From positions 1,364,001 through 1,428,000 of the forward strand of contig NZ_CP042909.1 of assembly GCF_012317585.1 (NCBI RefSeq): a stretch of 64,000 nucleotides of DNA, read 5' to 3'. This document shows positions 1 through 64,000 of this stretch, piece after piece (position 1 is the first letter of the stretch; each line of letters begins with the position of its first letter). The position numbers were made by a program, and so were the translations under genes. The notes under the pieces are model-generated. The model did not search any database. It saw nothing but the letters and a program-made list of their open reading frames with translations, and was not told the DNA's origin. This DNA comes from Thermosulfurimonas marina. GTDB taxonomy: Bacteria; Desulfobacterota; Thermodesulfobacteria; Thermodesulfobacteriales; Thermodesulfobacteriaceae.

Positions 1-800
1 TTCTTCACGGCTTCGGGGATCTTCTGCGCCCCGAGGCCCTTCCGCGAAGGCCGCAGGAGTGTGTGGCCCTGGTCTTTGACCTTTCCGAGGCCCAGAGGCT
101 GGGAGGGCTTGCGGAGCTGGTCCTGGCCGCCCGCGAGCGGGTGATCCTGGATCACCATGCGGTAAGCGGCCAGGCTCTTTCCGGCCTTCTACTCCAGGAT
201 CCCCGGGCCCCGGCCACGGCCTTTCTGGTCTATCAAATCCTGCGGGACCTGGGAGGGCTTCTCCCGGAGGTGGCCGAAAACCTTTATGTAGGGCTTTATA
301 GCGATACCGGAGGGTTTCGTTTTGAAAATACCCGGGAGGAGGCCTTCCTGGCCGCGGCGGACCTGGTGCGGGCCGGGGCCCGGCCGGCCTGGGTGGGGGA
401 GAGGCTTCTTGAAAACTACCCTCCGGCCCGCTTTGAGCTCTTGAGCCGGGTGCTCGAAAGGAGGGAGGTCTTTGCCGGAGGGCGGGCCGTGGTCTCCTGG
501 CTCACCCTCAAGGACTTTGAGGAGGTGGGAGCCCGTCCGGGAGAGGCCGAGGATTTTGCCACCTTCCTGCGGAGCATGCGGGGGGTGAAGGTCTCCGCCC
601 TGGTGAAGGAGCTTAAGCCCGGGGAGATTGGGGTAAGCCTGCGCAGCCGGGGAGAGGTGGATGTGGCCCGGATTGCGGCCTCCCAGGGCGGAGGGGGACA
701 CGTGCGGGCCGCGGGCTTTCGCCAGAGGGAAAAAACCCTGCCGGAGGTGCTGGATCTGGTCAGAGGCCTTCTTTCGTCCGTCCTGGAGGTGAGGGCATGA
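1..800 (+). CDS. nrnA: NrnA-type DHH/DHHA1 phosphoesterase, 5' end missing
   Basis: The reading frame is open from the first bases of the window, so the N-terminus lies upstream; the GTG at 63 is internal. About 265 residues are visible. The DHH signature (ILDHH, around nt 144-158) and a downstream YSDTGGFRF motif belong to the DHH metal-binding catalytic domain. A glycine-rich GGGGHVRAAGF near the C-terminus marks the DHHA1 substrate-binding domain. The family degrades short oligoribonucleotides and dephosphorylates pAp in the cytoplasm. The stop overlaps the truB start by 4 bp, and nrnA-truB-rpsO-pnp is a widely conserved order, which supports the call. The first DHH-domain motifs cannot be checked. 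Confidence 0.9.
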   Translation, partial: LHGFGDLLRPEALPRRPQECVALVFDLSEAQRLGGLAELVLAARERVILDHHAVSGQALSGLLLQDPRAPATAFLVYQILRDLGGLLPEVAENLYVGLYSDTGGFRFENTREEAFLAAADLVRAGARPAWVGERLLENYPPARFELLSRVLERREVFAGGRAVVSWLTLKDFEEVGARPGEAEDFATFLRSMRGVKVSALVKELKPGEIGVSLRSRGEVDVARIAASQGGGGHVRAAGFRQREKTLPEVLDLVRGLLSSVLEVRA

Positions 801-1729
801 AAGTCGAAGGGGTGCTGGTACTCGACAAACCCAAGGACCTGAGTTCCACCGAGGCCGTGGAGAAGATCAAAAGACTTCTCCGGGTCCGCAAGGCCGGCCA
901 CGGAGGAACTCTGGATCCCTTTGCCACCGGCGTCCTTCCCATTTGCCTGGGAAGGGCCACCAAAATCGCGCAATTCATCTTGGAGGGCGACAAGGTTTAT
1001 CAGGGGACCTTCGAGCTGGGGATCATCACCGATACCTACGATCTTACGGGAGAGGTGGTGGAAAGGCGTCCGGTGCCGGAGCTTTCCGCCGAAGAGATCC
1101 AGGAGGTCATGCAGGGTTTCGTGGGAGAGATCGAACAGGTCCCCCCACCTTATTCCGCGGCCAAGTATCGGGGCCAGCCCCTTTATCGTTGGGCCCGCAA
1201 GGGGGTCAAGGTGGAAAAGGAGCCCAAGCGGGTGGAGGTCCTGGAGTTTCGGGTGCTCGCGGTGGAGCTTCCCCGGGTGGAATTCGAGGTCTATTGCAGC
1301 AAGGGGACCTATGTGCGTTCCCTGGTGCATGAGGTGGGGCTTCGGCTAGGCTGCGGGGCCACCCTGGTGGCCCTGCGTCGTTTGCGCAAGGGGCCTTTTA
1401 CCCTCGAGGAGGCCCTCACCCTGGAAGAAGTAGAAAGGCTTCAGGCGGAGGGGCGTCTGGAAGAGAAGATCCTTTCGGTAGAGGAGGCCCTTTCTTTTAT
1501 TCCGGCCATTACCGTCTCTCGGGAGATGGCCCGGCGCATCCGGCAGGGACGCCCCTTTTCGGTGAGCGTTCTGGGGAGCCTGGTGCGGCTTCAGAAGGTG
1601 GCGCGGCGACCGCGGGTGCCTTGGCTGCGTATTCTGAGCGAAGACGGGGATCTGGTGGCGGTGACCTACTATCCGGAGCGTTTTTCCGGAGAAGGCTGGG
1701 CGGAAATGTTGCGGGTTTTCGTATCCTGA
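797..1729 (+). CDS. truB: tRNA pseudouridine(55) synthase TruB
   Basis: 310 residues, normal length for TruB. It isomerises U55 in the T-loop of tRNAs to pseudouridine. The catalytic motif GGTLDPFATGVLP carries the nucleophilic aspartate at residue 40. A GTYVRSLVHE segment typical of the family follows, and the C-terminal 60-70 residues resemble a PUA-like RNA-binding tail. The ATG overlaps the nrnA stop (ATGA), so translation is probably coupled. A 73-nt gap holding a hairpin separates it from rpsO. Confidence 0.97.
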   Translation: MKVEGVLVLDKPKDLSSTEAVEKIKRLLRVRKAGHGGTLDPFATGVLPICLGRATKIAQFILEGDKVYQGTFELGIITDTYDLTGEVVERRPVPELSAEEIQEVMQGFVGEIEQVPPPYSAAKYRGQPLYRWARKGVKVEKEPKRVEVLEFRVLAVELPRVEFEVYCSKGTYVRSLVHEVGLRLGCGATLVALRRLRKGPFTLEEALTLEEVERLQAEGRLEEKILSVEEALSFIPAITVSREMARRIRQGRPFSVSVLGSLVRLQKVARRPRVPWLRILSEDGDLVAVTYYPERFSGEGWAEMLRVFVS

Positions 1730-1743
1730 GGTTAGATAAGGGC

Positions 1744-1778
1744 AAGCTCCGGGGTTGGTCTAGACCGCCCGGGGGCTT
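1744..1778 (+). promoter_or_regulatory. Hairpin leader in front of rpsO (candidate S15 autoregulatory element)
   Basis: An arm at 1744-1754 (AAGCTCCGGGG) pairs with 1768-1778 (CCCGGGGGCTT), with one G-G mismatch and one G-T wobble. The enclosed loop contains the palindrome GGTCTAGACC. No T-run follows, so it does not look like an intrinsic terminator. It lies just upstream of the rpsO ribosome binding site (AAGGAGGAGG, from 1789). S15 represses its own mRNA through leader structures in several bacteria, with little sequence conservation between lineages; assigning that role here is inference. Confidence 0.4.
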
Positions 1779-1802
1779 AATTCATATTAAGGAGGAGGGA
1801 AG

Positions 1803-2072
1803 ATGCCGCTTGATCCGGAGATCAAGACCGAGATCATCAAGAAGTTTCAGCGTCACGAGAACGACACGGGCTCGCCGGAGGTCCAGATTGCCCTTCTTAC
1901 GGCCCGCATCAAGCAACTCGAGGAGCATTTCAAGGTCCACAAAAAGGACCATCACTCCCGGCGAGGGCTTCTCAAGCTGGTAGGGCAGCGCCGCAAGCTC
2001 CTCAACTATCTACGACGCACGGATTTCCAGCGTTACCAGAACCTGATTCGGGCCCTGGGATTGCGGGGCTAA
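1803..2072 (+). CDS. rpsO: 30S ribosomal protein S15
   Basis: 89 residues, exactly the family length. S15 binds the central domain of 16S rRNA early in 30S assembly. The family signatures are present: the segment ending in TGSPEVQIA, the helix with [18 protein letters not shown], and the final LNYLRR. A strong Shine-Dalgarno (AAGGAGGAGG) precedes the ATG. It lies between truB and pnp in the conserved order, 12 bp before pnp, and may be co-regulated with pnp through the hairpin in its leader. Confidence 0.98.
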
Positions 2073-2084
2073 GAGGAGGGCCGG

Positions 2085-4214
2085 ATGTATCGTGTAGAGA
2101 CAGAGATCGGGGGCCGCCCCTTTGTGCTGGAGACCGGACGGGTGGCCCGGCAGGCCCATGGGGCCGTTCTAGTCAGTCACGGGGACACCGTGGTTCTGGT
2201 CACGGTGGTGGCCTCGGAGGAAAAGCGGGATCTGGACTTTTTACCCCTGACCGTGGAATATCACGAGATGTATTACGCCGCCGGGCGCATCCCCGGGGGC
2301 TATTTCCGGAGGGAGTTGGGCCGTCCCAGCGAAAAGGAGGTCATTACCGCCCGGCTCATCGACCGGCCTATTCGGCCGCTTTTTCCCAAGAAGTGGCGTT
2401 ACGAAACCCAGGTGATCGCCACCGTACTCTCCCTGGACCCGGAGGTAGACTCGGACATCCTGGCCATCACCGGGGCCTCGGCGGCCCTGGAGCTCTCTCA
2501 TCTTCCCTTTAAGGGCCCTATTGCCGCGGTGCGCGTGGGAAGGGTGAACGGCCAGTTTGTCCTCAATCCCACGGCCTCCGAGCTTCGGGAAAGCGACCTC
2601 AACCTGGTGGTGGCCGGCAGCGAGGAGGCCATCGTGATGGTAGAGGGCCTGGCCCGGGAGATCCCGGAGGCGGTGATGGAGGAGGCCCTCTTTTTCGCCC
2701 ACGAGGGCCTGAAACCCCTCCTGGCCCTGCAACGGGAGTTGCGAGAGAAGGCCGGCCGGCCCAAGATGGCCTTTGAGGAGCCTCCAGTAGACGAGGCCCT
2801 GCGGGCCCGGGTCTTCGAGCTGGCCGAGGCCGGAGTGCGCGAAATCCTGGAGACTCCGGCCAAAGTGGAAAGAAACCGTCGGCGCAAGGCCTTGTTTCAG
2901 GAAGTCCTGGCGGCCCTAGGTGAGGAAGCTTCGGGACGGGAGGCCGAGGTACGGGAGTATCTGGACGAACTGGAAAGGACCCGCATGCGGGAGATGGTCC
3001 TTTCTGAGGGGCGGCGCATCGACGGCCGCGGCCCGGAAGACCTCCGGCCCATCTCCTGTGAGGTCTCCGTCCTTCCCCGGACCCACGGCTCGGCCCTTTT
3101 CACCCGGGGGGAGACCCAGGTCCTGGTGGTAACCACCCTGGGAAGCTCCGAAGAGGAGCAGCGGCTGGACCTTCCGGGAGAAGAGATCTTTAAACATTTC
3201 ATGCTTCATTACAACTTCCCTCCCTTCTGTGTGGGAGAGGTGAAACCCCTGCGTGGGCCTTCGCGCCGGGAGATTGGACACGGGATGCTGGCCGAAAGGG
3301 CCCTCACCCCGGTCATTCCCGGGGAAGAGGAATTTCCCTACACCATCCGGGTGGTCTCGGACGTGCTTGAGTCTAACGGTTCCTCCTCCATGGCCACGGT
3401 CTGCGGGGCCACGCTCTCGCTCATGGACGCCGGGGTCCCCATCCGGGACATGGTGGCCGGGATCGCCATGGGGTTGGTGAAAGAGGGCGAGCGGGTGGTG
3501 GTGCTTACGGACATTCTGGGCGATGAGGACCGTATGGGGGACATGGATTTCAAGGTGGCGGGCACGGAAAAGGGGGTCACCGCCTTTCAGATGGATGTAA
3601 AGGTGGCCGGGATTACGCGGGAGATTATGGCCCGAGCTTTAGACCAGGCCCGCAAGGCCCGGCTGAAGATCCTGGAGATCATGCGCCAGACCATCGACCG
3701 ACCCCGGGAGACCCTTTCGGTTTACGCCCCCAGGGTGATCACCCTGGAGATCAGTCCGGACAAGGTGGGCCAGATCATTGGTCCCGGCGGCAAGACCATC
3801 AAAGGAATCATCGCCGCCTGTGGAGGAGAGGTCAAGATCGACATTGAGGACCAGACCGGCCTGGTGCGCATCTACTCCTCCAACCTGGAGGCCGCGGAGA
3901 AGGCGGCCAAGATGATTGAGGAGCTGGCCCAGGAGGCCGAGGTGGGCAAGGTCTATCTGGGCAAGGTCACCCGGGTCACGGACTTCGGGGCCTTCGTGGA
4001 GCTCTTTCCGGGCACGGTGGGGCTCATCCATATCTCCCAGCTGGATCACCGCCGGGTGCGCAAGGTGACCGATGTCCTCCAGGAGGGGGACGAGGTCCTG
4101 GTCAAGGTCATCGATATCGACAAGGCCGGGCGCATCAAACTCTCCCGCAAGGCCGCCCTGGAGGAATCCGTGCGGGAGGTGGAGGAGGATACCGGAGAGT
4201 CTTCAGGCCAGTAA
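2085..4214 (+). CDS. pnp: Polyribonucleotide nucleotidyltransferase (PNPase)
   Basis: 709 residues with the full PNPase architecture. Two RNase PH-like domains occupy about 1-230 and 310-545; the second carries the catalytic stretch ESNGSSSMATVCG and the aspartate-rich GDEDRMGDMDFKVAGTE. A KH domain follows (IIGPGGKTIKGI, about 560-620). The C-terminal S1 domain (GKVTRVTDFGAFVEL) covers about 620-690. The enzyme is a phosphate-dependent 3'-5' exoribonuclease that works in mRNA turnover, often within a degradosome. The 3' end overlaps the convergent argF gene by 12 bp and no terminator hairpin is visible there. Confidence 0.98.
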   Translation: MYRVETEIGGRPFVLETGRVARQAHGAVLVSHGDTVVLVTVVASEEKRDLDFLPLTVEYHEMYYAAGRIPGGYFRRELGRPSEKEVITARLIDRPIRPLFPKKWRYETQVIATVLSLDPEVDSDILAITGASAALELSHLPFKGPIAAVRVGRVNGQFVLNPTASELRESDLNLVVAGSEEAIVMVEGLAREIPEAVMEEALFFAHEGLKPLLALQRELREKAGRPKMAFEEPPVDEALRARVFELAEAGVREILETPAKVERNRRRKALFQEVLAALGEEASGREAEVREYLDELERTRMREMVLSEGRRIDGRGPEDLRPISCEVSVLPRTHGSALFTRGETQVLVVTTLGSSEEEQRLDLPGEEIFKHFMLHYNFPPFCVGEVKPLRGPSRREIGHGMLAERALTPVIPGEEEFPYTIRVVSDVLESNGSSSMATVCGATLSLMDAGVPIRDMVAGIAMGLVKEGERVVVLTDILGDEDRMGDMDFKVAGTEKGVTAFQMDVKVAGITREIMARALDQARKARLKILEIMRQTIDRPRETLSVYAPRVITLEISPDKVGQIIGPGGKTIKGIIAACGGEVKIDIEDQTGLVRIYSSNLEAAEKAAKMIEELAQEAEVGKVYLGKVTRVTDFGAFVELFPGTVGLIHISQLDHRRVRKVTDVLQEGDEVLVKVIDIDKAGRIKLSRKAALEESVREVEEDTGESSGQ

Positions 4215-5108
4215 CCACTCCAGGACCGCGGCATGCAGCCACATCTTGTTTTCCGACTGTTCCCAGACCACGGAACGCGGTCCTTCCAGCACCTCCTCCG
4301 TGATCTCTTCCCCCCGGTGGGCGGGAAGACAGTGAAGCACGATGGCCTCCGGGGCCGCGTGTTTTAAAAGCTCGGCGTTCACCTGGTAGGGCTGGAAGAC
4401 CCGCCGCCTTTCCTCGGCTTCTTCTTCCTGCCCCATGCTGGCCCAGACGTCGGTGTTGACCACCTCGGCCCCGCTTACGGCCTCCACCGGGTCCCGGGTA
4501 AGGATGATCTTGGCCCCCCGGGAGCGGGCCTCGGAAAGGACATCTTCGGCAGGATCGTAGCCCTCGGGACAGGCCAGACGCAATTCAAACCCGAAAAGGG
4601 CCGCGGCCTCGATCCAGGAATTGGCCATATTGTTTCCGTCCCCCACCCAGGCCACTTTAAGGCCTTCAAGGGGGCGCCCGGTCTCTACCACGGTCAGGAC
4701 ATCGGAAAGCACCTGGCAGGGGTGAAACTTGTCCGAAAGGCCGTTGATCACCGGTACCGTGGCGTGGGCCGCCAGCTCCTCCACCACCTCCTGGCCAAAG
4801 GTGCGCACCACCAGTCCGTCCACATAGCGCGAAAGTACCCGGGCGGTATCCTTGAGGGGCTCGCCCCGGGAAAGTTGTAGATCCCGGGAGGAAAGGAAGA
4901 TGGTCTGGCCGCCTAAGCGCAGCATGGCCGCCTCAAAAGAGACCCGGGTGCGGGTGGAGGGTTTTTCAAAGATGAGGCCCAGGATGCGGCCGAGAAGGGG
5001 TTGATGCGGGATTCCGCTTTTAAGACGGCGTTTGATCTCCAGGCCCCGCTGGACGAGGAAGCGGGCCTCCTCCGGCTCCAGATCGAAAATTCTTCGCAAG
5101 TGCCGCAT
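4203..5108 (-). CDS. argF: Ornithine carbamoyltransferase
   Basis: About 301 residues. It makes citrulline from ornithine and carbamoyl phosphate in arginine biosynthesis. The carbamoyl-phosphate motif STRTR lies near the N-terminus, HPCQVLSD is in the middle, the ornithine loop DVWASMG is present, and HCLPAHRGEE lies near the C-terminus. The ATG at 5108 is preferred over the in-frame GTG at 5114 because AGGAG sits 7 nt before the ATG but only 1 nt before the GTG. A -10-like TATAAT (minus strand, 5128-5133) lies in the 50-bp divergent gap shared with the cyclo-ligase gene. No other arg gene is nearby. Confidence 0.96.
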   Translation of the reverse strand: MRHLRRIFDLEPEEARFLVQRGLEIKRRLKSGIPHQPLLGRILGLIFEKPSTRTRVSFEAAMLRLGGQTIFLSSRDLQLSRGEPLKDTARVLSRYVDGLVVRTFGQEVVEELAAHATVPVINGLSDKFHPCQVLSDVLTVVETGRPLEGLKVAWVGDGNNMANSWIEAAALFGFELRLACPEGYDPAEDVLSEARSRGAKIILTRDPVEAVSGAEVVNTDVWASMGQEEEAEERRRVFQPYQVNAELLKHAAPEAIVLHCLPAHRGEEITEEVLEGPRSVVWEQSENKMWLHAAVLEWLLA

Positions 5109-5163
5109 GAGCACTCTCCTGAAAAGGATTATAGTCTAAGAAGCTAATCTCCGGAGAAAGAAA

Positions 5164-5841
5164 ATGTCAAGCATAGGGGAGGAAAAGGCCCGATTGCGGG
5201 CGGAGATGCGGGCCAGACGGGCCGGGCTTTCTCCGGACCTCCGGCGGCACCTCTCCCGGAAGATCACCGAAAGACTCCTGGAGCTAGAGCTCTTTCGCCA
5301 GGCCCGGGTGATCTTCTTTTTTGCCTCCTTCGGGGACGAGGTGGAGACCTGGGAGGCCCTGGGCCGGGCCCTTCTTGAGGGAAAGGTGGTGGCTTTGCCC
5401 CGGACCCATCTTCGCGAGCGGACCCTGAGCTTTCATCGGCTTTACACCTTGGGGGAGCTGGTCCCCGGGCCCTTCGGGATTCTCGAGCCCCCGGCCGAAA
5501 ATCCGGAAATCCCTCCAGAGGCTGCCCAGCTCGTTCTGGTGCCGGGCCTGGCCTTCGATCCCCAGGGAAGGCGCCTGGGTTACGGTGGGGGATTTTACGA
5601 CCGCTTACTTTCCCGGACCCAAGGCTTCCGGCTGGCCCTAGCCTTTGAATGTCAGATAGTGGAGAGGGTGCCCACCGAGGCCCACGACCTCCGGGTGGAG
5701 GCCATCCTTACCGAAAAAGGTCTCAGGAAGACTCGGCCTTTTTTCCGGAAGCCAATTCCTCAAGGCGGGCCAGGCCCTTTCTCTCTCCCAGAACCACCAG
5801 GACGTCTCCGGCCTCCAGACGATAGCTGGGAGGGGGATTGA
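5164..5841 (+). CDS. 5-formyltetrahydrofolate cyclo-ligase family protein
   Basis: 225 residues. The family converts 5-formyl-THF to 5,10-methenyl-THF with ATP, salvaging folate one-carbon units. The ATP/substrate loop GYGGGFYDRLL sits at residues 139-149 and PGLAFD just before it. The ATG has a GGAG-type ribosome site (CCGGAGAAAG). Homology to the family ends near residue 190. The last 35-40 residues are proline-rich and are read antisense through the 3' end of the convergent channel gene, so they are probably a stop-loss extension without conserved function. A folate role fits the MetF-type enzyme elsewhere in the window. Confidence 0.9.
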   Translation: MSSIGEEKARLRAEMRARRAGLSPDLRRHLSRKITERLLELELFRQARVIFFFASFGDEVETWEALGRALLEGKVVALPRTHLRERTLSFHRLYTLGELVPGPFGILEPPAENPEIPPEAAQLVLVPGLAFDPQGRRLGYGGGFYDRLLSRTQGFRLALAFECQIVERVPTEAHDLRVEAILTEKGLRKTRPFFRKPIPQGGPGPFSLPEPPGRLRPPDDSWEGD

Positions 5842-6736
5842 AGATCATCTCCCCGGCCAGCTTTTTGACCGCAAGCACAATGGCCCCGGAGACCTCCCGG
5901 ATGCGGCTGGAAAGGAGGTCGCGGCCCACCAGGGGAGAGTCGGGCCGGAGGCGGACCTCCTCAAGCTGGAGCTCGAGGTTGGCCTCCGGGGTGGTGAGTT
6001 CTAGGAAGTCCGTGACCGCCGGGCGCAGGATGGCCAGGGCCATTCGTCGAGCCCCGATGAGGTAGGGGGAGAAGACCTGATTGGCCCCGGCCTGGCGCAG
6101 ACGCTTGACCACTCGTTCGTCATCGGCCCGGGCCATGATGAAGATCCGGGGATTGAGGCTGCGGGCGGTAAGGGTGATATAGACGTTGTCCGCATCGGAG
6201 CGCAGCACGGTCACCAGCCCCCGGGCCCGCTCCACCCCGGCCTTGAGCAGGACCTCCTCGTTGGTGGCATCCCCTTCCAGGAAGAGATAGCCCTCCTTTT
6301 CCAGCTCGGGGATGACCTCCGGGTCGTTTTCGATAACCACAAAGGGGACTTCCCGGACAATCAGGCGGCAGATGTGTTTGCCGATGCGGCCGTAGCCGCA
6401 GATGATGTAATGCTGGCGCAGTTTGGATATGCTGTCCTCCATCTGTCTCCTCCCAAAAAGATGGGGAAAAGTCTCGGAAAGGATCAGTTCACTCACCAGG
6501 CCTATGGCGTAAAAGAAAAGGCCCGCCCCTCCGAAGGCAATGAGGATGGCCAACAGCCTTCCGGCCGTGGTGTGCGGCACTATATCCCCGTAGCCCACGG
6601 TGGTGATGGTGGCGGCGGTAAGGTAGAAGGCCTCAAAAAGGGGCAGGTGTTCCAGGAAAGCAAAGCCCAGAACTCCTGCCCCTATGAGGGTGGTAAGGAT
6701 CCCAAAGCCGAGGGCCAGGCGCCTCAAGTAGGGCAT
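5723..6736 (-). CDS. Two-TM potassium-type channel with RCK (TrkA-N/TrkA-C) domains
   Basis: 337 residues. An N-terminal transmembrane helix, a pore loop with the K+ selectivity filter TVGYGD (residues 46-51) and a second transmembrane helix form a channel subunit. A Rossmann-type RCK_N domain follows (ICGYGRIGKHICRL, about 115-130) and then an RCK_C domain (about 250-335). This is the MthK/Kch-like layout: a ligand-gated K+ channel assembled as a tetramer in the inner membrane. It starts 4 bp after pgi ends, so the two form an operon. Its last 118 bp overlap the convergent cyclo-ligase reading frame. Ion and ligand are inferred from the family. Confidence 0.92.
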   Translation of the reverse strand: MPYLRRLALGFGILTTLIGAGVLGFAFLEHLPLFEAFYLTAATITTVGYGDIVPHTTAGRLLAILIAFGGAGLFFYAIGLVSELILSETFPHLFGRRQMEDSISKLRQHYIICGYGRIGKHICRLIVREVPFVVIENDPEVIPELEKEGYLFLEGDATNEEVLLKAGVERARGLVTVLRSDADNVYITLTARSLNPRIFIMARADDERVVKRLRQAGANQVFSPYLIGARRMALAILRPAVTDFLELTTPEANLELQLEEVRLRPDSPLVGRDLLSSRIREVSGAIVLAVKKLAGEMIFNPPPSYRLEAGDVLVVLGERKGLARLEELASGKKAESS

Positions 6737-6740
6737 GGCC

Positions 6741-8426
6741 TTAAAGTCTCAGGGCTTCTTCGAAGATCTGGTAGAGTTTGCGCAGGTCTTCCCGGTAGTC
6801 TTCGGTGAGATGGAGGTGGATCACCGGCCGGCCGGCCTCCTCCAGGGCGCGAAAGTCTCCGTAAGCCTGGGCAAACTGGAGATCCCAGAAGGTGATTCCC
6901 TCTCCGGGGATGACCTGCTCCGGTCGGCGCCCTCGACGGGTAAAGATGATGAAGCGTCCGGAGATGGTTCCCCCCTTGAAAAGCTGTCCGGTGGAGTGGA
7001 GATAGCGGGGCCCAAAGCCGAAGACGGTGCTGCACTGACGTCGGCCGCGGATGAGGGTCCGCAGGTCCCGAAAGATCTCTTCGATCTCCGGCTCTGGCGG
7101 CAGATAGGCCAGAAGTCCCAGATATCCCCAAGGGGACATCTCCTGGAAGAATTTTTTGATCAGGGCCTTGAGGCGGGGATACTCCACCTTGGCGGTTTCC
7201 GCGTAAAGAAAACCGATTCCCGTGTCCTCATCCAGGTAGAATTCCACCGGGAACTCTCCGGTGCGCCGGAATTTTTCTACTAGTTCCCGGGTCTTCTGCT
7301 TGGTGCGGACCACATCCGGCTCATCAAAGGGGTTGAGCCCCATGAGGGCCCCGGAGAGGGCTACGGCGATTTCCCAACGCACACATTCGGCAAAGATCTC
7401 GTAGCGGTCCTCCAAGAAATAGGTCTTGAGCTCGAAGTCCGCCTCCCGCAGGTCGGAAAATAGCCGGCGGTAGAGATTTTCTCGCCCCCGGAGCCCCAGA
7501 TAGACGAAATAGCGATCCGGGCCGTAGACGGTGGGAGAGCCCGGAGCCTCTCCCACAATGGGAATGATCCCGGTGAAGTTTTTGCCCAGGCTTTCGGCTA
7601 TGAGCTGTTCCAACCACCAGGCAAAGGGACGCAGCAGGGGATCGGTGAGGATGGTGAGCTTGTCTTTGCCATGGACGAAATGCTCCACCATGTACTGGGC
7701 CAGCCAGGCGGAGAGATTGTACTCCCAGGGAAGCTCCGGAGAGGAGGCCTCAAACATTTCCCGGGCGGCCCCCAGCGCCCGTTCAAGATCAAGTCCCATG
7801 AGGGCCGCCGGGAGAAAACCCACCTCGGTGAGGGCCGCGTAACGTCCCCCCACGTCTTGGGGATGATGAAAGACCCGGCGAAAACCCTTCTCCTTGGCCT
7901 CGGCCTCCAGCGGGGAGCCCGGGTCGGTGAGGGCCACGAACCGGGGCCCTGGGGAAAGCCCCCGATCCTCCAGGGCCTTCCAGAAATAGCGGTAGTGGGC
8001 CAGGGTCTCCACAGTGGTGCCGGATTTGCTAGCGATGACAAACAGAGTCTTTTCCCAGGGAAGATGGGCCTCAAGTTCGGCGATGGTCTCCGGATCGTTG
8101 GTGTCCAGCACGGTGAAACGGGGGTAGCCTTCCTGGGGGCCGAAGATGAGGGACAGGGCCAGGGGAAAGAGACTCGAGCCCCCCATTCCGCACCAGAGGA
8201 CCTCTTCAAATTCCCCGCGCACCTCTTCGGCAAAGGCCTTGAGCTCCGGAAGTTTGGGCTCCATGCGCTCCACGGCCTTGATCCAGCCCAAGCGCTGGGC
8301 AATCCGGGCCTGGATTTCGGGCTCCGGGGTGAAGATGGAGGGATCCTGAGCGAAAAGGCCAGCCACCAGGGCCTGTTTTTCCTCAGGACTCAGGGAAGTG
8401 GGCCGCCGCAGAGGGGGTTTTTTCAT
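6741..8426 (-). CDS. pgi: Glucose-6-phosphate isomerase
   Basis: 561 residues. It interconverts glucose-6-phosphate and fructose-6-phosphate. SIS-type sugar isomerase features include WCGMGGSSLFPLAL in the first third and VIASKSGTTVETL, the phosphate-binding SGTT stretch. The C-terminal region (TVFGFGPRYLHSTGQLFKGG) resembles the isomerase half of bifunctional transaldolase/PGI proteins more than the classical E. coli form, but no transaldolase domain is present. The start has AAGGAGG 5-6 nt upstream. It is the first gene of a two-gene unit with the channel gene. Confidence 0.94.
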   Translation of the reverse strand: MKKPPLRRPTSLSPEEKQALVAGLFAQDPSIFTPEPEIQARIAQRLGWIKAVERMEPKLPELKAFAEEVRGEFEEVLWCGMGGSSLFPLALSLIFGPQEGYPRFTVLDTNDPETIAELEAHLPWEKTLFVIASKSGTTVETLAHYRYFWKALEDRGLSPGPRFVALTDPGSPLEAEAKEKGFRRVFHHPQDVGGRYAALTEVGFLPAALMGLDLERALGAAREMFEASSPELPWEYNLSAWLAQYMVEHFVHGKDKLTILTDPLLRPFAWWLEQLIAESLGKNFTGIIPIVGEAPGSPTVYGPDRYFVYLGLRGRENLYRRLFSDLREADFELKTYFLEDRYEIFAECVRWEIAVALSGALMGLNPFDEPDVVRTKQKTRELVEKFRRTGEFPVEFYLDEDTGIGFLYAETAKVEYPRLKALIKKFFQEMSPWGYLGLLAYLPPEPEIEEIFRDLRTLIRGRRQCSTVFGFGPRYLHSTGQLFKGGTISGRFIIFTRRGRRPEQVIPGEGITFWDLQFAQAYGDFRALEEAGRPVIHLHLTEDYREDLRKLYQIFEEALRL

Positions 8427-8505
8427 GAGGGCCTCCTTTCGGGAGAAGCTTTTTTCCTAATTACCTAACACAGAGTTGTCCAAAGGGCTATGCCCGAGGC
8501 CTCTC

Positions 8506-8534
8506 TTGGAAAGATTTTTCGGAGAAGGTATGGT
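8506..8534 (+). promoter_or_regulatory. Candidate promoter of cobQ, giving a leaderless transcript
   Basis: TTGGAA (8506-8511) and TATGGT (8529-8534) are separated by exactly 17 bp. The cobQ ATG at 8543 is only 8 nt after the -10 element, so the predicted transcription start falls at or next to the start codon. There is no Shine-Dalgarno at a usable distance. This is a pattern match only. Confidence 0.45.
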
Positions 8535-8542
8535 GAGAAGCC

Positions 8543-9970
8543 ATGGGGCGGGCGCTGGCCTTTATGGGAAGTATGTCTTCAGTGGGCAAGACCTTCCTTG
8601 CGGCCCTGGCCTGCCGTTGGTTTGCCAAAAAGGGCCTGCGGGTCTTTCCCTTCAAGGCCCAAAACATGAGCCTCAACGCCCTGGCCACGGAGGAGGGGGA
8701 GATGGCCTGGGCCCAGGCCTATCAGGCCCTGGTTGCGGGGCGTAAGCCCTCGGTGCGCATGAATCCCCTGCTTCTGAAACCTCTGGCCGAGCATCAGGCG
8801 GAGATCATCTTTTTAGGAAATCCCGAGGGGGTGCTTCCGGCCGGCCGCTTTCGGGAATTCCGTCGGGCCTATCGGCAGAGGGTCTTTGCGGTCTTGGAAG
8901 AGGTCCTTGCGGAAAACGATCTGGTGATCGTAGAGGGGGCGGGAGGGCTTGCCGAGCTGAACCTCCTTGAGGGAGATCTGGCCAACTACGAACTCCTCCG
9001 GACCTTTCGCCTTCCCTTTGTCCTCATCGGAGATATCGACCGGGGCGGGGTCTTTGCCCAGCTTCTGGGGACCCTGGAGCTTCTTCCCGAGATCCGGGAT
9101 CTCTGCGTGGGCCTGGTGGTCAACAAATTCCGGGGGGCGGTGGAACTCTTCGAGGAGGGGGGCCGCATCCTTTCGGCGCGCTCGGGAAAGCCCCTTTTGG
9201 GGCTTTTACCCTACCAGGAGGTCCATTTTTTGGAGGAAGACAGCGCCTCGCTGGTGCGGTTTTCGGGCTTTGTCACCGAGCGACCCCTTAAGGTGGCCGT
9301 CTTGGCCTATCCTTATCTTTCCAATTTTCTCGATCTGGATCCCTTGCGCCACGAAGAGGACGTGGAGTTGATCTTCACCCAGGATCCCCGGGCCCTGGAG
9401 GAGGCCGAGGCGGTGATTCTGCCGGGCTCAAGGAATGTAGCCCGGAGTATGGCCTGGCTCAGGGAAAGGGGTCTGGCGGAAACCTTAAAAAAATTGGCGG
9501 GGAAAAAGGTCCTTTTCGGACTCTGCGGAGGCTTTCAGCTCCTGGGAAGGACCCTTCGGGACCCGGAGGGGCTGGAGTTCGGAGGGGAGGTGGAGGGGCT
9601 GGGCCTTCTCCCCCACGAGACCCTTTTCCGCAGGCCCAAAAGAAGGGGCCCTCTTCAGGACCGGCCGGATTTTCCCTTCTGGAAAGGACCCCTTTCCGGC
9701 TTTGAGATCCGTTACGGACGGAGCTTTTGGGCCGGAGAAGAGATCCTGAGCCTGGCCCAAGGAGAGGTCCTGGGGACCTATCTCCACGGAGTCTTCTTTG
9801 ACGACGCCTTCCGTACCGCCTTTCTGAACTTCCTCAGGGAAAGACGGGGTTTAGCTCCCCAACCCCCGCAAGCTTACCAGGAGAAGGTGGCCGGGGCCCT
9901 GGACCGAGTCCTGGAGCACCCGGCCTTTTCCGCCTTCTTTGAGGCCTTAGGTGATCTCGATAAATTTTGA
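8543..9970 (+). CDS. cobQ: Cobyric acid synthase CobQ
   Basis: 475 residues, usual length. It amidates four side-chain carboxylates of adenosylcobyrinate a,c-diamide using glutamine and ATP, a late step of cobalamin synthesis. The N-terminal synthetase domain has a P-loop-like GSMSSVGKTF (about residues 9-18) and KAQNMSLNA. The C-terminal class I glutamine amidotransferase domain has the nucleophilic cysteine in FGLCGGFQLLG (about residue 327) and the histidine in GTYLHGVFFDD. It stands alone without other cob genes. Its 3' end overlaps rubrerythrin convergently by 24 bp. Corrinoid supply fits the RACo-like gene at the window end. Confidence 0.95.
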   Translation: MGRALAFMGSMSSVGKTFLAALACRWFAKKGLRVFPFKAQNMSLNALATEEGEMAWAQAYQALVAGRKPSVRMNPLLLKPLAEHQAEIIFLGNPEGVLPAGRFREFRRAYRQRVFAVLEEVLAENDLVIVEGAGGLAELNLLEGDLANYELLRTFRLPFVLIGDIDRGGVFAQLLGTLELLPEIRDLCVGLVVNKFRGAVELFEEGGRILSARSGKPLLGLLPYQEVHFLEEDSASLVRFSGFVTERPLKVAVLAYPYLSNFLDLDPLRHEEDVELIFTQDPRALEEAEAVILPGSRNVARSMAWLRERGLAETLKKLAGKKVLFGLCGGFQLLGRTLRDPEGLEFGGEVEGLGLLPHETLFRRPKRRGPLQDRPDFPFWKGPLSGFEIRYGRSFWAGEEILSLAQGEVLGTYLHGVFFDDAFRTAFLNFLRERRGLAPQPPQAYQEKVAGALDRVLEHPAFSAFFEALGDLDKF

Positions 9971-10450
9971 CCCCTCGGTGCCGCAGACCCGGCACTTGTC
10001 CGGACGTTCACCCTCCAGGGTGTAGCCGCAGACCGGACAGACATAGAGCCTGTCCACCGGCACATCCTTACCCTCTTTCACGTACATGAGGGCCCGCTCG
10101 AAGATGGCCGCATGCATCTTTTCGGCCTCGTTGGCGAAAAAGAAACTCTGCTTGGCCTCGGTCTCCCCTTCCTTTTCGGCGATCTCGATCATCTCCGGAT
10201 ACATGGTCTTGAATTCATAGGTCTCTCCATGAATGGCGGCCTGAACGTTTTCCACGGTGGAGCCGATGCCCCCCATGGCCCGGAGGTGATTGAGGGCGTG
10301 GATGGTTTCGGCCTCGGCTGCAGCCCTGAAAAGCCGGGCTACTCCCGGAAAGCCCTCCTCTTCAGCCTTTTTGGCAAAGGCCAGGTAGCGCCGATTGGCC
10401 TGAGACTCTCCGGCAAAGGCTTCCTGCAATTTCTCCTTGGTCTGACCCAT
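9947..10450 (-). CDS. Rubrerythrin
   Basis: 167 residues. The N-terminal ferritin-like four-helix domain supplies the diiron ligands (GESQANRRY, EAETIHALNH, EAEKMHAAIFE). A C-terminal rubredoxin-like FeCys4 domain has CPVCGY and CRVCGTE. The family reduces hydrogen peroxide in the cytoplasm of anaerobes. A strong ribosome site (AAGGAGG) precedes the ATG, and the gene has its own good promoter upstream. It is monocistronic and converges with cobQ. Confidence 0.97.
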   Translation of the reverse strand: MGQTKEKLQEAFAGESQANRRYLAFAKKAEEEGFPGVARLFRAAAEAETIHALNHLRAMGGIGSTVENVQAAIHGETYEFKTMYPEMIEIAEKEGETEAKQSFFFANEAEKMHAAIFERALMYVKEGKDVPVDRLYVCPVCGYTLEGERPDKCRVCGTEGSKFIEIT

Positions 10451-10482
10451 ACCCTTCCTCCTTTTCTTGATTTTGTAGATTA

Positions 10483-10510
10483 ATTTTAAAATTTAAAAGC
10501 CACCTGTCAA
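10483..10510 (-). promoter_or_regulatory. Rubrerythrin promoter
   Basis: On the minus strand a perfect TTGACA (plus-strand positions 10505-10510) and TAAAAT (10483-10488) are 16 bp apart, followed by an AT-rich leader of about 30 nt with AAGGAGG. This is among the best sigma-70-type matches in the window and suggests strong constitutive expression. Confidence 0.65.
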
Positions 10511-10544
10511 GCCTTTCATGAAGGATCAATCTCTGGGGGGAGGA

Positions 10545-11198
10545 CTATTTCAGGACTTCCGGATTTAAGGGCTCCAGGTACTCGCCACCCATGCGGACCA
10601 AAAGGACCCCTCGCCGGTTGGCCGGGGCGATGAGGCTTTCCGGGATCTTAAAGGCCGCCAGGACCGGGACGATCTTTCCCGCATACTCCGGCTCATAGAA
10701 GGGGAGGTTTTTTAGTTTTTTCCGGAATTCTTCAAAGTGGCCTGCCCGGAGCTGACTCTTTACCTCGGCCACGAAGACCACCTCTTTTCCGGCCTTATCC
10801 TCGGCCACCACGATGGCGTCATACTGGTTGCAGCGGCCGTCTTTTTTGTACTCTACATCGAGCATTCTCTTTTTGATCTTGTATCCCAGGCGTTTTACCA
10901 GATAGGGGATTCCCGGGGCGAAGATGTCTTCGGTAAGGGTTCCGAGCCTTTGGGCCATCTCCCCCCACTTTTTCCGCATCCACTCCCGATCCTTTTCCGC
11001 CCTCCGCCGGTCTTCCTCCATCATTTTTTCCGGACGATCCAGAGCGGCGTGCAATTCCTTCAGATTTTGTCGATCCTCAAGGGCACTCATGACCAGATCC
11101 GAGGTGATATCCTTAAGGAGCTCCAGGTCGCTTTTGGCCCATTGGCATTCGGGATAGAGCTCCTTTACCAGCTTTTCGAGCCTTTCGAGACGCTCCAT
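10545..11198 (-). CDS. Coiled-coil protein with C-terminal PD-(D/E)XK nuclease-like domain (DUF3782-like)
   Basis: 217 residues from the ATG at 11198, chosen because AGGAG lies about 8 nt upstream; a longer TTG-started frame reaches 11234. Residues 1-90 are charged and helical, likely coiled coil. A KWGEMAQRLGTLTEDI segment follows, then a nuclease-like core with QYDAIVV and VFVAEVKSQL, giving the D...EVK arrangement of the PD-(D/E)XK fold. Similar proteins are common in thermophiles and cyanobacteria, often as multicopy orphans of unknown function. I cannot assign a role. A possible TATACT -10 (minus, near 11219-11224) lies upstream. Confidence 0.75.
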   Translation of the reverse strand: MERLERLEKLVKELYPECQWAKSDLELLKDITSDLVMSALEDRQNLKELHAALDRPEKMMEEDRRRAEKDREWMRKKWGEMAQRLGTLTEDIFAPGIPYLVKRLGYKIKKRMLDVEYKKDGRCNQYDAIVVAEDKAGKEVVFVAEVKSQLRAGHFEEFRKKLKNLPFYEPEYAGKIVPVLAAFKIPESLIAPANRRGVLLVRMGGEYLEPLNPEVLK

Positions 11199-11255
11199 GA
11201 GTTTTCTCCTGCTTTTCCAGTATAGCTTGACCAAAAGGGAAAGAAAAGCAGAGGG

Positions 11256-12062
11256 TTACTTTCCCGGAAGAAGAAAGACTACCCGGGTAGATCCCGGAAG
11301 GAGGGGGGCGCGGGGGTCTTCGCCTAGGGAAAGGAGGCTTCGGGGGCCTGTCCGATAAAGGACCTCCTGCACCCGGAAACCCGAAAAGGATCTTTCGGAA
11401 AGCTCCTCGGAGGGCACATCCCGCCATTCCTCAAAAAGAGGAGCCTGATCGGTAAGGAAGATCTCCGGGATTTCGGAAAGAAGAGGGGCTAGGCGGGCCC
11501 AGGCCAGAAGGCGCACCTTCAAGCCCGGGAGTTCCGGGGAGACCTCTCGAATCTCGGCCACCCAGCGGGGAAAGCGCACCCCGATGGCGTCCCCTAAAAT
11601 GTGGAAGGAGAGCTCCCGGCTGCGGGCCTCCAGCCGGGAGCTCTCCTCGTCCAGGGCCTCCAGCCGGGCATCCAGCCTTTCGGCCAGGGCCAGAAGGACC
11701 CGGGCCTTGAGGACCGGATCTTCCTGGCGGCCCCCCTCTTCTCCCACCAGGGCCCGCTTGATCTCCAAAACACTCTCTTCGGCGAACTCCGGAAGCCCCT
11801 TGAGAAGAGAAAGATTTTCCGGATCACGCATCCACTGCCCCCATTCCTCGTAGCCGGAGACCAGGTCAACAAAGGCCTGAAGGCGCTCGCCCAGCGGGGG
11901 CGGATAAAGGAAGCGCACCCGGCCTTCCCGGGAAAGATCCGCCGCGATTCCTTCCGGAGGATATTCCGCCGGGCGCAGAAGGACCAACCTTTCCACCACC
12001 TGCAAGGCCCGTTCCGCCAGATCCCGGCGGAGATAGGTCTGGGGGTAAAGAAGGGCCTCCAT
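11256..12062 (-). CDS. Conserved protein of unknown function
   Basis: 268 residues from the ATG at 12062, which has GGGAGGG just upstream. I do not recognise a domain. The protein is charged, leucine- and glutamate-rich and largely helical. A segment around residues 110-160 looks able to form a coiled coil, and the C-terminus appears more beta-rich. No signal peptide or membrane helix is seen. It is divergent from the antiporter gene (81 bp between starts). The nuclease-like gene follows on the same strand 57 bp further on, so a shared transcript is possible. Confidence 0.6.
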   Translation of the reverse strand: MEALLYPQTYLRRDLAERALQVVERLVLLRPAEYPPEGIAADLSREGRVRFLYPPPLGERLQAFVDLVSGYEEWGQWMRDPENLSLLKGLPEFAEESVLEIKRALVGEEGGRQEDPVLKARVLLALAERLDARLEALDEESSRLEARSRELSFHILGDAIGVRFPRWVAEIREVSPELPGLKVRLLAWARLAPLLSEIPEIFLTDQAPLFEEWRDVPSEELSERSFSGFRVQEVLYRTGPRSLLSLGEDPRAPLLPGSTRVVFLLPGK

Positions 12063-12106
12063 AGCCCTCCCAGGATAACCCAAACCCGTTCCTTCCCCAA
12101 GAGGGT

Positions 12107-12136
12107 TTGTAATCCCGGGAGACCTTGGGGTATAAA
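12107..12136 (+). promoter_or_regulatory. Candidate promoter of the antiporter gene, leaderless
   Basis: TTGTAA (12107-12112) and TATAAA (12131-12136) are 18 bp apart. The ATG at 12143 is 6 nt after the -10 element, where transcription would begin. There is no ribosome binding site between them. Pattern match only. Confidence 0.45.
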
Positions 12137-12142
12137 AGGGCC

Positions 12143-13399
12143 ATGAGTACGGGTTTTCTCTTGCAACTTCTGGCCATCCTTACCGCGGCCTGGCTTCTGG
12201 GCTACGGGGCTCAGAGGATGGGCCTTCCGGTGATGCTGGGAGAACTTGCGGCCGGGATCCTTCTGGGGCCCGTGCTGGGCCTGATCCATCCCTCCGAGGC
12301 CCTGGCCCTTCTGGCTGAACTGGGGATCTTCTTTGCCATGTTCTATGCCGGCCTGGAGATGGATCCCCGGGAGCTGGTGGAGCACTTTTGGCCGGCCCTG
12401 GCCGTGGCCCTGGGGGGCTTTCTCCTGCCCTTTTTCTTGGGGGTCCTGGTAACCCACCTTTTCGGGGGGACCCTCTATCAATCCCTTTTTGTAGGCCTGG
12501 GCTGCTCCATTACGGCCATCGCTATCCAGGCTGTGGTCCTTCAGAGCCTGCGTATCCACCGCACCGAGGTGGGACACATCCTTATGGCCGCGGCCTTGGT
12601 GGACGACATCCTGGCCCTGATCGCCCTTTCCATCCTTCTGGGTCTGGTGCGGGAAGGGCATTTTCAGCCCTTCACCCTGGGCCTTATCCTCCTTAAGGTG
12701 GGGCTCTTTTTCGGGTTCACCATCCTAGTGGGGGAGCTGGTCCTCCCGCGCTTTGCTCACCGGATCACTGACGAGGGGGGCAAGGCCGTGACCTTCGCCC
12801 TGGTGATGGCTCTGGCCATGGCCTGGCTGGCCGAAGAGGCGGGACTCCATCATGTAATCGGAGCCTTTCTGGCCGGCCAGTTCGTGCGCCGGGAGGTGTT
12901 CACCGAGGAGGTCTATGAGGCCCTCTCCGACCGCTTTTACGGCTTGAGTTACGGCTTTCTCCTTCCGGTTTTCTTCGTCACCCTGGCCTTTCACCTCCAT
13001 TTTTCTTTGGAGCCCTCCTTTCTCCTCTTTTGTGGGGCCCTTACCCTGGCGGCGGTGGTAGGAAAGCTCTTCGGGGCCGGAGCCGGGCTTAAGCCCTTCG
13101 GTTTTTCCTGGGGCGAGGCCCTGGTGGTGGGAGCGGGGATGAACGGTCGCGGAGCGGTGGAACTGGTGGTGGCCGCAGTAGTGATGAACCTGAGCCGGGA
13201 TCTCCTCTCTCAAGGAAGGCTTATGGCCCCCCTCCTTACTCAGGAACAGTTTTCGGCCCTGGTGGTCATGGCCTTCGTGACCACCCTTCTGGCCCCCGTC
13301 CTCCTGCGTTACTTCGCCTTCAGGGCCTGCACCGGGGAAGCCTACACCTCCCTTTGCGAGGCCCTGGCCCGAGCCCAAAAGAAGCCCATTCCGGGTTAG
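12143..13399 (+). CDS. CPA2-family cation/proton antiporter membrane protein
   Basis: About 418 residues, highly hydrophobic with 11-13 predicted membrane helices, matching the Na+/H+ exchanger (KefB/NapA-type) domain. Typical features are the early LGELAAGILLGPVLG, a GLGCSITAIAIQ segment, LVDDILALI (paired aspartates of the ion site) and the late GAGMNGRGAVELVVA. There is no C-terminal TrkA-N domain, unlike KefB/KefC. It probably exchanges monovalent cations for protons across the inner membrane. The ATG at 12143 is preferred to the upstream TTG at 12125 because the family begins at this hydrophobic stretch. Confidence 0.9.
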   Translation: MSTGFLLQLLAILTAAWLLGYGAQRMGLPVMLGELAAGILLGPVLGLIHPSEALALLAELGIFFAMFYAGLEMDPRELVEHFWPALAVALGGFLLPFFLGVLVTHLFGGTLYQSLFVGLGCSITAIAIQAVVLQSLRIHRTEVGHILMAAALVDDILALIALSILLGLVREGHFQPFTLGLILLKVGLFFGFTILVGELVLPRFAHRITDEGGKAVTFALVMALAMAWLAEEAGLHHVIGAFLAGQFVRREVFTEEVYEALSDRFYGLSYGFLLPVFFVTLAFHLHFSLEPSFLLFCGALTLAAVVGKLFGAGAGLKPFGFSWGEALVVGAGMNGRGAVELVVAAVVMNLSRDLLSQGRLMAPLLTQEQFSALVVMAFVTTLLAPVLLRYFAFRACTGEAYTSLCEALARAQKKPIPG

Positions 13400-13443
13400 A
13401 TTTAGGGGGAAATTTCCGGGTGCTCGTGGCTCCTTCCTCGGGA

Positions 13444-13449
13444 TAAAAT
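13444..13449 (+). promoter_or_regulatory. Possible -10 element of the addA operon
   Basis: TAAAAT at 13444-13449 lies 6 nt before the GTG start at 13456. No convincing -35 hexamer was found at 16-18 bp. It is listed because it repeats the spacing seen before cobQ, the antiporter gene and rpoH. Confidence 0.25.
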
Positions 13450-13455
13450 AGAGGC

Positions 13456-15966
13456 GTGGCCGATCAACTCCGTCTGAACTTTTGGTCCGAGCCCCGGGGG
13501 GTTATCCAGGTCTCGGCCTCGGCCGGCGCCGGGAAGACCTATCGCCTGGCGGTGCAGTTTTTGCGGGTCCTGGCCTCCTTGGGCCCACCGCAGGAGGCCC
13601 ACCTGGCCTCGGTGGTGGCCCTTACCTTCACCAACCAGGCCGCCGCCGAAATGCGGGAGCGCATCCTCCTCTTTCTAAAACACATTGCCCTTTCCACGGA
13701 GACCGGACGCAGGCTTTCGGAGGAGACCGGCCTTAGCCCTCGGGAGGCCGAGGGCTGGCTGGAGACCATCTTTTCGGCCTATCAGGCCTTTCAAGTGCGC
13801 ACCATCGATAGCCTCCTTTTCACCCTCATTCGGGGTCTGGCCTGGGAACTGGGCCTGCGACCGGACCTTTCGGCGGAGATCCGGGAGGAACACTTTCTCA
13901 ATCAGGCCTTTGACCGGCTGCTTTTTCGTCTGCGCGAAGATCCTCGCTTAAGGGGCCTCTTTGAGGAGGCCCTGGAGACCTTCCTTGAACTTGAGGCCCG
14001 TGGAGGGTTCAACCCTGAGCCCCATTTTCGAAGGCGCATGGTGGCCCTGCATCGCCTCCTGCGGCGCCTGACTCCAGGAAAAAACGGCCCGCCTCCTTCC
14101 CGGGAGGCCCTTGCGGCCCTGGAGGAAGAGCTGCGCTCCCTGGGAGAGGAACTTTCCCGAAGACTCTTTGAGGATTTGGGGGCGGAGCCAGCCTACCCCC
14201 GCTGGGAGGAATACCTGCGGGACCCCTTGCGTTATGTCTGGAGCAAGGTCTTCCAGAAAGAAAGCCTCCGGCAACTGGTCCGTAAAGGGAGCCTTCCCCG
14301 AGGGGTCGAGCTTCCGGAAGATCTCTATCTTCGTCTTCGGGAAAGACTGGGTCTCTACCTGCGCCTTAAGGCCCGGGCCGAGGTAGCTCCCTACGAAAGA
14401 CTCTTTGCGGAGATCGTCCGCGAGCTTTCGGAGGTGCGGGAGGAAGAGGGAGTGCTTCAGGCCGGAAGCTGGACCGAGCTTCTGGCCCTTTACGCCCGGC
14501 AGTACCTTCCCCTGATTTACCTCAAACTGGGCACCCGCCTGCGGCATTTTCTCATCGACGAATTCCAGGACACCGACCGGCGCCAGTGGGAGGCTTTACA
14601 GCCCCTGGTGGAGGAGGTGGTGGCCACCGGAGGCTCCTTTTTCTATGTGGGGGACGTCAAACAGGCCATCTATATGTGGCGGGGCGGAGATCCGGAACTC
14701 TTCTTCGAAGTGCTCACCCAGCTTCCGGCCGAACTTCAGGCCGAAAGTCTTCCCTGGAACCGCCGCTCCGCCCGGAGGATTGTTACCTTTAACAACCTTC
14801 TTTTTTCCCGCCTCCGGGAAAACCTCCCTCAGATCGTGGCCCGCCTCCTTCATGGTCGCACGGAGGCCTTGCGGCTTCGAGACTGTGAGGTCACGGAGGC
14901 CCTCTGCGCCCGGCTGCGCGAGGTCTATGAGGAGGTGGAGCAGGTCCCGGAGGAAGGGGCCCCGGAGGGCGGGGTCTATTTGAGGGAAATCTCTTCTTCG
15001 GATCAGGACAAGGAGGCCTTTCGGGAGGAGGTCTTCCAGGGGCTTCGGGAGCTGATGCCCGGCCTTTACCGGCGGTTCGTAGAAGGGGGGCGGACCCTGG
15101 CTCTCCTGGTGCGGGAAAATCGCGAGGCCGAAGAATTGGCGGCCTTTCTTTTTGGCATGGGTCTTCCGGCACTCACGGAGCGGGCCCTGCGTCTGGAAAA
15201 CTCCCCCCTGATCAAGGGCCTTCTTTCTCTCCTGCGTTATCTGGACTATCCCGGGGATGAGACGGCGCTGGCCGGTTTTCTGGCAAGCCCCCTTACCTCC
15301 TCCGGGCCGGAGATCCTGCAGCGCTATCTCCGGCAGGGGGCCGGCCCTTCTCTGGCGGAGTTTCTTTCTTCCGAGGCCCCCGGACTCCATAGAAAACTCT
15401 CCGAGCTTTCCGAAAATCTCCACCGGCGCACCCTCTACGAGACGGTGCAGGCCGCAGTGAAGAAATTCGGGCTCTTTGAGCGTTTTCCGGAGGCCCGTCT
15501 TTATCTTATGCGCTTTCTTTCGGCGGTCTTGGCTTACGAGGAAGAAGCCCTTTCCCTTTCGGAATTCTTGGCCCGCTGGGAGGAGTTGGGGGTAGAGGAG
15601 AAGGTGGGGCTTCCCCGGGAGATCCAGGCGGTGCGGGTCTTTACCATCCATGCGGCCAAGGGCCTGGAGTTTGACGCCGTGGTCTTGCCCCTTCTCACCT
15701 GGGGTCCCCGAGGGAGGGTGGAGCTGGTAGCCGGAGAGGAGGGGCTCCTCCGGGTGCGCAAGGAGGCCCCGGAGGATCTGCGCCGGATCTATTTGGAGGA
15801 AAAGGCCCGGGAGGTCTTCGAGAGCCTCAACCTCCTCTATGTGGCCCTCACCCGGGCCCGGGAAGAACTCCATCTCTTTGTCCCGAAAAAGACCAGGTAT
15901 TACACCGTGGCCTCCGTGCTCCAAGACCTTGCGGTGACCCAGATCCTGGAGGGGCTTTCGGAATGA
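13456..15966 (+). CDS. addA: AddA-type UvrD-family helicase subunit lacking its nuclease domain
   Basis: 836 residues from a GTG. SF1A helicase motifs are clear: Walker A in SASAGAGKTYRLA (residues 20-33), VALTFTNQAAAEMRERI, Walker B DEFQDTDRRQW (about 368), GDVKQAIYMWRGGDP, VFTIHAAKGLEFD and LNLLYVALTRAREELH. It is much shorter than fused AddA (about 1,200 residues) and stops right after the last helicase motif. The PD-(D/E)XK nuclease normally found at the AddA C-terminus is encoded by the next gene, overlapping by 4 bp. With AddB it should unwind and resect double-strand ends for RecA loading. Confidence 0.9.
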   Translation: MADQLRLNFWSEPRGVIQVSASAGAGKTYRLAVQFLRVLASLGPPQEAHLASVVALTFTNQAAAEMRERILLFLKHIALSTETGRRLSEETGLSPREAEGWLETIFSAYQAFQVRTIDSLLFTLIRGLAWELGLRPDLSAEIREEHFLNQAFDRLLFRLREDPRLRGLFEEALETFLELEARGGFNPEPHFRRRMVALHRLLRRLTPGKNGPPPSREALAALEEELRSLGEELSRRLFEDLGAEPAYPRWEEYLRDPLRYVWSKVFQKESLRQLVRKGSLPRGVELPEDLYLRLRERLGLYLRLKARAEVAPYERLFAEIVRELSEVREEEGVLQAGSWTELLALYARQYLPLIYLKLGTRLRHFLIDEFQDTDRRQWEALQPLVEEVVATGGSFFYVGDVKQAIYMWRGGDPELFFEVLTQLPAELQAESLPWNRRSARRIVTFNNLLFSRLRENLPQIVARLLHGRTEALRLRDCEVTEALCARLREVYEEVEQVPEEGAPEGGVYLREISSSDQDKEAFREEVFQGLRELMPGLYRRFVEGGRTLALLVRENREAEELAAFLFGMGLPALTERALRLENSPLIKGLLSLLRYLDYPGDETALAGFLASPLTSSGPEILQRYLRQGAGPSLAEFLSSEAPGLHRKLSELSENLHRRTLYETVQAAVKKFGLFERFPEARLYLMRFLSAVLAYEEEALSLSEFLARWEELGVEEKVGLPREIQAVRVFTIHAAKGLEFDAVVLPLLTWGPRGRVELVAGEEGLLRVRKEAPEDLRRIYLEEKAREVFESLNLLYVALTRAREELHLFVPKKTRYYTVASVLQDLAVTQILEGLSE

Positions 15967-16484
15967 AGATCCGTTTGCGGCAACTGCGGCGTCCGCTCAG
16001 ACTCCTCGGGGAGCGCGATCGGGAGACCCTCCTCGGGGAGCTGGCCCACCTCACCCTCTATTTCCTGAAAGACCCCCGGGATCTGGAAGGCCCCCTCTCC
16101 CGGGCCCTGGCCCTTTACCCCGAGCCCTTTCCGGAAAGAGAAGCCTTGCGTTCTCGCCTGCGGGAGGTCCTCTCCCGGGCCCTTTCCCATCCCCGAATGG
16201 CCGAATACTTTTCCTCCGAGGGGGAGGACCTCCGGGAGCGGGAGTTTCTGAAAAAGGGAAAGAAAGGGCTCGAGAGCCTTCGGCCCGACCGGATCCTTCT
16301 AAAAAAAGACGAGGTTCTGGTCCTGGAATACAAGCTCCACCGCCCGAAAGAAAAAAGGCTTTACGAAGACTACCAGAAGCAACTTAAGGAATATCTTGAG
16401 GGCTTAAGGGAGGTCTTTCCGGGCCGGGTGCGGGGGGTTCTCGTTTTTCTCGAGCCTCCGGAGGTGGAGGAGGTGTCTCCTTGA
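15963..16484 (+). CDS. Stand-alone PD-(D/E)XK nuclease, equivalent of the AddA C-terminal domain
   Basis: 173 residues. The nuclease core is visible as RPDRILL (about 105), LVLEYKLHRP (about 120) and YQKQLKEYLEGL (about 138), the D...EYK plus QLxxY arrangement of RecB/AddA-type nucleases. It lies between the addA helicase and addB with 4-bp overlaps on both sides, so the three are translationally coupled. The simplest reading is a split AddA whose nuclease module is supplied as a separate subunit. The alternative, fission caused by a sequencing frameshift, is unlikely because the ATGA junction is clean and the product has its own N-terminal helical region. Confidence 0.8.
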   Translation: MKIRLRQLRRPLRLLGERDRETLLGELAHLTLYFLKDPRDLEGPLSRALALYPEPFPEREALRSRLREVLSRALSHPRMAEYFSSEGEDLREREFLKKGKKGLESLRPDRILLKKDEVLVLEYKLHRPKEKRLYEDYQKQLKEYLEGLREVFPGRVRGVLVFLEPPEVEEVSP

Positions 16485-19300
16485 GGGCCGGCCTTATTCC
16501 GCCCCAGGCGGGTTTTCTGCGCACCCTGGCCCGGCTTCTCCTGGCCCGCCACGGGGAGGATCTTTTCCGGGTCACGGTCCTTTTGCCCACCCGTCGGGCG
16601 GTGCAATTCCTGCGCTACTATCTCCATCAGGAATCCGGGGGCCGCATACTTTTTCCTCCCCGCCTGCTTACTCTTGCGGATCTGGTGGCGGAGCTGGCGG
16701 TAGCCCTTGAGCCCCGGCCCCTAGCTCCGGCCGCCGAGAGGGCCTGGCATCTTTTCCGTATTCTGCGGGGGCGTCCCGGTTTCGAGAAGGTGACCCCGGA
16801 CTTTGCCCGGTTTCTGCCCTGGGGGCTGCGCTTCGTGGAGGTGTTGGAGGAGTTCGAAAAGGAGGGGGTGGACTACCGGGGCCTCCTCTATCCCCCGGAG
16901 GACCTTCCCCCAGAGGGAAGACAGTTTCTCACCGAACTTTCCGAGATCGGGGGGCGCTACCGGGAGGCCCTTAAGGCCGCAGGGCTCGATTCCCCGGCCG
17001 GCCGCCTGCGGCGGGTGGCCGAAGGCCTTTCCCGGGTGTGGAATCCCTCCGGACCGGTCTATCTGGCGGGCTTTGCCGCCCTTTCCGGGAGTGAACGGCG
17101 GCTCTTTTCCGGACTCCTTGCCGCAGGGGCCGAGGCCCTCTTTGAGGCCGATCCCCTGGAGATCCCGGACTTCATGGCCGAGGCCTTTCGCGACCTCAAA
17201 CTCTCTCCCGAACTCCTAGCTCGGGTTCGCCGAAGACTTCCGGAAATGGAGATCCTTTCCGCGGCGGATGTCCACCAGGAATGCCAGGAGGCTGCGGCCC
17301 GTCTTCCCTCGCGGGTCCGAACCCCAGACGAAGTGCTGGTGCTTCTCCCGGTGGCCGCCCATCTCCTTCCCCTTCTCTATGCCCTGCCTGAGGGCCTCGC
17401 GGTGAACATCACTCTGGGATACCCGGTGCGCAAGTCTCTTCCGGCGACCTTCCTCCTTCTCCTCTTTGAGCTTCTGGAAAACCGTCTGGAGGACCGCTAC
17501 CCCACTTCTCTTTATCTGGCCCTCCTGAAACATCCTTACACCCGGGGAATTTTTCCGGACTCCGGGCTCCTTTTCGAGGTGGAGGCCGCCCTGCGACGTC
17601 GGGGAAGTCCCTACGTAGGGCTCGCCGAGGCCGAGGAGGTCGCCCGGGGGGCCGCGCCTTTACGGGATTTTCACCGAGAGGTGCTTCTGGCCTTCGAAGG
17701 GGTGGAGACTCCCCGGGCCTTTTCGGCTGCGGTCTGGCGGGTGCTGGAGAGAGTGCTGGCCCCTCAAAAGAAGGCCCTTTCTGAGGCTAAGGAGAATCCG
17801 GAAATCCTGGCCCGGCATTTTCTCTACACCCTGGAGGCCGAGATTCTTCCCGTATTTGAAGAGGCCTCTTTTTCTGAAGAACCCCTGGGGCTTTCGGCCC
17901 TCTTTCGGATGTTTCGGGAGCTCCTTTCCTCGGCCCGGGCCCCCTTTGAGGGGGAGCCTCTGGAAGGGATTCAGGTAATGGGGCTTCTCGAAAGTCGGCT
18001 TCTGTCCTTCAGAGAGGTCCTGGTCCTTGACGCCAACGAGGGGGCGCTTCCTTCTCCGGAGGAGATCCATCCCCTTCTTCCGGAGGGGGTGCGGCGGGCC
18101 CTGGGACTTCCCCCGCGGGCCCGGCAGGAGGCCCTGGAGCGCTATTATTTTCGCCGTCTGGTCCTGGCCAGCCGGAAATTGAACCTCTTTTACCTTTCGG
18201 TGGCCGATTCCTCCCCGCGGCTTCCTCCCAAGGTGCGCAGCCGCTACGTGGAGGCCCTTATCTGGGAAAGGGAACGGGCCGCAGGACGGGTATTTTCTCC
18301 GGAGGATTCTCCGGTGCGGAGCCTTCCGCTCCGGCTTTCGGCCCCGGAAAGGGTAGGGGCTCTACCCAAGGGGGAGGCCGAGACCCGAGAGATCGAAAGG
18401 CTTCTTTCCGGAGAAGTGAGCGCGACTTTCCTGGAGACCTATCTGGATTGTCCGGCCCGTTTCTATTTTCGCTATCTCCTCCGTCTTTCGCCCCCGGAGC
18501 GGATCCGGGATTACGATCCTGCGGCCCTGGGCACGGCCATCCATCAGGCCCTGGAGGACTACTTTCGTCCCTATCTGGGGCGGACCTATCATCCCTCGAA
18601 AGACAATGACTTTGAGAGATTGTGGGCGCTTTTTCTCCGGGCCCTGGAGGACGAGGGGCTGACCCTGCGCCTGGGTCCGGAACGGCGCTTCTTTTTGGAA
18701 AGAACGGCCCGGTTCCGGTTAAGACAATATCTAAGTAGGCTGGAGGAGCTTCCCCCTTTCAGGATTCTGGCCCTGGAGGAAAAGGTCTCCCGGAAACATC
18801 CGGTCTTGGGCCTTACCTTTCAGGGAAAGCTCGACCGGGTAGACGAATACGAGACGGGAGTGGTCATTCTGGACTACAAGACCGGAGGGAGCGTAAGGAG
18901 TCTTTCGGCAACCCGTCTCCGGGAATTGCTCACCGAGGAGGTCCCTTTTTCCCCGGATCTCGAAGGCCTTTCCCGGCTTAGGGAAAGGCTTCCGGATCTC
19001 CAGCTCCTTCTCTATCTTTTCCTCTGGGAGGAGGCTCAGGAAGCGGCTTATGTACATCTGGCCGAGGGCCGGAAAGAATTTCTCTTAAAGCCTCTTTTCG
19101 GGGGTCCACCTTTTGGGAACACGGAAAGGGCCCTTGGCCCGGAGGAAGCCCGCCGCCTGCGGGAGGAGGTTTTCCCCCGGCTCCTTTCGCAATTGGTGGA
19201 ACACCTCCAGAAGGCCCCGGCCTTTTTCATCCCGGAAACCCCACCGGGCTGCCGCTGGTGTGACTACCTTTACGCCTGTCCGGGCTACCGAAAGGTCTAA
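16481..19300 (+). CDS. addB: AddB-like helicase/nuclease subunit with C-terminal Fe-S nuclease domain
   Basis: 939 residues from TTG, with GAGGTGGAGGAGG just upstream. The N-terminal region (VLLPTRRAVQFLR) matches the inactivated helicase part of AddB-like proteins. The C-terminal nuclease has TYLDCPARFYFRY (about 650), LDRVDEYETGVVILDYKTGG (about 786-805) and GCRWCDYLYACPGY at the end. The first cysteine plus the last three are the four ligands of the [4Fe-4S] staple known in AddB. It is the last gene of the recombination operon, meeting a convergent small gene at its end. Confidence 0.88.
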   Translation: MRAGLIPPQAGFLRTLARLLLARHGEDLFRVTVLLPTRRAVQFLRYYLHQESGGRILFPPRLLTLADLVAELAVALEPRPLAPAAERAWHLFRILRGRPGFEKVTPDFARFLPWGLRFVEVLEEFEKEGVDYRGLLYPPEDLPPEGRQFLTELSEIGGRYREALKAAGLDSPAGRLRRVAEGLSRVWNPSGPVYLAGFAALSGSERRLFSGLLAAGAEALFEADPLEIPDFMAEAFRDLKLSPELLARVRRRLPEMEILSAADVHQECQEAAARLPSRVRTPDEVLVLLPVAAHLLPLLYALPEGLAVNITLGYPVRKSLPATFLLLLFELLENRLEDRYPTSLYLALLKHPYTRGIFPDSGLLFEVEAALRRRGSPYVGLAEAEEVARGAAPLRDFHREVLLAFEGVETPRAFSAAVWRVLERVLAPQKKALSEAKENPEILARHFLYTLEAEILPVFEEASFSEEPLGLSALFRMFRELLSSARAPFEGEPLEGIQVMGLLESRLLSFREVLVLDANEGALPSPEEIHPLLPEGVRRALGLPPRARQEALERYYFRRLVLASRKLNLFYLSVADSSPRLPPKVRSRYVEALIWERERAAGRVFSPEDSPVRSLPLRLSAPERVGALPKGEAETREIERLLSGEVSATFLETYLDCPARFYFRYLLRLSPPERIRDYDPAALGTAIHQALEDYFRPYLGRTYHPSKDNDFERLWALFLRALEDEGLTLRLGPERRFFLERTARFRLRQYLSRLEELPPFRILALEEKVSRKHPVLGLTFQGKLDRVDEYETGVVILDYKTGGSVRSLSATRLRELLTEEVPFSPDLEGLSRLRERLPDLQLLLYLFLWEEAQEAAYVHLAEGRKEFLLKPLFGGPPFGNTERALGPEEARRLREEVFPRLLSQLVEHLQKAPAFFIPETPPGCRWCDYLYACPGYRKV

Positions 19301-19656
19301 ACGTAAAAACCTTTGCGGAGCTTTTCGGCCTCTACTCCGAAAAAGAGGGCCGCCTCCGAGAAGGCCTCCCTCACCGGTCCCTCGGGAAGTTCGGAAAGAA
19401 GGGCCTCAAGCTCCCGGGCCCGGTCCTCAAGAAGTCCGGCCAGGGTTTCGGCCTGGGTGCGGGAGAGGGGGTCTTCGGCAAAACGCTCAAGGAGCGGAAA
19501 CACTTCATCTACCAGCGCGAAAGCCCGTTCCAGCTCCGGCGCCTTTCCCGGGGAGAGGATCTCCCGCAGGTGGGCCTCAAAGGACTTTTCGACTTTGCTC
19601 TGGGAACGGCCGGGGGTAAAATCAATAGGTGTCCTGGGATCCCAGAAGATCTTCAT
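19297..19656 (-). CDS. Small conserved protein of unknown function
   Basis: 119 residues from the ATG at 19656, which has GGAGG 5 nt upstream; an open frame extending to 20199 is antisense to the BON gene and not credible. The product starts MKIFWDPRTPIDF, then is charged and helical with no signal peptide, cysteines or membrane segment. I do not recognise a family. It overlaps the addB stop by 4 bp on the opposite strand and is divergent from the BON lipoprotein with only 51 bp between starts. Confidence 0.55.
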   Translation of the reverse strand: MKIFWDPRTPIDFTPGRSQSKVEKSFEAHLREILSPGKAPELERAFALVDEVFPLLERFAEDPLSRTQAETLAGLLEDRARELEALLSELPEGPVREAFSEAALFFGVEAEKLRKGFYV

Positions 19657-19707
19657 GAGGACCTCCTTTTTCATCCTAAATAATTTTTCGGCAGGAGGCA
19701 AGAAAAG

Positions 19708-20277
19708 ATGAAACGACTCTGGATACTCCTTCTTCTGGCCCCCATGCTGACCGGGTGCGGGGCGGCGGTCATCGCCGGAGGGGCCACCGTAGGCTACAAG
19801 GTGGCCACCGATCCCCGCTCGGTGGGCACCCAGGTGGACGATGCCACCCTTACCACCAAGGTCAAGCTGGCCCTGATCAAGGACCCGGTAACCAAGGCCC
19901 GCAAGATCGATGTGGACACGGTAAATGGGGTGGTGACCCTTACCGGAGCGGTGGAGACCGAGGCCGAGCGCCGGCGGGCCGAGGAGGTGGCCCGCTCGGT
20001 GCCCGGAGTGCGGGGAGTAGTCAACAACCTGCGGGTGGAAAAACGCAGTTTCGGTCGGAGCCTGGACGACAAACTGCTTACCGCCCGCATCAAGACCAAG
20101 CTCATCGCCGAGCCCGGTATTCGGTCCCTTTCCATCGATGTAGACACGGTAAACGGGGTGGTGACCCTTACGGGCCTGGTCAAAAACGAGGAGCAGCACC
20201 GGAGGGTGCTGGAGATTGTGCGCACCACCAAAGGGGTGCGCCGGGTGATCGACAACCTCAAGGTCCAGGGGAACTGA
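19708..20277 (+). CDS. Lipoprotein with two BON domains (OsmY/YraP-like)
   Basis: 189 residues. A type II signal peptide (lysine/arginine, hydrophobic run, lipobox LTGC) predicts lipid attachment at about Cys17. Two BON repeats follow; each has the pattern Kx[29 protein letters not shown] and a VxxNLxV end. BON proteins bind phospholipid and help outer-membrane integrity. AGGAGG precedes the ATG. The stop overlaps the mnmG start by one base (TGATG), so the two are co-translated although functionally unrelated. Confidence 0.92.
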
Positions 20278-22196
20278 TGTCCCTCTATCCGGAAACTTTC
20301 GAGGTCATCGTGATCGGGGCCGGGCATGCGGGGATCGAGGCCGCGCTGGTGGCCTCTCGTCTGGGCTGTAAGGTCCTGGTCCTTACGATGAACCTCGAGC
20401 GCATCGGGGCCATGAGCTGTAACCCGGCCATCGGGGGGCTGGCCAAGGGGCATCTGGTCAAGGAAATCGACGCCCTAGGCGGGGAGATGGCCCGGGCCAT
20501 TGACGAGTGCGGGATTCAGTTCCGGCGGCTCAACACTCGCAAGGGGCCGGCGGTGCGGGCCACCCGGGCCCAGGCCGACCGCATGCGTTACCAGGCCCGC
20601 ATGTACCGGGTCCTTACCCGGGCCCCGGGGGTCACGGTCAAGCAGGCCATGGTCTCCCGGCTCCTGGTGAAAGACCGCCGGATCTACGGGGTGGAGACCC
20701 GGGTGGGTGAGATCTATCAGGGGAAGGCCGTGGTGGTCACCACCGGGACCTTCCTGCGCGGTCTTATCCATATCGGACTCGAACACTTTCCGGCCGGGCG
20801 CATGGGAGATCCTCCCTCCAATCGTCTCTCCCAGTGCCTTAAGGAACTGGGCTTTGAGATGGGGCGTCTCAAGACCGGGACCTGTCCCCGTCTTGACGGC
20901 CGGACCATCGATTATTCCCGCCTGGAGGTCCAGTGGGGGGATGATCCCCCACCGCTTTTCTCCTTCCGCAACCGGGGCCGCCGTCCGCCTCTTCCCCAGG
21001 TCCCCTGTTTCATCACTTATACCACTCCGGAGACCCACGAGATCATCCGGGGGGCCGTGAATCGCTCTCCCCTCTTTACGGGGATCATCGAAGGAGTAGG
21101 GGCCCGGTACTGTCCCTCAATTGAGGACAAGGTTTTTCGCTTTCCGGACCGCGAGCGGCACCAGATCTTTCTGGAACCCGAGGGACTGGACACGGTAGAG
21201 GTCTATCCCAACGGGATCAGCACCAGCCTTCCGGTGGATGTCCAGTGGCGCCTGGTGCGGAGCATTCCGGGGCTGGAGCGGGCGGAGATTCTTCGGCCGG
21301 GCTACGCCATCGAATACGATTACGTGAATCCCGTCCAGCTCAAGCACACCCTGGAGACCAAGCTCATCTCCGGGCTCTTTCTGGCCGGGCAGATCAACGG
21401 GACCTCCGGCTACGAGGAGGCCGCAGCCCAGGGGATCATCGCCGGGATCAATGCCGCCCTCTACGCCCGGGAGGAGGAACCTTTCATCCTGGATCGCTCC
21501 CAGGCCTATATCGGGGTCCTCATCGACGATCTGGTGACCAAGGGCACGAAGGAGCCTTACCGAATGTTCACCTCCCGGGCGGAGTATCGCCTGCTCCTGC
21601 GGGAGGACAACGCCGACCTGAGGCTCATGCCGCTTGCCCGCCGGCTGGGCCTCATCTCCGACGAGGACTGGGCCCGTTTCGAAGAAAAGAAGGCCCAGCT
21701 TGAACGGGGCTTAGAGATTCTGCGCCATCTCAAGGTGCCCCCGGAGAGGGTGAACGGCCTCCTTGAGGCCCTAGGGGTCTCCCCCCTTAAAGAGACCGTC
21801 CGCCTCTATGATCTCCTCCGGCGTCCGGATGTGCCCTTGGAGAAGATCCTCCCGGTCTTTCCGGAACTCCGAGAGCTTCCCCCGGAAGTCCTTGAGGAGC
21901 TGGAAATCGAAGTCAAGTACGCGGGCTATATCGAAAGACAGCGTCGGGAGGTGGAGCGCTTCCGCCGCTGGGAAAACATGCCCCTTCCCGAGGATCTGGA
22001 CTACTGGAAGGTCCCCGGGCTTTCCAACGAGGTGCGGGAGAAGCTTTCGCAGGTGCGCCCGCGGTCTTTCGGCCAGGCCCTGAGGATCTCCGGGGTGACC
22101 CCGGCGGCTATCGCCGCCCTTCAGGTCTACCTCCGCAAACACGGCCACCGGGACCTTTCGGGAGGCGAGGAAGGGGTCCCTTCTGAGAGCGGTTAA
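20277..22196 (+). CDS. mnmG: tRNA uridine-5-carboxymethylaminomethyl modification enzyme MnmG (GidA)
   Basis: 639 residues from the ATG at 20277; the frame stays open far upstream through the BON gene but homology begins here. FAD-binding motif [12 protein letters not shown] lies near the N-terminus. [33 protein letters not shown] and [13 protein letters not shown] are family signatures. The C-terminal helical domain binds MnmE. With MnmE it installs the cmnm5 group at U34 of several tRNAs. That wobble uridine is also thiolated by MnmA, encoded at 62186-63217. Confidence 0.97.
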
Positions 22197-22203
22197 CCTC
22201 GGG

Positions 22204-22209
22204 TATAAT
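22204..22209 (+). promoter_or_regulatory. -10 element directly upstream of rpoH
   Basis: A perfect TATAAT lies 8 nt before the rpoH ATG. At 17 bp upstream there is only a weak TTCTGA. No Shine-Dalgarno lies between them, so a leaderless mRNA starting at or near the ATG is plausible. Transcription from the upstream BON-mnmG unit could also read in. Confidence 0.4.
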
Positions 22210-22217
22210 AACTTTCC

Positions 22218-23210
22218 ATGTCCAAGAAAAAAAAGAAAAAAGAAGAAGTTTCTACCGGGGCTCCTTCCCTGGAGGAGACCGGAGCGGAGCCCTCCGCCGA
22301 GGAGACCCTTCCGGTTGTTTCCTCCGAAGATAGGCTCCCTTCGGCGGTAGATCCGCTTCAGCGCTATTTGGCGGAGATCAGTAAATTCCCCCTCCTTTCC
22401 CGGGAAGAGGAGGAACGGATTGCCAAGGAGTATTACGAGACCCGGGACCCCCGTCTGGCCTACAAGTTGGTCACCTCCAATCTGCGTCTGGTGGTCAAGA
22501 TCGCCCTGGAATTCCAGCAGTTTTGGACCCGCAATTTTCTGGACCTCATTCAGGAGGGCAATCTGGGGCTCCTTCAGGCGGTGCGCAAGTTCGATCCCTA
22601 CCGGGGGGTGAAGTTTTCCTATTACGCCTCCTTCTGGATCCGGGCCTACATCCTCAAATACATCATGGACAACTGGCGGCTGGTCAAGATCGGGACCACC
22701 CAGGCCCAGCGCAAGCTCTTTTATAACCTGCGCAAAGAGAAGGAGCGGCTGGAGGCCCTGGGTTTCAAGCCCACCCCGAAGATGCTTGCCGAAAGGCTCC
22801 AGGTACGGGAAAAGGACGTCATTGAGATGGAGCAGAGGCTTTCCGCCTCGGATGTAAGTCTGGAGGCCCCGCTCAAAGAGGATTCGGAGGACGCCTTCAA
22901 GGATTTCCTGCGGGCCCCCGGACCTTCGGTGGAAGACCAGATCGCCCGGGAGGAGGTCCTCTCGCGCTTTTCGCAGCTCCTTCACGAATTCGGAAAGACC
23001 CTCCAGGACAAGGAACGGGTTATTTTTTACGAGAGATTGCTGGCGGAAAATCCCCTCACCCTTCAGGAGATCGGCAAACGTTTCGGTATCTCCCGGGAGA
23101 GGGTGCGCCAGATCGAGGAAAGACTTCTGCGCAAGCTGCGCAAGTATCTTGAGGAGAGGTTACCGGATGCGCACAACTATCCCTTGGCTCTGGAAGGGGC
23201 TACTGCTTAG
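22218..23210 (+). CDS. rpoH: RNA polymerase sigma factor RpoH-like (sigma-32 type)
   Basis: 330 residues. A lysine-rich N-terminal tail of about 45 residues precedes a sigma-70 core. Region 1.2/2 is present (LQRYLAEISKFPLLSREEE, LRLVVKIALEFQ, FLDLIQEGNLGLLQAVRKFD, FSYYASFWIRAYI). The RpoH-box-like QRKLFYNLRKEKERL favours RpoH over RpoD or RpoS. Region 4 has an HTH (LTLQEIGKRFGISRERVRQIEERLLRKLR). It would direct heat-shock transcription. The lysine-rich leader is unusual. The next gene begins inside its 3' end. Confidence 0.9.
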   Translation: MSKKKKKKEEVSTGAPSLEETGAEPSAEETLPVVSSEDRLPSAVDPLQRYLAEISKFPLLSREEEERIAKEYYETRDPRLAYKLVTSNLRLVVKIALEFQQFWTRNFLDLIQEGNLGLLQAVRKFDPYRGVKFSYYASFWIRAYILKYIMDNWRLVKIGTTQAQRKLFYNLRKEKERLEALGFKPTPKMLAERLQVREKDVIEMEQRLSASDVSLEAPLKEDSEDAFKDFLRAPGPSVEDQIAREEVLSRFSQLLHEFGKTLQDKERVIFYERLLAENPLTLQEIGKRFGISRERVRQIEERLLRKLRKYLEERLPDAHNYPLALEGATA

Positions 23211-24762
23211 CCTTCTCCTCTGGCTCCAGCTTTTTGGGGTCTCTTGGGCCGGGAGGCGGGCCGAAGCCTATTATCATTTTCTTAGGGCAGCCCGGGCCTA
23301 CCAGGAGGGTCGACTTTCCGAAGCGCGAAGAGAACTCTATAAGGTTCTCCGCCAGGACCCCGAGGCCCTCTATCCCCGGAAGCTTTTGGCGGAAATTTAT
23401 GGACGCCTGGGGGAGTACGAGAAGGCGGAGACCGTGATCCGGAAAGCCCTAAAAAGGGCCCCAGAAGATGAGGAACTTCAGCTTCTCCTGGCCCGGGTCT
23501 ATCTTTCTCAGAAGAGATTCCTGAGGGCCATCGCCACCCTGGAGAAGGTGGTGGAAAAGGATCCCCGAAACCAAGAGGCCCTCGGGCTCCTTCTCAATGC
23601 CTACCTTTCCACCAAGGACCTGGAAGGGGCCGTAAGTTCCTTAAATCGTATCCTGGAATATCACCCGGATTCCGTGTCCCTTTGGCTCTTTAAGGCCCGG
23701 CTCCTGGTCCGGGCCGGAAAGACCGAGGAGGCTCGAAAGGCCTATCTTAAGGCGGTGGAGGTCTCTCAGGGCGACCTCCGGGTGCTGATGGAGGCCGGAG
23801 AATTTCTGCGCAAAAGCGGAGCCCTGGAGGAGGCGGAAAGGCTTTATCAGGAGGCCCTGAAAAGGGATCCGGAAAATCTCCATCTCAAACAGGCCCTGCT
23901 CCAGCTTTATGTGGAGGCGGGGCGCTGGGCGGAGGCCGAGGCCTTTCTCCAGAAAGAACTCCAAAAAGACCCCAAAAACCAGCGTCTTCTCTTTCTTCTG
24001 GGTATAGTTCTCGAGAAGACCGGGCGGCGGGCCGAGGCCCTGGCCACTTATCAGAAAATCCCTCCGGAAAGTGACCTCTATTTCCAGGCCGTAGAGCGCA
24101 TCTTTTCCCTAAGAAAGGAGCTTTCCGGTCCGGAGGAGGCCCTGGCCTATCTTCGGGGGCTTCTGGCCCGCGGCCCGAAGGATCCCCAGCTCTATTTTCT
24201 GGCGGCCAACGCTGCCGAAGAGACGGACCGTTGCGAGGAGGGGCTTTCCTTTGCCGACCAGGGGCTGGCCCGCTTTCCCGAGAATCAGGATCTTGTCCTC
24301 ACTAAGGGCCTTCTTCTTTCTTGTCTGGGACGTCTGCGCGAGGCCCTCGCTTTGGTAAAGCCTCTTCTTAAGAAAAATCCGGACGATCCCGTGATCTTAA
24401 ATTTCGTGGGCTACACCTATGCGGAGTTGGGAGAAAACCTGAAGGAGGCCGAAAGGTTGATCCGTAAGGCCCTAGAGAAGCAACCCGAAGCGGGCTACAT
24501 CATCGACTCCCTGGCCTGGGTCCTTTACCGGCAGGGACGCCTCAAGGAGGCCGCCCGGGAGATCGAAAGGGCGGTGAAACTCTCCCCGGAGGACGCCATC
24601 GTTCTGGAACATCACGGGGACATCTTTCGGGCCTTGGGACAGGCGGAGAAGGCCTGTGAGAGCTATCGTCGGGCCCTGGAATTCGTGAAGCATCGTCGGG
24701 ATCGGGAGCGGATCGAAAAGAAGGTCAAGGCGTGTCCCGTACCAAAGGCGCCTTCCTCTTAG
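23167..24762 (+). CDS. Exported tetratricopeptide-repeat protein
   Basis: 531 residues from the ATG at 23167, with GAGGAG about 10 nt upstream inside rpoH; a TTG at 23149 would sit on that ribosome site. An N-terminal signal peptide (WLWKGLLLSLLLWLQLFGVSWA) is followed by about 12-14 TPR units of 34 residues filling the protein, with repeated A-Y--Gr--EA spacing. It probably works in the periplasm as a scaffold for envelope or secretion assembly; the partner is unknown. It overlaps rpoH by 44 bp and the lipoprotein gene by 31 bp. Confidence 0.85.
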   Translation: MRTTIPWLWKGLLLSLLLWLQLFGVSWAGRRAEAYYHFLRAARAYQEGRLSEARRELYKVLRQDPEALYPRKLLAEIYGRLGEYEKAETVIRKALKRAPEDEELQLLLARVYLSQKRFLRAIATLEKVVEKDPRNQEALGLLLNAYLSTKDLEGAVSSLNRILEYHPDSVSLWLFKARLLVRAGKTEEARKAYLKAVEVSQGDLRVLMEAGEFLRKSGALEEAERLYQEALKRDPENLHLKQALLQLYVEAGRWAEAEAFLQKELQKDPKNQRLLFLLGIVLEKTGRRAEALATYQKIPPESDLYFQAVERIFSLRKELSGPEEALAYLRGLLARGPKDPQLYFLAANAAEETDRCEEGLSFADQGLARFPENQDLVLTKGLLLSCLGRLREALALVKPLLKKNPDDPVILNFVGYTYAELGENLKEAERLIRKALEKQPEAGYIIDSLAWVLYRQGRLKEAAREIERAVKLSPEDAIVLEHHGDIFRALGQAEKACESYRRALEFVKHRRDRERIEKKVKACPVPKAPSS

Positions 24763-25352
24763 TCTTCCTGATCCTCTTTTCCTGTGCCCGGCCCCGCATC
24801 GGGCTTCCTCCCCCTCCGGAAGCGGAGTCTTTTGCGGCCCTGGTGCGTTTCCGGCTTGTGGCCCCTAAAAGGCGCCTTTCCGGAAAGGCCGTGGTCCTGA
24901 TTCACCCCGGAGAACTCTATGTCGAGGCCTTCTCTCCCTTCGGAGGGGCCCTCTTCCGGTTCTGGTTTGAGAAAGGGCGGGTGGTCTGGGAGGAGAGCCC
25001 CGGCGGCCCGGTCCAGGCCGTGGAGCTCCAGCCTTTTCCACCGGCGCTCGTCGAGGTCTTACCCTATTTGGTCCTGGGGAGGTGGCCTCCGGAGAGGTCT
25101 TCGCGCCTAGGAGAGGGCTATCATCTTAAGCCTGACGGCCAGGGCTGGCGGTTGACCTATTTTCAGAGGACCCTCCTCAGGGTGCAGGTCCGAAAGCCCC
25201 GAGGGATCTTCTTGGAAATCTCCCCCTTACGTATGAAGGTGAGCTTACATTTTCAAGAGATTACCCCCCGGCCCCCGAAGATCCCCCCTCCTCCAGAGGT
25301 GGTCCCTCAGCCCGTAGACCTGCGTTCCTTCTTCTTACCGGAAGGAGATTGA
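24732..25352 (+). CDS. LolB/DUF4292-like outer-membrane lipoprotein
   Basis: 206 residues from GTG. A short signal peptide ends in a lipobox (LILFSCAR), giving a lipid-modified cysteine near residue 18. The rest is beta-rich, with FRLVAPKRRLSGKAVVLI and LYVEAFSPFGGALFRFWFEKG, patterns typical of LolB/DUF4292 proteins that bind lipoprotein acyl chains. It ends in a proline-rich tail (PRPPKIPPPPEVV). It starts within the end of the TPR gene, so coupling is likely. The last 92 bp overlap the convergent membrane-protein gene and cover this tail. Confidence 0.7.
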   Translation: MSRTKGAFLLVFLILFSCARPRIGLPPPPEAESFAALVRFRLVAPKRRLSGKAVVLIHPGELYVEAFSPFGGALFRFWFEKGRVVWEESPGGPVQAVELQPFPPALVEVLPYLVLGRWPPERSSRLGEGYHLKPDGQGWRLTYFQRTLLRVQVRKPRGIFLEISPLRMKVSLHFQEITPRPPKIPPPPEVVPQPVDLRSFFLPEGD

Positions 25353-26205
25353 AGGCCAGACATCCTGGCCCCAGAAGAAGGAGAACCAGGATTTGCAGGG
25401 CATGATAGAGAAGGGACACGCTCAAGGCCTGCGGCGGGCTGAGGCCGTAAAAGACCAGGGTCGCGGTTATAGCTGCCTGGGTTATTCCTAGATTGGCCGG
25501 AGGAGTGGGGAGGATCAAGAGGAGATTGAGGACCACAAGGGCCGCCAGGGCGGCCTCTGGAGAGAGGGAAAGCCCCAGGGCCCGGGAGGCCAGGAGAATC
25601 ATACCCACCTGAAGGATCCAGGAAAAGAGGGAAAGGAGATAGGCCTTCCAGAAGATCCGGAAAATAGAAAGGCCTTTTAGGCCGGAGAGAAATCTCGTGG
25701 AAAGGTGTTTTTCAAGGCAAGGAAAGAGGAGAATCAGGCCAAAGAGGAGGAGATTAAGCCCCAGAAGGAGCCCCTTTTCTTTCCGTAACAGGGGGGAGAG
25801 AAGGGCGGCTGGAAGGCTCAGGCTGAGGAGCCCCAGGGCATCTAGGAACTTTTCCGCCGCTACGGTCCCCACTCCCGAAATTTTGGAAAGCCCCCTACGG
25901 GCCAACCAGAGCCCCCGACCTAGATCTCCGGCCCGGAGCGGAAGGAGGATATTTCCCAGAAAGCCCGCCACCGTGAGCTGGAAGGTCTCCCAGGGCTTGA
26001 GGAGGTGGAGAGGGGAGACCAGGGCTCGCCATCTTTCGGACTTCGCCACAAGGACCAGAAGATCCAAGAGAACCAGGCCTAGCAAGGGCCAGGGGTGGGT
26101 CTTCCGAAGGGTATTCCAGACTTCCCCGGGAGGGATCCGCCAGAAAAGTCCCCCCAGAAGGGCCAGCCCCAGGAAAGAAGCCAGGATCAGGCGAGCGCGG
26201 CGCAT
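25261..26205 (-). CDS. Lysylphosphatidylglycerol synthase TM-region/flippase-like membrane protein
   Basis: 314 residues with 7-8 membrane helices. The family motif region is visible as LLPLRAGDLGRGLWLARRGL, and later PTPPANLGITQAAI matches the conserved TPGNxGxxEAA-like segment of UPF0104/LPG_synthase_TM proteins. Members without the aminoacyl-transferase half are thought to move or modify lipids in the inner membrane. It follows the polysaccharide deacetylase gene with a 19-bp overlap and is last in the minus-strand envelope operon. Confidence 0.83.
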   Translation of the reverse strand: MRRARLILASFLGLALLGGLFWRIPPGEVWNTLRKTHPWPLLGLVLLDLLVLVAKSERWRALVSPLHLLKPWETFQLTVAGFLGNILLPLRAGDLGRGLWLARRGLSKISGVGTVAAEKFLDALGLLSLSLPAALLSPLLRKEKGLLLGLNLLLFGLILLFPCLEKHLSTRFLSGLKGLSIFRIFWKAYLLSLFSWILQVGMILLASRALGLSLSPEAALAALVVLNLLLILPTPPANLGITQAAITATLVFYGLSPPQALSVSLLYHALQILVLLLLGPGCLAFNLLPVRRRNAGLRAEGPPLEEGGSSGAGG

Positions 26206-27014
26206 GGTCTCTTCGTGGTCTCTTCCCAGAGATCCGTGAGGGTGACGGCTCTAATCCTTCGACTTTTTAATTCCTGCAGGATGGAGGCCAGAGCCTGCAA
26301 CATGGCCTTCTGGGGGCGCTGGCGATCGGCTACTCCGTCGTGAAGGAGGAGGATGTCCCCGGGAAGGAGGGTCTCCATCACCCGCCGGTAGATCTCTTCG
26401 GCCGTGACCTCCGGATCGGTATCCCAGACTCCTACCGTCCATCCGGCCAGTCTCAGACCGAAGCGGCGCAGAAGAAGGGCCTGATCCAGGCGAATGAACC
26501 CGTGGGGTGGACGGTACCACCGCGGAGGGCCTCCGAGGAGTTCCCGAAAGGCCTGACAGGCCTTTTCCAGTTCTCGGGAAAAGGCCCCGGGGCTCAGGGT
26601 CCATATCTTTCGATGACTCCAGCCGTGGAGGGCTATTTCGTGCCCTTCTTCTTTCAGGGACCTCAAGATTTCGGGCCAGCGATGGGCCCGCTCTAAGAGG
26701 ACAAAAAAGGTGGCCCGAAAGCCCGTTTCGCCAAGGAGATCCAGTAGCCGGGGGGTGATCCGGGGGTCTGGTCCGTCGTCAAAGGTAAGGGCAAAGGAGG
26801 AGGGACTTTTTCCCCTCCAAAAGGTTTGACCGAAGAGGTTTATCTGGGGAAAAAAGGTATCCAGGAAAAGGAGACTGCCTCCCACCAGAAGGGCCCGGCT
26901 TTTCCCGTCAGGAATCTTGCGGACCAGACCTCCTGCGGCCCAGAGTACCCCCACCCCTCCTAAAAGCAATCTTCTGCGGAGACGCGGGGGGAGGGCCCTC
27001 CAGAGACGAAACAT
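26187..27014 (-). CDS. Polysaccharide deacetylase (NodB domain) with N-terminal membrane anchor
   Basis: 275 residues. Two hydrophobic segments in the first 60 residues suggest an anchor. The NodB domain begins with FALTFDDGPDPRITPRLLD (catalytic aspartate and metal-binding aspartate). It continues with EIALHGWSHRKI (metal histidines), RWYRPPHGFI and DILLLHDGV near the end, a complete carbohydrate esterase 4 set. It likely deacetylates an N-acetylated sugar polymer or glycolipid. It directly follows the glycosyltransferase gene with no gap, suggesting both act on the same glycan. Confidence 0.9.
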   Translation of the reverse strand: MFRLWRALPPRLRRRLLLGGVGVLWAAGGLVRKIPDGKSRALLVGGSLLFLDTFFPQINLFGQTFWRGKSPSSFALTFDDGPDPRITPRLLDLLGETGFRATFFVLLERAHRWPEILRSLKEEGHEIALHGWSHRKIWTLSPGAFSRELEKACQAFRELLGGPPRWYRPPHGFIRLDQALLLRRFGLRLAGWTVGVWDTDPEVTAEEIYRRVMETLLPGDILLLHDGVADRQRPQKAMLQALASILQELKSRRIRAVTLTDLWEETTKRPCAALA

Positions 27015-28283
27015 TCAGGCCCCCAGGATCTGATAGTAGTAATCAAGGACGGTCTGGGAGACCCTTTCCCAGGAGAAAGAAAGGGCCCGCTCTCGGGCCT
27101 TACGGGCCATGGCCCTTCTCTCCTGCGGGTGGTCCATAAGATAGGCCAGGGCCCGGGCGTAGCCTTGGGCCCCAGAGTCCGGCGGAACCATCAGGCCGTG
27201 CTCCCCGGGAGTCATCACGAAACGAAAACCCTCGATGTCGGTGGTCACCACCGGAGTGCCGCAGGCCATGGCCTCCAGAAGAGTGATCCCGAAGCTTCCC
27301 TTTTTGGCCGGAAAACAGAGGACTTGGGCCGTACGGTAATAGAGGGGCCGTTCTTCGTCCACTCGTCCGGCAAAGATTACCCGGGAGCGCAGCTCAGGAG
27401 GGACCAAGCGGCGATAATACTCCTCGAGAGGACCAAAGCCCACCACGATGAGGCGCAGGTTGGGGCGCTCTCTGGCCAGGTGGGCGAAGGCCTGAAGGAG
27501 GGTCTCCAGTCCGTTCCGGGGATCAAAGCGGCCCACGTAGAGGACGTTGAAACTTCCGTCTTCAAACTCCGGAAGTCGTGGCCCTTCGGGGTGATAAACC
27601 CCGGTATCGATTCCGTTGGGGACCACCACAAAAGAGAGGTCGCCAAAATACCTCTCCAGAGATCGGATGCAGACCGGCGAGACGGCGATGCGGAGCGCCA
27701 GGGCCTCCAGATAGGGCCGCAGGTAGGGATGGAGAAGGGACATCCCGAGGTTTTCCTCAAAATGGGTATGAAAGGTCCCTACCACCGGTACCGGGGAATA
27801 TTTTATGGCTAGAAGGGGCAGGGTAGGGGTGAAAGGGGAGTGCACATGCACCAGATCAAAATTCCCCTCTTCGAAAAGGTGCTGAAGGGTTTCCCCCAAT
27901 CTTCGGCCCAGGCTCATCCGGGCGTAAGAATCGTTGGAGTAAACCGGGACCGAGCGGCCCACCTTTACCACCCGGCGGCCCACCTCCCCCGTATCCCGGC
28001 CGAAGGGCCCGGCCTCCGGAGTAAAGATGGTTACCTCATGGCCGGCCTGCAGGAGATGCCGGGCGAAGTGGTGCACGTGTTCGGTGATCCCCCCGAGAAC
28101 AGGGTAATAATATTCGCTCACCAGAGCGACACGCAGGGGCTCGCCCCGGGTCACCCGCCGACGGGGGACTTTGGGCCTTATGGTGTCCCGCCATTCACGG
28201 TGCAGAAGAAGGGCCACCAGTATTCCCCGGGCCAGACTGGTAGCCCTGGAAGCCCAGACCTTGAGCGCCAGAGTGCGCCGCAT
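27015..28283 (-). CDS. Glycosyltransferase family 4 protein
   Basis: 422 residues with the GT-B fold. The N-terminal acceptor domain starts VALVSEYYYPVLGGITEHV (about 50-70). The donor domain holds NVLYVGRFDPRNGLETLL, LRLIVVGFGP and the late KKGSFGITLLEAMACGTPV with the conserved E-x7-E nucleotide-sugar site. It resembles PimB/PimA-like lipid mannosyltransferases, but donor and acceptor cannot be told from sequence alone. The N-terminal 40 residues are basic and may touch the membrane. It is third from last in the envelope operon. Confidence 0.88.
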   Translation of the reverse strand: MRRTLALKVWASRATSLARGILVALLLHREWRDTIRPKVPRRRVTRGEPLRVALVSEYYYPVLGGITEHVHHFARHLLQAGHEVTIFTPEAGPFGRDTGEVGRRVVKVGRSVPVYSNDSYARMSLGRRLGETLQHLFEEGNFDLVHVHSPFTPTLPLLAIKYSPVPVVGTFHTHFEENLGMSLLHPYLRPYLEALALRIAVSPVCIRSLERYFGDLSFVVVPNGIDTGVYHPEGPRLPEFEDGSFNVLYVGRFDPRNGLETLLQAFAHLARERPNLRLIVVGFGPLEEYYRRLVPPELRSRVIFAGRVDEERPLYYRTAQVLCFPAKKGSFGITLLEAMACGTPVVTTDIEGFRFVMTPGEHGLMVPPDSGAQGYARALAYLMDHPQERRAMARKARERALSFSWERVSQTVLDYYYQILGA

Positions 28284-28348
28284 TTTAGACCCCTTTTTTG
28301 AAAAGCTCTCCCGACTTTACACCCTGGCCCGGGAGACCAGCAAGGTAT

Positions 28349-28801
28349 TTAGCGGCGCAATTCCGGTTTAAGAAACCAATCCATACGCCAGAAATCCTCC
28401 CGTAACAAGGCCAGACAGCCCGAAAAGCGGAACTTCACTACTTCCTTTTCCGGATCTCCGGTAAGAAGGAGGCTTGTGAGCCGCGAAAGAAAGGGGAGGT
28501 GCCCGGCGATCAGGAGATCTTCGGCGCGGTCCTTCAGGACCTCGGCCACGGGGAGGGGATCATCCAGAGGGGCGAGCCCTTCTTTTTCTACGGTCCGGGC
28601 TCCGAGGGCCTCGGCCAGGATCTCCGCGGTCTCTCGGGCTCGCAATTTGGTGGAGTGCCAGATTTCCGGGACCCGGATTCCCAATTCCCTGAGCCAGTCG
28701 GCCATACGCTGGGTCTCTTCCCGACCTTCAGGGGAAAGGGGCCTTCGGGGATCTTCGGCCTCGGAAAGAGACTTTCCGTGCTGAACCAGATAAAGCCTCA
28801 T
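28349..28801 (-). CDS. SixA-type histidine phosphatase
   Basis: 150 residues, the size of SixA. The catalytic phosphohistidine motif appears as LVQHGKS near the N-terminus instead of RHG, a variant common in SixA-like proteins. A second conserved site is HSTKLRARETAEIL, and the second catalytic histidine is in LIAGHLPFLSRL. SixA removes phosphate from phosphohistidine signalling proteins. It overlaps the upstream CNNM gene by 4 bp (ATGA) with a GGAGG-type ribosome site. Confidence 0.88.
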   Translation of the reverse strand: MRLYLVQHGKSLSEAEDPRRPLSPEGREETQRMADWLRELGIRVPEIWHSTKLRARETAEILAEALGARTVEKEGLAPLDDPLPVAEVLKDRAEDLLIAGHLPFLSRLTSLLLTGDPEKEVVKFRFSGCLALLREDFWRMDWFLKPELRR

Positions 28802-30030
28802 ACCCCCTCACCTCCGGATTTCTTTTTTATAAACTCTAATTCCTCCAGGGCCGTAGGGGTAGCCCGGCGCACCCGGATCTCCCAGTCTCCGAAGTGGAAG
28901 ACCTCTCCGGGGCGAGGGATGCGGCCGGCCAGCTTAAGCACAAAGCCTCCCACGGTCTCGTATTCCCCTTCCGGGATCTCTAGCCCCACCTCCCGGGCGG
29001 TCTCTACCTCGGTAAAGGCCTTGAGGAGAAAGTGTCCCTCTCCCAATTTGAGATAGGGTTTGACCTCCTGCTCCAGTTCGTCCAAAAAGTCCCCCAGGAT
29101 CTCTTCCATGAGGTCTTCCAGGGTGAGAATACCGATGGCCGCCCCGTATTCGTCCACCACCACCGCATAGTCCTCACCGCTTTTCTGCATTTCGGAAAGG
29201 GCCTCGGCCGCGGGCTTGAATTCCGGAAGATAGCGCACCGGCCTCACATAGGCCGAAAGGCGCCCCTCAGCCGGGGCGTCTAAAAGGTCCTGGGCGTAAA
29301 CCACCCCCACGATGCGGTAGACCCGTCCTCGAAAGATCGGAATTCGCGAAAAGCCGTAATGGGCGAAGATGCGCAGGGCCTCTTCCACCCGGGCCTCCTC
29401 GGGGAGCATCTTGACCCTCACCAGGGGCACCATGACCTGGTCCACGGTCTTTTCGGCGAAGGAAAACAGCCTTTCTAAGGCTTTGCGTTCCAAGGGTTCG
29501 AGGCTTTTTTCGGTGGCCAGGAGGCCCTTGAGTTCTTCCCGCACATAGGTCGGCACGGTGTGTTTCGGGGAGCCTAGACCTTCCACCGTGCGCCGCGCCA
29601 GGGCCGAGATGGGAAGCACTAAAGGATAGAGGATTCGCGAAAAAATATAGAGGGGCGGGGCCAGAAGGGGAGCCAGGGTCAAGGCCCGGGCCCGGGCCAG
29701 GTTTTTGGGGATGATCTGCCCGAAAAGGAGCATGGTCGGAGGCAGCCCCACCAGGGCCAAGAGCCCTCCATGTTCGGGAAAGATTTCCAGAAGGAGACTG
29801 GTGGTGAAGACCCCGTTGGCGATCACGCAGAGGTTGAGGCCCAGGAGGGTGGTGGTAAGGAGCTTTTCGGGATCCTCAAGGAGAAGGAGACCCACTCGGG
29901 CCCCTAGATGCCTACGGGCCAAAGAACGCAGACCGGCCTTTCCCGCGGAGAGGAGGGCAATTTCCGCCGCGGCAAAAAAGGCCTCTCCGGCCAGCAACCC
30001 CAGAAAAACCAGAAGGGTCAGTCCTTTCAT
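28798..30030 (-). CDS. CNNM/CorC-type membrane protein (hemolysin family), second of tandem pair
   Basis: 410 residues. It has an N-terminal DUF21/CNNM membrane domain of 3-4 helices, a pair of CBS domains in the middle (about 190-310, with DYAVVVDEYGAAIGILTLEDLMEEILGD split across them), and a C-terminal CorC_HlyC domain. These proteins are linked to Mg2+/Co2+ efflux or resistance. It overlaps its paralogue upstream by 4 bp. Its CBS linker and C-terminus diverge clearly from that paralogue, so the pair likely forms a hetero-oligomer or has split roles. Confidence 0.9.
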   Translation of the reverse strand: MKGLTLLVFLGLLAGEAFFAAAEIALLSAGKAGLRSLARRHLGARVGLLLLEDPEKLLTTTLLGLNLCVIANGVFTTSLLLEIFPEHGGLLALVGLPPTMLLFGQIIPKNLARARALTLAPLLAPPLYIFSRILYPLVLPISALARRTVEGLGSPKHTVPTYVREELKGLLATEKSLEPLERKALERLFSFAEKTVDQVMVPLVRVKMLPEEARVEEALRIFAHYGFSRIPIFRGRVYRIVGVVYAQDLLDAPAEGRLSAYVRPVRYLPEFKPAAEALSEMQKSGEDYAVVVDEYGAAIGILTLEDLMEEILGDFLDELEQEVKPYLKLGEGHFLLKAFTEVETAREVGLEIPEGEYETVGGFVLKLAGRIPRPGEVFHFGDWEIRVRRATPTALEELEFIKKKSGGEGV

Positions 30031-31322
30031 ACCTCGAGCCTTTCCACGAGCAGGGTCTCCAGCCGGTGATCCCGCAATCCCTCCACCCGGAAGCGGAAGC
30101 CGTATCCCTCGACTTCTTCCCCTTCGGCCGGAAGCCTTCCGAAAAGATGCAGGACCAGTCCGGCCAGGGTCCGGAATTCTCCTTCCGGAAGTTCTGCCCC
30201 GGTTTCCCGATTGAAATCTTCGATATGGACCCGGCCCTTGACCAGATACCGCCCCGGGGCTATCTCCCGAAGGAGAGGCTCTTTGGTCTCCTCCCGGCGA
30301 TAAATTTCTCCGAAAAGCTCCTCCAGTACATCTTCCAGGGTCACCAGCCCGCTTAACCGGCCGTATTCGTTTACCACCAGGGCCAGCTTCAGGCGCCGCC
30401 GCTGGAATTCCTCAAGGAGCTGGCGCACCCGGGTGGTCTCCGGCACGAAAAAGGCCGGGCGGGCCACTTCCGAAAGCCGCAGGGTCTTTTTCTGGAGCCG
30501 GGCCTTGAGGAGGTCCTGAAGATATAGGACCCCTACCACCTGATCCAGATCCCCCTGATAGACGGGAATCTTGTGAAAGGGAGCCTTTTTGAGCTGGGAA
30601 AGGACCTCCGGGGTGATCTCCTGGTCGGGAAGGGCCCAGATCTCTTTCCTAGGAGTCATGATGGCCGCCACCGGGGTCTCCTCGGTCTCGAAGAGCCCGT
30701 AGATGAAATGGCGCTCTTCCGGCCTCAGGGCCCCGGAGGCAAAGGCCTCTTCTACCAGGTGTTTGATTTCTTCCTCCGGAGGGACGCGGTGTCCCGTAGA
30801 AAGAGAGAGCCCGGCCAGCTGAAAGATCCCCTGAGCCAGGGCCAGGAGGAGGACCCGGAGAGGAGAGAGCAGAAGGACAAAGAAATAGAGCGGCCGGGAG
30901 AGGGCACAGGCGGCGGCCTCCCGGAAGCGAAACCCTATTACCTTGGGAAGGAGGTCTCCCCAGGCGAAAAGGAGGAGACTCATCAGGGGATAGGCCACCC
31001 ATTTTCCCGCCATCCCCATGGTCTCGTAGAAAAACCAGCTGGCCAGCGAGGAAGACACTATGTCCGCGATCTCGTTTCCCATGAGAATGGTGGTCAGGAG
31101 TTTCTGGGGCTCTTTGAGGAGCTGAGCCGCCAGGCGGCAACCCGCCCGGGTATGGCGGCGCAGGCGGTTGATCTCTAGGCGAGAGAGGGAAAAGAGGGCC
31201 GTTTCCGAACAGGTAAAGAGGGCTGAAAGGAGGATAAAGACCAGGATAAGGGGCCAGACTTGCCAGGGATCCAAGTCCGCTCTTTCCTCCGGAAGCTTTG
31301 TTCGGTAAAAAGATAATACCAT
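30027..31322 (-). CDS. CNNM/CorC-type membrane protein (hemolysin family), first of tandem pair
   Basis: 431 residues with the same DUF21-CBS-CBS-CorC_HlyC layout as the next gene. The membrane domain starts at WPLILVFILLSALFTCSETALFSLSR. Start choice is uncertain. The ATG at 31322 shares a CCATGG with the divergent permease gene and has no ribosome site. A TTG at 31274 lies 11 nt after GGAGG and matches the point where homology should begin. It is the first gene of the envelope operon running left to 25261. Confidence 0.88.
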   Translation of the reverse strand: MVLSFYRTKLPEERADLDPWQVWPLILVFILLSALFTCSETALFSLSRLEINRLRRHTRAGCRLAAQLLKEPQKLLTTILMGNEIADIVSSSLASWFFYETMGMAGKWVAYPLMSLLLFAWGDLLPKVIGFRFREAAACALSRPLYFFVLLLSPLRVLLLALAQGIFQLAGLSLSTGHRVPPEEEIKHLVEEAFASGALRPEERHFIYGLFETEETPVAAIMTPRKEIWALPDQEITPEVLSQLKKAPFHKIPVYQGDLDQVVGVLYLQDLLKARLQKKTLRLSEVARPAFFVPETTRVRQLLEEFQRRRLKLALVVNEYGRLSGLVTLEDVLEELFGEIYRREETKEPLLREIAPGRYLVKGRVHIEDFNRETGAELPEGEFRTLAGLVLHLFGRLPAEGEEVEGYGFRFRVEGLRDHRLETLLVERLEV

Positions 31323-32391
31323 GGATACGCGCTGGGTGAGCTACTTTCTGGCGGGAGGCCTGAGCCTCCTGGTGGCGGCCCTCCTAGTGAAGCTCCTGCG
31401 GCCCTTTTTCCAGCCGGTGGCCTGGGCGGTTATCCTTTCTTTTTATCTTTTTCCAGTAAACCTTTGGTTGCGCCGCAAACTCGGAGATCGACGGGCCTTG
31501 GCCGCCGTGGTCCTCATCGCCGGGGTGGTGCTCTTCCTCCTCCTTCCCTCCGGTTTTATCCTTACCGAGGTCACCCGCCAGGCCCTGGATCTGGTAAGCG
31601 GCCTCAAGGGGCTGCTCGACCGCGGTCCTCAGGCCCTGATCCCTTCCCCGGAGAAATATCCCCGGCTTTACGGTCTCCTTCAGGGCCTGGTCTCCCGCCT
31701 CACCCCCTTTGAAACCCAGCTCAAGCAGGTGCTGGCGGCCCTGGCCTCCGAGACCGGCCAATTCCTTATCACCCAGGGCAAAAGCCTTTTCCGCAACACC
31801 GTGGCCCTGATCTTCAATCTGGTCTTCATGCTCATCACCCTCTTTTATCTCTTTCGGGATGGGGATCGTTTCGTGGAAGAGGTAAAGGAGCTCCTGCCAG
31901 GCACCTTAGAGGAGACCGAGCGCATGGTGGGCAAGGTGCGGGAAGTTCTGCGGGCGGTTCTTTTCGGGGGATTGCTTACCGGTTTGGCCCAGGGGCTGGC
32001 GGCCTTGATTATTTATCTCCTTCTGGGGCTACCTTCAGCCATCTTTTTGGGCCTGCTTACCGCTGCGGCCTCTTTCGTCCCCATGGTAGGCACGGCCCTG
32101 GTCTGGATCCCGGCCACCCTTTATCTCCTGGCCAAGGCCTCTTTCATCAAGGCCCTTATTCTTCTGATTTATTCCCTGGTGGTGGTGAGCCAGATCGACT
32201 CCCTCCTGCGGCCCTTCATTGTGGGTTCCCAGACGGAGATCCATACCCTCTTTCTCTTTTTCAGTATCCTGGGCGGGCTTAAGGCCTTTGGGGTGCTGGG
32301 GGTCTTTCTAGGGCCCATCGTGCTTTCGCTGGCCATTTCTCTTCTGGAGATCTACCGCCTCAAGGTCGTGCACGGTGCCGGAACTGCCTGA
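31321..32391 (+). CDS. AI-2E family (PerM-type) transporter
   Basis: 356 residues, about 8 membrane helices. Family features include the first helix pair (LLVKLLRPFFQPVAWAVILS), the central LVFMLITLFYLFRDGDRF, and the later GLPSAIFLGLLTAAASFVPMVGTALVW and SQIDSLLRPFIVG stretches. The family exports small molecules or ions; the AI-2 name is historical and the substrate here is unknown. The ATG is part of a CCATGG palindrome shared with the divergent CNNM start. Its stop overlaps mutM by 17 bp. Confidence 0.9.
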   Translation: MDTRWVSYFLAGGLSLLVAALLVKLLRPFFQPVAWAVILSFYLFPVNLWLRRKLGDRRALAAVVLIAGVVLFLLLPSGFILTEVTRQALDLVSGLKGLLDRGPQALIPSPEKYPRLYGLLQGLVSRLTPFETQLKQVLAALASETGQFLITQGKSLFRNTVALIFNLVFMLITLFYLFRDGDRFVEEVKELLPGTLEETERMVGKVREVLRAVLFGGLLTGLAQGLAALIIYLLLGLPSAIFLGLLTAAASFVPMVGTALVWIPATLYLLAKASFIKALILLIYSLVVVSQIDSLLRPFIVGSQTEIHTLFLFFSILGGLKAFGVLGVFLGPIVLSLAISLLEIYRLKVVHGAGTA

Positions 32392-33178
32392 GGTAGAGAC
32401 CATCCGGCGGGACCTGGCCCCTCTGGTGGGACAAAGCCTCCAGAGGGTCACCGTAAAGCTTCCCAAGCTGGTGCGTCCTCGTCCCGGGGCCTTAAGGACC
32501 CTTTGCGGACACGTTCTCCAAGAGATTGCTCGCCGGGGAAAACTCCTCCTCTTTGACTTCAGGGAGAAACTCCTTCTGGTCCATCTGGGGCTCACCGGGG
32601 CCCTGGTGTTGGGAGAGGACGGGGTCTCGCCGCCCCCGCACACGCAGGTGATCCTGCACTTTGAAAAGGCCCCTCTTTTTTACGCCGATCTGCGTCAGTT
32701 CGGCTGGCTGGAGGTGGTAAGCCGGGAAGAACTTCCCCGGCATCCCTTTTACGCCTCCCTGGGCCCCGACGCCCTAGGGATCCCTTACGAAGAGTTTTTC
32801 CGGCGTCTCAAGGCCTCCGGGCGTCGTCTCAAGGCCCTACTTCTTGACCAAAAGGTCCTTTCCGGCCTGGGAAACATCTACGTGGACGAGAGTCTTTTTC
32901 GGGCCGGTCTCCATCCAGAGCGCCCGGCCCGAAGCCTTTCTCCCGAGGAAATAAGGCGTCTCTATGAGGCCGTCCAGGAGGTCCTCCGGCGGGCCCTGGA
33001 GTTGCGGGGCTCTTCCGTGCGCGACTACGTGGACGGCCGAGGGGAGTCCGGGGCCTTTCAGGAAGAACACCTGGTCTACGGGAAACGGGGCCAACCCTGT
33101 CCCCGTTGCCGGACCCCTCTCGCCTATAAGGTGGTAGCCGGCCGGGGTACTACCTTCTGCCCCCGTTGCCAGAGATGA
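32375..33178 (+). CDS. mutM: Formamidopyrimidine-DNA glycosylase (Fpg)
   Basis: 267 residues from GTG; the mature N-terminus PELPEVETIRRDL carries the catalytic Pro2 and Glu3. The conserved lysine and helix-two-turn-helix lie in VLSGLGNIYVDESLF, and a C-terminal zinc finger ends the protein (CPRCRTPL ... CPRCQR). It removes 8-oxoguanine and formamidopyrimidines and nicks the abasic site. It begins inside the end of the permease gene. It is the last ordinary chromosomal gene before the acquired island. Confidence 0.97.
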   Translation: MPELPEVETIRRDLAPLVGQSLQRVTVKLPKLVRPRPGALRTLCGHVLQEIARRGKLLLFDFREKLLLVHLGLTGALVLGEDGVSPPPHTQVILHFEKAPLFYADLRQFGWLEVVSREELPRHPFYASLGPDALGIPYEEFFRRLKASGRRLKALLLDQKVLSGLGNIYVDESLFRAGLHPERPARSLSPEEIRRLYEAVQEVLRRALELRGSSVRDYVDGRGESGAFQEEHLVYGKRGQPCPRCRTPLAYKVVAGRGTTFCPRCQR

Positions 33179-33324
33179 GCTATTGGAAGATTTTGGGGGT
33201 TATTTCCAGATAGATCTTCTGCACCGGGGAAAGGCTCCGGGGCCATTCCGAGGGTCGGGGTGTGGTCTTTCGGAAGAATCGGTAGACTCAACTTTGACAC
33301 CCCGGGCAAAAAAATTCGCTTGTA

Positions 33325-33527
33325 TCAACGGTTTCCGGGCATACTACCCCCGCGTTCCACAACATCCTCTCCTCCCACCTCAAGAACCCTCCCTGGTACC
33401 CTTATTCCCACCGCCTTGAATACCTCATAGGCCTTCCCCTCAAGTTCCGTCCTCACCAAGTAATCCTCCCATCCACCGTAACCTCCACCGCCTTAAGCCG
33501 CTCAAGATCCGTCATCACCTCCTGATA
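33325..33527 (-). pseudogene. 3' remnant of a second transposase gene (IS1634/IS4-like)
   Basis: This is the content of the 349-bp gap between mutM and the first IS630 copy. Reading leftward from the IS edge, the frame gives a charged helical segment (TDLERLKAVEVTVDG), then a one-base shift leads to DYLVRTELEGKAYEVFKAVG and RVPGRVLEVG before a stop at 33325. This looks like the C-terminus of an IS1634-type DDE transposase, by recognition only. It is truncated exactly at the TA target of the IS630 insertion. A GTGTCAAAGTT stretch beyond it (minus strand, near 33290-33305) may be the element's terminal repeat. The remaining bases show nothing else. Confidence 0.45.
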
Positions 33528-34634
33528 TTAATCCGAGCAATTAATGTGTGACATTACATGGCATATCTGACTGCCGGAGCACGGAAGTAACTCTTCACTA
33601 TCTCTGGCTGCCTTTGCGTGCTCATCAAATAGCTCCTCACGTTGCCCATCAATTCTTCTTTCGTCCGGGACCTCCTCCTTCCCACTGCGCTTGTCTTCAC
33701 GTCTTGATTCAGATATTCATCCGGATTCAGCTCCGGACTGTATTTCGGTAAAAAGAAAATCTCTATCTCTTCTTTATGTCTACTCACCCACTTTGACACC
33801 TTCTTCGCATGATGTACCCTATGATTGTCAACTATCAGAAATATCTTTCTTTTTTCGTTGGATCTTATGAGTCTTCGTAAAAATTCGATAAATATCTCCG
33901 CATTAAACCGCTCCCCAAAAATCATGAATTTCATCTTCCCTCGGTTGCTTATGGCCGATATCATGTTGAACTGAAATCGCTTGCCGCTTACTTCCACCAC
34001 CGGTGTTTCCCCCTTAGGGGCCCAACTCCTTCCTGCCTGATGGTCAGACCTGATCCCTGTCTCGTCTCCCCAGTAAATCTCCGCTCCTTCCTCTCGGGCC
34101 TTCTGCTTGATCCGTGGATATTCCTCCTCAAGCCACGCCTTTACTTCCTTAGGATTCTGCTCATAGGCCCGCTTCAAAGGCTTCTGCGGCGTAAAGCCCC
34201 ACCGCCTCAAATACCGCCCTACCGTCCATACCGATAGCTTGATCCCAAACTTCCTCTCTATGAGCTGCCCCACAGCCTCTCTAGTCCAAAGAGCAAAGGG
34301 AAGCTTCATCTGGTCTGGACATCTGTCCCTTATGAGATTGCAAATCAGCGCCGCCTGCCAACCCTTAAGCTTTCCTCCCTTAGGTCGTCCGCGAGGTTTG
34401 GCCAAAAGGGCTTCTTCGCCTTTTTCCCGATAGATTTTGAGCCATCTTGAAATGGTCCCTCTGGCCACACCAAAAGTTTGAGCCACCTGGGTTTGAGACT
34501 GGCCATTGAGGACAGCTCGGACGGCTCTAAGTCTTATGGCTTCTTGAGCTTTTGGGGATAAATAGCGAGCGTCTTTCATAGGGGAAGACAACCACAAAAA
34601 TTCTTTCATGTCATACATTTTCTGCACCTCTTAA
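33528..34634 (-). mobile_element. IS630-family insertion sequence, copy 1 (intact)
   Basis: The boundaries come from comparing the two copies. Identity starts at TTAATCCGAG and ends at CACCTCTTAA, each end flanked by TA, the usual IS630/Tc1-mariner target duplication. The ends form an imperfect inverted repeat of about 29 bp (TTAA....G.GCA...AATGT.TGACAT is shared). Length is 1,107 bp. It carries one full transposase gene on the minus strand. It lies left of the restriction-modification operon in direct orientation to copy 2. Confidence 0.9.
33554..34579 (-). CDS. IS630-family DDE transposase
   Basis: About 341 residues from the ATG at 34579 (MKDARYLSPKAQEAI); an in-frame GTG at 34627 would add 16 residues that do not match copy 2. 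The N-terminal helix-turn-helix (QTQVAQTFGVARGTISRWL) binds the ends. The catalytic triad lies in IYWGDETGIRSD, FLIVDNHRVHHAKK and LPKYSPELNPDEYLNQD, the D-D-E spacing of the family. The protein appears complete, so it could mobilise both copies. Confidence 0.93.
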   Translation of the reverse strand: MKDARYLSPKAQEAIRLRAVRAVLNGQSQTQVAQTFGVARGTISRWLKIYREKGEEALLAKPRGRPKGGKLKGWQAALICNLIRDRCPDQMKLPFALWTREAVGQLIERKFGIKLSVWTVGRYLRRWGFTPQKPLKRAYEQNPKEVKAWLEEEYPRIKQKAREEGAEIYWGDETGIRSDHQAGRSWAPKGETPVVEVSGKRFQFNMISAISNRGKMKFMIFGERFNAEIFIEFLRRLIRSNEKRKIFLIVDNHRVHHAKKVSKWVSRHKEEIEIFFLPKYSPELNPDEYLNQDVKTSAVGRRRSRTKEELMGNVRSYLMSTQRQPEIVKSYFRAPAVRYAM

Positions 34635-34678
34635 TAACGTACAGAACTCCAGAGCTTCTTCTATCCATAGTTATAGAA

Positions 34679-35965
34679 TCACTTTCCATCATGACTAAAC
34701 ACCTCATCCAAAATACTTTCTTTCATTTCTTCAAGCTGAGTTATTTGGCTCTGGATTTTCTCTTTAAGTGTTTTGATTTTCTCATAAACATTGTCAAGGT
34801 GGTTTGCTATTTCCTTTTGCTTTTCAAGGTCAGGTTGGTTGTTGCGGAAGGGGAGGGGGATTTTGGTTGATAAAAGCTTTTTATTTGATATACCTGCTTG
34901 ACCAATCCACTTTGTAGCTTTTAGATAGAAAAAGCCTTTGCTCCAAAGAAAATTAAGATACCAGCTTAAAAAATCTGGTGTTATCCTTTGTTTATTTACT
35001 CTTATTCTTGTTATATGGTTGCTGTAAGTATAATTTCCGCTTAGTTCTTTAAAGACTGCTGCTCTTCCGACAAGTTCAATGCTGTTAGTATTATTAAATA
35101 AGACATCGTTGTAATTAATAAAGTAATCTTCTACTCCTTCCATTTCTTTTGGGATAAAAGTTAATTCTGAAAGGCTGATTTTGTTCCAGTTTGCTATATT
35201 ATAAGGGCGAAGCTGTGGTATCCCGTTATTTAAGTCTATTTTCCTTCTTTTTTGTTTAGATAAAGCAAATCCGGATTTAACATCTTCTACTAATTCTTTT
35301 AACCTCACCTCTCTCCAATCTTCCCCCTCTTTCGGCTTAAATGCTTCTTCTAAAACGCTTTCCCAGAGTTCGTCAAGCCATTCAAGTTCTTTCTTTTTCT
35401 TCTCTAAGATTTTGTCAATTCTCGTGAAGTTTGCCTCAATGTATTCAACAATTTTCTTTTGCGTTTCTAAATCCGGCTTGCCATTGCGGAAGGGAAGGGG
35501 GATTTTAAGGTTTTTAAGATGGTTCTTCGTGATTGCTTTAAATGTAGTGCCTCTTCCTCCTAATTCTTCTAATTCTTCTTTAATGCTTATAAACAAATAA
35601 AATAGATATTTTGGTTCTCCATTGAATCTTATAGCTGCCAATCCTCGTCCGATACAGTATTCTTTATCAGCAATATTAACATCCCCAACAGGTGCTCTAA
35701 CCGATAACAAAACATATCCTTTTTGAGCTATCTTTTTAGGATCGGTTGTAAACATAACATTCTTGGGATAAAATCTTCCGAACTCTTTATTGCCTTGTAA
35801 AAAAGGAAATCCTTTTCCGTCTCTGTTATAAGATAAGGATGGAGGAGATTGCCCCATTATTATTTCACTAACAATTTTATCCCCCAACCTCACCTCTCTC
35901 CACTCAACCCCTTCAACTTCCCATGGTTTCTTTTTAGTTTTTGTGAATGATTCAAGCGGTTTCAT
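34679..35965 (-). CDS. hsdS: Type I restriction-modification specificity subunit HsdS
   Basis: 428 residues with two target-recognition domains, each followed by a coiled-coil spacer. The halves are repeated: IPLPFRNGKPDLETQKKIVEYI (split by the spacer at about 160-180) is echoed by IPLPFRNNQPDLEKQKEIANHL near 380. Each TRD reads half of a bipartite DNA target, and the helices set the gap and bind HsdM. The start overlaps the hsdM stop by 4 bp (ATGA). It is the last gene of the RM operon and very AT-rich. Confidence 0.93.
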   Translation of the reverse strand: MKPLESFTKTKKKPWEVEGVEWREVRLGDKIVSEIIMGQSPPSLSYNRDGKGFPFLQGNKEFGRFYPKNVMFTTDPKKIAQKGYVLLSVRAPVGDVNIADKEYCIGRGLAAIRFNGEPKYLFYLFISIKEELEELGGRGTTFKAITKNHLKNLKIPLPFRNGKPDLETQKKIVEYIEANFTRIDKILEKKKKELEWLDELWESVLEEAFKPKEGEDWREVRLKELVEDVKSGFALSKQKRRKIDLNNGIPQLRPYNIANWNKISLSELTFIPKEMEGVEDYFINYNDVLFNNTNSIELVGRAAVFKELSGNYTYSNHITRIRVNKQRITPDFLSWYLNFLWSKGFFYLKATKWIGQAGISNKKLLSTKIPLPFRNNQPDLEKQKEIANHLDNVYEKIKTLKEKIQSQITQLEEMKESILDEVFSHDGK

Positions 35966-37428
35966 TGTAGTATCCCCCTTAACTCCTCAAGCAAAGCCAT
36001 AACTTCTTTTTCTTCCTTCAAAACTTCTTCTAAAATCTCTCCAGCGGGCCTGTATTCTTTCTTCTTTAACTTGTTTGGATTCCTTGGAGTTAATTCATAG
36101 GTTTCCTTATCAATCTCGTCAATCTTAACAATCCATGAGTTTTCGCTTATTTCCCGGCTTTTCCACTTCTCATAGCAATCTACTAAATATTCATCCTTGA
36201 TAGGATCTGTTTTTGTGTATTGTTTCTCTACCCATCTACCATATCGGGTTTTTACCATTCCCTTTGGGTGTTTATGCTCATAATACCATATCTCCTTTGT
36301 TGGTCCTGTTTTATCAAAGAAAAGCAGGTTTGTTTTAACGGGAGTTTTTCCAGAAGCGGTAAAAACACCTTTCGGCAAAGAAATAATCGTATGGACATTG
36401 TAATTTTCAAGTAATTCTTTTCTCACCCTTACAAAAGGACCTGTTGTATTGGACAAAACGCCTTCTGGCACTACTATTCCAACCCTTCCACCTTGCTTGA
36501 TTTTCCTCATCACATATTGCAAAGCCATAAGCTCTGTATCAGAACTTTTAACAGGGAAATTAACTTTAAATCTTTCATCAAACTTGCCACCAAAAGGTGG
36601 ATTTGTTAGAATAACATCAACCCTGTCCTTTTCCTGAATCTTTCTCACATCCTCAGCAAAGGTATCAACCTTGTAAATGTGGGATGTGGGAAGATTATGC
36701 AAAAGAAGGTTCATAATACCTATAAGATAAGGGACATCCTTCTTCTCCTGTCCGTAGAACATCTCGCTTAGAATCTCTGTTTCCTTTGTTGTAAAAACAT
36801 TTTTACTCTTCAAAATATGGTTATAACTTTCAATCAAGAAGCCGGCAGAACCCATAAAAGGATCCAAAATCTTTTCCCCAAGCTTTGGATTAACTATCTT
36901 AACCATCAATCTAATTACGGGTCTCGGGGTGTAATACTCACCGGCGTATTTCCCCATCTCCCCAATTTCCGGCAAAAGTTCTTCATACAGTGTAGAAATC
37001 ACATAAATGTCATCTCTTGTTTTAAATTCAAGTTCATCAATGAGCAAGGCAACCTCTCTTAACTTGTAGCCGTCTTTCAGGAAGTTCTGTATTTCCTTAC
37101 CACTGAAAATGGTGGCAATTAACTCTTTTTCATCATCTCCGTCTAACCTTGAAAGGAAGGGAAATAACTCGTTATTAACAAAATCTATCAGTTCCTCACT
37201 TCTCCAGTCTTTATGGACCCAGTCCTTCCATCTGTAAGGAGATGGGATATTCCTTTGATATGTTTCCCCTTTCAATTTTGCCTTTAACTCTCTTTCATCT
37301 TCTAAAGCATCATATAGTTTCAGAAAAAGCATCCATGATAATTGAATAATGTAATTAACCGAGGCAATCTCATTTCTGAGTAAATCACAAGCCTGCTTGA
37401 ACTTTGATTTTAGTGTTTGCCTGTCCAT
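35962..37428 (-). CDS. hsdM: Type I restriction-modification methyltransferase subunit HsdM
   Basis: 488 residues. The N-terminal HsdM helical domain is followed by an adenine-N6 methyltransferase: the SAM motif LDPFMGSAGFLIES (about 185-200) and the catalytic ILTNPPFGGKFDERF (NPPF, about 275). With HsdS it methylates adenine in the recognition sequence and protects host DNA. The ATG overlaps the hsdR stop by one base (TAATG). It appears intact, so modification should be functional. Confidence 0.95.
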   Translation of the reverse strand: MDRQTLKSKFKQACDLLRNEIASVNYIIQLSWMLFLKLYDALEDERELKAKLKGETYQRNIPSPYRWKDWVHKDWRSEELIDFVNNELFPFLSRLDGDDEKELIATIFSGKEIQNFLKDGYKLREVALLIDELEFKTRDDIYVISTLYEELLPEIGEMGKYAGEYYTPRPVIRLMVKIVNPKLGEKILDPFMGSAGFLIESYNHILKSKNVFTTKETEILSEMFYGQEKKDVPYLIGIMNLLLHNLPTSHIYKVDTFAEDVRKIQEKDRVDVILTNPPFGGKFDERFKVNFPVKSSDTELMALQYVMRKIKQGGRVGIVVPEGVLSNTTGPFVRVRKELLENYNVHTIISLPKGVFTASGKTPVKTNLLFFDKTGPTKEIWYYEHKHPKGMVKTRYGRWVEKQYTKTDPIKDEYLVDCYEKWKSREISENSWIVKIDEIDKETYELTPRNPNKLKKKEYRPAGEILEEVLKEEKEVMALLEELRGILQ

Positions 37429-39947
37429 TATCTAACACCTCCCACTTCATAAAGACTCCAGGATATGTTTTCAAGCGTATGTTTAAGTCTATCTATACCT
37501 CCGAAGGAATCTATAATCTCTTTTAATTTGCCAATTTTCTCAATATCCGGGGTTGTTAAGGCTTCCGTAGATATTTCATCAATGCCACCAATCTTGTATT
37601 TTTCTATTAAGTTAAGTAAAACTCTCTTTGCGGTTTCGTTAAATGAGTTTAAAAATTGCTGTTTTTCGTTTAACAATGCCTGGGCTCTATCATCTCTGCT
37701 CAATATAGGAGCATCAAAGGCAACATGCGCTATAATATCAAAAGCGTCTGCATCGGGTCTATCAAGCAATTGGGCTATTAGTTCCGGATTTATGCTCTTT
37801 GCTTTTAAATCCTCTAAAAATCTCTTTCTGCTTTCTTTATCTATCCATATTTTTCTTAAATCGTCCAGTGTTAGAACTTTTTTCTTTACATTTTCTCTGG
37901 CATACTCAATGTATCTGGCTTTGTTAAGTTTCTCACCCTCTACCTCAACATATAACTCCTCTTCTACATAAACATTAATACCTTTAATCACTACTTTTCC
38001 TTCTTTTGGTCTTTTCTTTTTCAATTCAATTACAACAGCAATTTTATCCTTGAAGGGTGTTGGATCTACGCTCACTTCCCTTGGTTTATAATCCTTCGCT
38101 TCAACTTTCACTTTAATCGGCGAATGTGGGCAACCATCTATTATAAATTCTCCGTTTTCATCCGTTCTTGCCGGTTTGACCATATTAACCCCTAATTTTG
38201 CGGTTATCTTTGCATTGGCAATCGGAGTTCCATCTTCACTATCAACAACCTTACCCTTTAAAAAGTAATCAAAAGGACCTTCCAGAATATCAGGAATGTA
38301 CTCTTCAGGTGGCATGTCCCATGGATCCAGGAGGCGGGTAGCATTTACAAAATCTAAAATCCTGAAATAGAATTTATCAGTATCTTCACTTATCCTGCTT
38401 CCCCTTCCCATAATTTGTTTGAATAAAACCTTAGATGCAATGGGTTTCATGAATACGATATTTTTTACGGGAGGAATATCAACACCTGTGCTTAATAAAT
38501 CAACGGTTACAGCGATAACAGGAGTCTGACTTTCAGGATCCGCCATTTTCTGGGCGAGTTCTATTGCGTTGGGTTCTTCATCAACAATCCTTACGACAAA
38601 ATCATCCGCATTTATTCCGGTTGAAGTAATATCATAAGCCAATTCGTTTTGCAAAATCTTTACAACATCTAAAGCATGTTCCTTGGTTACACAGAAAACG
38701 ATTGTCTTCTCCGTCGGACCATAAATTTTCAATATTTCGGCAAGTTTCTTTGTCATTGCTTCTGTTCTATCTGGAAGAATAATTTCCCTTTCAAATTCAC
38801 CAACGGAGTAAAAATCTTTGATTTCCGTTTCCTCGGGAGCCTCAATAATAGCACCTTCACTGGCTATATCGGTAAGAGAGATTCCACCTTTTTTATCAAT
38901 ATTCATGTAAATCTTGTGGATTTTGTAAGGTGCGAGGAAACCATCTTCTATCCCCTGTCCCAAACTATAAACATAAACAGGAGTGCCGAAATAGGCATAG
39001 GTATCTATGTTGTCATCCCTTTTTGGTGTTGCTGTCATACCGAAATGAACGGCATCTTTGAAATAATCAAGAATTTCCTTCCATCTTCCATATCCAGATC
39101 TATGGCACTCGTCAATAATCACCATATCAAAAAAATCCGGCGGATATTCTTGGTAGAGTCTCTTTCCGTTTTTCTCCGAGTAAAGGGTTTGATATGTAGC
39201 AAAATAAATATCCCTTATTTGAGAGGCTTTGCCTTCCTTTATTATCTCTCTTTTTCCCTCAAAGGGTTCAAACCGATTATATGCTTGATCTCTGAGCATA
39301 ATTCTATCGGCAATATACAACACTCTACGAACTTTATGAGTATGATATAGTTTCCATGTAATCCAGAAGGCAATCTCCGTTTTACCGGTTCCTGTAGCCA
39401 TTGTGAGTAAAATGCGCTTTTTTCCGTTCAAAAAGGCTTCAATAACATTCTTTACCGCGGCAATTTGATAATACCTTGGAGTTTTGTTTCGGACGATTTT
39501 ATAGGGATATAGGAGGGGATTTTCCTCCTTGTTAAAGGGTAAAGTTTTATTAAACTTCCATAATGAATATCTTTCCCAGAGTTCTTGTGGAGAAGGAAAT
39601 TTATCAAGTGTCCTTTGCTGTTTTGTTATAAAATCGTATTCTTCTATCTTATGCCCGTTTGTTGAGTAAGCAAATGGAACATTTAGCATTTCTGCATATC
39701 TTTTTGCCTGTTGCATTCCTGCTGCATGATGTTTTGATTCATCCTTTGCTTCAACAATTGCTATTGGAAAATATCTTTCTAAGAACAAGATGTAATCTGG
39801 TTTCACCCCTTCTTTTCTGTTTCCGTATTCGTCTATTATTCTGCCTTCGGTTATTTTTAACTCACGCTGTATTAACTCTTCCGACCATCCCGATTCATGT
39901 AATTTTGGGTCTATTAGTTTAGCCCTTGTTTCTGCTTCGTTTAGCAT
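37428..39947 (-). CDS. hsdR: Type I restriction endonuclease subunit HsdR with an inserted beta-sandwich domain
   Basis: About 839 residues from the ATG at 39947 (AGGTG 6-7 nt upstream); a GTG at 39956 is less likely. The N-terminal nuclease has KPDYILFLERYFPIAIVEAKDE (PD...EAK, shown across the motif). Helicase motifs include MATGTGKTEIAFW, IIDECHRSGYGRW and KQIMGRGSRISED. Between the helicase and the EcoEI-type C-terminal domain, about residues 560-645, lies LKGKVVDSEDGTPIANAKIT ... ARTDENGEFIIDGCP, which looks like a carboxypeptidase-regulatory-like Ig fold. That insertion is unusual in HsdR. It cleaves unmodified DNA after ATP-driven translocation. Confidence 0.92.
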   Translation of the reverse strand: MLNEAETRAKLIDPKLHESGWSEELIQRELKITEGRIIDEYGNRKEGVKPDYILFLERYFPIAIVEAKDESKHHAAGMQQAKRYAEMLNVPFAYSTNGHKIEEYDFITKQQRTLDKFPSPQELWERYSLWKFNKTLPFNKEENPLLYPYKIVRNKTPRYYQIAAVKNVIEAFLNGKKRILLTMATGTGKTEIAFWITWKLYHTHKVRRVLYIADRIMLRDQAYNRFEPFEGKREIIKEGKASQIRDIYFATYQTLYSEKNGKRLYQEYPPDFFDMVIIDECHRSGYGRWKEILDYFKDAVHFGMTATPKRDDNIDTYAYFGTPVYVYSLGQGIEDGFLAPYKIHKIYMNIDKKGGISLTDIASEGAIIEAPEETEIKDFYSVGEFEREIILPDRTEAMTKKLAEILKIYGPTEKTIVFCVTKEHALDVVKILQNELAYDITSTGINADDFVVRIVDEEPNAIELAQKMADPESQTPVIAVTVDLLSTGVDIPPVKNIVFMKPIASKVLFKQIMGRGSRISEDTDKFYFRILDFVNATRLLDPWDMPPEEYIPDILEGPFDYFLKGKVVDSEDGTPIANAKITAKLGVNMVKPARTDENGEFIIDGCPHSPIKVKVEAKDYKPREVSVDPTPFKDKIAVVIELKKKRPKEGKVVIKGINVYVEEELYVEVEGEKLNKARYIEYARENVKKKVLTLDDLRKIWIDKESRKRFLEDLKAKSINPELIAQLLDRPDADAFDIIAHVAFDAPILSRDDRAQALLNEKQQFLNSFNETAKRVLLNLIEKYKIGGIDEISTEALTTPDIEKIGKLKEIIDSFGGIDRLKHTLENISWSLYEVGGVR

Positions 39948-40008
39948 AAGTTTCACCTTTTTTATTAATCTTCTTCATATTTAATCCTTAAAGCCATTAG
40001 CTAGATTT

Positions 40009-40090
40009 CGGACAAGGTTTTGCGGACATACGAAGTCCAGCCGTAAGGCTGAATTTGGGCGAAGCGTAGCCGTACGTTCGCTGTTATCGG
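40009..40090 (+). repeat. Structured palindrome 1 (attC-like)
   Basis: Outer arms GCGGACATACG (40022-40032) and CGTACGTTCGC (40071-40081) pair over 9 of 11 positions. Inside is a small hairpin CAGCC-GTAA-GGCTG, then TTTGGGCGAAGCGTAGC. The right edge is GTTATCGG (40083-40090). The same plan with different stem sequences recurs at 41168-41253. Size and architecture resemble integron attC recombination sites, though the edge does not fit the GTTRRRY core well. Confidence 0.5.
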
Positions 40091-40105
40091 AAGTCCCGCA
40101 TATCA

Positions 40106-41140
40106 TCAATGTACCTCCAACATATCACCTTTGAAACCAAATTTTTCAAGAAGTCGTCTAGCATTATTTATACAACCTGCAGTGCTGTAATGTACCTCGA
40201 TATATAGTCCGTTGGATAATCGTTTTGGTGCTCTAAAACTATCTCCATACCTGTGCTTAGGTTCTGTATTTATTAAATGGCGCTTTCTTCCAATTGGTAT
40301 TGGGCAATCGCTTCTTTTTAATTTTCCTTTCCGTATAAGCCATTCTGCAGTATTTGTTAATATTTCGTAAGAATTCCTAATCTCAAAAATATCGCTACCT
40401 ATCTTCATTTTTCTTGGTCGCCCTCCTTCCCATGGGGGTGGCTCTGGTAAAGGAACATATTCTCCTGCTTCTTCTGTTGGAGTAATCAATTCTTTAATCC
40501 TCTCTTTGAGAAAATCCTCAATTTCCATAGGCTCAAATTCATAGTCAGGATACCCTTCTTTAATTAATTTCTCAAAAACAGGAATTAGCCCCTTGATAAT
40601 TTCTTCTGGTTCGTCCACTAAAGATTGCCAAATTTCATCCAATATTTGGAGTTTCTTTAAGAGTCTCTCGATATTATCAATATTATCTTTCGAAATTGTG
40701 CCCAATTTTCTTATGCTTGCAGTTAATTCATCACTTTCAATATCCGTTTTCCAAGCTATTCTCTCAGACATTGTAGTTCCTTCTTGAAAAGCCCTGAAAA
40801 GTATCCAAATAGCTCCATTAGTTAGAACTCCATATTTCATTCCTTCACCAAAGCAATATTTTGCAAGCTGGCGAATAACATCCTTTTGTTCTATATCTAC
40901 CGATAATTTCTTTGCTTCAATGAATAGAACTTTGTTGCCGTCCTTTATAAGAGAGTAATCAGGGACTCCTTCTTCGGTGGAAATATTCGGTTGTACTTCT
41001 TCAGGATTCTCAGGATTCCACCCCAAAGCTCTTAATATGGGATTTACTATTTGATCTCTAACTGCCATTTCGTTTTGTTCATAAAAAGAGCGATATTTCT
41101 TCACTCTCTCAACAACTGTTTCTAATGTTTCTTTAAGCAT
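40106..41140 (-). CDS. HsdR-N-like PD-(D/E)XK protein of unknown role
   Basis: 344 residues from the ATG at 41140, which has a perfect AGGAGGTG 6 nt upstream. The N-terminal half resembles the type I HsdR N-terminal nuclease domain: GVPDYSLIKDGNKVLFIEAKK (PD...EAKK, spanning about 60-80), then QLAKYCFGEGMKYGVLTNG. It has no helicase. The C-terminal third (about 245-344; WLIRKGKLKRSDCPIPIG, IEVHYSTAGCINNARRLLEK) is a separate domain that I do not recognise. It lies upstream of hsdR and between two palindromic repeats, so it may be a separately acquired cassette with a defence-related function. Confidence 0.7.
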   Translation of the reverse strand: MLKETLETVVERVKKYRSFYEQNEMAVRDQIVNPILRALGWNPENPEEVQPNISTEEGVPDYSLIKDGNKVLFIEAKKLSVDIEQKDVIRQLAKYCFGEGMKYGVLTNGAIWILFRAFQEGTTMSERIAWKTDIESDELTASIRKLGTISKDNIDNIERLLKKLQILDEIWQSLVDEPEEIIKGLIPVFEKLIKEGYPDYEFEPMEIEDFLKERIKELITPTEEAGEYVPLPEPPPWEGGRPRKMKIGSDIFEIRNSYEILTNTAEWLIRKGKLKRSDCPIPIGRKRHLINTEPKHRYGDSFRAPKRLSNGLYIEVHYSTAGCINNARRLLEKFGFKGDMLEVH

Positions 41141-41167
41141 TTTTCTCACCTCCTATTTTAGGGATCT

Positions 41168-41253
41168 CCGATAACGTCGGGCGGGTATCCGAAGTCCATC
41201 CTAAGTCAGGATTTGGGCGGAGCATAGCGAAGCCAGATACCTGCTTGTTAGGC
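41168..41253 (+). repeat. Structured palindrome 2 (attC-like)
   Basis: Outer arms GCGGGTATC (41181-41189) and GATACCTGC (41236-41244) pair over 8 of 9 positions. The inner hairpin is ATCCT-AAGTC-AGGAT. TTTGGGCGGAGCATAGC is nearly identical to repeat 1. The right edge GTTAGGC (41247-41253) fits the integron core consensus GTTRRRY exactly. The left edge CCGATAAC is the reverse complement of the right edge of repeat 1, so the gene between them is bracketed by GTTATCGG and CCGATAAC. Confidence 0.5.
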
Positions 41254-41325
41254 GAATGCGAAAGCACCGAGCAATCTAAATGATTGTGAGAGTCCCGAAC
41301 CCCGTTCATGTTCCACCCTCTATTA

Positions 41326-42432
41326 TTAATCCGAGCAATTAATGTGTGACATTACATGGCATATCTGACTGCCGGAGCACGGAAGTAACTCTTCACTATC
41401 TCTGGCTGCCTTTGCGTGCTCATCAAATAGCTCCTCACGTTGCCCATCAATTCTTCTTTCGTCCGGGACCTCCTCCTTCCCACTGCGTTTGTCTTCACGT
41501 CTTGATTCAGATATTCATCCGGATTCAGCTCCGGACTGTATTTCGGTAAAAAGAAAATCTCTATCTCTTCTTTATGTCTACTCACCCACTTTGACACCTT
41601 CTTCGCATGATGTACCCTATGATTGTCAACTATCAGAAATATCTTTCTTTTTTCGTTGGATCTTATGAGTCTTCGTAAAAATTCGATAAATATCTCCGCA
41701 TTAAACCGCTCCCCAAAAATCATGAATTTCATCTTCCCTCGGTTGCTTATGGCCGATATCATGTTGAACTGAAATCGCTTGCCGCTTACTTCCACCACCG
41801 GTGTTTCCCCCTTAGGGGCCCAACTCCTTCCTGCCTGATGGTCAGACCTGATCCCTGTCTCGTCTCCCCAGTAAATCTCCGCTCCTTCCTCTCGGGCCTT
41901 CTGCTTGATCCGTGGATATTCCTCCTCAAGCCACGCCTTTACTTCCTTAGGATTCTGCTCATAGGCCCGCTTCAAAGGCTTCTGCGGCGTAAAGCCCCAC
42001 CGCCTCAAATACCGCCCTACCGTCCATACCGATAGCTTGATCCCAAACTTCCTCTCTATGAGCTGCCCCACAGCCTCTCTAGTCCAAAGAGCAAAGGGAA
42101 GCTTCATCTGGTCTGGACATCTGTCCCTTATGAGATTGCAAATCAGCGCCGCCTGCCAACCCTTAAGCTTTCCTCCCTTAGGTCGTCCGCGAGGTTTGGC
42201 CAAAAGGGGCTTCTTCGCCTTTTTCCCGATAGATTTTGAGCCATCTTGAAATGGTCCCTCTGGCCACACCAAAAGTTTGAGCCACCTGGGTTTGAGACTG
42301 GCCATTGAGGACAGCTCGGACGGCTCTAAGTCTTATGGCTTCTTGAGCTTTTGGGGATAAATAGCGAGCGTCTTTCATAGGGAAGACTACCACAAAAATT
42401 CTTTCATGTCATACATTTTCTGCACCTCTTAA
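41326..42432 (-). mobile_element. IS630-family insertion sequence, copy 2 (transposase frameshifted)
   Basis: 1,107 bp, flanked by TA at both ends, nearly identical to copy 1. Differences seen: one extra G in the AAAAGGG run near 42204, one fewer G near 42380 with an adjacent A/T change, and a C/T change near 41489. The two indels cancel, so total length is unchanged. The transposase reading frame is broken. It interrupts a wecB-like gene at its right end. Confidence 0.9.
41352..42378 (-). pseudogene. Frameshifted IS630 transposase
   Basis: The catalytic domain and all three acidic residues are intact in one frame, but the first 60 or so residues (from MKDARYLSPKAQEA) lie in another. A single extra base in the run GCCCCTTTTGG (minus strand) separates them. 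A +1 slip would restore the protein. Copy 1 has the run one base shorter and an unbroken gene, so a simple indel is the likeliest cause. It is probably dependent on copy 1 for movement. Confidence 0.85.
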
Positions 42433-42434
42433 TA

Positions 42435-42579
42435 GCAAAGAATTTCAGGACATCTGCCAAGAGATCGGGTGCTGACCGGTCTCTAGGACCCAAACTTCGC
42501 CTATCTCTTTTAGGGCCCGGATAACCGGAGCGAGCTTGATTCCTTCCGGCCGCGTCCCTAAAACAACCGCTAATCTCAC
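42435..42579 (-). pseudogene. 5' remnant of UDP-N-acetylglucosamine 2-epimerase (wecB-like)
   Basis: From a GTG at 42579 the minus strand reads VRLAVVLGTRPEGIKLAPVI, continues RALKEIGEVWVLETGQH, the classic N-terminus of WecB-type epimerases. One base is then missing; in the shifted frame DLLADVLKFFAI follows, the expected next segment, and the gene is cut at the TA target of IS630 copy 2. The remaining 85-90% of the gene is nowhere in the window. The rest of 42580-42682 shows no gene. Confidence 0.75.
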
Positions 42580-42682
42580 CGGATATTCCTGGAAAATTAG
42601 GTATCAAAGTTTGTGTATACCAAAATTTTGACGATGTCTAGACACAAGGTCAGGTAGGCAACCCACCGCAGGCCGGAAAAAT

Positions 42683-42759
42683 TGGCGCGCCCGGGAGGAC
42701 TCGAACCTCCAACCTTTGGATTCGTAGTCCAATGCTCTATCCGATTGAGCTACGGGCGC
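42683..42759 (-). tRNA. tRNA-Arg (anticodon ACG)
   Basis: A 77-nt cloverleaf on the minus strand. The acceptor stem is GCGCCCG/CGGGCGC with discriminator G and encoded CCA (42683-42685). The D-arm starts TAGCTCAATCGG. The anticodon stem TTGGA/TCCAA encloses CTACGAA with anticodon ACG. The T-arm contains GGTTCGAGTCC. The ACG anticodon would need A34-to-inosine editing to read CGU/CGC/CGA. It borders the acquired island, but no integrase or duplicated tRNA end is visible. Confidence 0.96.
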
Positions 42760-42850
42760 ACCATCCCAATTTTAACCGCACTCCTTTGCCTTGGCAAGGG
42801 AAACACTTTCCTGTAATTATGAAGCAAGATCGTCTGGAGGAGGCCCCCGG

Positions 42851-43750
42851 ATGTCCATCATGGAAGATACCCTTCCCACGGAGGGGCCGGGCCCGAAGAT
42901 CCTTTTGGGGGAGCCGGTCCAGAGAGGCTATAGTTATCTTTACGAAGGCTTTGTCATCTACGAGGAAGGCGGAGAGCAGGCCCTGATGGTCTTTGAGAAT
43001 CCCTTCTGGGGACGGGTCCTTTTCATTAACGGAACCGCGCAGTTCACCTCCCGGGATGAATTTATCTATCACGAGGCCTTGGTGCACATTCCGGCTCAGG
43101 CTCTGCCCGAAGGTCGCCTCCGTCGGGTTCTCATCTGTGGAGGGGGAGACTACGGGGCGGCCCGGGAGGTCCTTAAGTACCCGGAGGTGGAAGAGGTTAT
43201 CATCGCGGACATCGATCCCCGGGTGCCGGAGGTAGTGCGCCGCTATTTTCCCCAGCTCCTTCCCGAAAATCCAGAGGATCCTCGTCTCAAACTCTTTACC
43301 GTAGATGCCTTTAAACTGGTAAAGGAGATGGTGGAAAGAGGAGAAACCTTTGACCTGATCATTATTGATTCCACCGATCCGGATGTCTCGGTCACCGAAC
43401 ATACCCTGGAACTCTCGCATTCCCTTTTCGGAGAAGAATTCCATAGTCTCCTCAAGAGGCTGGCCCCGGAGGGACTCATCGTGCAGCAGGCCGCCACCCC
43501 TTTCACCATGAAGAATATCCTCGGGTCTTCCTATCGGGTCTTCCGAAAGGTCTATGGTCCGGAAACCTACTGTTACCGGGCCAATATTCCCTCCTTCGGG
43601 GGAGACAACGCCTTTGTCCTGCGCTCCCCCCTGGATCCCACCGTGCGTCGGCGTAAGGGCCTTCCCGAGACCCGTTACTACACTCCGGAACTTCAGGCGG
43701 CCTCCTTTGTGCTTCCGCGATTCTGGCTTACGGAGGTCCTGCATGATTAA
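42851..43750 (+). CDS. speE: Polyamine aminopropyltransferase (spermidine synthase)
   Basis: 299 residues from the ATG at 42851 with GGAGGAGG upstream. The N-terminal beta domain carries FWGRVLFINGTAQFTSRDEF. The Rossmann domain has the decarboxy-SAM site LICGGGDYGAAREVL and the catalytic region IIIDSTDPD. It transfers aminopropyl groups to putrescine or related amines. In thermophiles longer and branched polyamines stabilise nucleic acids; acceptor specificity is unknown. A possible promoter (TTGGCA at 42791) lies upstream. It overlaps the next gene by 8 bp. Confidence 0.93.
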   Translation: MSIMEDTLPTEGPGPKILLGEPVQRGYSYLYEGFVIYEEGGEQALMVFENPFWGRVLFINGTAQFTSRDEFIYHEALVHIPAQALPEGRLRRVLICGGGDYGAAREVLKYPEVEEVIIADIDPRVPEVVRRYFPQLLPENPEDPRLKLFTVDAFKLVKEMVERGETFDLIIIDSTDPDVSVTEHTLELSHSLFGEEFHSLLKRLAPEGLIVQQAATPFTMKNILGSSYRVFRKVYGPETYCYRANIPSFGGDNAFVLRSPLDPTVRRRKGLPETRYYTPELQAASFVLPRFWLTEVLHD

Positions 43751-44453
43751 GGTCCTGGGGATCCTGGGTTCTCCGCATCCTTTCGGGGGCTCAGGAAGTC
43801 TTCTGCGGTGTGCCCTTTATGCCGCGGAGGAACTGGGGTGCCGGGTGGAACTGGTGGAGGTCTATGGAAAAAGGATCGAGCCCTGTGCGGGGTGTGTGCA
43901 GGACGAAGAACCCACCTGTCGCTATCCCTGTATCTTCGAAGATGAGGGCCGCAAGATCCTCGAGCAACTCCGGGAAGCCGAGGTCTATATCTTTGCCACC
44001 CCGGTTTACTGGTATGCCCCTTCGGGGCCTCTCAAGATCCTCATCGATCGCATGACCGCCCTGGAAAACATGGTGGCCTTCGGGGAGCCCAGCTATGTGG
44101 AAGGTAAGTCTGTGGGGGTGATTACCGTGGGGGCGGATGCCGGGGCCACCCTGGCCGGGGCCTACCTTCTTACGGTGCTCAACGCCATGGGGGCCATGGT
44201 CCCTCCTTGGGCTCACGCCTATTCCCATCGGGGCCAGGAGGCCCTCTTTGATGATCGGGCGGTGATGGACGCCATCAATGTAGGGCGCCTGGCCGCCGGT
44301 CTGGCCCTGCGGGTAAGGGGTGAGGAAGGACCGCTGGCTTATCTAGAAGACCGCAATCTTTTGCGGCGTATCCGGGAAAGGGTCTGGCGAGAAAAAAGGA
44401 CCTGGGAGGAGGAAAATGAGCGGGGAGAAAGGGCGCGCCCATCCCGTTCTTGA
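43743..44453 (+). CDS. NADPH-dependent FMN reductase family flavoprotein
   Basis: 236 residues. The flavodoxin-like fold starts VLGILGSPHPFGGSGSLLR (FMN phosphate loop). A cysteine pair region PCAGCVQDEEPTCRYPC resembles the CxxCx..C insert of iron-sulfur flavoproteins (Isf), so it may bind an extra Fe-S cluster. PVYWYAPSGPLKILIDR is the second flavin site. Such proteins reduce quinones, metals or oxygen species in anaerobes. It overlaps speE by 8 bp and the nitroreductase gene by 38 bp, forming one transcript. Confidence 0.85.
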   Translation: MIKVLGILGSPHPFGGSGSLLRCALYAAEELGCRVELVEVYGKRIEPCAGCVQDEEPTCRYPCIFEDEGRKILEQLREAEVYIFATPVYWYAPSGPLKILIDRMTALENMVAFGEPSYVEGKSVGVITVGADAGATLAGAYLLTVLNAMGAMVPPWAHAYSHRGQEALFDDRAVMDAINVGRLAAGLALRVRGEEGPLAYLEDRNLLRRIRERVWREKRTWEEENERGERARPSRS

Positions 44454-44946
44454 GGCCATTTATAGCCGAAGAAGTGTGCGGGAATACACCCAAGAAGTCC
44501 CGCCGCGGGAGTTGATCCTTGAGGTTCTGCGGGCCGGGATCTGGGCCCCCTCGGGACTCAACAACCAGCCCTGGCGTTTTGTGATCGTCTGGAACGCCGA
44601 AGTCCGGGAAAAACTGGCCGAACTTACCCGTTACGGAGAGATCATTCGCCGGGCTCCGGTGGTCATTGCGGTCTTTCTGGATCAGGCGGTAATGTACCAC
44701 CAGATCAAGGATCACCAGTCTGCCGGGGCCTGTCTGCAAAACATGTTGCTGGCGGCCCATGCCCTGGGATTAGGTGGGGTGTGGCTGGGGGAGATCCTCA
44801 AGAATGCCGACCGGGTGCGGGAGGTCTTGGGGCTTCCTGAGGGATTGGAACTGGCGGCGGTGGTGGCCCTGGGTTATCCTAACGACCGGCGCAAGCGGGC
44901 CGGGCGTAAGCCTCTGGAAACCTTCATCCTCAAGGAGATCCCTTGA
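44416..44946 (+). CDS. Nitroreductase family protein
   Basis: 176 residues, short for the family but with its main marks: AIYSRRSVREY near the N-terminus (FMN phosphate), APSGLNNQPWRFVIV, and the late LGLGGVWLGEI and LGYP motifs. It would be a homodimeric FMN oxidoreductase using NAD(P)H; the natural substrate is unknown. GGAGGAGG precedes the ATG inside the previous gene. Its stop overlaps the DUF4390 gene by 4 bp. Confidence 0.9.
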   Translation: MSGEKGRAHPVLEAIYSRRSVREYTQEVPPRELILEVLRAGIWAPSGLNNQPWRFVIVWNAEVREKLAELTRYGEIIRRAPVVIAVFLDQAVMYHQIKDHQSAGACLQNMLLAAHALGLGGVWLGEILKNADRVREVLGLPEGLELAAVVALGYPNDRRKRAGRKPLETFILKEIP

Positions 44947-45491
44947 GGCCTCTGGCCCTGTTTCTACTTTTGGTCTTGATGGCCTCTCCCGCGGAAGCCC
45001 TTCGCCTCCGGGACTTCAGCGTGGCCCCTTACCAGGACTACCTCCTCCTTTACGCCTATGTGGAGGATCTCCCGGAGGCCGATCTCAAAGAGGCCATGAG
45101 ACACGGTCTGGGGCTGAGCTTTACCTATGAGGTGGAGATCAAGCGCCTGCGGCGCTTTCTGCGGGACGAAACCCTCCTGGCGCAAGAGATTGTACGCACG
45201 GTCTATTACGATCCGGTTAAAAACCTCTATTTCGTGCATACCGTGGGGGCCTCTGCGGCCCCCTATCGGGCCCCTTCCTTTCGACAGGCCTTGGCCCTAG
45301 CCTCTTCCCTCGAGGGGGTACCCCTTCTTCCCCTCAACCGTTTTGAGGCCGGAAGGCGCTACCGGGTGAGCCTCCGGGTGCGCATTCGCAAGTTCACCCG
45401 CGTAAGCTTCCCCCAACGACTCCTGCGGGTCCTCCTTTTTAGGGGAGAGACCCTGGAATCCCCCTGGCAATCTTTGGTGTTTACCCCATGA
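44943..45491 (+). CDS. DUF4390 exported protein
   Basis: 182 residues from TTG (AAGGAGA upstream). A signal peptide (LALFLLLVLMASPAEA) is followed by a beta-rich domain with YLLLYAYVEDLPEADLKEAM and LSFTYEVEIKR, matching DUF4390 proteins that regularly precede NtrY-like kinases. The placement suggests a periplasmic partner or sensor accessory for the histidine kinase, whose start it overlaps by 4 bp. Function is unproven. Confidence 0.8.
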   Translation: MRPLALFLLLVLMASPAEALRLRDFSVAPYQDYLLLYAYVEDLPEADLKEAMRHGLGLSFTYEVEIKRLRRFLRDETLLAQEIVRTVYYDPVKNLYFVHTVGASAAPYRAPSFRQALALASSLEGVPLLPLNRFEAGRRYRVSLRVRIRKFTRVSFPQRLLRVLLFRGETLESPWQSLVFTP

Positions 45492-47648
45492 ATCCCCTGG
45501 CCGAGGAGCGTCGGCGTCGAAAACGGGAGTTAGTTTTCCTCTTTTTGGGGTTTCTCCTCTTTTTGGGGCTGGTCCTGGTGGAATTCCAGGTCTTTCAGCT
45601 CTTCCCCCCGCCCTTTACCGGACAAAATCTCCTCATCTTCATCCTCATCCAGGTCAATCTCATTTTACTGCTCCTCGTGCTCTATCTCATGTTGCGTAAC
45701 CTCCTTAAGACCGTGCTGGAGGCCCGGGCCGGGCGGCTTTCCCGAAGTCTGCGCCTCAAACTTACTCTTTCCTTCCTTATCCTTAGTTTTATCCCGGCCC
45801 TGGTCCTTTTTACCGTCTCCCACCGCTTTATTGAGACCAGCCTGGAGTACTGGTTCGGGAGCAATTTGGATCAACAACTGGAAAAGGCCCTCTTTGAGGC
45901 CCGGGCCTATTATCAGGATCGAGAAAGGGAGGTCCTTCTTAAGCTCCAGAAGTTTTCCGAGATCTTAGCCGAGACCTCCCGGCTTTCGGGAAGATTCTTC
46001 CGAACCCACCGCAAAGGTCTCGAGCTGGACACCTTGGAGGTCTATGATCTTAAGGGCCGGCTCATCGGGCGCTCCTATTCCCGTGAGGTGCGGGCCAATA
46101 TCCTGGGGATTCCCCCCTCCCTTCTCCAGCAACTCCTGGCCGAAAAGTCCCCGGTCTCGGAGACCAGTGCGGTCCGCGGGGCGGTTCTTCTGCGGGTCTT
46201 TCTCCCGGCCAGCCTCAGAGGGGGCCGTCCGGTGATCCTGGCCGGAGGGGTCCTTTTGGATCCCGGCCTGGAAAAACTCCTCAAGGACATCAGCTCCGGT
46301 GTGGGTCTTTATCAGCAACTCAAATTCCTGCGGGCCCCGCTCAAGACCTCCCTTTTGCTCCTTCTCCTTTTGGTGACCCTTCTTACCATTTTCGTGGGGG
46401 TCTGGTTCGGAATGCGTTTTGCCCGCAGGCTCACCGAGCCCCTTCAGGAGTTGACCCTGGCGGCGGAGCGTCTGGCGGCCCGGGACTTCGAGGTCCATCT
46501 CCCCGAGGAGGCGCCGGACGAGGTAGGGGTCCTGGTGCGGGCCTTCCGGCGCATGGCCGAGGAACTTAAGGCCTATCGGGAAAAGATTGAAGAAAGCGCC
46601 CGGGCCCTTTCCGAGGCCAACGCGGAGCTAGAGCGGCGTACGGCCTATCTGGAGACCATTCTGGCCCATATTACCGCCGGGGTGCTGGCCGTGGACAGAC
46701 AGGAAAGACTCACCCTGGCCAACCAGCGGGCCTGCGAACTCCTGGAGCTTCCTCCGCAAGCCGTAGGGCGGCCTCTTTCGGAGGTCCTGCCCCCGGAGAT
46801 CTATCAGGCCCTAAAAGATCTACGGGAGAGGCTCCCCCGAGGCGAGCCCTTAAGTCAACCCCTGCGCCTTTTTCGGGGAGAAAAGACCCTGGTCCTGGGG
46901 GTTACGGCCAGCCGCCTTCCGGAAGAGGCCTTCCCGGGCTATCTTTTCATCCTGGAAGACCTCACGGAGAAGGAACGCATGGAGAGACTGGCGGCCTGGC
47001 GCGAGGTAGCCCGGCGCATCGCCCACGAGGTCAAGAATCCCCTCACCCCCATCCAACTGTCGGCCCAGCGCCTGCGCCGTCGCCTGGAAGAAAAGCTCCC
47101 TCCGGAGGAGCGGAAGATCCTGGCCCGGTGTACCGGTACCATTGAGACCCAGGTGGAGGAACTTAAGCACCTGGTAAACGAGTTTTCGGCCTTTGCGCGG
47201 CTTCCGGGACTTAAACTGGAAAGACACGATCTTTCCCAGGTCCTCCAGGAAGTGGTGGACCTCTATCATGAGGCCCATCGGGAGGTCCGTTTCCGGGCGG
47301 AGATCGGGGCCCTGGAACCCTTCTTCTTTGACCGCGAGCAGGTAAAGCGTATCTTTCTCAATCTTTTTGATAATGCCCTGGCGGCCATGAAGGGGCGGGG
47401 AGAGATTGCGGTTTCGGTCCAGGCCCAAGGGGACTGGGTAGAGATTGTGGTGGAAGATGACGGCCCGGGGATCCCTCCGGAGATCCGGGAGCGACTTTTT
47501 GAACCCTACGCCTCCGGAAAGGGGAGCACGGGGCTGGGGCTGGCCATCGTAAATTCCATTGTGGAGGGGCACGGAGGAGAGATCCGGGCCGAGGACCGCA
47601 AGCCCCGAGGGGCCCGATTCGTGATTCGCTTGCCCTATCGGCGGAGCC

Positions 47649-47656
<8 letters not shown>
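45488..47656 (+). CDS. NtrY-like sensor histidine kinase
   Basis: 722 residues. Three N-terminal membrane helices (about 15-35, 48-70, 97-115), an extracytoplasmic sensor region and a fourth helix (about 285-310) lead into HAMP. A PAS domain (about 385-490), HisKA with the phosphorylated histidine in ARRIAHEVKNPLTPIQLSAQ, and HATPase_c with NLFDNALAAM, DDGPGIP and GSTGLGLAI follow. The layout matches NtrY. It should phosphorylate the regulator encoded next, with which it overlaps by 8 bp. Confidence 0.92.
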
Positions 47657-49010
<1,354 letters not shown>

Positions 49011-49011
49011 A

Positions 49012-50532
49012 ATGAGCCGATTTGCGGAGATCTTACAAAAGAAAGACTTTGTGATCACCTTTGAACTGGTGCCCGGCCGGAGCACCCGCACCCGGCACTT
49101 TCGGGATATCATGCGGTTTGCCGAGGAGGTGGCGGGAGAGGGACTCTTTGACGCGCTTTCCATTACGGACAATGCCGGGGGACACCCGGCCCTGGCTCCG
49201 GAGGCCTTGGGTCGGGAACTCAAACGCTTGGGGCACGAGCCCATCATCCACTTTTCCTGCAAGGACAAAAACCGCAACGTTATTGAAAGCGATCTCCTGG
49301 CCCTGGACCGGGAGGGGTTGCGGACCCTCCTGGTGATCACCGGAGATTACCCGCGCTACGGGTATCGGGGCCGGGCCAAGCCGGTCTTCGATCTGGATTC
49401 CGTGCAGCTTCTCCGTCTGATTTCGGAGATGCGCAGGGGTTATCGGCTACCCCCTGAGGTCCCCGGAGGAGGGGTGACCCTGCCGCCGGTCCCCCTTTTT
49501 CCGGGCTGTGTGGTCAATCCCTTTAAATGGACCGAGGCCGAGACCCTCCTTCAGTACTGGAAACTCCTCAAAAAGATCCGGGCCGGGGCGGCCTTTGCCA
49601 TCACTCAGGTGGGCTTTTCGGCCCGCAAATACCAGGAACTCCTCTTTTTTCTTAAGGAGGAGGGACAGGCCGATTTTCCGGTGCTTGCGGGAATCCTGGT
49701 CATGGACCGACGGCTGGCCCGCATCCTCTATCGGGGGGCGGTGCCCGGGATCACCGTTCCGGAGGGGCTTTACCGCCGACTTCAAGGGCTTTCCGAAGAA
49801 GAGGCCCGGGCCGAGGCCTTGGAGCGCGCGGCCCGGCTCATGGCCGTCTGTCGGGGCCTGGGTTACCGGGGGGTCCACCTCTGTGGGGCCCCGCTCGAGC
49901 TGGAGGCCGCCCGCCGGCTCCTTTCCCTCTACGAGGAATACCGTCCCCGATGGCGGGAGTTTCTTTCAGAATTTGCCGGGGCCCCGGAGAAGGCCTTTTT
50001 TCTCTATCCAAGGGATCCCGAAAGCGGTCTCAACCTTCCGGAAAGACGCCCCCTTTCGCCGGCCCGCAGGCGCTCTCCGGTCTATCTCCTTTCCCGGGCC
50101 GCCCACGGCCTCTTTTTTGCCCGCAAGGGGCCTCTGGTTCGTCCCCTCCGGGCCTTGGCCCACCGGATCTCGGGAAGTCGGGGGGAGCACCTATTTACCC
50201 GTCTGGAGTATTGGATCAAAAAGGTCCTTTTCGAATGCCAGGAGTGCGGCGACTGTACCCTCCCCCGTCTGGCCTTTCTCTGCCCTCAGAGCCAATGTGC
50301 CAAATATCTCCTTAACGGCCCCTGCGGGGGCAGCCGCGACCGCTGGTGCGAGGTCTATCCCGGTCTTCGGCGGTGTGTCTATGTACGGGCCTATGAAAGG
50401 CTTTCTCCTGAAGAGCGCCGTAAGGTCTTCTTGGAAGAGGAACTCCCTCCGCGCAACTGGAGCCTCTTTCGTACTTCCTCCTGGCTCAACTTCTACCTAG
50501 GGCGTTCGGCTATTTCCCTATCGGAAGAGTAA
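49012..50532 (+). CDS. MetF-type methylenetetrahydrofolate reductase fused to a MetV-like zinc/Fe-S domain
   Basis: 506 residues. Residues 1-290 form the MTHFR barrel (FVITFELVPGRSTRTRHF, LLVITGDYPR, PFKWTEAETLLQYWKLLKKI, AFAITQVGFSARKY). The C-terminal part (about 390-480) has FECQECGDCTLPRLAFLCP and QCAKYLLNGPCGG, the cysteine pattern of the MTHFR_C/MetV domain, which is a separate subunit in acetogens. The enzyme would reduce methylene-THF to methyl-THF for methionine synthesis or the Wood-Ljungdahl methyl branch. No good ribosome site is seen; it begins 1 bp after the regulator stop. Confidence 0.87.
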   Translation: MSRFAEILQKKDFVITFELVPGRSTRTRHFRDIMRFAEEVAGEGLFDALSITDNAGGHPALAPEALGRELKRLGHEPIIHFSCKDKNRNVIESDLLALDREGLRTLLVITGDYPRYGYRGRAKPVFDLDSVQLLRLISEMRRGYRLPPEVPGGGVTLPPVPLFPGCVVNPFKWTEAETLLQYWKLLKKIRAGAAFAITQVGFSARKYQELLFFLKEEGQADFPVLAGILVMDRRLARILYRGAVPGITVPEGLYRRLQGLSEEEARAEALERAARLMAVCRGLGYRGVHLCGAPLELEAARRLLSLYEEYRPRWREFLSEFAGAPEKAFFLYPRDPESGLNLPERRPLSPARRRSPVYLLSRAAHGLFFARKGPLVRPLRALAHRISGSRGEHLFTRLEYWIKKVLFECQECGDCTLPRLAFLCPQSQCAKYLLNGPCGGSRDRWCEVYPGLRRCVYVRAYERLSPEERRKVFLEEELPPRNWSLFRTSSWLNFYLGRSAISLSEE

Positions 50533-51622
50533 GGAGCGGGGCCGGGCCGCCCTCTCGGGAGGCCTCCAGAGCGAAGAGCTGTCCCAAAAGGATAAAGGTG
50601 CTCTTGGTAGAAAAGTCGCGGTCGGAGATATAGAACCAGAATCCCCGATGACGTACGGCAATAAGGGCCCCCTCAGGAAGGGACCTCGAGGTCTTTATCC
50701 GGAAGATATCACCGAGGACCTCCGCCCAGGAAAAGGGCGAGCCGTCGGGATTACGAGTTAAGGGTAGTTTTCCCGAGGAAAGATCTTCTTCGGGAACCTC
50801 TATCCCGTTTGAGAGATAGAAAAGGACCCCGATAAGGGAGCGGGTCTCCAGCCGTATTCCTGAAGATCCCAGGGCGGTCCCCGGTCCCAGGAGATAATAC
50901 CTCTCTGCAGGTGGAAGGCCTAAGAGATTTCTAACAGTTTGAAGGGTAGGAAGTTTTCGGGCTTCAGGGGCCACCTTCAACACCGGAAGTAATCTGCCTT
51001 TTTCCTGCGCAAAAGAAAACTGGATCTTTCCCGCTTCGCGTAATTTTTCCAGTAAGGAGACCGCTTGCAAGAACTTTCTAAACCGGGGAGCCTCTGTGGG
51101 AGTAGGGCCGGAGGCGGTGGGGGCATTTTCCAGGTGGTTCAAACGCTGGACGCAGAGCCGGAGCACCCGATCGGCCCGCCAGCCGGAGTTAAGGAGGAGG
51201 ACTACGTGTTCTACCGGAATGGGTGAAAGGAGCCTCCGGGCGAATTCCTTGCCCTGGAGAGGGGCAAAGGTGAAGGTGGGCCGTAGCGCGTAAGAAAAAC
51301 CCAGCCCTAGATGGTAAGTGTCGGGATAGGCCTCCTCAATATCCGTACCTACAGAGGCCTCCCCAGAAAAGCCGTACTGGGTGGAGATACTGGTTACCTG
51401 AAGGAAGACCGGAGGTTCCCCATAGCGCAGGCGCACCAGGTTAAGGAGCAACTGTTCGGAGAGGGCCTCTGAAAGGGCTCGATTAAAGGAAAGGGAAGAT
51501 TCCTTTAGGGTTCGGGCCTTGAGCCCACAGCCGCAGAGCAAAAGGAGGCCCAGGAGAAAAAGGCCCTTAGGCAAACCGGCGGGCCAGGTCTTCCAGTTCC
51601 CGACAGACCCTTTCCCAGTCAT
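50510..51622 (-). CDS. Lipoprotein of unknown function
   Basis: About 370 residues. A hydrophobic segment and lipobox (LLLLCGCG) predict lipid anchoring. The rest has no domain I recognise; it is leucine-rich with a central helical stretch and some beta at the end. Start is uncertain. The ATG at 51622 has GAGGAGG 6-7 nt upstream but lies inside the reverse gyrase gene. A TTG at 51574 gives a shorter signal peptide without a ribosome site. It follows reverse gyrase, and its 3' end overlaps the MetF gene convergently by 23 bp. Confidence 0.65.
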   Translation of the reverse strand: MTGKGSVGNWKTWPAGLPKGLFLLGLLLLCGCGLKARTLKESSLSFNRALSEALSEQLLLNLVRLRYGEPPVFLQVTSISTQYGFSGEASVGTDIEEAYPDTYHLGLGFSYALRPTFTFAPLQGKEFARRLLSPIPVEHVVLLLNSGWRADRVLRLCVQRLNHLENAPTASGPTPTEAPRFRKFLQAVSLLEKLREAGKIQFSFAQEKGRLLPVLKVAPEARKLPTLQTVRNLLGLPPAERYYLLGPGTALGSSGIRLETRSLIGVLFYLSNGIEVPEEDLSSGKLPLTRNPDGSPFSWAEVLGDIFRIKTSRSLPEGALIAVRHRGFWFYISDRDFSTKSTFILLGQLFALEASREGGPAPLLTLPIGK

Positions 51623-54600
51623 CCTGTCCCTCCTCGATGCGATCCATGAGGGCCTCGAGTTCCCGGGTGAATTCCTCGGAGACATAATGGGGAAAATTCT
51701 GGGAAAGCACGCTATAGACCTCTCGGCCCAGGTGAGTGGGGATGAGCCGTCCTCCGGCCACGGCCTTTACGTAGCCCCGGGAAAGGAGCGTAGAGACGAT
51801 CTCGGCATAGGTGGAGGGCCTTCCCAGACCCCGGCGTTTCATTTCCTGGATCAGGGTGCCTTCGGTAAAGAGAGGTTTTTCCGGAACGGAAAGAAGGCGC
51901 GGGGCTTCTGGCCGGGCCTCTTCAGGCCTAAAAAGCACCGGTCTTTCCCAGAAATTTTCGTGTCCGGAGACCAGGAGGGCCACCGGAGCCCGGTCTTCCC
52001 ACTCCAGGTCCTCGAGGCGGAAACGGAGGACCGCTACTTTCAGGCGGGGATTGCGACACTGGCTGGCCATGAAACGCCGAAAAATGAGATCGTAAAGGCG
52101 CAAGATCTCCCTTTCTTCTTCGAGATGGAGGAGCCCCAGGGCCAGGCGGGAGCGGACCTCCCGGAGGTCCCAGGGGCGGGTGGGTCTTATGGCCTCGTGG
52201 GCCCCGCCTTCACCCCAGCCCCGGGGTTGAAAGAATTCCTCCCCTAGGGTGGCTTCGATATAAGGGCGGGCCACCTGAAAGCGCCCTACCTCCGAGACCC
52301 GGGTGGAATCCGTGCGGTGATAGGTAATGAGCCCGTTTTCAAAGAGTTGCTGGAGGAGTTGCATGGTGTGCCGACTGGAAAGCCCCAGGCGATGATGGGC
52401 CTCCTCCAGCACGGCATCGGTGGTGAAGGGGGGCGGAGCCGGCCATTCTTCCTCCTCTTCACGGACGATCTGGAAAGAAAGGCGCCCTTCCTCTAGGGCC
52501 TTAAGAAGATTTTTGGCTCGGCGTCGATTTTCCACTTCCACCCCGAAGGTTCTTCCCCCGAGGCGGAAACTTAAGCGGTAGCGCTTGCGGGCCGCCTCCC
52601 GGGCCCTTTCGATAACCCAGCCCAGCACCGGGGTCTGCACCCGCCCCGCGGAAAGCCCCCGGCGATTAAAGACCGACCAGAGAAAGCGGGAGAGGGCAAA
52701 GCCCACCCAGCGGTCCGCCACTCTTCGGGCCAGCTGGGCCCGCACCCGCGCCAGATCAAAATCCCGGGGTTGGGCTAAGGCCTCCCGAAGGGCCCGGAAG
52801 GTGACCTCGTGAAATTCTAGGCGCTGGATTCTTTTCTGAAAGGGGCGCAGACTCAGGAGGAGATCGTAGGCGATCTTTTCCCCCTCGGCGTCCGGGTCCG
52901 AGCCCACCAGGACCTCGTCCGCGGTAAAGGCCAGACGGGCCAGGGCCGCCAGGATCTCCCCCTTGTCATAGACTCGCCCTTCGGGGCAGCGCTCTTGGAC
53001 CTCTTCCGGGTCCACCAATTCTTCTCCGGTGGTCTCACAGCGCTTGATGGTGTCAAAAAGGGGCACGTAGTGGTCGTTGAGGGGGAGGACCCCAAAGATT
53101 CCCCGACGACGCGAGAGGTTGAAGACGTGTCCCAGAGAGGCGGTGACCATAAGAAGGCGATCTTCGGCCGGGATCTCATAGACGGTCACCCGGCCCAAAC
53201 GGCGCTGACTGGGCCGCCCCCAGAAAGAGGCGATGGTGCGGGCCTTGTGCGGACTTTCCACCACCAGAAGCGTGGTGCGGTAGCGGGGGAGTTTGCCTTG
53301 GGAAAGCCCCCGACGGGTCTCGGTAATCTCCCGGAGGATCCCTTCCAGGTCCACCTCTGAGACTTCCCGGAAGGGAGGGCTCTCTCCCAAATAGAAGGCC
53401 AGCCGTCTCCGAAGGCTGGCGAAGGCCCGGGGATGATCCACCAGGACCAGGGAAAGACCCGGAAGGACCCCTCGTACCGAAAGGCGCGAGACCCTCCCGG
53501 AGGCCTGAAGATAGGTTGCGGCATCTCCCACCACTACGAAAAGCTCCCCCTCCCGCTCCTCTAGGAAGACCTCCTCCGAGGTGGCCAGTTTTTGCCGAAA
53601 GGAGGACTCGGAGAGTTTGGCCTCCAAAAAGGCCCGTATCTCTTCCAGGCGCGCGGCTACCCGGGGATAGCGGGAAAGATCCTCCGGACGCAAGGAGAGA
53701 TAGCGCCGCAGCCAGCGCAGATGGGCCAAGGCCCGGAGTTCTTCTTCCCCTTCAAAGAGAGGCAGAAGGGCCGCAAGGAGGCTGTGGAGCCTAGAGGGAG
53801 AGGCCTCCAGTTTCAGGGGAAAGAGGTGCCGGGGGACCCCTACAAAGACGGCGTAGCGTAGGACCTCCGGAAGATCGAGCCCCCGGACCAGGGGGTTAGC
53901 CAGGTGGGCCAGGCCCACGGCCACCTCGTAGCGTCCTTCCCTCAACCCCTCCATGAGTTCCTGGGGGCTAGTCTCAAGGTAGGATACGGCCGTGAGGCCC
54001 CGCTTCCGTAAGCATTCGGTCACCTCCTCCACCCGATCCCTTCCAAACTCTTCGGAAAGAAAGACCAGCCCTCCGGGGCCTAGCCGGGGGAGGATCTCAA
54101 GAAGCCTTTCGAGAAGGGCCTCTTGGGGAACACTCTCGTAAAGATCATAGATATTTCTAAGGGTAGAGACTGCCCGCTGGATCTCAAAGCCCAGGAGATG
54201 TTGAAAAAGGAGCACCCGGCTGGTGCGGGGCTTAAGGGTGGCCGAAGAAATAAGAAGCTGTCCCCGCCCCGACTTCTCCCGGATCTTCCGCAGTCTTTCG
54301 TAATCTTCCTCAGTCTTGCGGCTTTTCAGGGCCAGAGCAATCTCTTTTTCCGAAAATCCGAGGAGACGGAAAAGCCCTTCCACCTGGCGGGAGCGCTTAA
54401 GGAAGGCGTCTACATCATCTACGAAGACCAGGCGGAAGGCAAGGGGGATCAACTCTTCCAGGTGTTGGTACATGAAAGCCGCGGTGGCCACCAGGAGGTC
54501 GAACTGGCCAGAGGAAAAATCCTCTCGGTCCTTTTTGCGGCCGCGCCAGGTCAGGATCCTCCGGGAAAGGCCCAGGCCCTCGGCAAAGGTGGCCAGCCTT

Positions 54601-54989
54601 TCCCCCAATTGTTCGCAAAGGAGCCGGGTGGGGACCAGGACCAGGGCCCGGCCCGGGGCCAAAAGGGCCGCAAGTAAGCCGAAGGTGGTCTTCCCTGAAC
54701 CCGTAGGGGCCACGATGGCAAAAGATTCTCCCAGGAAAAGACGCTTGGCCCAGGTCTCCTGCAGTCCCGAGGGGGGATGCCCTACAGCCCTCTCAAAGAG
54801 TTTCCGGAAACGGGCGCTTTCCTCCAGGGCCCGACAGTAAGGCGCAAGTCCCCGGAGTTTTTCTCCTTCGAGGCGGCAGGGATCTTGGCCCTCTGGAAGG
54901 CAGACCTCGCAGGGAAGGCCGGAAAGGAGCCTCTGGTCCGCGATCTCTCCTCCGCAATTAGGGCATCCGTGGGCCAGCTTAAAAAGCAT
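51567..54989 (-). CDS. rgy: Reverse gyrase
   Basis: 1,140 residues, complete. An N-terminal zinc finger (Cys 9, 12, 27, 30) precedes a helicase-like half with Walker A APTGSGKTTF (about 95) and the reverse-gyrase Walker B variant FVDDVDAFLKRS (about 190). The topoisomerase IA half has TOPRIM (LLVVESPHKARTI about 573; GSDPDAEGEK about 695), GRVQTPVLGW, and the active tyrosine in LITYHRTDSTR (about 888). It adds positive supercoils using ATP and is the only gene diagnostic for growth at very high temperature. The second zinc site near CETTGEELVD looks incomplete. It overlaps the DUF3786 gene by 11 bp. Confidence 0.96.
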   Translation of the reverse strand: MLFKLAHGCPNCGGEIADQRLLSGLPCEVCLPEGQDPCRLEGEKLRGLAPYCRALEESARFRKLFERAVGHPPSGLQETWAKRLFLGESFAIVAPTGSGKTTFGLLAALLAPGRALVLVPTRLLCEQLGERLATFAEGLGLSRRILTWRGRKKDREDFSSGQFDLLVATAAFMYQHLEELIPLAFRLVFVDDVDAFLKRSRQVEGLFRLLGFSEKEIALALKSRKTEEDYERLRKIREKSGRGQLLISSATLKPRTSRVLLFQHLLGFEIQRAVSTLRNIYDLYESVPQEALLERLLEILPRLGPGGLVFLSEEFGRDRVEEVTECLRKRGLTAVSYLETSPQELMEGLREGRYEVAVGLAHLANPLVRGLDLPEVLRYAVFVGVPRHLFPLKLEASPSRLHSLLAALLPLFEGEEELRALAHLRWLRRYLSLRPEDLSRYPRVAARLEEIRAFLEAKLSESSFRQKLATSEEVFLEEREGELFVVVGDAATYLQASGRVSRLSVRGVLPGLSLVLVDHPRAFASLRRRLAFYLGESPPFREVSEVDLEGILREITETRRGLSQGKLPRYRTTLLVVESPHKARTIASFWGRPSQRRLGRVTVYEIPAEDRLLMVTASLGHVFNLSRRRGIFGVLPLNDHYVPLFDTIKRCETTGEELVDPEEVQERCPEGRVYDKGEILAALARLAFTADEVLVGSDPDAEGEKIAYDLLLSLRPFQKRIQRLEFHEVTFRALREALAQPRDFDLARVRAQLARRVADRWVGFALSRFLWSVFNRRGLSAGRVQTPVLGWVIERAREAARKRYRLSFRLGGRTFGVEVENRRRAKNLLKALEEGRLSFQIVREEEEEWPAPPPFTTDAVLEEAHHRLGLSSRHTMQLLQQLFENGLITYHRTDSTRVSEVGRFQVARPYIEATLGEEFFQPRGWGEGGAHEAIRPTRPWDLREVRSRLALGLLHLEEEREILRLYDLIFRRFMASQCRNPRLKVAVLRFRLEDLEWEDRAPVALLVSGHENFWERPVLFRPEEARPEAPRLLSVPEKPLFTEGTLIQEMKRRGLGRPSTYAEIVSTLLSRGYVKAVAGGRLIPTHLGREVYSVLSQNFPHYVSEEFTRELEALMDRIEEGQDDWERVCRELEDLARRFA

Positions 54990-55773
54990 CCGAAAGCCCC
55001 GCCATCTCCAGCCAGCGTTCTACAAGCCTTTCGGCACAGAAGACCAGGGATTCCAGGTCCAGGTATTCCGGGGCCTGCTGATCGTAAAGGATTTTGACCT
55101 CCCCGGGAAGGCCCTCTTCGGCCTCTCCGCGCCAGAAATGGATCCGCAGGGGCACCCGGGGAAGCACCCACACCTCTACGGCCAGATCCGCCCTTTCTTC
55201 AAGTTTCCGGATCCGGAAGCGGGAAAGGGCCTCGCGCAGTCTTTCTTCCTGCGTTTCCAGGGCCCGGGCCAGGGGTTCTTCGGCATAGCGGCGCAGGGTG
55301 GCCACCTTGGAGACCGAATGAGGAAAGGCCTCCAGGCCCACGAATTTCCCGGAAAGGGGAGTGCCCCGCCCAAAGCGTACGTAATTGTAGAGGAGGATTT
55401 GATCCCGGGGATCGAGGGACTCGCCGTCCAGGCGCTCGGCCTTCTCGGCGTCCAGGGCTACCTCTCCGTCGAGGTAGGCCAAAAGGAGGCGTCCTCCCTC
55501 AAAGCGCCCTCCAAAGGCCTCGGCCCGGGCCTTAAGATCTATCTTCTGCACGGCGGCCTTTACCTCGCGCAGGATGGCCAGGGTCTGATCCGCCACCTCT
55601 GGCCGGACCTTTCCGGAAAGACCCCGGGCCAAATCCCCGGGAAAATAAGGACAGGCCTCCGGGCGCACCTTTCCGGCGGAAAGGGCCACAGCAAAGGCCA
55701 GGCAGGAGGGCTGTCCGCATTCCCCGCAATTGGTGCGCGGAAGATGCTTTACGATCTCTAGCGGTCCGGGCAT
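54979..55773 (-). CDS. Fe-S protein with DUF3786 domain
   Basis: 264 residues. The N-terminal four-cysteine motif TNCGECGQPSCLAFAVAL ... ACPYF is the [4Fe-4S] domain found in CO dehydrogenase/corrinoid protein subunits and related proteins. Residues 75-250 match DUF3786, a family of unknown function in strict anaerobes (sulfate reducers, acetogens). No enzyme activity is known; a corrinoid or one-carbon link is only suggested by the Fe-S domain. It is the first gene of the unit with reverse gyrase and the lipoprotein. A TAGGAT (minus, 55781-55786) lies 7 nt before the ATG without a ribosome site. Confidence 0.8.
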   Translation of the reverse strand: MPGPLEIVKHLPRTNCGECGQPSCLAFAVALSAGKVRPEACPYFPGDLARGLSGKVRPEVADQTLAILREVKAAVQKIDLKARAEAFGGRFEGGRLLLAYLDGEVALDAEKAERLDGESLDPRDQILLYNYVRFGRGTPLSGKFVGLEAFPHSVSKVATLRRYAEEPLARALETQEERLREALSRFRIRKLEERADLAVEVWVLPRVPLRIHFWRGEAEEGLPGEVKILYDQQAPEYLDLESLVFCAERLVERWLEMAGLSDAF

Positions 55774-55803
55774 GCCTCTTATCCTAGCACCGGGAAATCC
55801 CTT

Positions 55804-55832
55804 TTGAAAAGACGGCCCATTTAGGGTATAAT
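55804..55832 (+). promoter_or_regulatory. carD promoter
   Basis: TTGAAA (55804-55809) and a perfect TATAAT (55827-55832) are separated by exactly 17 bp, a near-consensus sigma-70 promoter. An untranslated leader of about 50 nt with GGGGGAGAGAG follows before the ATG at 55890. Confidence 0.7.
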
Positions 55833-55889
55833 TTTAAAAAATGTTATTTGAAATCCGGGCCGGAATTTTTGGGAAGGGGGAGAGAGACC

Positions 55890-56369
55890 ATGTTTAACAT
55901 TGGAGATGTAGCGGTTTATCCCGCCCACGGCGTGGGAGTCATTGAGGCCGTGGAAAACAAGGTCATCGGAGGGGAGGAGAGGACCTTTTACGTGATGCGG
56001 ATCCTCGAAAACAACATGACGGTCCTCGTCCCCAAAGACAGTGCGGAGCGGGTGGGCTTAAGACAGGTCATCTCCCGAGAGGAGGCCCAGGAGGTTTACC
56101 GGATCCTTTCCGAAAAAGAGGTTTCCATTAACCATCAGACCTGGAATCGGCGTTACCGGGAATATATGGAAAAGATCAAGAGTGGTTCCATCTTTGAGGT
56201 GGCCCGGGTTTATCGGGATCTCCACCTGGTGCGCCAGAGCAAGCCCCTTTCTTACGGAGAACGCAAACTTTTTGATACGGCCCGCAGCCTCTTGGTGCGG
56301 GAGCTTTCCCTGGCCGAAGGTCTTAAAGAAGAAGAGGTAGAGGAAAAGATCCGGAAGGCCCTTAGCTGA
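55890..56369 (+). CDS. CarD family transcriptional regulator
   Basis: 159 residues from the ATG at 55890 (GGGGGAG upstream). The N-terminal RNA-polymerase-interacting domain is recognisable by FNIGDVAVYPAHGVGVIEAV and ENNMTVLVPKDSAERVGLR. The C-terminal half is helical (RDLHLVRQSKPLSYGERKL), as in CarD/CdnL. These proteins bind the RNA polymerase beta subunit and stabilise open promoter complexes, mainly at rRNA and housekeeping promoters. It is first in a run with the PIN/TRAM, mutL and miaA genes. Confidence 0.94.
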   Translation: MFNIGDVAVYPAHGVGVIEAVENKVIGGEERTFYVMRILENNMTVLVPKDSAERVGLRQVISREEAQEVYRILSEKEVSINHQTWNRRYREYMEKIKSGSIFEVARVYRDLHLVRQSKPLSYGERKLFDTARSLLVRELSLAEGLKEEEVEEKIRKALS

Positions 56370-56377
56370 GGGAGATC

Positions 56378-57406
56378 TTGCGGAAGTATCTGATACCGGC
56401 CCTTTTGATCCTTTCGGCCGCCGTTGTGGGCTTTTTTGTCCTGCGGTACTTCCCCTTTGAGGGAGGTCGGGTCTATTCGCCCTGGCTGGGTTTTCTGGGA
56501 GGAGGCCTGGCGGGGTTCCTTATCCTGCTTTTGGAAAGGGCCATCCGGAGGCTCCCTTTTCTCCAGATCCTAGGCGGGGCCATCGGGTTACTTCTCGGCT
56601 TGGCCCTGGCCCGACTCCTCTCCTCTTTTTTCCAGGTCTTTACCCGGGGACCCTGGACGGCCTTTCTCTATACCATGCTGGCCCTGGGGTTGGGCTATCT
56701 GGGACTGGTGGTCGGGGGAAGACGCTTTCGGGAGTTGCGCCTTCCAGAGGGGCTAACCCATCCTTTCTCCTATGTCTCCAAAAAATTTCCTCGGCGGGAG
56801 TGTCCCAAAGTGGTGGACACCAGCGCCATCATTGACGGGCGCCTGGCCGATATCTGTGAGACCGGTTGGGTGGAGGGCCCGCTAATTATCCCCAATTTCG
56901 TGTTGCAGGAACTCCAGCAGGTGGCCGACAGTCGAGAGCACGCCCGGCGGGAAAGGGGGCGCCGGGGGCTGGACCACTTGCGTCGCATTCAGGAGTCCGG
57001 CAAGGTGGAGGTGCGGTTTATCGATCAGGACTATCCGCGGCTCAGAGACATCGATGCCAAGCTGGTGAGGCTCTGCCGGGAGCTTTCGGCCAAGCTCATC
57101 ACTACGGACTACAATCTCAATAAAGTGGCCCGGCTCAAGGGAGTGGAAGTCTTAAATGTCAACGAATTAGCCCTGGCCCTGCGCCCGGTGGTCACTCCCG
57201 GAGAGGAATTACGGGTGGAGATCATCAAGGAGGGTAAGGAGCGGCATCAAGGGGTGGGCTATCTTTCGGATGGGACCATGGTGGTGGTGGAAGGCGGTCG
57301 AGAGTTCATCGGCCAGGAGGTGGAGGTAGTGGTGACCAGTCTGTTGCAGACCCCTTCCGGACGCATCGTCTTTGCGCAGCCCAAGGCCCGGGCCCGGGTG
57401 GCCTGA
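56378..57406 (+). CDS. YacL-like PIN/TRAM domain membrane protein
   Basis: 342 residues from TTG (GAGGGAG upstream). Four N-terminal membrane helices (about residues 5-120) are followed by a PIN nuclease domain with acidic residues in VVDTSAIIDGRLADI, the helix LVLQELQQVADS-like region, DIDAKLVRL and ITTDYNLNKVA. A C-terminal TRAM domain (about 275-335) probably binds RNA. This is the standard YacL arrangement next to CarD. It is a candidate membrane-bound RNase; the substrate is unknown. Confidence 0.9.
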   Translation: MRKYLIPALLILSAAVVGFFVLRYFPFEGGRVYSPWLGFLGGGLAGFLILLLERAIRRLPFLQILGGAIGLLLGLALARLLSSFFQVFTRGPWTAFLYTMLALGLGYLGLVVGGRRFRELRLPEGLTHPFSYVSKKFPRRECPKVVDTSAIIDGRLADICETGWVEGPLIIPNFVLQELQQVADSREHARRERGRRGLDHLRRIQESGKVEVRFIDQDYPRLRDIDAKLVRLCRELSAKLITTDYNLNKVARLKGVEVLNVNELALALRPVVTPGEELRVEIIKEGKERHQGVGYLSDGTMVVVEGGREFIGQEVEVVVTSLLQTPSGRIVFAQPKARARVA

Positions 57407-57409
57407 TCT

Positions 57410-59056
57410 GTGCCCCGCATTCGTATCCTTCCCCAGGAAGTCAGTGCCCGCATTGCTGCGGGAGAGGTGGTGGAGCGCCCGGCCTCGGTGGTCAAGGAGT
57501 TGGTAGAAAACGCCCTGGATGCCGGGGCCCGGCAGGTGAGGGTGGAACTCGAGGAAGGGGGCCGCCGCAGGATCCAGGTGGTGGACGACGGAGAAGGAAT
57601 GAGCCCCGAGGACCTGCGGCTTTCCTGGCGACCCCACGCCACCAGTAAAATTTCCACCCTGGAAGATCTTTCCCGGATCACTACTTACGGCTTTCGAGGG
57701 GAGGCCCTCCACAGCATGGCCCAGGTCTCAAGACTCACCCTCGTCTCCCGTCCTCCTTCTCAAGAGGAAGGCTGGCTTCTCCGGGTGGCCTTTGGAGAGG
57801 AAGAGGATTTTCGGCCCTGTGGGGCTCCCACCGGGACCACGGTGGTGGTGGAAGATCTCTTTGCCCGTCTTCCGGCCCGCCGAGCCTTTCTCAAGGGTCC
57901 TCGGGCAGAGACCTCTCGGGTGGTGGAGATGGTGCGGCTTGCGGCTCTGGCCCGTCCGCAGACCTCCTTCCGCGTGCGACAGGCCGGCCGGGACCTCTTT
58001 TTCTTTCCCGGGGGCTCCCGGCGAGGACTTCTTTCCCGGATCCTTTCCGTGCCGGAGGAGGCTTTGCGGGCGGAGACTTTCGAGGAGAAAGAGTTGCGGG
58101 CGGAGTTTCTCCTGGTTTCCCCCGAAAGGGCCCCCTCCACCTCCAGGCACCTTTACTTTTTGGTAAATGATCGCGTGGTGCGGGACCGGGGCCTGGCGGC
58201 GGCCCTTTTGGAGGGCCTGCGCGGGGTCTATCCCCCGGGAAGAGCCCCGGCCGGACTCCTGGCCCTCTACCTCCCGCCCCACCTGGTGGACGTGAACGTG
58301 CATCCCGCCAAATGGGAGGTCCGCTTTCGCAATGAACATGAACTTTACGGACGCCTCCGGCGCTGGGCCGAAAGGCTCTTTAAGCCTCAGGTCTTTAAGT
58401 TCTATTCTCCCTCAGAGGAGGAAGATCTTCCCCTTTCCGCAGGTCCTCCCTCCGGGCCGCCTGCGGAAAGACCTCGGGTGGCCGAAGGAAGGCTCTTTTT
58501 CTCGGAGGTCCCCTCCCCCGGCCCCCGGTATCTGGGGACCCTGGGGGAAAAATATCTCCTTTTTGAGGTGGAAGAGGGGCTCCTCCTCCTTGATTTCCAT
58601 GCGGCCCACGAAAGGATCCTTTATGAAGATCTTCTCTCCGGCTCCGAGGCCCCGGAACCCCTTCTTTTTCCCGCGGTCTTTGAGCTTTCGGCCGAGGCCC
58701 AGGAGAGACTTGCGGCCCTTGAGGAAGACCTTTCGGCCTTGGGTTTTTCCCTGCGGGAGGCCGGGCCCCGGGAGGTGCTGGTGGAGAAGGTGCCCGCGGG
58801 CCTGGGGCTTTCCGCGGTGGAGGCCCTGCGGGAGGTGCTGGAGGAGGGGCTGGCTCCGGAAAGACTGCGGGAGGAGTTGGCCGCCCGCCTGGCCTGTCAT
58901 CTGGCCCTCCGGGCTGGAGAGAGGCTTTCTCCGGAGGAGGCCCTCCGCCTTCTCCTCACGGTAAAGGGGCGAGGCCTGGAGCGCTGTCCCCACGGGCGCC
59001 CTCTATGGATTATCCTTAGTCGGGATGAACTCGACCGCCGTTTCGGCCGAAAGTGA
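57410..59056 (+). CDS. mutL: DNA mismatch repair protein MutL
   Basis: 548 residues from GTG. The GHKL ATPase has ELVENALDAGA, DDGEGM and TYGFRGEALHSM in the first 100 residues. The C-terminal domain holds DFHAAHERILYE (about 395), the metal-binding DQHAxxExxxxE endonuclease motif with F in place of Q, and a late RCPHGRP. It should therefore nick DNA itself and need no MutH. No mutS is in the window. It overlaps miaA by 32 bp. Confidence 0.95.
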   Translation: MPRIRILPQEVSARIAAGEVVERPASVVKELVENALDAGARQVRVELEEGGRRRIQVVDDGEGMSPEDLRLSWRPHATSKISTLEDLSRITTYGFRGEALHSMAQVSRLTLVSRPPSQEEGWLLRVAFGEEEDFRPCGAPTGTTVVVEDLFARLPARRAFLKGPRAETSRVVEMVRLAALARPQTSFRVRQAGRDLFFFPGGSRRGLLSRILSVPEEALRAETFEEKELRAEFLLVSPERAPSTSRHLYFLVNDRVVRDRGLAAALLEGLRGVYPPGRAPAGLLALYLPPHLVDVNVHPAKWEVRFRNEHELYGRLRRWAERLFKPQVFKFYSPSEEEDLPLSAGPPSGPPAERPRVAEGRLFFSEVPSPGPRYLGTLGEKYLLFEVEEGLLLLDFHAAHERILYEDLLSGSEAPEPLLFPAVFELSAEAQERLAALEEDLSALGFSLREAGPREVLVEKVPAGLGLSAVEALREVLEEGLAPERLREELAARLACHLALRAGERLSPEEALRLLLTVKGRGLERCPHGRPLWIILSRDELDRRFGRK

Positions 59057-59969
59057 GAAGCCCCGGGTGGTGGCCGTAGTAGGGCCCACCGGAGTGGGCA
59101 AAAGCGCTCTGGCCATAGAGCTGGCCGAGCGCTTCGGCGGAGAGGTGGTCAATTTTGATTCGGTGCAGGTCTACCGGGGACTGGACATTGGGACCGCCAA
59201 GCCCGGGCCGGAGGAACGTTCCCGGGTCCCCCACCACCTCTTTGATTTTCTCGAACCCTGGGAGGAATTCAACGCCGCGGCCTACGCCGAAAAGGCCCAA
59301 AGGGTTGTCCGGGAGATCGTGGCCCGGGGAAGACTCCCGGTGCTCGCCGGAGGCACGGGCCTTTACCTCAAGGCCCTCCTTCACGGGCTTTTCCCGGTGG
59401 AGGTCCCCCGCGAGATCCGGGAGGCCCTGCGCCAAAGACTGGAAAAAGCGGGCCTTTCCGCCCTTTACGCCGAGCTTTCGCGGGTGGATCCCGAGGCTGC
59501 CCGGCGCATTCATCCCCACGATCGGGTGCGGGTGCTCCGGGCCCTGGAGGTCTTTTACGCCACTGGGAGGCCCTTTTCCGCGCTGGCTCGGGAACATGCC
59601 TTCCGGGAGAGCCGTTTCCAGGCCTTAAAAATCGGCCTTTACCTTCCCCGGGAGGAACTCTACCGGCGCCTGGAGGCCCGGGTGGAGGAGATGCTCTCCC
59701 GGGGGCTGCTTGAGGAGGTGCGCGGCCTTCTTTCCCGAGGCCTCTCTCCGGAGCTAAAACCCCTTCAGTCCATAGGCTACCGGCACATGATCGCCTATCT
59801 TACCGGAAAACTCCCCTGGGAGGAGGCCGTGCGCCTCATGAAAAGGGACACCCGGCGTTACGCCAAGCGGCAGCTTACCTGGTTCCGGGCCGACCCCGAG
59901 GTCCACTGGTTTCAACCCCAGGAAAAAGAAAAAATTTTTCGTCTGGTGGAAAAATTTCTTTCCTCTTGA
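59025..59969 (+). CDS. miaA: tRNA dimethylallyltransferase MiaA
   Basis: 314 residues. The P-loop VVGPTGVGKSALAIELA lies at the start, then DSVQVYRGLDIGTAKP, LAGGTGLYLKALLHG and the late QSIGYRHMIAYL with KRQLTWFR. It adds dimethylallyl to N6 of A37 in tRNAs reading U-starting codons. mutL-miaA is a common gene pair. A 53-bp gap follows before the YcaO gene. Confidence 0.97.
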   Translation: MNSTAVSAESEKPRVVAVVGPTGVGKSALAIELAERFGGEVVNFDSVQVYRGLDIGTAKPGPEERSRVPHHLFDFLEPWEEFNAAAYAEKAQRVVREIVARGRLPVLAGGTGLYLKALLHGLFPVEVPREIREALRQRLEKAGLSALYAELSRVDPEAARRIHPHDRVRVLRALEVFYATGRPFSALAREHAFRESRFQALKIGLYLPREELYRRLEARVEEMLSRGLLEEVRGLLSRGLSPELKPLQSIGYRHMIAYLTGKLPWEEAVRLMKRDTRRYAKRQLTWFRADPEVHWFQPQEKEKIFRLVEKFLSS

Positions 59970-60022
59970 AGTCCCGCCTCCCTTAGGTATGCTTTTTCTT
60001 GAATTTTTAGGAGGAGGATGTG

Positions 60023-61774
60023 ATGGGGCAGTATCTATCCCGGCTCTGGGAAGAGCCTTCGCCCAAAAAAATCGCCGACAAGTGCCGGGATCCGGAGGAG
60101 ACTATCGCCTGGGTGGAGGAGCGCCTTTCCGCCTCGGGTCTTAAGGTCTTCCGGGAGCTTAAGCGCATAGACAAGGGGCGTCTGGGAATTCCGGTTTATA
60201 TCAGTCTTTACGACGTGGAAGGCCAGCTGGTCACCGGGAACTACAAACAGATGGGAAAGGGGGCCACGGATATCCTTTCCCGGGCCAGTGCCCTGATGGA
60301 ACTGGTGGAGCGTTTTTCCCTCTTTTCTTACGTAAAAAAGATGCAGGCCGAGCCCCTGCGGCCGCTCTCTCAGGTGCCTGAGGCCCTGAGTCCGGCCGAG
60401 CTCCTCGAGTCCCTTGACGATCCTGAAGGGGATATGCGGGGCCGGGCCTATGTGGAGCGGCTTCTTCCGGAGGTCCCCTTTCAGTTTACGCCGGCTCTTG
60501 CGGTAGCCGAGGGGCGACGCCGGGCCCTTCCCTTCTTTTGGTTCTGGATCCTCTACGAGTATAACGGCTCGGCCGCGGGAAACACCTATTCCGAGGCCGC
60601 GGTCCAGGCCACCTGTGAACTCATCGAACGCCACGTTTCCGCCCTTTCCCACCGCCTGAGAACTCCCATGCCCGAGATCCGCAGGGAGTCCATTGCCGGG
60701 GAGGGAGACCGGCTCTGCCGCTGTTTCGAGCGCTTGGGCATCCGTCTCTGGATCCGGGACATGACCTACGGGATGCCTGCTCCCACGGTGGCGGCCATGG
60801 CCCTGGATCCTTCCACCTATCCCCACCGCAGCGAGATCGTCTATGCCTCCGGTACCGGAACCACTCCGGAGCGGGCTTTAATTCGCACCCTCACGGAGAT
60901 CGCCCAGCTCGCCGGAGATTTTGATACCGAGGGCAAGTACCTGGAAAGTGCCCTTCCCAAGTTTGGAGATCTCACCGAGGCCTCCTATGTGGTGGAGAAG
61001 GCCGGGGAGATGGATCTCTCCGAGCTTCCGGATATTTCCGCCCCGGACCACCGGGAAGAGCTGGCTCGCCTGGCCTCCGAACTTCGTGAGCGGGGCTATC
61101 ATCTCTACCTGGTGGATATCGCCCACCCCCGGCTGGAACTTCCCGCGGTCTACGCGGTGATCCCCGGGGCCCTTTTCCGGGAAAGGACCCGGATCTCCCC
61201 TCTCTATCACCTGGCCCGGGTGGTGGCCCTTTATCTCCCGCGGGAGAGGGCCCTTCCCCTTCTGCGACGCATGGTGGAGGAAGCCCCGCCCCGCTATTAC
61301 ACCTGGGCCTATCTGGGAGGCCTCCTTTCCGAGGAGGGAGAAGGGGAGGGGGCGGTCTCCGCGCTCCGACGGGCCCTGGAGCTCTCCCCGGAGCCGGCGG
61401 ACCGTCCGGCGGTTTATGCCCACCTGGCCGAGGCCCTTCTCCGGGCCGGGAAACCTTCCGAGGCCCTCCGGGCTGCCGAAGAGGGGCTTTCCTGGGAGGA
61501 GTTTCCCGAACTCTGGAACCTGGTGGGCCGGGCCCGGTTCCGTCTAGGAGAATACGAGGAGGCCCTTACCGCCTTTTTCCGGGCCGTGGAACTCAACCCG
61601 GCCTCGGTGGTGGACCTAGCCAATATCGGCTGGTGTCTCAAGGAGATGGGCCTTCCGGAGGAGGCCCGGGGCTTTTTCGAAAACGCCCTGGCTCTCGATC
61701 CCACTTTGCAGATGGCCCGAGAGGGTTTAAGGTGGTGCGAAGAGGCTGTCCGCAAGGAGGAGAGCCATGTTTAA
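60023..61774 (+). CDS. YcaO-domain protein with C-terminal TPR repeats
   Basis: About 583 residues from the ATG at 60023 (GGAGGAGG 5 nt upstream; a GTG lies one codon earlier). The YcaO core covers about 60-410, with ATP-binding stretches MELVERFSLFSY, AVQATCELIERHVSAL and SGTGTTPERALIRTLTEIAQL. Residues 430-580 are TPR repeats. YcaO enzymes phosphorylate amide backbones; some make azolines or thioamides, and E. coli YcaO aids RimO methylthiolation of S12. No RiPP precursor, TfuA or cyclodehydratase partner is nearby. It overlaps the NIL-ferredoxin gene by 8 bp, hinting at a sulfur-transfer role. Confidence 0.85.
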   Translation: MGQYLSRLWEEPSPKKIADKCRDPEETIAWVEERLSASGLKVFRELKRIDKGRLGIPVYISLYDVEGQLVTGNYKQMGKGATDILSRASALMELVERFSLFSYVKKMQAEPLRPLSQVPEALSPAELLESLDDPEGDMRGRAYVERLLPEVPFQFTPALAVAEGRRRALPFFWFWILYEYNGSAAGNTYSEAAVQATCELIERHVSALSHRLRTPMPEIRRESIAGEGDRLCRCFERLGIRLWIRDMTYGMPAPTVAAMALDPSTYPHRSEIVYASGTGTTPERALIRTLTEIAQLAGDFDTEGKYLESALPKFGDLTEASYVVEKAGEMDLSELPDISAPDHREELARLASELRERGYHLYLVDIAHPRLELPAVYAVIPGALFRERTRISPLYHLARVVALYLPRERALPLLRRMVEEAPPRYYTWAYLGGLLSEEGEGEGAVSALRRALELSPEPADRPAVYAHLAEALLRAGKPSEALRAAEEGLSWEEFPELWNLVGRARFRLGEYEEALTAFFRAVELNPASVVDLANIGWCLKEMGLPEEARGFFENALALDPTLQMAREGLRWCEEAVRKEESHV

Positions 61775-62189
61775 GAGGGGTCTGGTGCTCCGTTTCCCGG
61801 CCGAAGTGGTGGATCAGCCCATTGTCTGGCGGCTGGTCAAGGACTTCGACCTCTCCTTCAATATCCTCAAGGCCACCATCCTGCCCGGAAAAGAGGGCAT
61901 TATGGTCATGGAACTTTCCGGGCATCCCAAAAACGTCTCCCGGGGCCTCCAGTATCTGCGGGATCTGGGGGTGGAGGTCAAGCCCATCGGGCAGGAAATT
62001 CGCCGCCGGGAGGACCTCTGCATCCATTGCGGCTCCTGTACGGCCGTCTGTCCCACCGGGGCCCTTTCGGTCAACCGTGAGACCATGGAGGTAATCTTTG
62101 ACCCCGATCGCTGTAGCGCCTGTGAACTCTGTGTGACCGCCTGTGTGGTCCGGGCCATGGAGGTGCGCCTTGAGCGCGAAGCCCTATGA
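61767..62189 (+). CDS. NIL-domain ferredoxin (two [4Fe-4S])
   Basis: 140 residues. The N-terminal 75 residues match the NIL domain (LRFPAEVVDQPIVWRLVKDF). The C-terminus has two cluster motifs, CIHCGSCTAVCPTG and CSACELCVTAC. Similar fusions in methanogens and sulfate reducers are needed for sulfide incorporation into homocysteine with DUF39 proteins. Here the partner genes are YcaO-TPR upstream and mnmA downstream (4-bp overlap), so it may feed electrons or sulfur to a thiolation reaction. That role is inferred from context. Confidence 0.88.
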   Translation: MFKRGLVLRFPAEVVDQPIVWRLVKDFDLSFNILKATILPGKEGIMVMELSGHPKNVSRGLQYLRDLGVEVKPIGQEIRRREDLCIHCGSCTAVCPTGALSVNRETMEVIFDPDRCSACELCVTACVVRAMEVRLEREAL

Positions 62190-63217
62190 TCGCCGTGGCC
62201 CTCTCCGGGGGGGTGGACAGCGCCTATGCGGCCTGGCGACTCTCCCGTAAACACCCCGTCCTTCTGGTCCACGCCCGCTTTCTTCCGGAAGATACCTCTG
62301 AAAGACCCCGTCGGCTGGCCGAGGCCTTGGGCCTTCCCCTGGAGGTGCTGGACCTCCGGGAGGCCTTCGAGGAGCGGGTCATCCGCTATTTCCGCGAGGC
62401 CTATCTCCGGGGCCTCACCCCCAACCCCTGCGTAATCTGCAACCGGGAGATAAAGTTTGGGCTCCTTCTGGAGGCCGTTCGCCGTCTAGGGGCCGAAAAA
62501 CTGGCCACCGGCCATTATGCCCGGGTGCGCTACGATCCGGAAACCGGCCGCTACCTCCTTTACAAGGGGCGGGATACCCGCAAGGACCAGAGCTATTTCC
62601 TGCATCAACTCTCTCAGGAGGCCCTCTCCCGGGTCCTTTTCCCGTTAGGGGATTTTCTCAAGGAAGAGGTCATCCGGGAGGCCGTGCGCCTGGGATTTTT
62701 CAACCTCACCGCCCCGGAGAGCCAGGAGGTCTGTTTCATCAAGGGAGATTATCGGGAGCTTTTCCGAGGGTTTGAGACCCCGGAAGGGGAAATGGTCACC
62801 GTGGACGGACGGGTAGTGGGACGCCATCGGGGGCTTTTTGCTTATACCGTAGGGCAGAGGAGGGGGCTTGGTCTGCGGCTGGGAAAGCCCTATTATGTGG
62901 TGGCCCTGGACCCCAAACACAACCGGGTGATCGTGGGGGAAAAGCGGCACCTCCTGCGGCGCACCCTGCGGGTGGGAGGAGTCAATTTCATTTATCCCCT
63001 GGACCCGGACCGCCCCTTTGAGGCCGCGGTACGCCTCCGTTATCGGCACCAGGAGGCCCCGGCCCGGGTGGAGCCTTTGGGAGGAGGGATCTTTCGGGTA
63101 GTATTTGAAAGACCCCAACGGGCGGTGACCCCGGGGCAGTTTGCCGTCTTTTACCGGGAGGATCTGGTTCTGGGTGGGGGAGAAATCCTGCCGGAGGAGG
63201 AGCCATGGCCCGAGTGA
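62186..63217 (+). CDS. mnmA: tRNA-specific 2-thiouridylase MnmA
   Basis: 343 residues. The PP-loop VALSGGVDSAYAA starts the protein. The catalytic cysteines are in NPCVICNREIKFG and ESQEVCFI, and DQSYFLHQL and YTVGQRRGLG are family marks. It adds sulfur to C2 of U34 in tRNA-Lys/Glu/Gln, the same wobble base modified by MnmG. No cysteine desulfurase or Tus relay gene is adjacent; the NIL-ferredoxin upstream may serve a related function. It overlaps the next gene by 13 bp. Confidence 0.95.
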   Translation: MIAVALSGGVDSAYAAWRLSRKHPVLLVHARFLPEDTSERPRRLAEALGLPLEVLDLREAFEERVIRYFREAYLRGLTPNPCVICNREIKFGLLLEAVRRLGAEKLATGHYARVRYDPETGRYLLYKGRDTRKDQSYFLHQLSQEALSRVLFPLGDFLKEEVIREAVRLGFFNLTAPESQEVCFIKGDYRELFRGFETPEGEMVTVDGRVVGRHRGLFAYTVGQRRGLGLRLGKPYYVVALDPKHNRVIVGEKRHLLRRTLRVGGVNFIYPLDPDRPFEAAVRLRYRHQEAPARVEPLGGGIFRVVFERPQRAVTPGQFAVFYREDLVLGGGEILPEEEPWPE

Positions 63218-64000
63218 GATTCCTACCCTTTGAGGTAGAGATCGAAACCCTGGACGGGGAAACCGTTCTCCATGCGGCCATGCGGGCCGGGGTGCATATT
63301 AACGCCTCTTGTGGAGGGGCCGGGGTTTGTAACAAGTGTCGGGTCTTTGTGGAGGAAGGCCGAGCCCGGGGGGAAAGCCTTCCCGAAGGGGGATATAAGG
63401 CCTGCACCCTGGTGCCGGAGACGGATCTGGTAGTACGGGTCCCGGTGGAAAGCCATCTCGACCGCCGGGCCCTCCTGCGGGCCCCCAAGCGGCGGGCCAC
63501 GGCCTGGCTGGCGGCCGAGGCCCGGGCCCGCGAGATTCCTTTTGAGCCCTCGGTAAAGCGTCATTATCTGGAACTCCCGCCGCCGGATCTTTCCGACAAT
63601 CTCCCGGATCTCAGGCGTCTTAAACGGGGGCTCAAAGAGGTCCTGGGCCAGGAGCCTGAGGTGGAATGGTCTCTCCTTTCGGAACTTCCCTATCGGCTGC
63701 GCCAGGAAAACTTTCGGGTCACGGTCACCCTCTATGACCATCCCGAAAGGTCGGCCCCGGTGGTTCAAAGGGTGCACCCCGGAAAGGCTACGGAGTCTCT
63801 GGCCGTAGCCGTGGATGTGGGGACCACCACCCTCTGTGCGGAACTGGTGGATCTTTCAAGCGGAGAGGTCCTGGCCGAGACCTCGGACTACAACCCCCAG
63901 ATAAGTTACGGGGAGGACGTCATCAGTCGGATCGAGTTCGCCCGCAGGGAGGGAGGCCTCAAGACCCTGGCCCAGAAAGTCCGGGAGCGGGTGGCCGGCC
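63205..64000 (+). CDS. RACo-like corrinoid-activating protein (2Fe-2S + ASKHA), 3' end missing
   Basis: 265 residues visible, running off the window. GGAGGAGG precedes the ATG. An N-terminal plant-type 2Fe-2S ferredoxin domain has SCGGAGVCNKCRVFVEEG and a fourth cysteine in KACTL. After a linker, the ASKHA ATPase domain begins with AVAVDVGTTTLCAELVDL and NPQISYGEDVISRI. Such DUF4445 proteins reductively reactivate corrinoid methyltransferase cofactors with ATP. It fits the cobQ and MetF-MetV genes in the window. Its target corrinoid protein is not present here. Confidence 0.88.
   Translation, partial: MARVRFLPFEVEIETLDGETVLHAAMRAGVHINASCGGAGVCNKCRVFVEEGRARGESLPEGGYKACTLVPETDLVVRVPVESHLDRRALLRAPKRRATAWLAAEARAREIPFEPSVKRHYLELPPPDLSDNLPDLRRLKRGLKEVLGQEPEVEWSLLSELPYRLRQENFRVTVTLYDHPERSAPVVQRVHPGKATESLAVAVDVGTTTLCAELVDLSSGEVLAETSDYNPQISYGEDVISRIEFARREGGLKTLAQKVRERVAG

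Follow-up and report, generated by a model that had tools for sequence, protein, structure and literature searches.

A YcaO-TPR, NIL-ferredoxin, and MnmA operon of Thermosulfurimonas marina as a candidate sulfur-insertion module

Four overlapping genes at the end of a 64,000-nucleotide stretch of Thermosulfurimonas marina DNA (contig NZ_CP042909.1; the whole stretch is termed the window) raise the question of why an amide-activating enzyme, a ferredoxin, a tRNA thiolase, and a corrinoid activator should be encoded together. All lie on the + strand in the order ycaO-TPR (60020..61774), NIL-ferredoxin (61767..62189), mnmA (62186..63217), and a RACo-like gene (63205..64000 within the window), joined by overlaps of 8, 4, and 13 bp, and their family matches are those given by the original prediction. 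The ycaO start is a GTG at 60020 with an in-frame ATG at 60023, and AGGAGG-type ribosome sites precede ycaO, the ferredoxin gene, and the RACo-like gene. The gene for tRNA A37 dimethylallyltransferase, miaA (59025..59969, +; TIGR00174, 325 bits), is located 50 bp upstream, an adjacency kept only in the closest relatives. Rfam searches gave no riboswitch or other RNA match near the cluster in the window and only RNase P and a tRNA around the loci of relatives, a promoter scan of the cluster found nothing, and the terminator-like sites of the cluster fall within genes. Within the 1.763 Mb genome, the YcaO and the NIL protein are both single-copy.

The operon is read here, with close to an even chance of being right, as a sulfur-insertion module that serves the translation apparatus and in which the NIL-ferredoxin is a shared auxiliary. 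MnmA, as assigned by family, would adenylate tRNA U34 and swap its 2-oxygen for sulfur to form s2U34. The TPR-fused YcaO would phosphorylate an amide in the backbone of some folded protein, with uL16 as one candidate target, and sulfide would then replace the oxygen to yield a thioamide. The NIL-ferredoxin would be a shared reductant or sulfur-relay partner for both enzymes: by means of its low-potential electrons (or a relay contact), MnmA and YcaO would receive sulfide generated from polysulfide or from the persulfide or sulfane sulfur of NifS-TusA. A point against this reading is that no electrons are consumed when thioamidation starts from free sulfide, so a ferredoxin is called for only where the sulfur comes in as persulfide. 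The RACo-like gene would belong to B12 activation, a separate function, and would have entered the operon in this branch alone.

The NIL-ferredoxin (140 aa; PF09383, 63 bits, with Fer4) consists of a NIL domain without cysteines (residues 8-72; 61788..61982) followed by two 4Fe-4S motifs. Sequence comparison places the eight cluster cysteines at C85, C88, C91, C95, C116, C119, C122, and C126 (62019..62144), and all eight are kept in 69 of 70 relatives. No cysteine lies outside the two four-cysteine motifs, a composition that fits electron transfer. An archaeal relative has been named as a likely electron supplier (PMC12068725).

The genomic surroundings of the NIL-ferredoxin are rich in sulfur genes. 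It is encoded within 3.5 kb of MnmA in 53 of the 111 genomes that have both, covering 25 of 53 families against about 0.25 expected, and the linked genes mostly run NIL then MnmA with a gap near 0. Other neighbors are DUF39/COG2122, MtaB, LarE, CysK, and, where YcaO is also present, Thi4; among 38 sampled NIL loci that lack MnmA, 30 lie no more than 2.5 kb from a sulfur gene. Such repeated placement beside sulfur-inserting enzymes across the phylum suggests that several sulfur-insertion pathways are served and not only methionine synthesis. Relatives also carry NIL-ferredoxin-IscR-NifS-(IscU)-MnmA-MtaB operons, which, like operons of the isc-mnmA-mtaB type with a ferredoxin, set a ferredoxin beside a desulfurase and a tRNA thiolase, although the ferredoxin here is of the NIL-2[4Fe-4S] kind and NifS is encoded elsewhere in the window genome. 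The E. coli isc ferredoxin Fdx is a [2Fe-2S] protein. A literature search, with most subscription journals outside it, found nothing joining YcaO with a NIL domain and ferredoxin, or COG1900 with MnmA. A broader generalization is possible but doubtful: anaerobes may use the NIL-ferredoxin for sulfur insertion in general, from homocysteine synthesis to tRNA 2-thiolation and, in this operon, thioamidation of a protein backbone, and in this lineage it may be what supplies TPR-YcaO with sulfide equivalents.

Homocysteine synthesis is the sole demonstrated role of the NIL-ferredoxin, which is needed for that pathway in D. vulgaris (PMC5764234). The same NIL and 2[4Fe-4S] protein belongs to L-aspartate semialdehyde sulfurtransferase systems (DUF39/COG1900 with NIL-ferredoxin MA1821-22, and the D. 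vulgaris pathway), and the window protein, with its NIL domain, two 4Fe-4S motifs, and a DUF39 in the genome, has the makeup of an L-ASST NIL-ferredoxin. As the only NIL protein present, it very likely supports DUF39 homocysteine synthesis. The operon could then be a methionine module, in which the NIL-ferredoxin serves DUF39 only, RACo reactivates the B12 of methionine synthase, and YcaO and MnmA share transcription but not chemistry. NIL-DUF39 adjacency in 38 of 95 genomes agrees with this, as do the part that RamA-like DUF4445 proteins play in reactivating B12 for methionine synthesis and the rescue of NIL/ferredoxin mutants by methionine (PMC5764234). However, the NIL-ferredoxin-MnmA linkage is at least as widespread and persists through several gene orders. 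Unlike in the sulfurtransferase systems, the window NIL-ferredoxin is encoded with ycaO and mnmA and is ~300 kb from DUF39 (G000:C1:1125795 for DUF39 and 1425788 for NIL). The RACo-like protein itself (627 aa, the gene running 1.1 kb beyond the window end after its 5' 265 codons) has the Fer2 and RACo linker, middle, and C-terminal domains of RACo/AcsV corrinoid activators, but scores below the AcsV cut-off (NF040756, 614.3 bits against 800) and joins the operon in only four loci of close relatives. A purely methionine-related unit is considered unlikely, though a serious contender.

MnmA (343 aa) is an equivalog-level match (NF001138, 348.5 bits, cut-off 284). Its only cysteines are the catalytic C82 and C85, which form the CxxC (62429..62440), and C183 (62732-62734), which completes a three-cysteine set. 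Across an alignment of 101 MnmAs, every sequence has the CxxC, and the third cysteine is lacking only in four sequences that are gapped or truncated there. The idea that linkage to the ferredoxin picks out a distinct MnmA subtype was dropped, since the cysteine set does not separate linked from unlinked MnmAs. By sequence, the window enzyme thus has the CxxC...C pattern of [4Fe-4S]-dependent tRNA thiolases; in NcsA/TtuA-type enzymes these cysteines bind a [4Fe-4S] cluster in which an iron is left free to take sulfide (PMC10067955). Sulfur delivery to MnmA is described as unsettled (PMC11784392).

That cysteine pattern lends itself to a reading near the original prediction, in which the NIL-ferredoxin carries sulfur as a cluster-bound hydrosulfide or persulfide to MnmA, YcaO, and DUF39, or these enzymes take sulfide directly, and high sulfide would make a cysteine desulfurase dispensable. 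Na2S can serve E. coli YcaO as its sulfur source (PMC13063428), and a related operon described below includes a sulfide-dependent Thi4. Against a carrier function, the ferredoxin has no cysteine beyond its cluster motifs. Against a bypass, the genome encodes two NifS-type desulfurases, one at a locus with TusA-family and IscU genes and the other as ThiI-NifS, and NifS stands between NIL-ferredoxin and MnmA in the operons of relatives. The reading is improbable, and the predicted absence of a cysteine desulfurase does not hold. What stands of the predicted route is a conserved sulfur-insertion neighborhood; a share of YcaO in tRNA thiolation found no support, as its solved and characterized relatives act on peptide backbones.

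YcaO-TPR (584 aa; PF02624, 192 bits) has a catalytic domain at residues 78-384 (60251..61171, Pfam boundaries) and a C-terminal TPR domain at residues 394-584 (61199..61771; TPR Pfam matches at 438-562 and model helices at 394-583), the arrangement of E. coli-type YcaO by Pfam, model, and fold. Residues E94, E97, E200, E203, R289, E293, and Q296 are invariant in an alignment of 28 sequences, and the ATP/Mg glutamates, Arg, and Gln line up with MjYcaO, which places the protein among the ATP-dependent amide activators of the YcaO superfamily; backbone thioamidation is its proposed activity. The AF2 model (pLDDT 93) matches the archaeal McrA-thioamidating MjYcaO best (Z 35.6 over 335 residues), with E. 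coli YcaO ranking lower. By sequence the core is likewise nearest to McrA-thioamidating YcaO (77 bits) and shares the ATP-site motifs of the methanogen enzyme (TIGR03266; PDB 6PE3, 6CI7), which, in contrast, has no TPR domain. Scores fall below the cut-offs both for McrA-glycine thioamidation (TIGR03266, 97.4 bits against 365) and for the E. coli uL16-thioamidating type (NF040716, 38.9 bits against 700). The pI is 5.19 compared with 4.4 in E. coli YcaO, and relatives are mostly at 5.0-5.9. The uL16 of the window genome carries the loop ETRMGKGKG; the RMGKGKG loop is widespread in bacteria, and its use as a thioamidation signature was dropped as not diagnostic. E. coli YcaO, the uL16 Met82 thioamidase (PDB 4Q84-86), is likewise a YcaO with a C-terminal TPR from a housekeeping-like gene without an adjoining TfuA or RiPP partner, whereas the window YcaO is encoded with NIL-ferredoxin and mnmA.

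Among Thermodesulfobacteria-type (f1) loci with enough flank, YcaO is followed by NIL-ferredoxin on the same strand in every one except T. dismutans S95, where ycaO is elsewhere yet NIL-ferredoxin and mnmA adjoin. Two genomes of a second family (f38) have the order DUF39-NIL-ferredoxin-YcaO-Thi4, the Thi4 scoring above its cut-off as a sulfide-dependent thiazole synthase. The YcaO-NIL-ferredoxin pairing may be local, since just 2 of the 22 sampled families that carry both genes show it. The four-gene unit is confined to close relatives, and its durable pieces are NIL-ferredoxin with MnmA, phylum-wide, and YcaO with NIL-ferredoxin in the window's family plus the two f38 genomes. Because the neighborhood is conserved well beyond this genome, the cluster is not a product of chance and the outcome named as contrary to the original prediction did not occur, RACo being the member tied only to the closest relatives.

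YcaO may alternatively belong to dissimilatory sulfur metabolism, modifying DsrC or another Dsr protein, much as methanogen YcaO modifies McrA, or drawing sulfur from DsrC. DsrC is present in 53 of 56 genomes with YcaO and in 22 of 92 without (Fisher p ~1e-18). In 11 genomes from 8 families the two genes are no more than 2 kb apart, and DsrC usually follows TPR-YcaO 85-240 bp downstream on the same strand, in place of NIL-ferredoxin. The DsrC arm has the sequence GPGKGACKM where YcaO is present, and mostly GPAKGACK[LVI] or a similar one where it is absent. However, in a DsrC tree built without the arm all DsrCs from YcaO genomes form one clade, so both co-occurrence and arm type may reflect a single ancestry. 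The co-occurrence was set aside as independent evidence, there being also too few independent pairs on the MnmA tree, and the arm residue was set aside as a substrate signature. DsrC is 40 kb from ycaO in the window genome, and E. coli YcaO acts on uL16. The chance that this reading is correct is small. Among the 20 papers listed by the literature search (again with most subscription journals outside it), none covers both YcaO and DsrC. It is highly improbable that YcaO acts as a RiPP cyclodehydratase on a peptide missed by annotation: its core also matches LynD/TruD, but no TfuA, RiPP-type, or E1/RRE partner is found among the flanking genes scanned, in line with the original prediction for TfuA, the protein is well conserved with a TPR domain as in the housekeeping E. 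coli YcaO, and its SagD-family score of 78.2 bits is far under the cut-off of 219.

The sulfur-insertion module bears on how TPR-YcaOs receive sulfide: E. coli TPR-fused YcaO thioamidates uL16 using sulfide (Na2S), and the delivery route is stated to be open (PMC13063428). The conserved NIL-ferredoxin-MnmA operon and the YcaO-NIL-ferredoxin or YcaO-DsrC pairs provide concrete, testable partner proteins for sulfide or sulfur supply. If the reading is true, the role of the NIL-ferredoxin would be broader than homocysteine synthesis, and protein thioamides, none of which were found described there in the literature consulted, would be predicted in sulfate reducers and sulfur disproportionators.

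The four genes under study form a tightly packed series on the forward strand of the window. The first, ycaO-TPR (60020-61774), encodes a YcaO enzyme with a C-terminal TPR domain. It is followed by the gene for a NIL-domain ferredoxin with two 4Fe-4S motifs (NIL-Fd, 61767-62189), mnmA (62186-63217), and a gene for a RACo-like corrinoid activator that starts at 63205 and runs past the window end (627 aa in all). Successive overlaps are 8, 4, and 13 bp, AGGAGG-type sites precede ycaO, NIL-Fd, and RACo, and the upstream miaA ends 50 bp before ycaO. The positions and names in the original prediction hold for all four genes, and family scans agree with each name. The genome, a single 1.763-Mb contig, has one ycaO and one NIL gene, and the closest named relatives are Thermosulfurimonas and Thermodesulfatator records (71-76% YcaO identity).

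Flanks were compared for 34 retrieved YcaO relatives. Among Thermodesulfobacteria-type loci whose flanks reach far enough, NIL-Fd directly follows YcaO on the same strand everywhere but in T. dismutans S95, where ycaO lies apart from NIL-Fd and mnmA, yet those two adjoin on another contig. mnmA is next in line in the Thermosulfurimonas group and at loci L012, L019, and L020, and lies divergently just upstream of ycaO at loci L008-L011, L013, L015, L017, L018, L021, L036, L082, L084, and L085. RACo and miaA are joined to the cluster only in the closest relatives. The proposed check of co-occurrence across genomes thus finds the neighborhood conserved beyond this genome, in the flanks of relatives and among 148 phylum genomes. 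Elsewhere in the window (56378-57406), a gene encodes a 342-aa membrane protein whose place upstream of mutL is conserved in relatives; the protein has a PIN-like region by eye and no Pfam match at E 1e-8.

Linkage was surveyed across a phylum sample of 148 genomes; many of the assemblies are fragmented, which depresses the counts, and kinship among genomes makes them non-independent. Of the 111 genomes having both NIL and MnmA, 53 (in 25 of 53 families) place the two within 3.5 kb, against ~0.25 expected from random placement. NIL–DUF39 linkage, involving the homocysteine-synthesis partner of NIL-Fd, occurs in 38/95 genomes and 15/43 families, NIL–YcaO linkage in 7/48 genomes from two families, and MnmA–YcaO linkage in 4/55 genomes, only in the window organism's family. 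The widespread pair is therefore NIL-Fd with MnmA, which YcaO joins in that family. In another family, f38, YcaO sits in a DUF39–NIL-Fd–YcaO–Thi4 operon (L075:6304-10378, L076:6317-10438), and the terminal Thi4 scores above the cut-off for sulfide-dependent ADP-thiazole synthase. When mapped onto an MnmA tree covering 84 genomes, the NIL–MnmA linkage label needs 19 changes, so linkage is not one inherited block, with gains and losses indistinguishable.

Outside the window organism's family, NIL-Fd directly precedes MnmA at 25 loci. Other operon orders are NIL-Fd–IscR–NifS–(IscU)–MnmA–MtaB, with members absent here and there, and DUF39–NIL-Fd–MnmA–LarE. Among 38 NIL loci sampled where MnmA is not nearby, 30 carry one or more sulfur genes within 2.5 kb, including DUF39, a COG2122-type protein, NifS, MtaB, CysK, and a MoeB/threonine-synthase-like set; the pooled 70/78 is not a frequency, because the linked half was chosen for linkage. 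The PRK04334 models matched near NIL-Fd correspond to COG2122/UPF0280. One relative locus (L094:7098-11388) encodes a 79-aa NIL-only protein beside MoeB/rhodanese, threonine-synthase-like, JAMM-like, and CysK genes, a set resembling thiocarboxylate sulfur-carrier pathways.

The suggestion that thiolation proceeds without a cysteine desulfurase is refuted by two NifS genes in the window's genome. One adjoins a TusA-family gene and IscU (L037), and the other overlaps a ThiI-family gene (394 aa, PF02568) by 4 bp (L038:314-2604). In relatives, NifS is coded within the NIL-Fd–MnmA operon itself. The window MnmA, predicted by family to make s2U34, has exactly three cysteines, C82, C85, and C183. They follow the CxxC…C pattern by which NcsA binds a [4Fe-4S] cluster whose free iron is available to hydrosulfide (PMC10067955), and by this analogy direct sulfide use is possible. 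Because the MnmAs read from the phylum generally share this pattern whether or not they are linked, it is no distinguishing mark of the operon.

By family, the window YcaO would use ATP to activate a backbone amide. ATP-site residues are invariant in an alignment of 28 TPR-YcaOs set against M. jannaschii YcaO, and the structure is confidently predicted (pLDDT 93, pTM 0.89). The core is nearest to the archaeal McrA-thioamidating YcaO (77 bits, Z 35.6 over 335 residues), with LynD/TruD behind. E. coli YcaO, likewise TPR-fused, also falls behind the archaeal enzyme (26.5 bits; Z 27.9 over 449 residues, some of them in the TPR). A 2026 study showed that it thioamidates Met82 of uL16 with sulfide in vitro and without TfuA, and left physiological sulfide delivery open (PMC13063428). 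The window YcaO scores 38.9 against the E. coli equivalog cut-off of 700 and so is not filed as that enzyme, and the uL16 loop found in the window's genome is not diagnostic. By resemblance, thioamidation is the best-supported candidate chemistry. A second, shorter YcaO type (~484 aa, ~30% identical) occurs at L082:15940-17397, L074, L078, and L080, and in genome G100 it lies 504 bp from DsrC. A third, very divergent type of ~575 aa with a different N-terminus (L077:7502-9226, L079:7653-9389) gives 26-27 bits to the window YcaO.

In other families, a canonical two-cysteine DsrC lies 85-240 bp downstream of TPR-YcaO on the same strand (loci L024-L028, L032, L059/L091, L070, L086, L087, and L088), often preceded by EF-G or a 165-aa DUF5335-like protein. 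YcaO and DsrC lie within 2 kb of each other in 11 genomes, which represent 8 families, and DsrC is present in 53 of 56 YcaO genomes vs 22 of 92 others. Among DsrC loci L224-L243, the C-terminal arm is GPGKGACKM with YcaO and mostly GPAKGACK[LVI] without, with one exception (genome G033). On a DsrC tree with the arm left out, DsrCs from YcaO genomes all fall in one clade, so co-occurrence and arm difference may reflect a single ancestry. The adjacency still hints that DsrC/TusE proteins might serve TPR-YcaO as donors or as substrates.

In D. vulgaris, NIL-Fd is needed together with DUF39 and COG2122 to make homocysteine (PMC5764234), and the archaeal NIL-Fd counterpart is considered the likely electron supplier (PMC12068725). 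The window's genome encodes DUF39 ~300 kb from the operon and has no second NIL protein, so the NIL-Fd of the operon very probably takes part in homocysteine synthesis as well. It has no cysteines beyond the eight of its clusters, which are conserved in 69/70 relatives, and would therefore act by electron transfer. Its electrons would turn persulfide or sulfane sulfur into sulfide at the sulfur-inserting enzyme, a role likened to that of the isc operon ferredoxin. Some bacteria use RACo-like proteins to reactivate B12 for methionine synthase (PMC5764234); the RACo-like gene may connect to methionine in this way or, equally, to AcsV-type Wood-Ljungdahl use. A limited literature search found no description of such a family combination. 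The cluster is a real, conserved sulfur-insertion neighborhood made of known families, and the reading favored from sequence, with at most moderate confidence, is that one NIL-ferredoxin would be shared by several sulfur-insertion enzymes.
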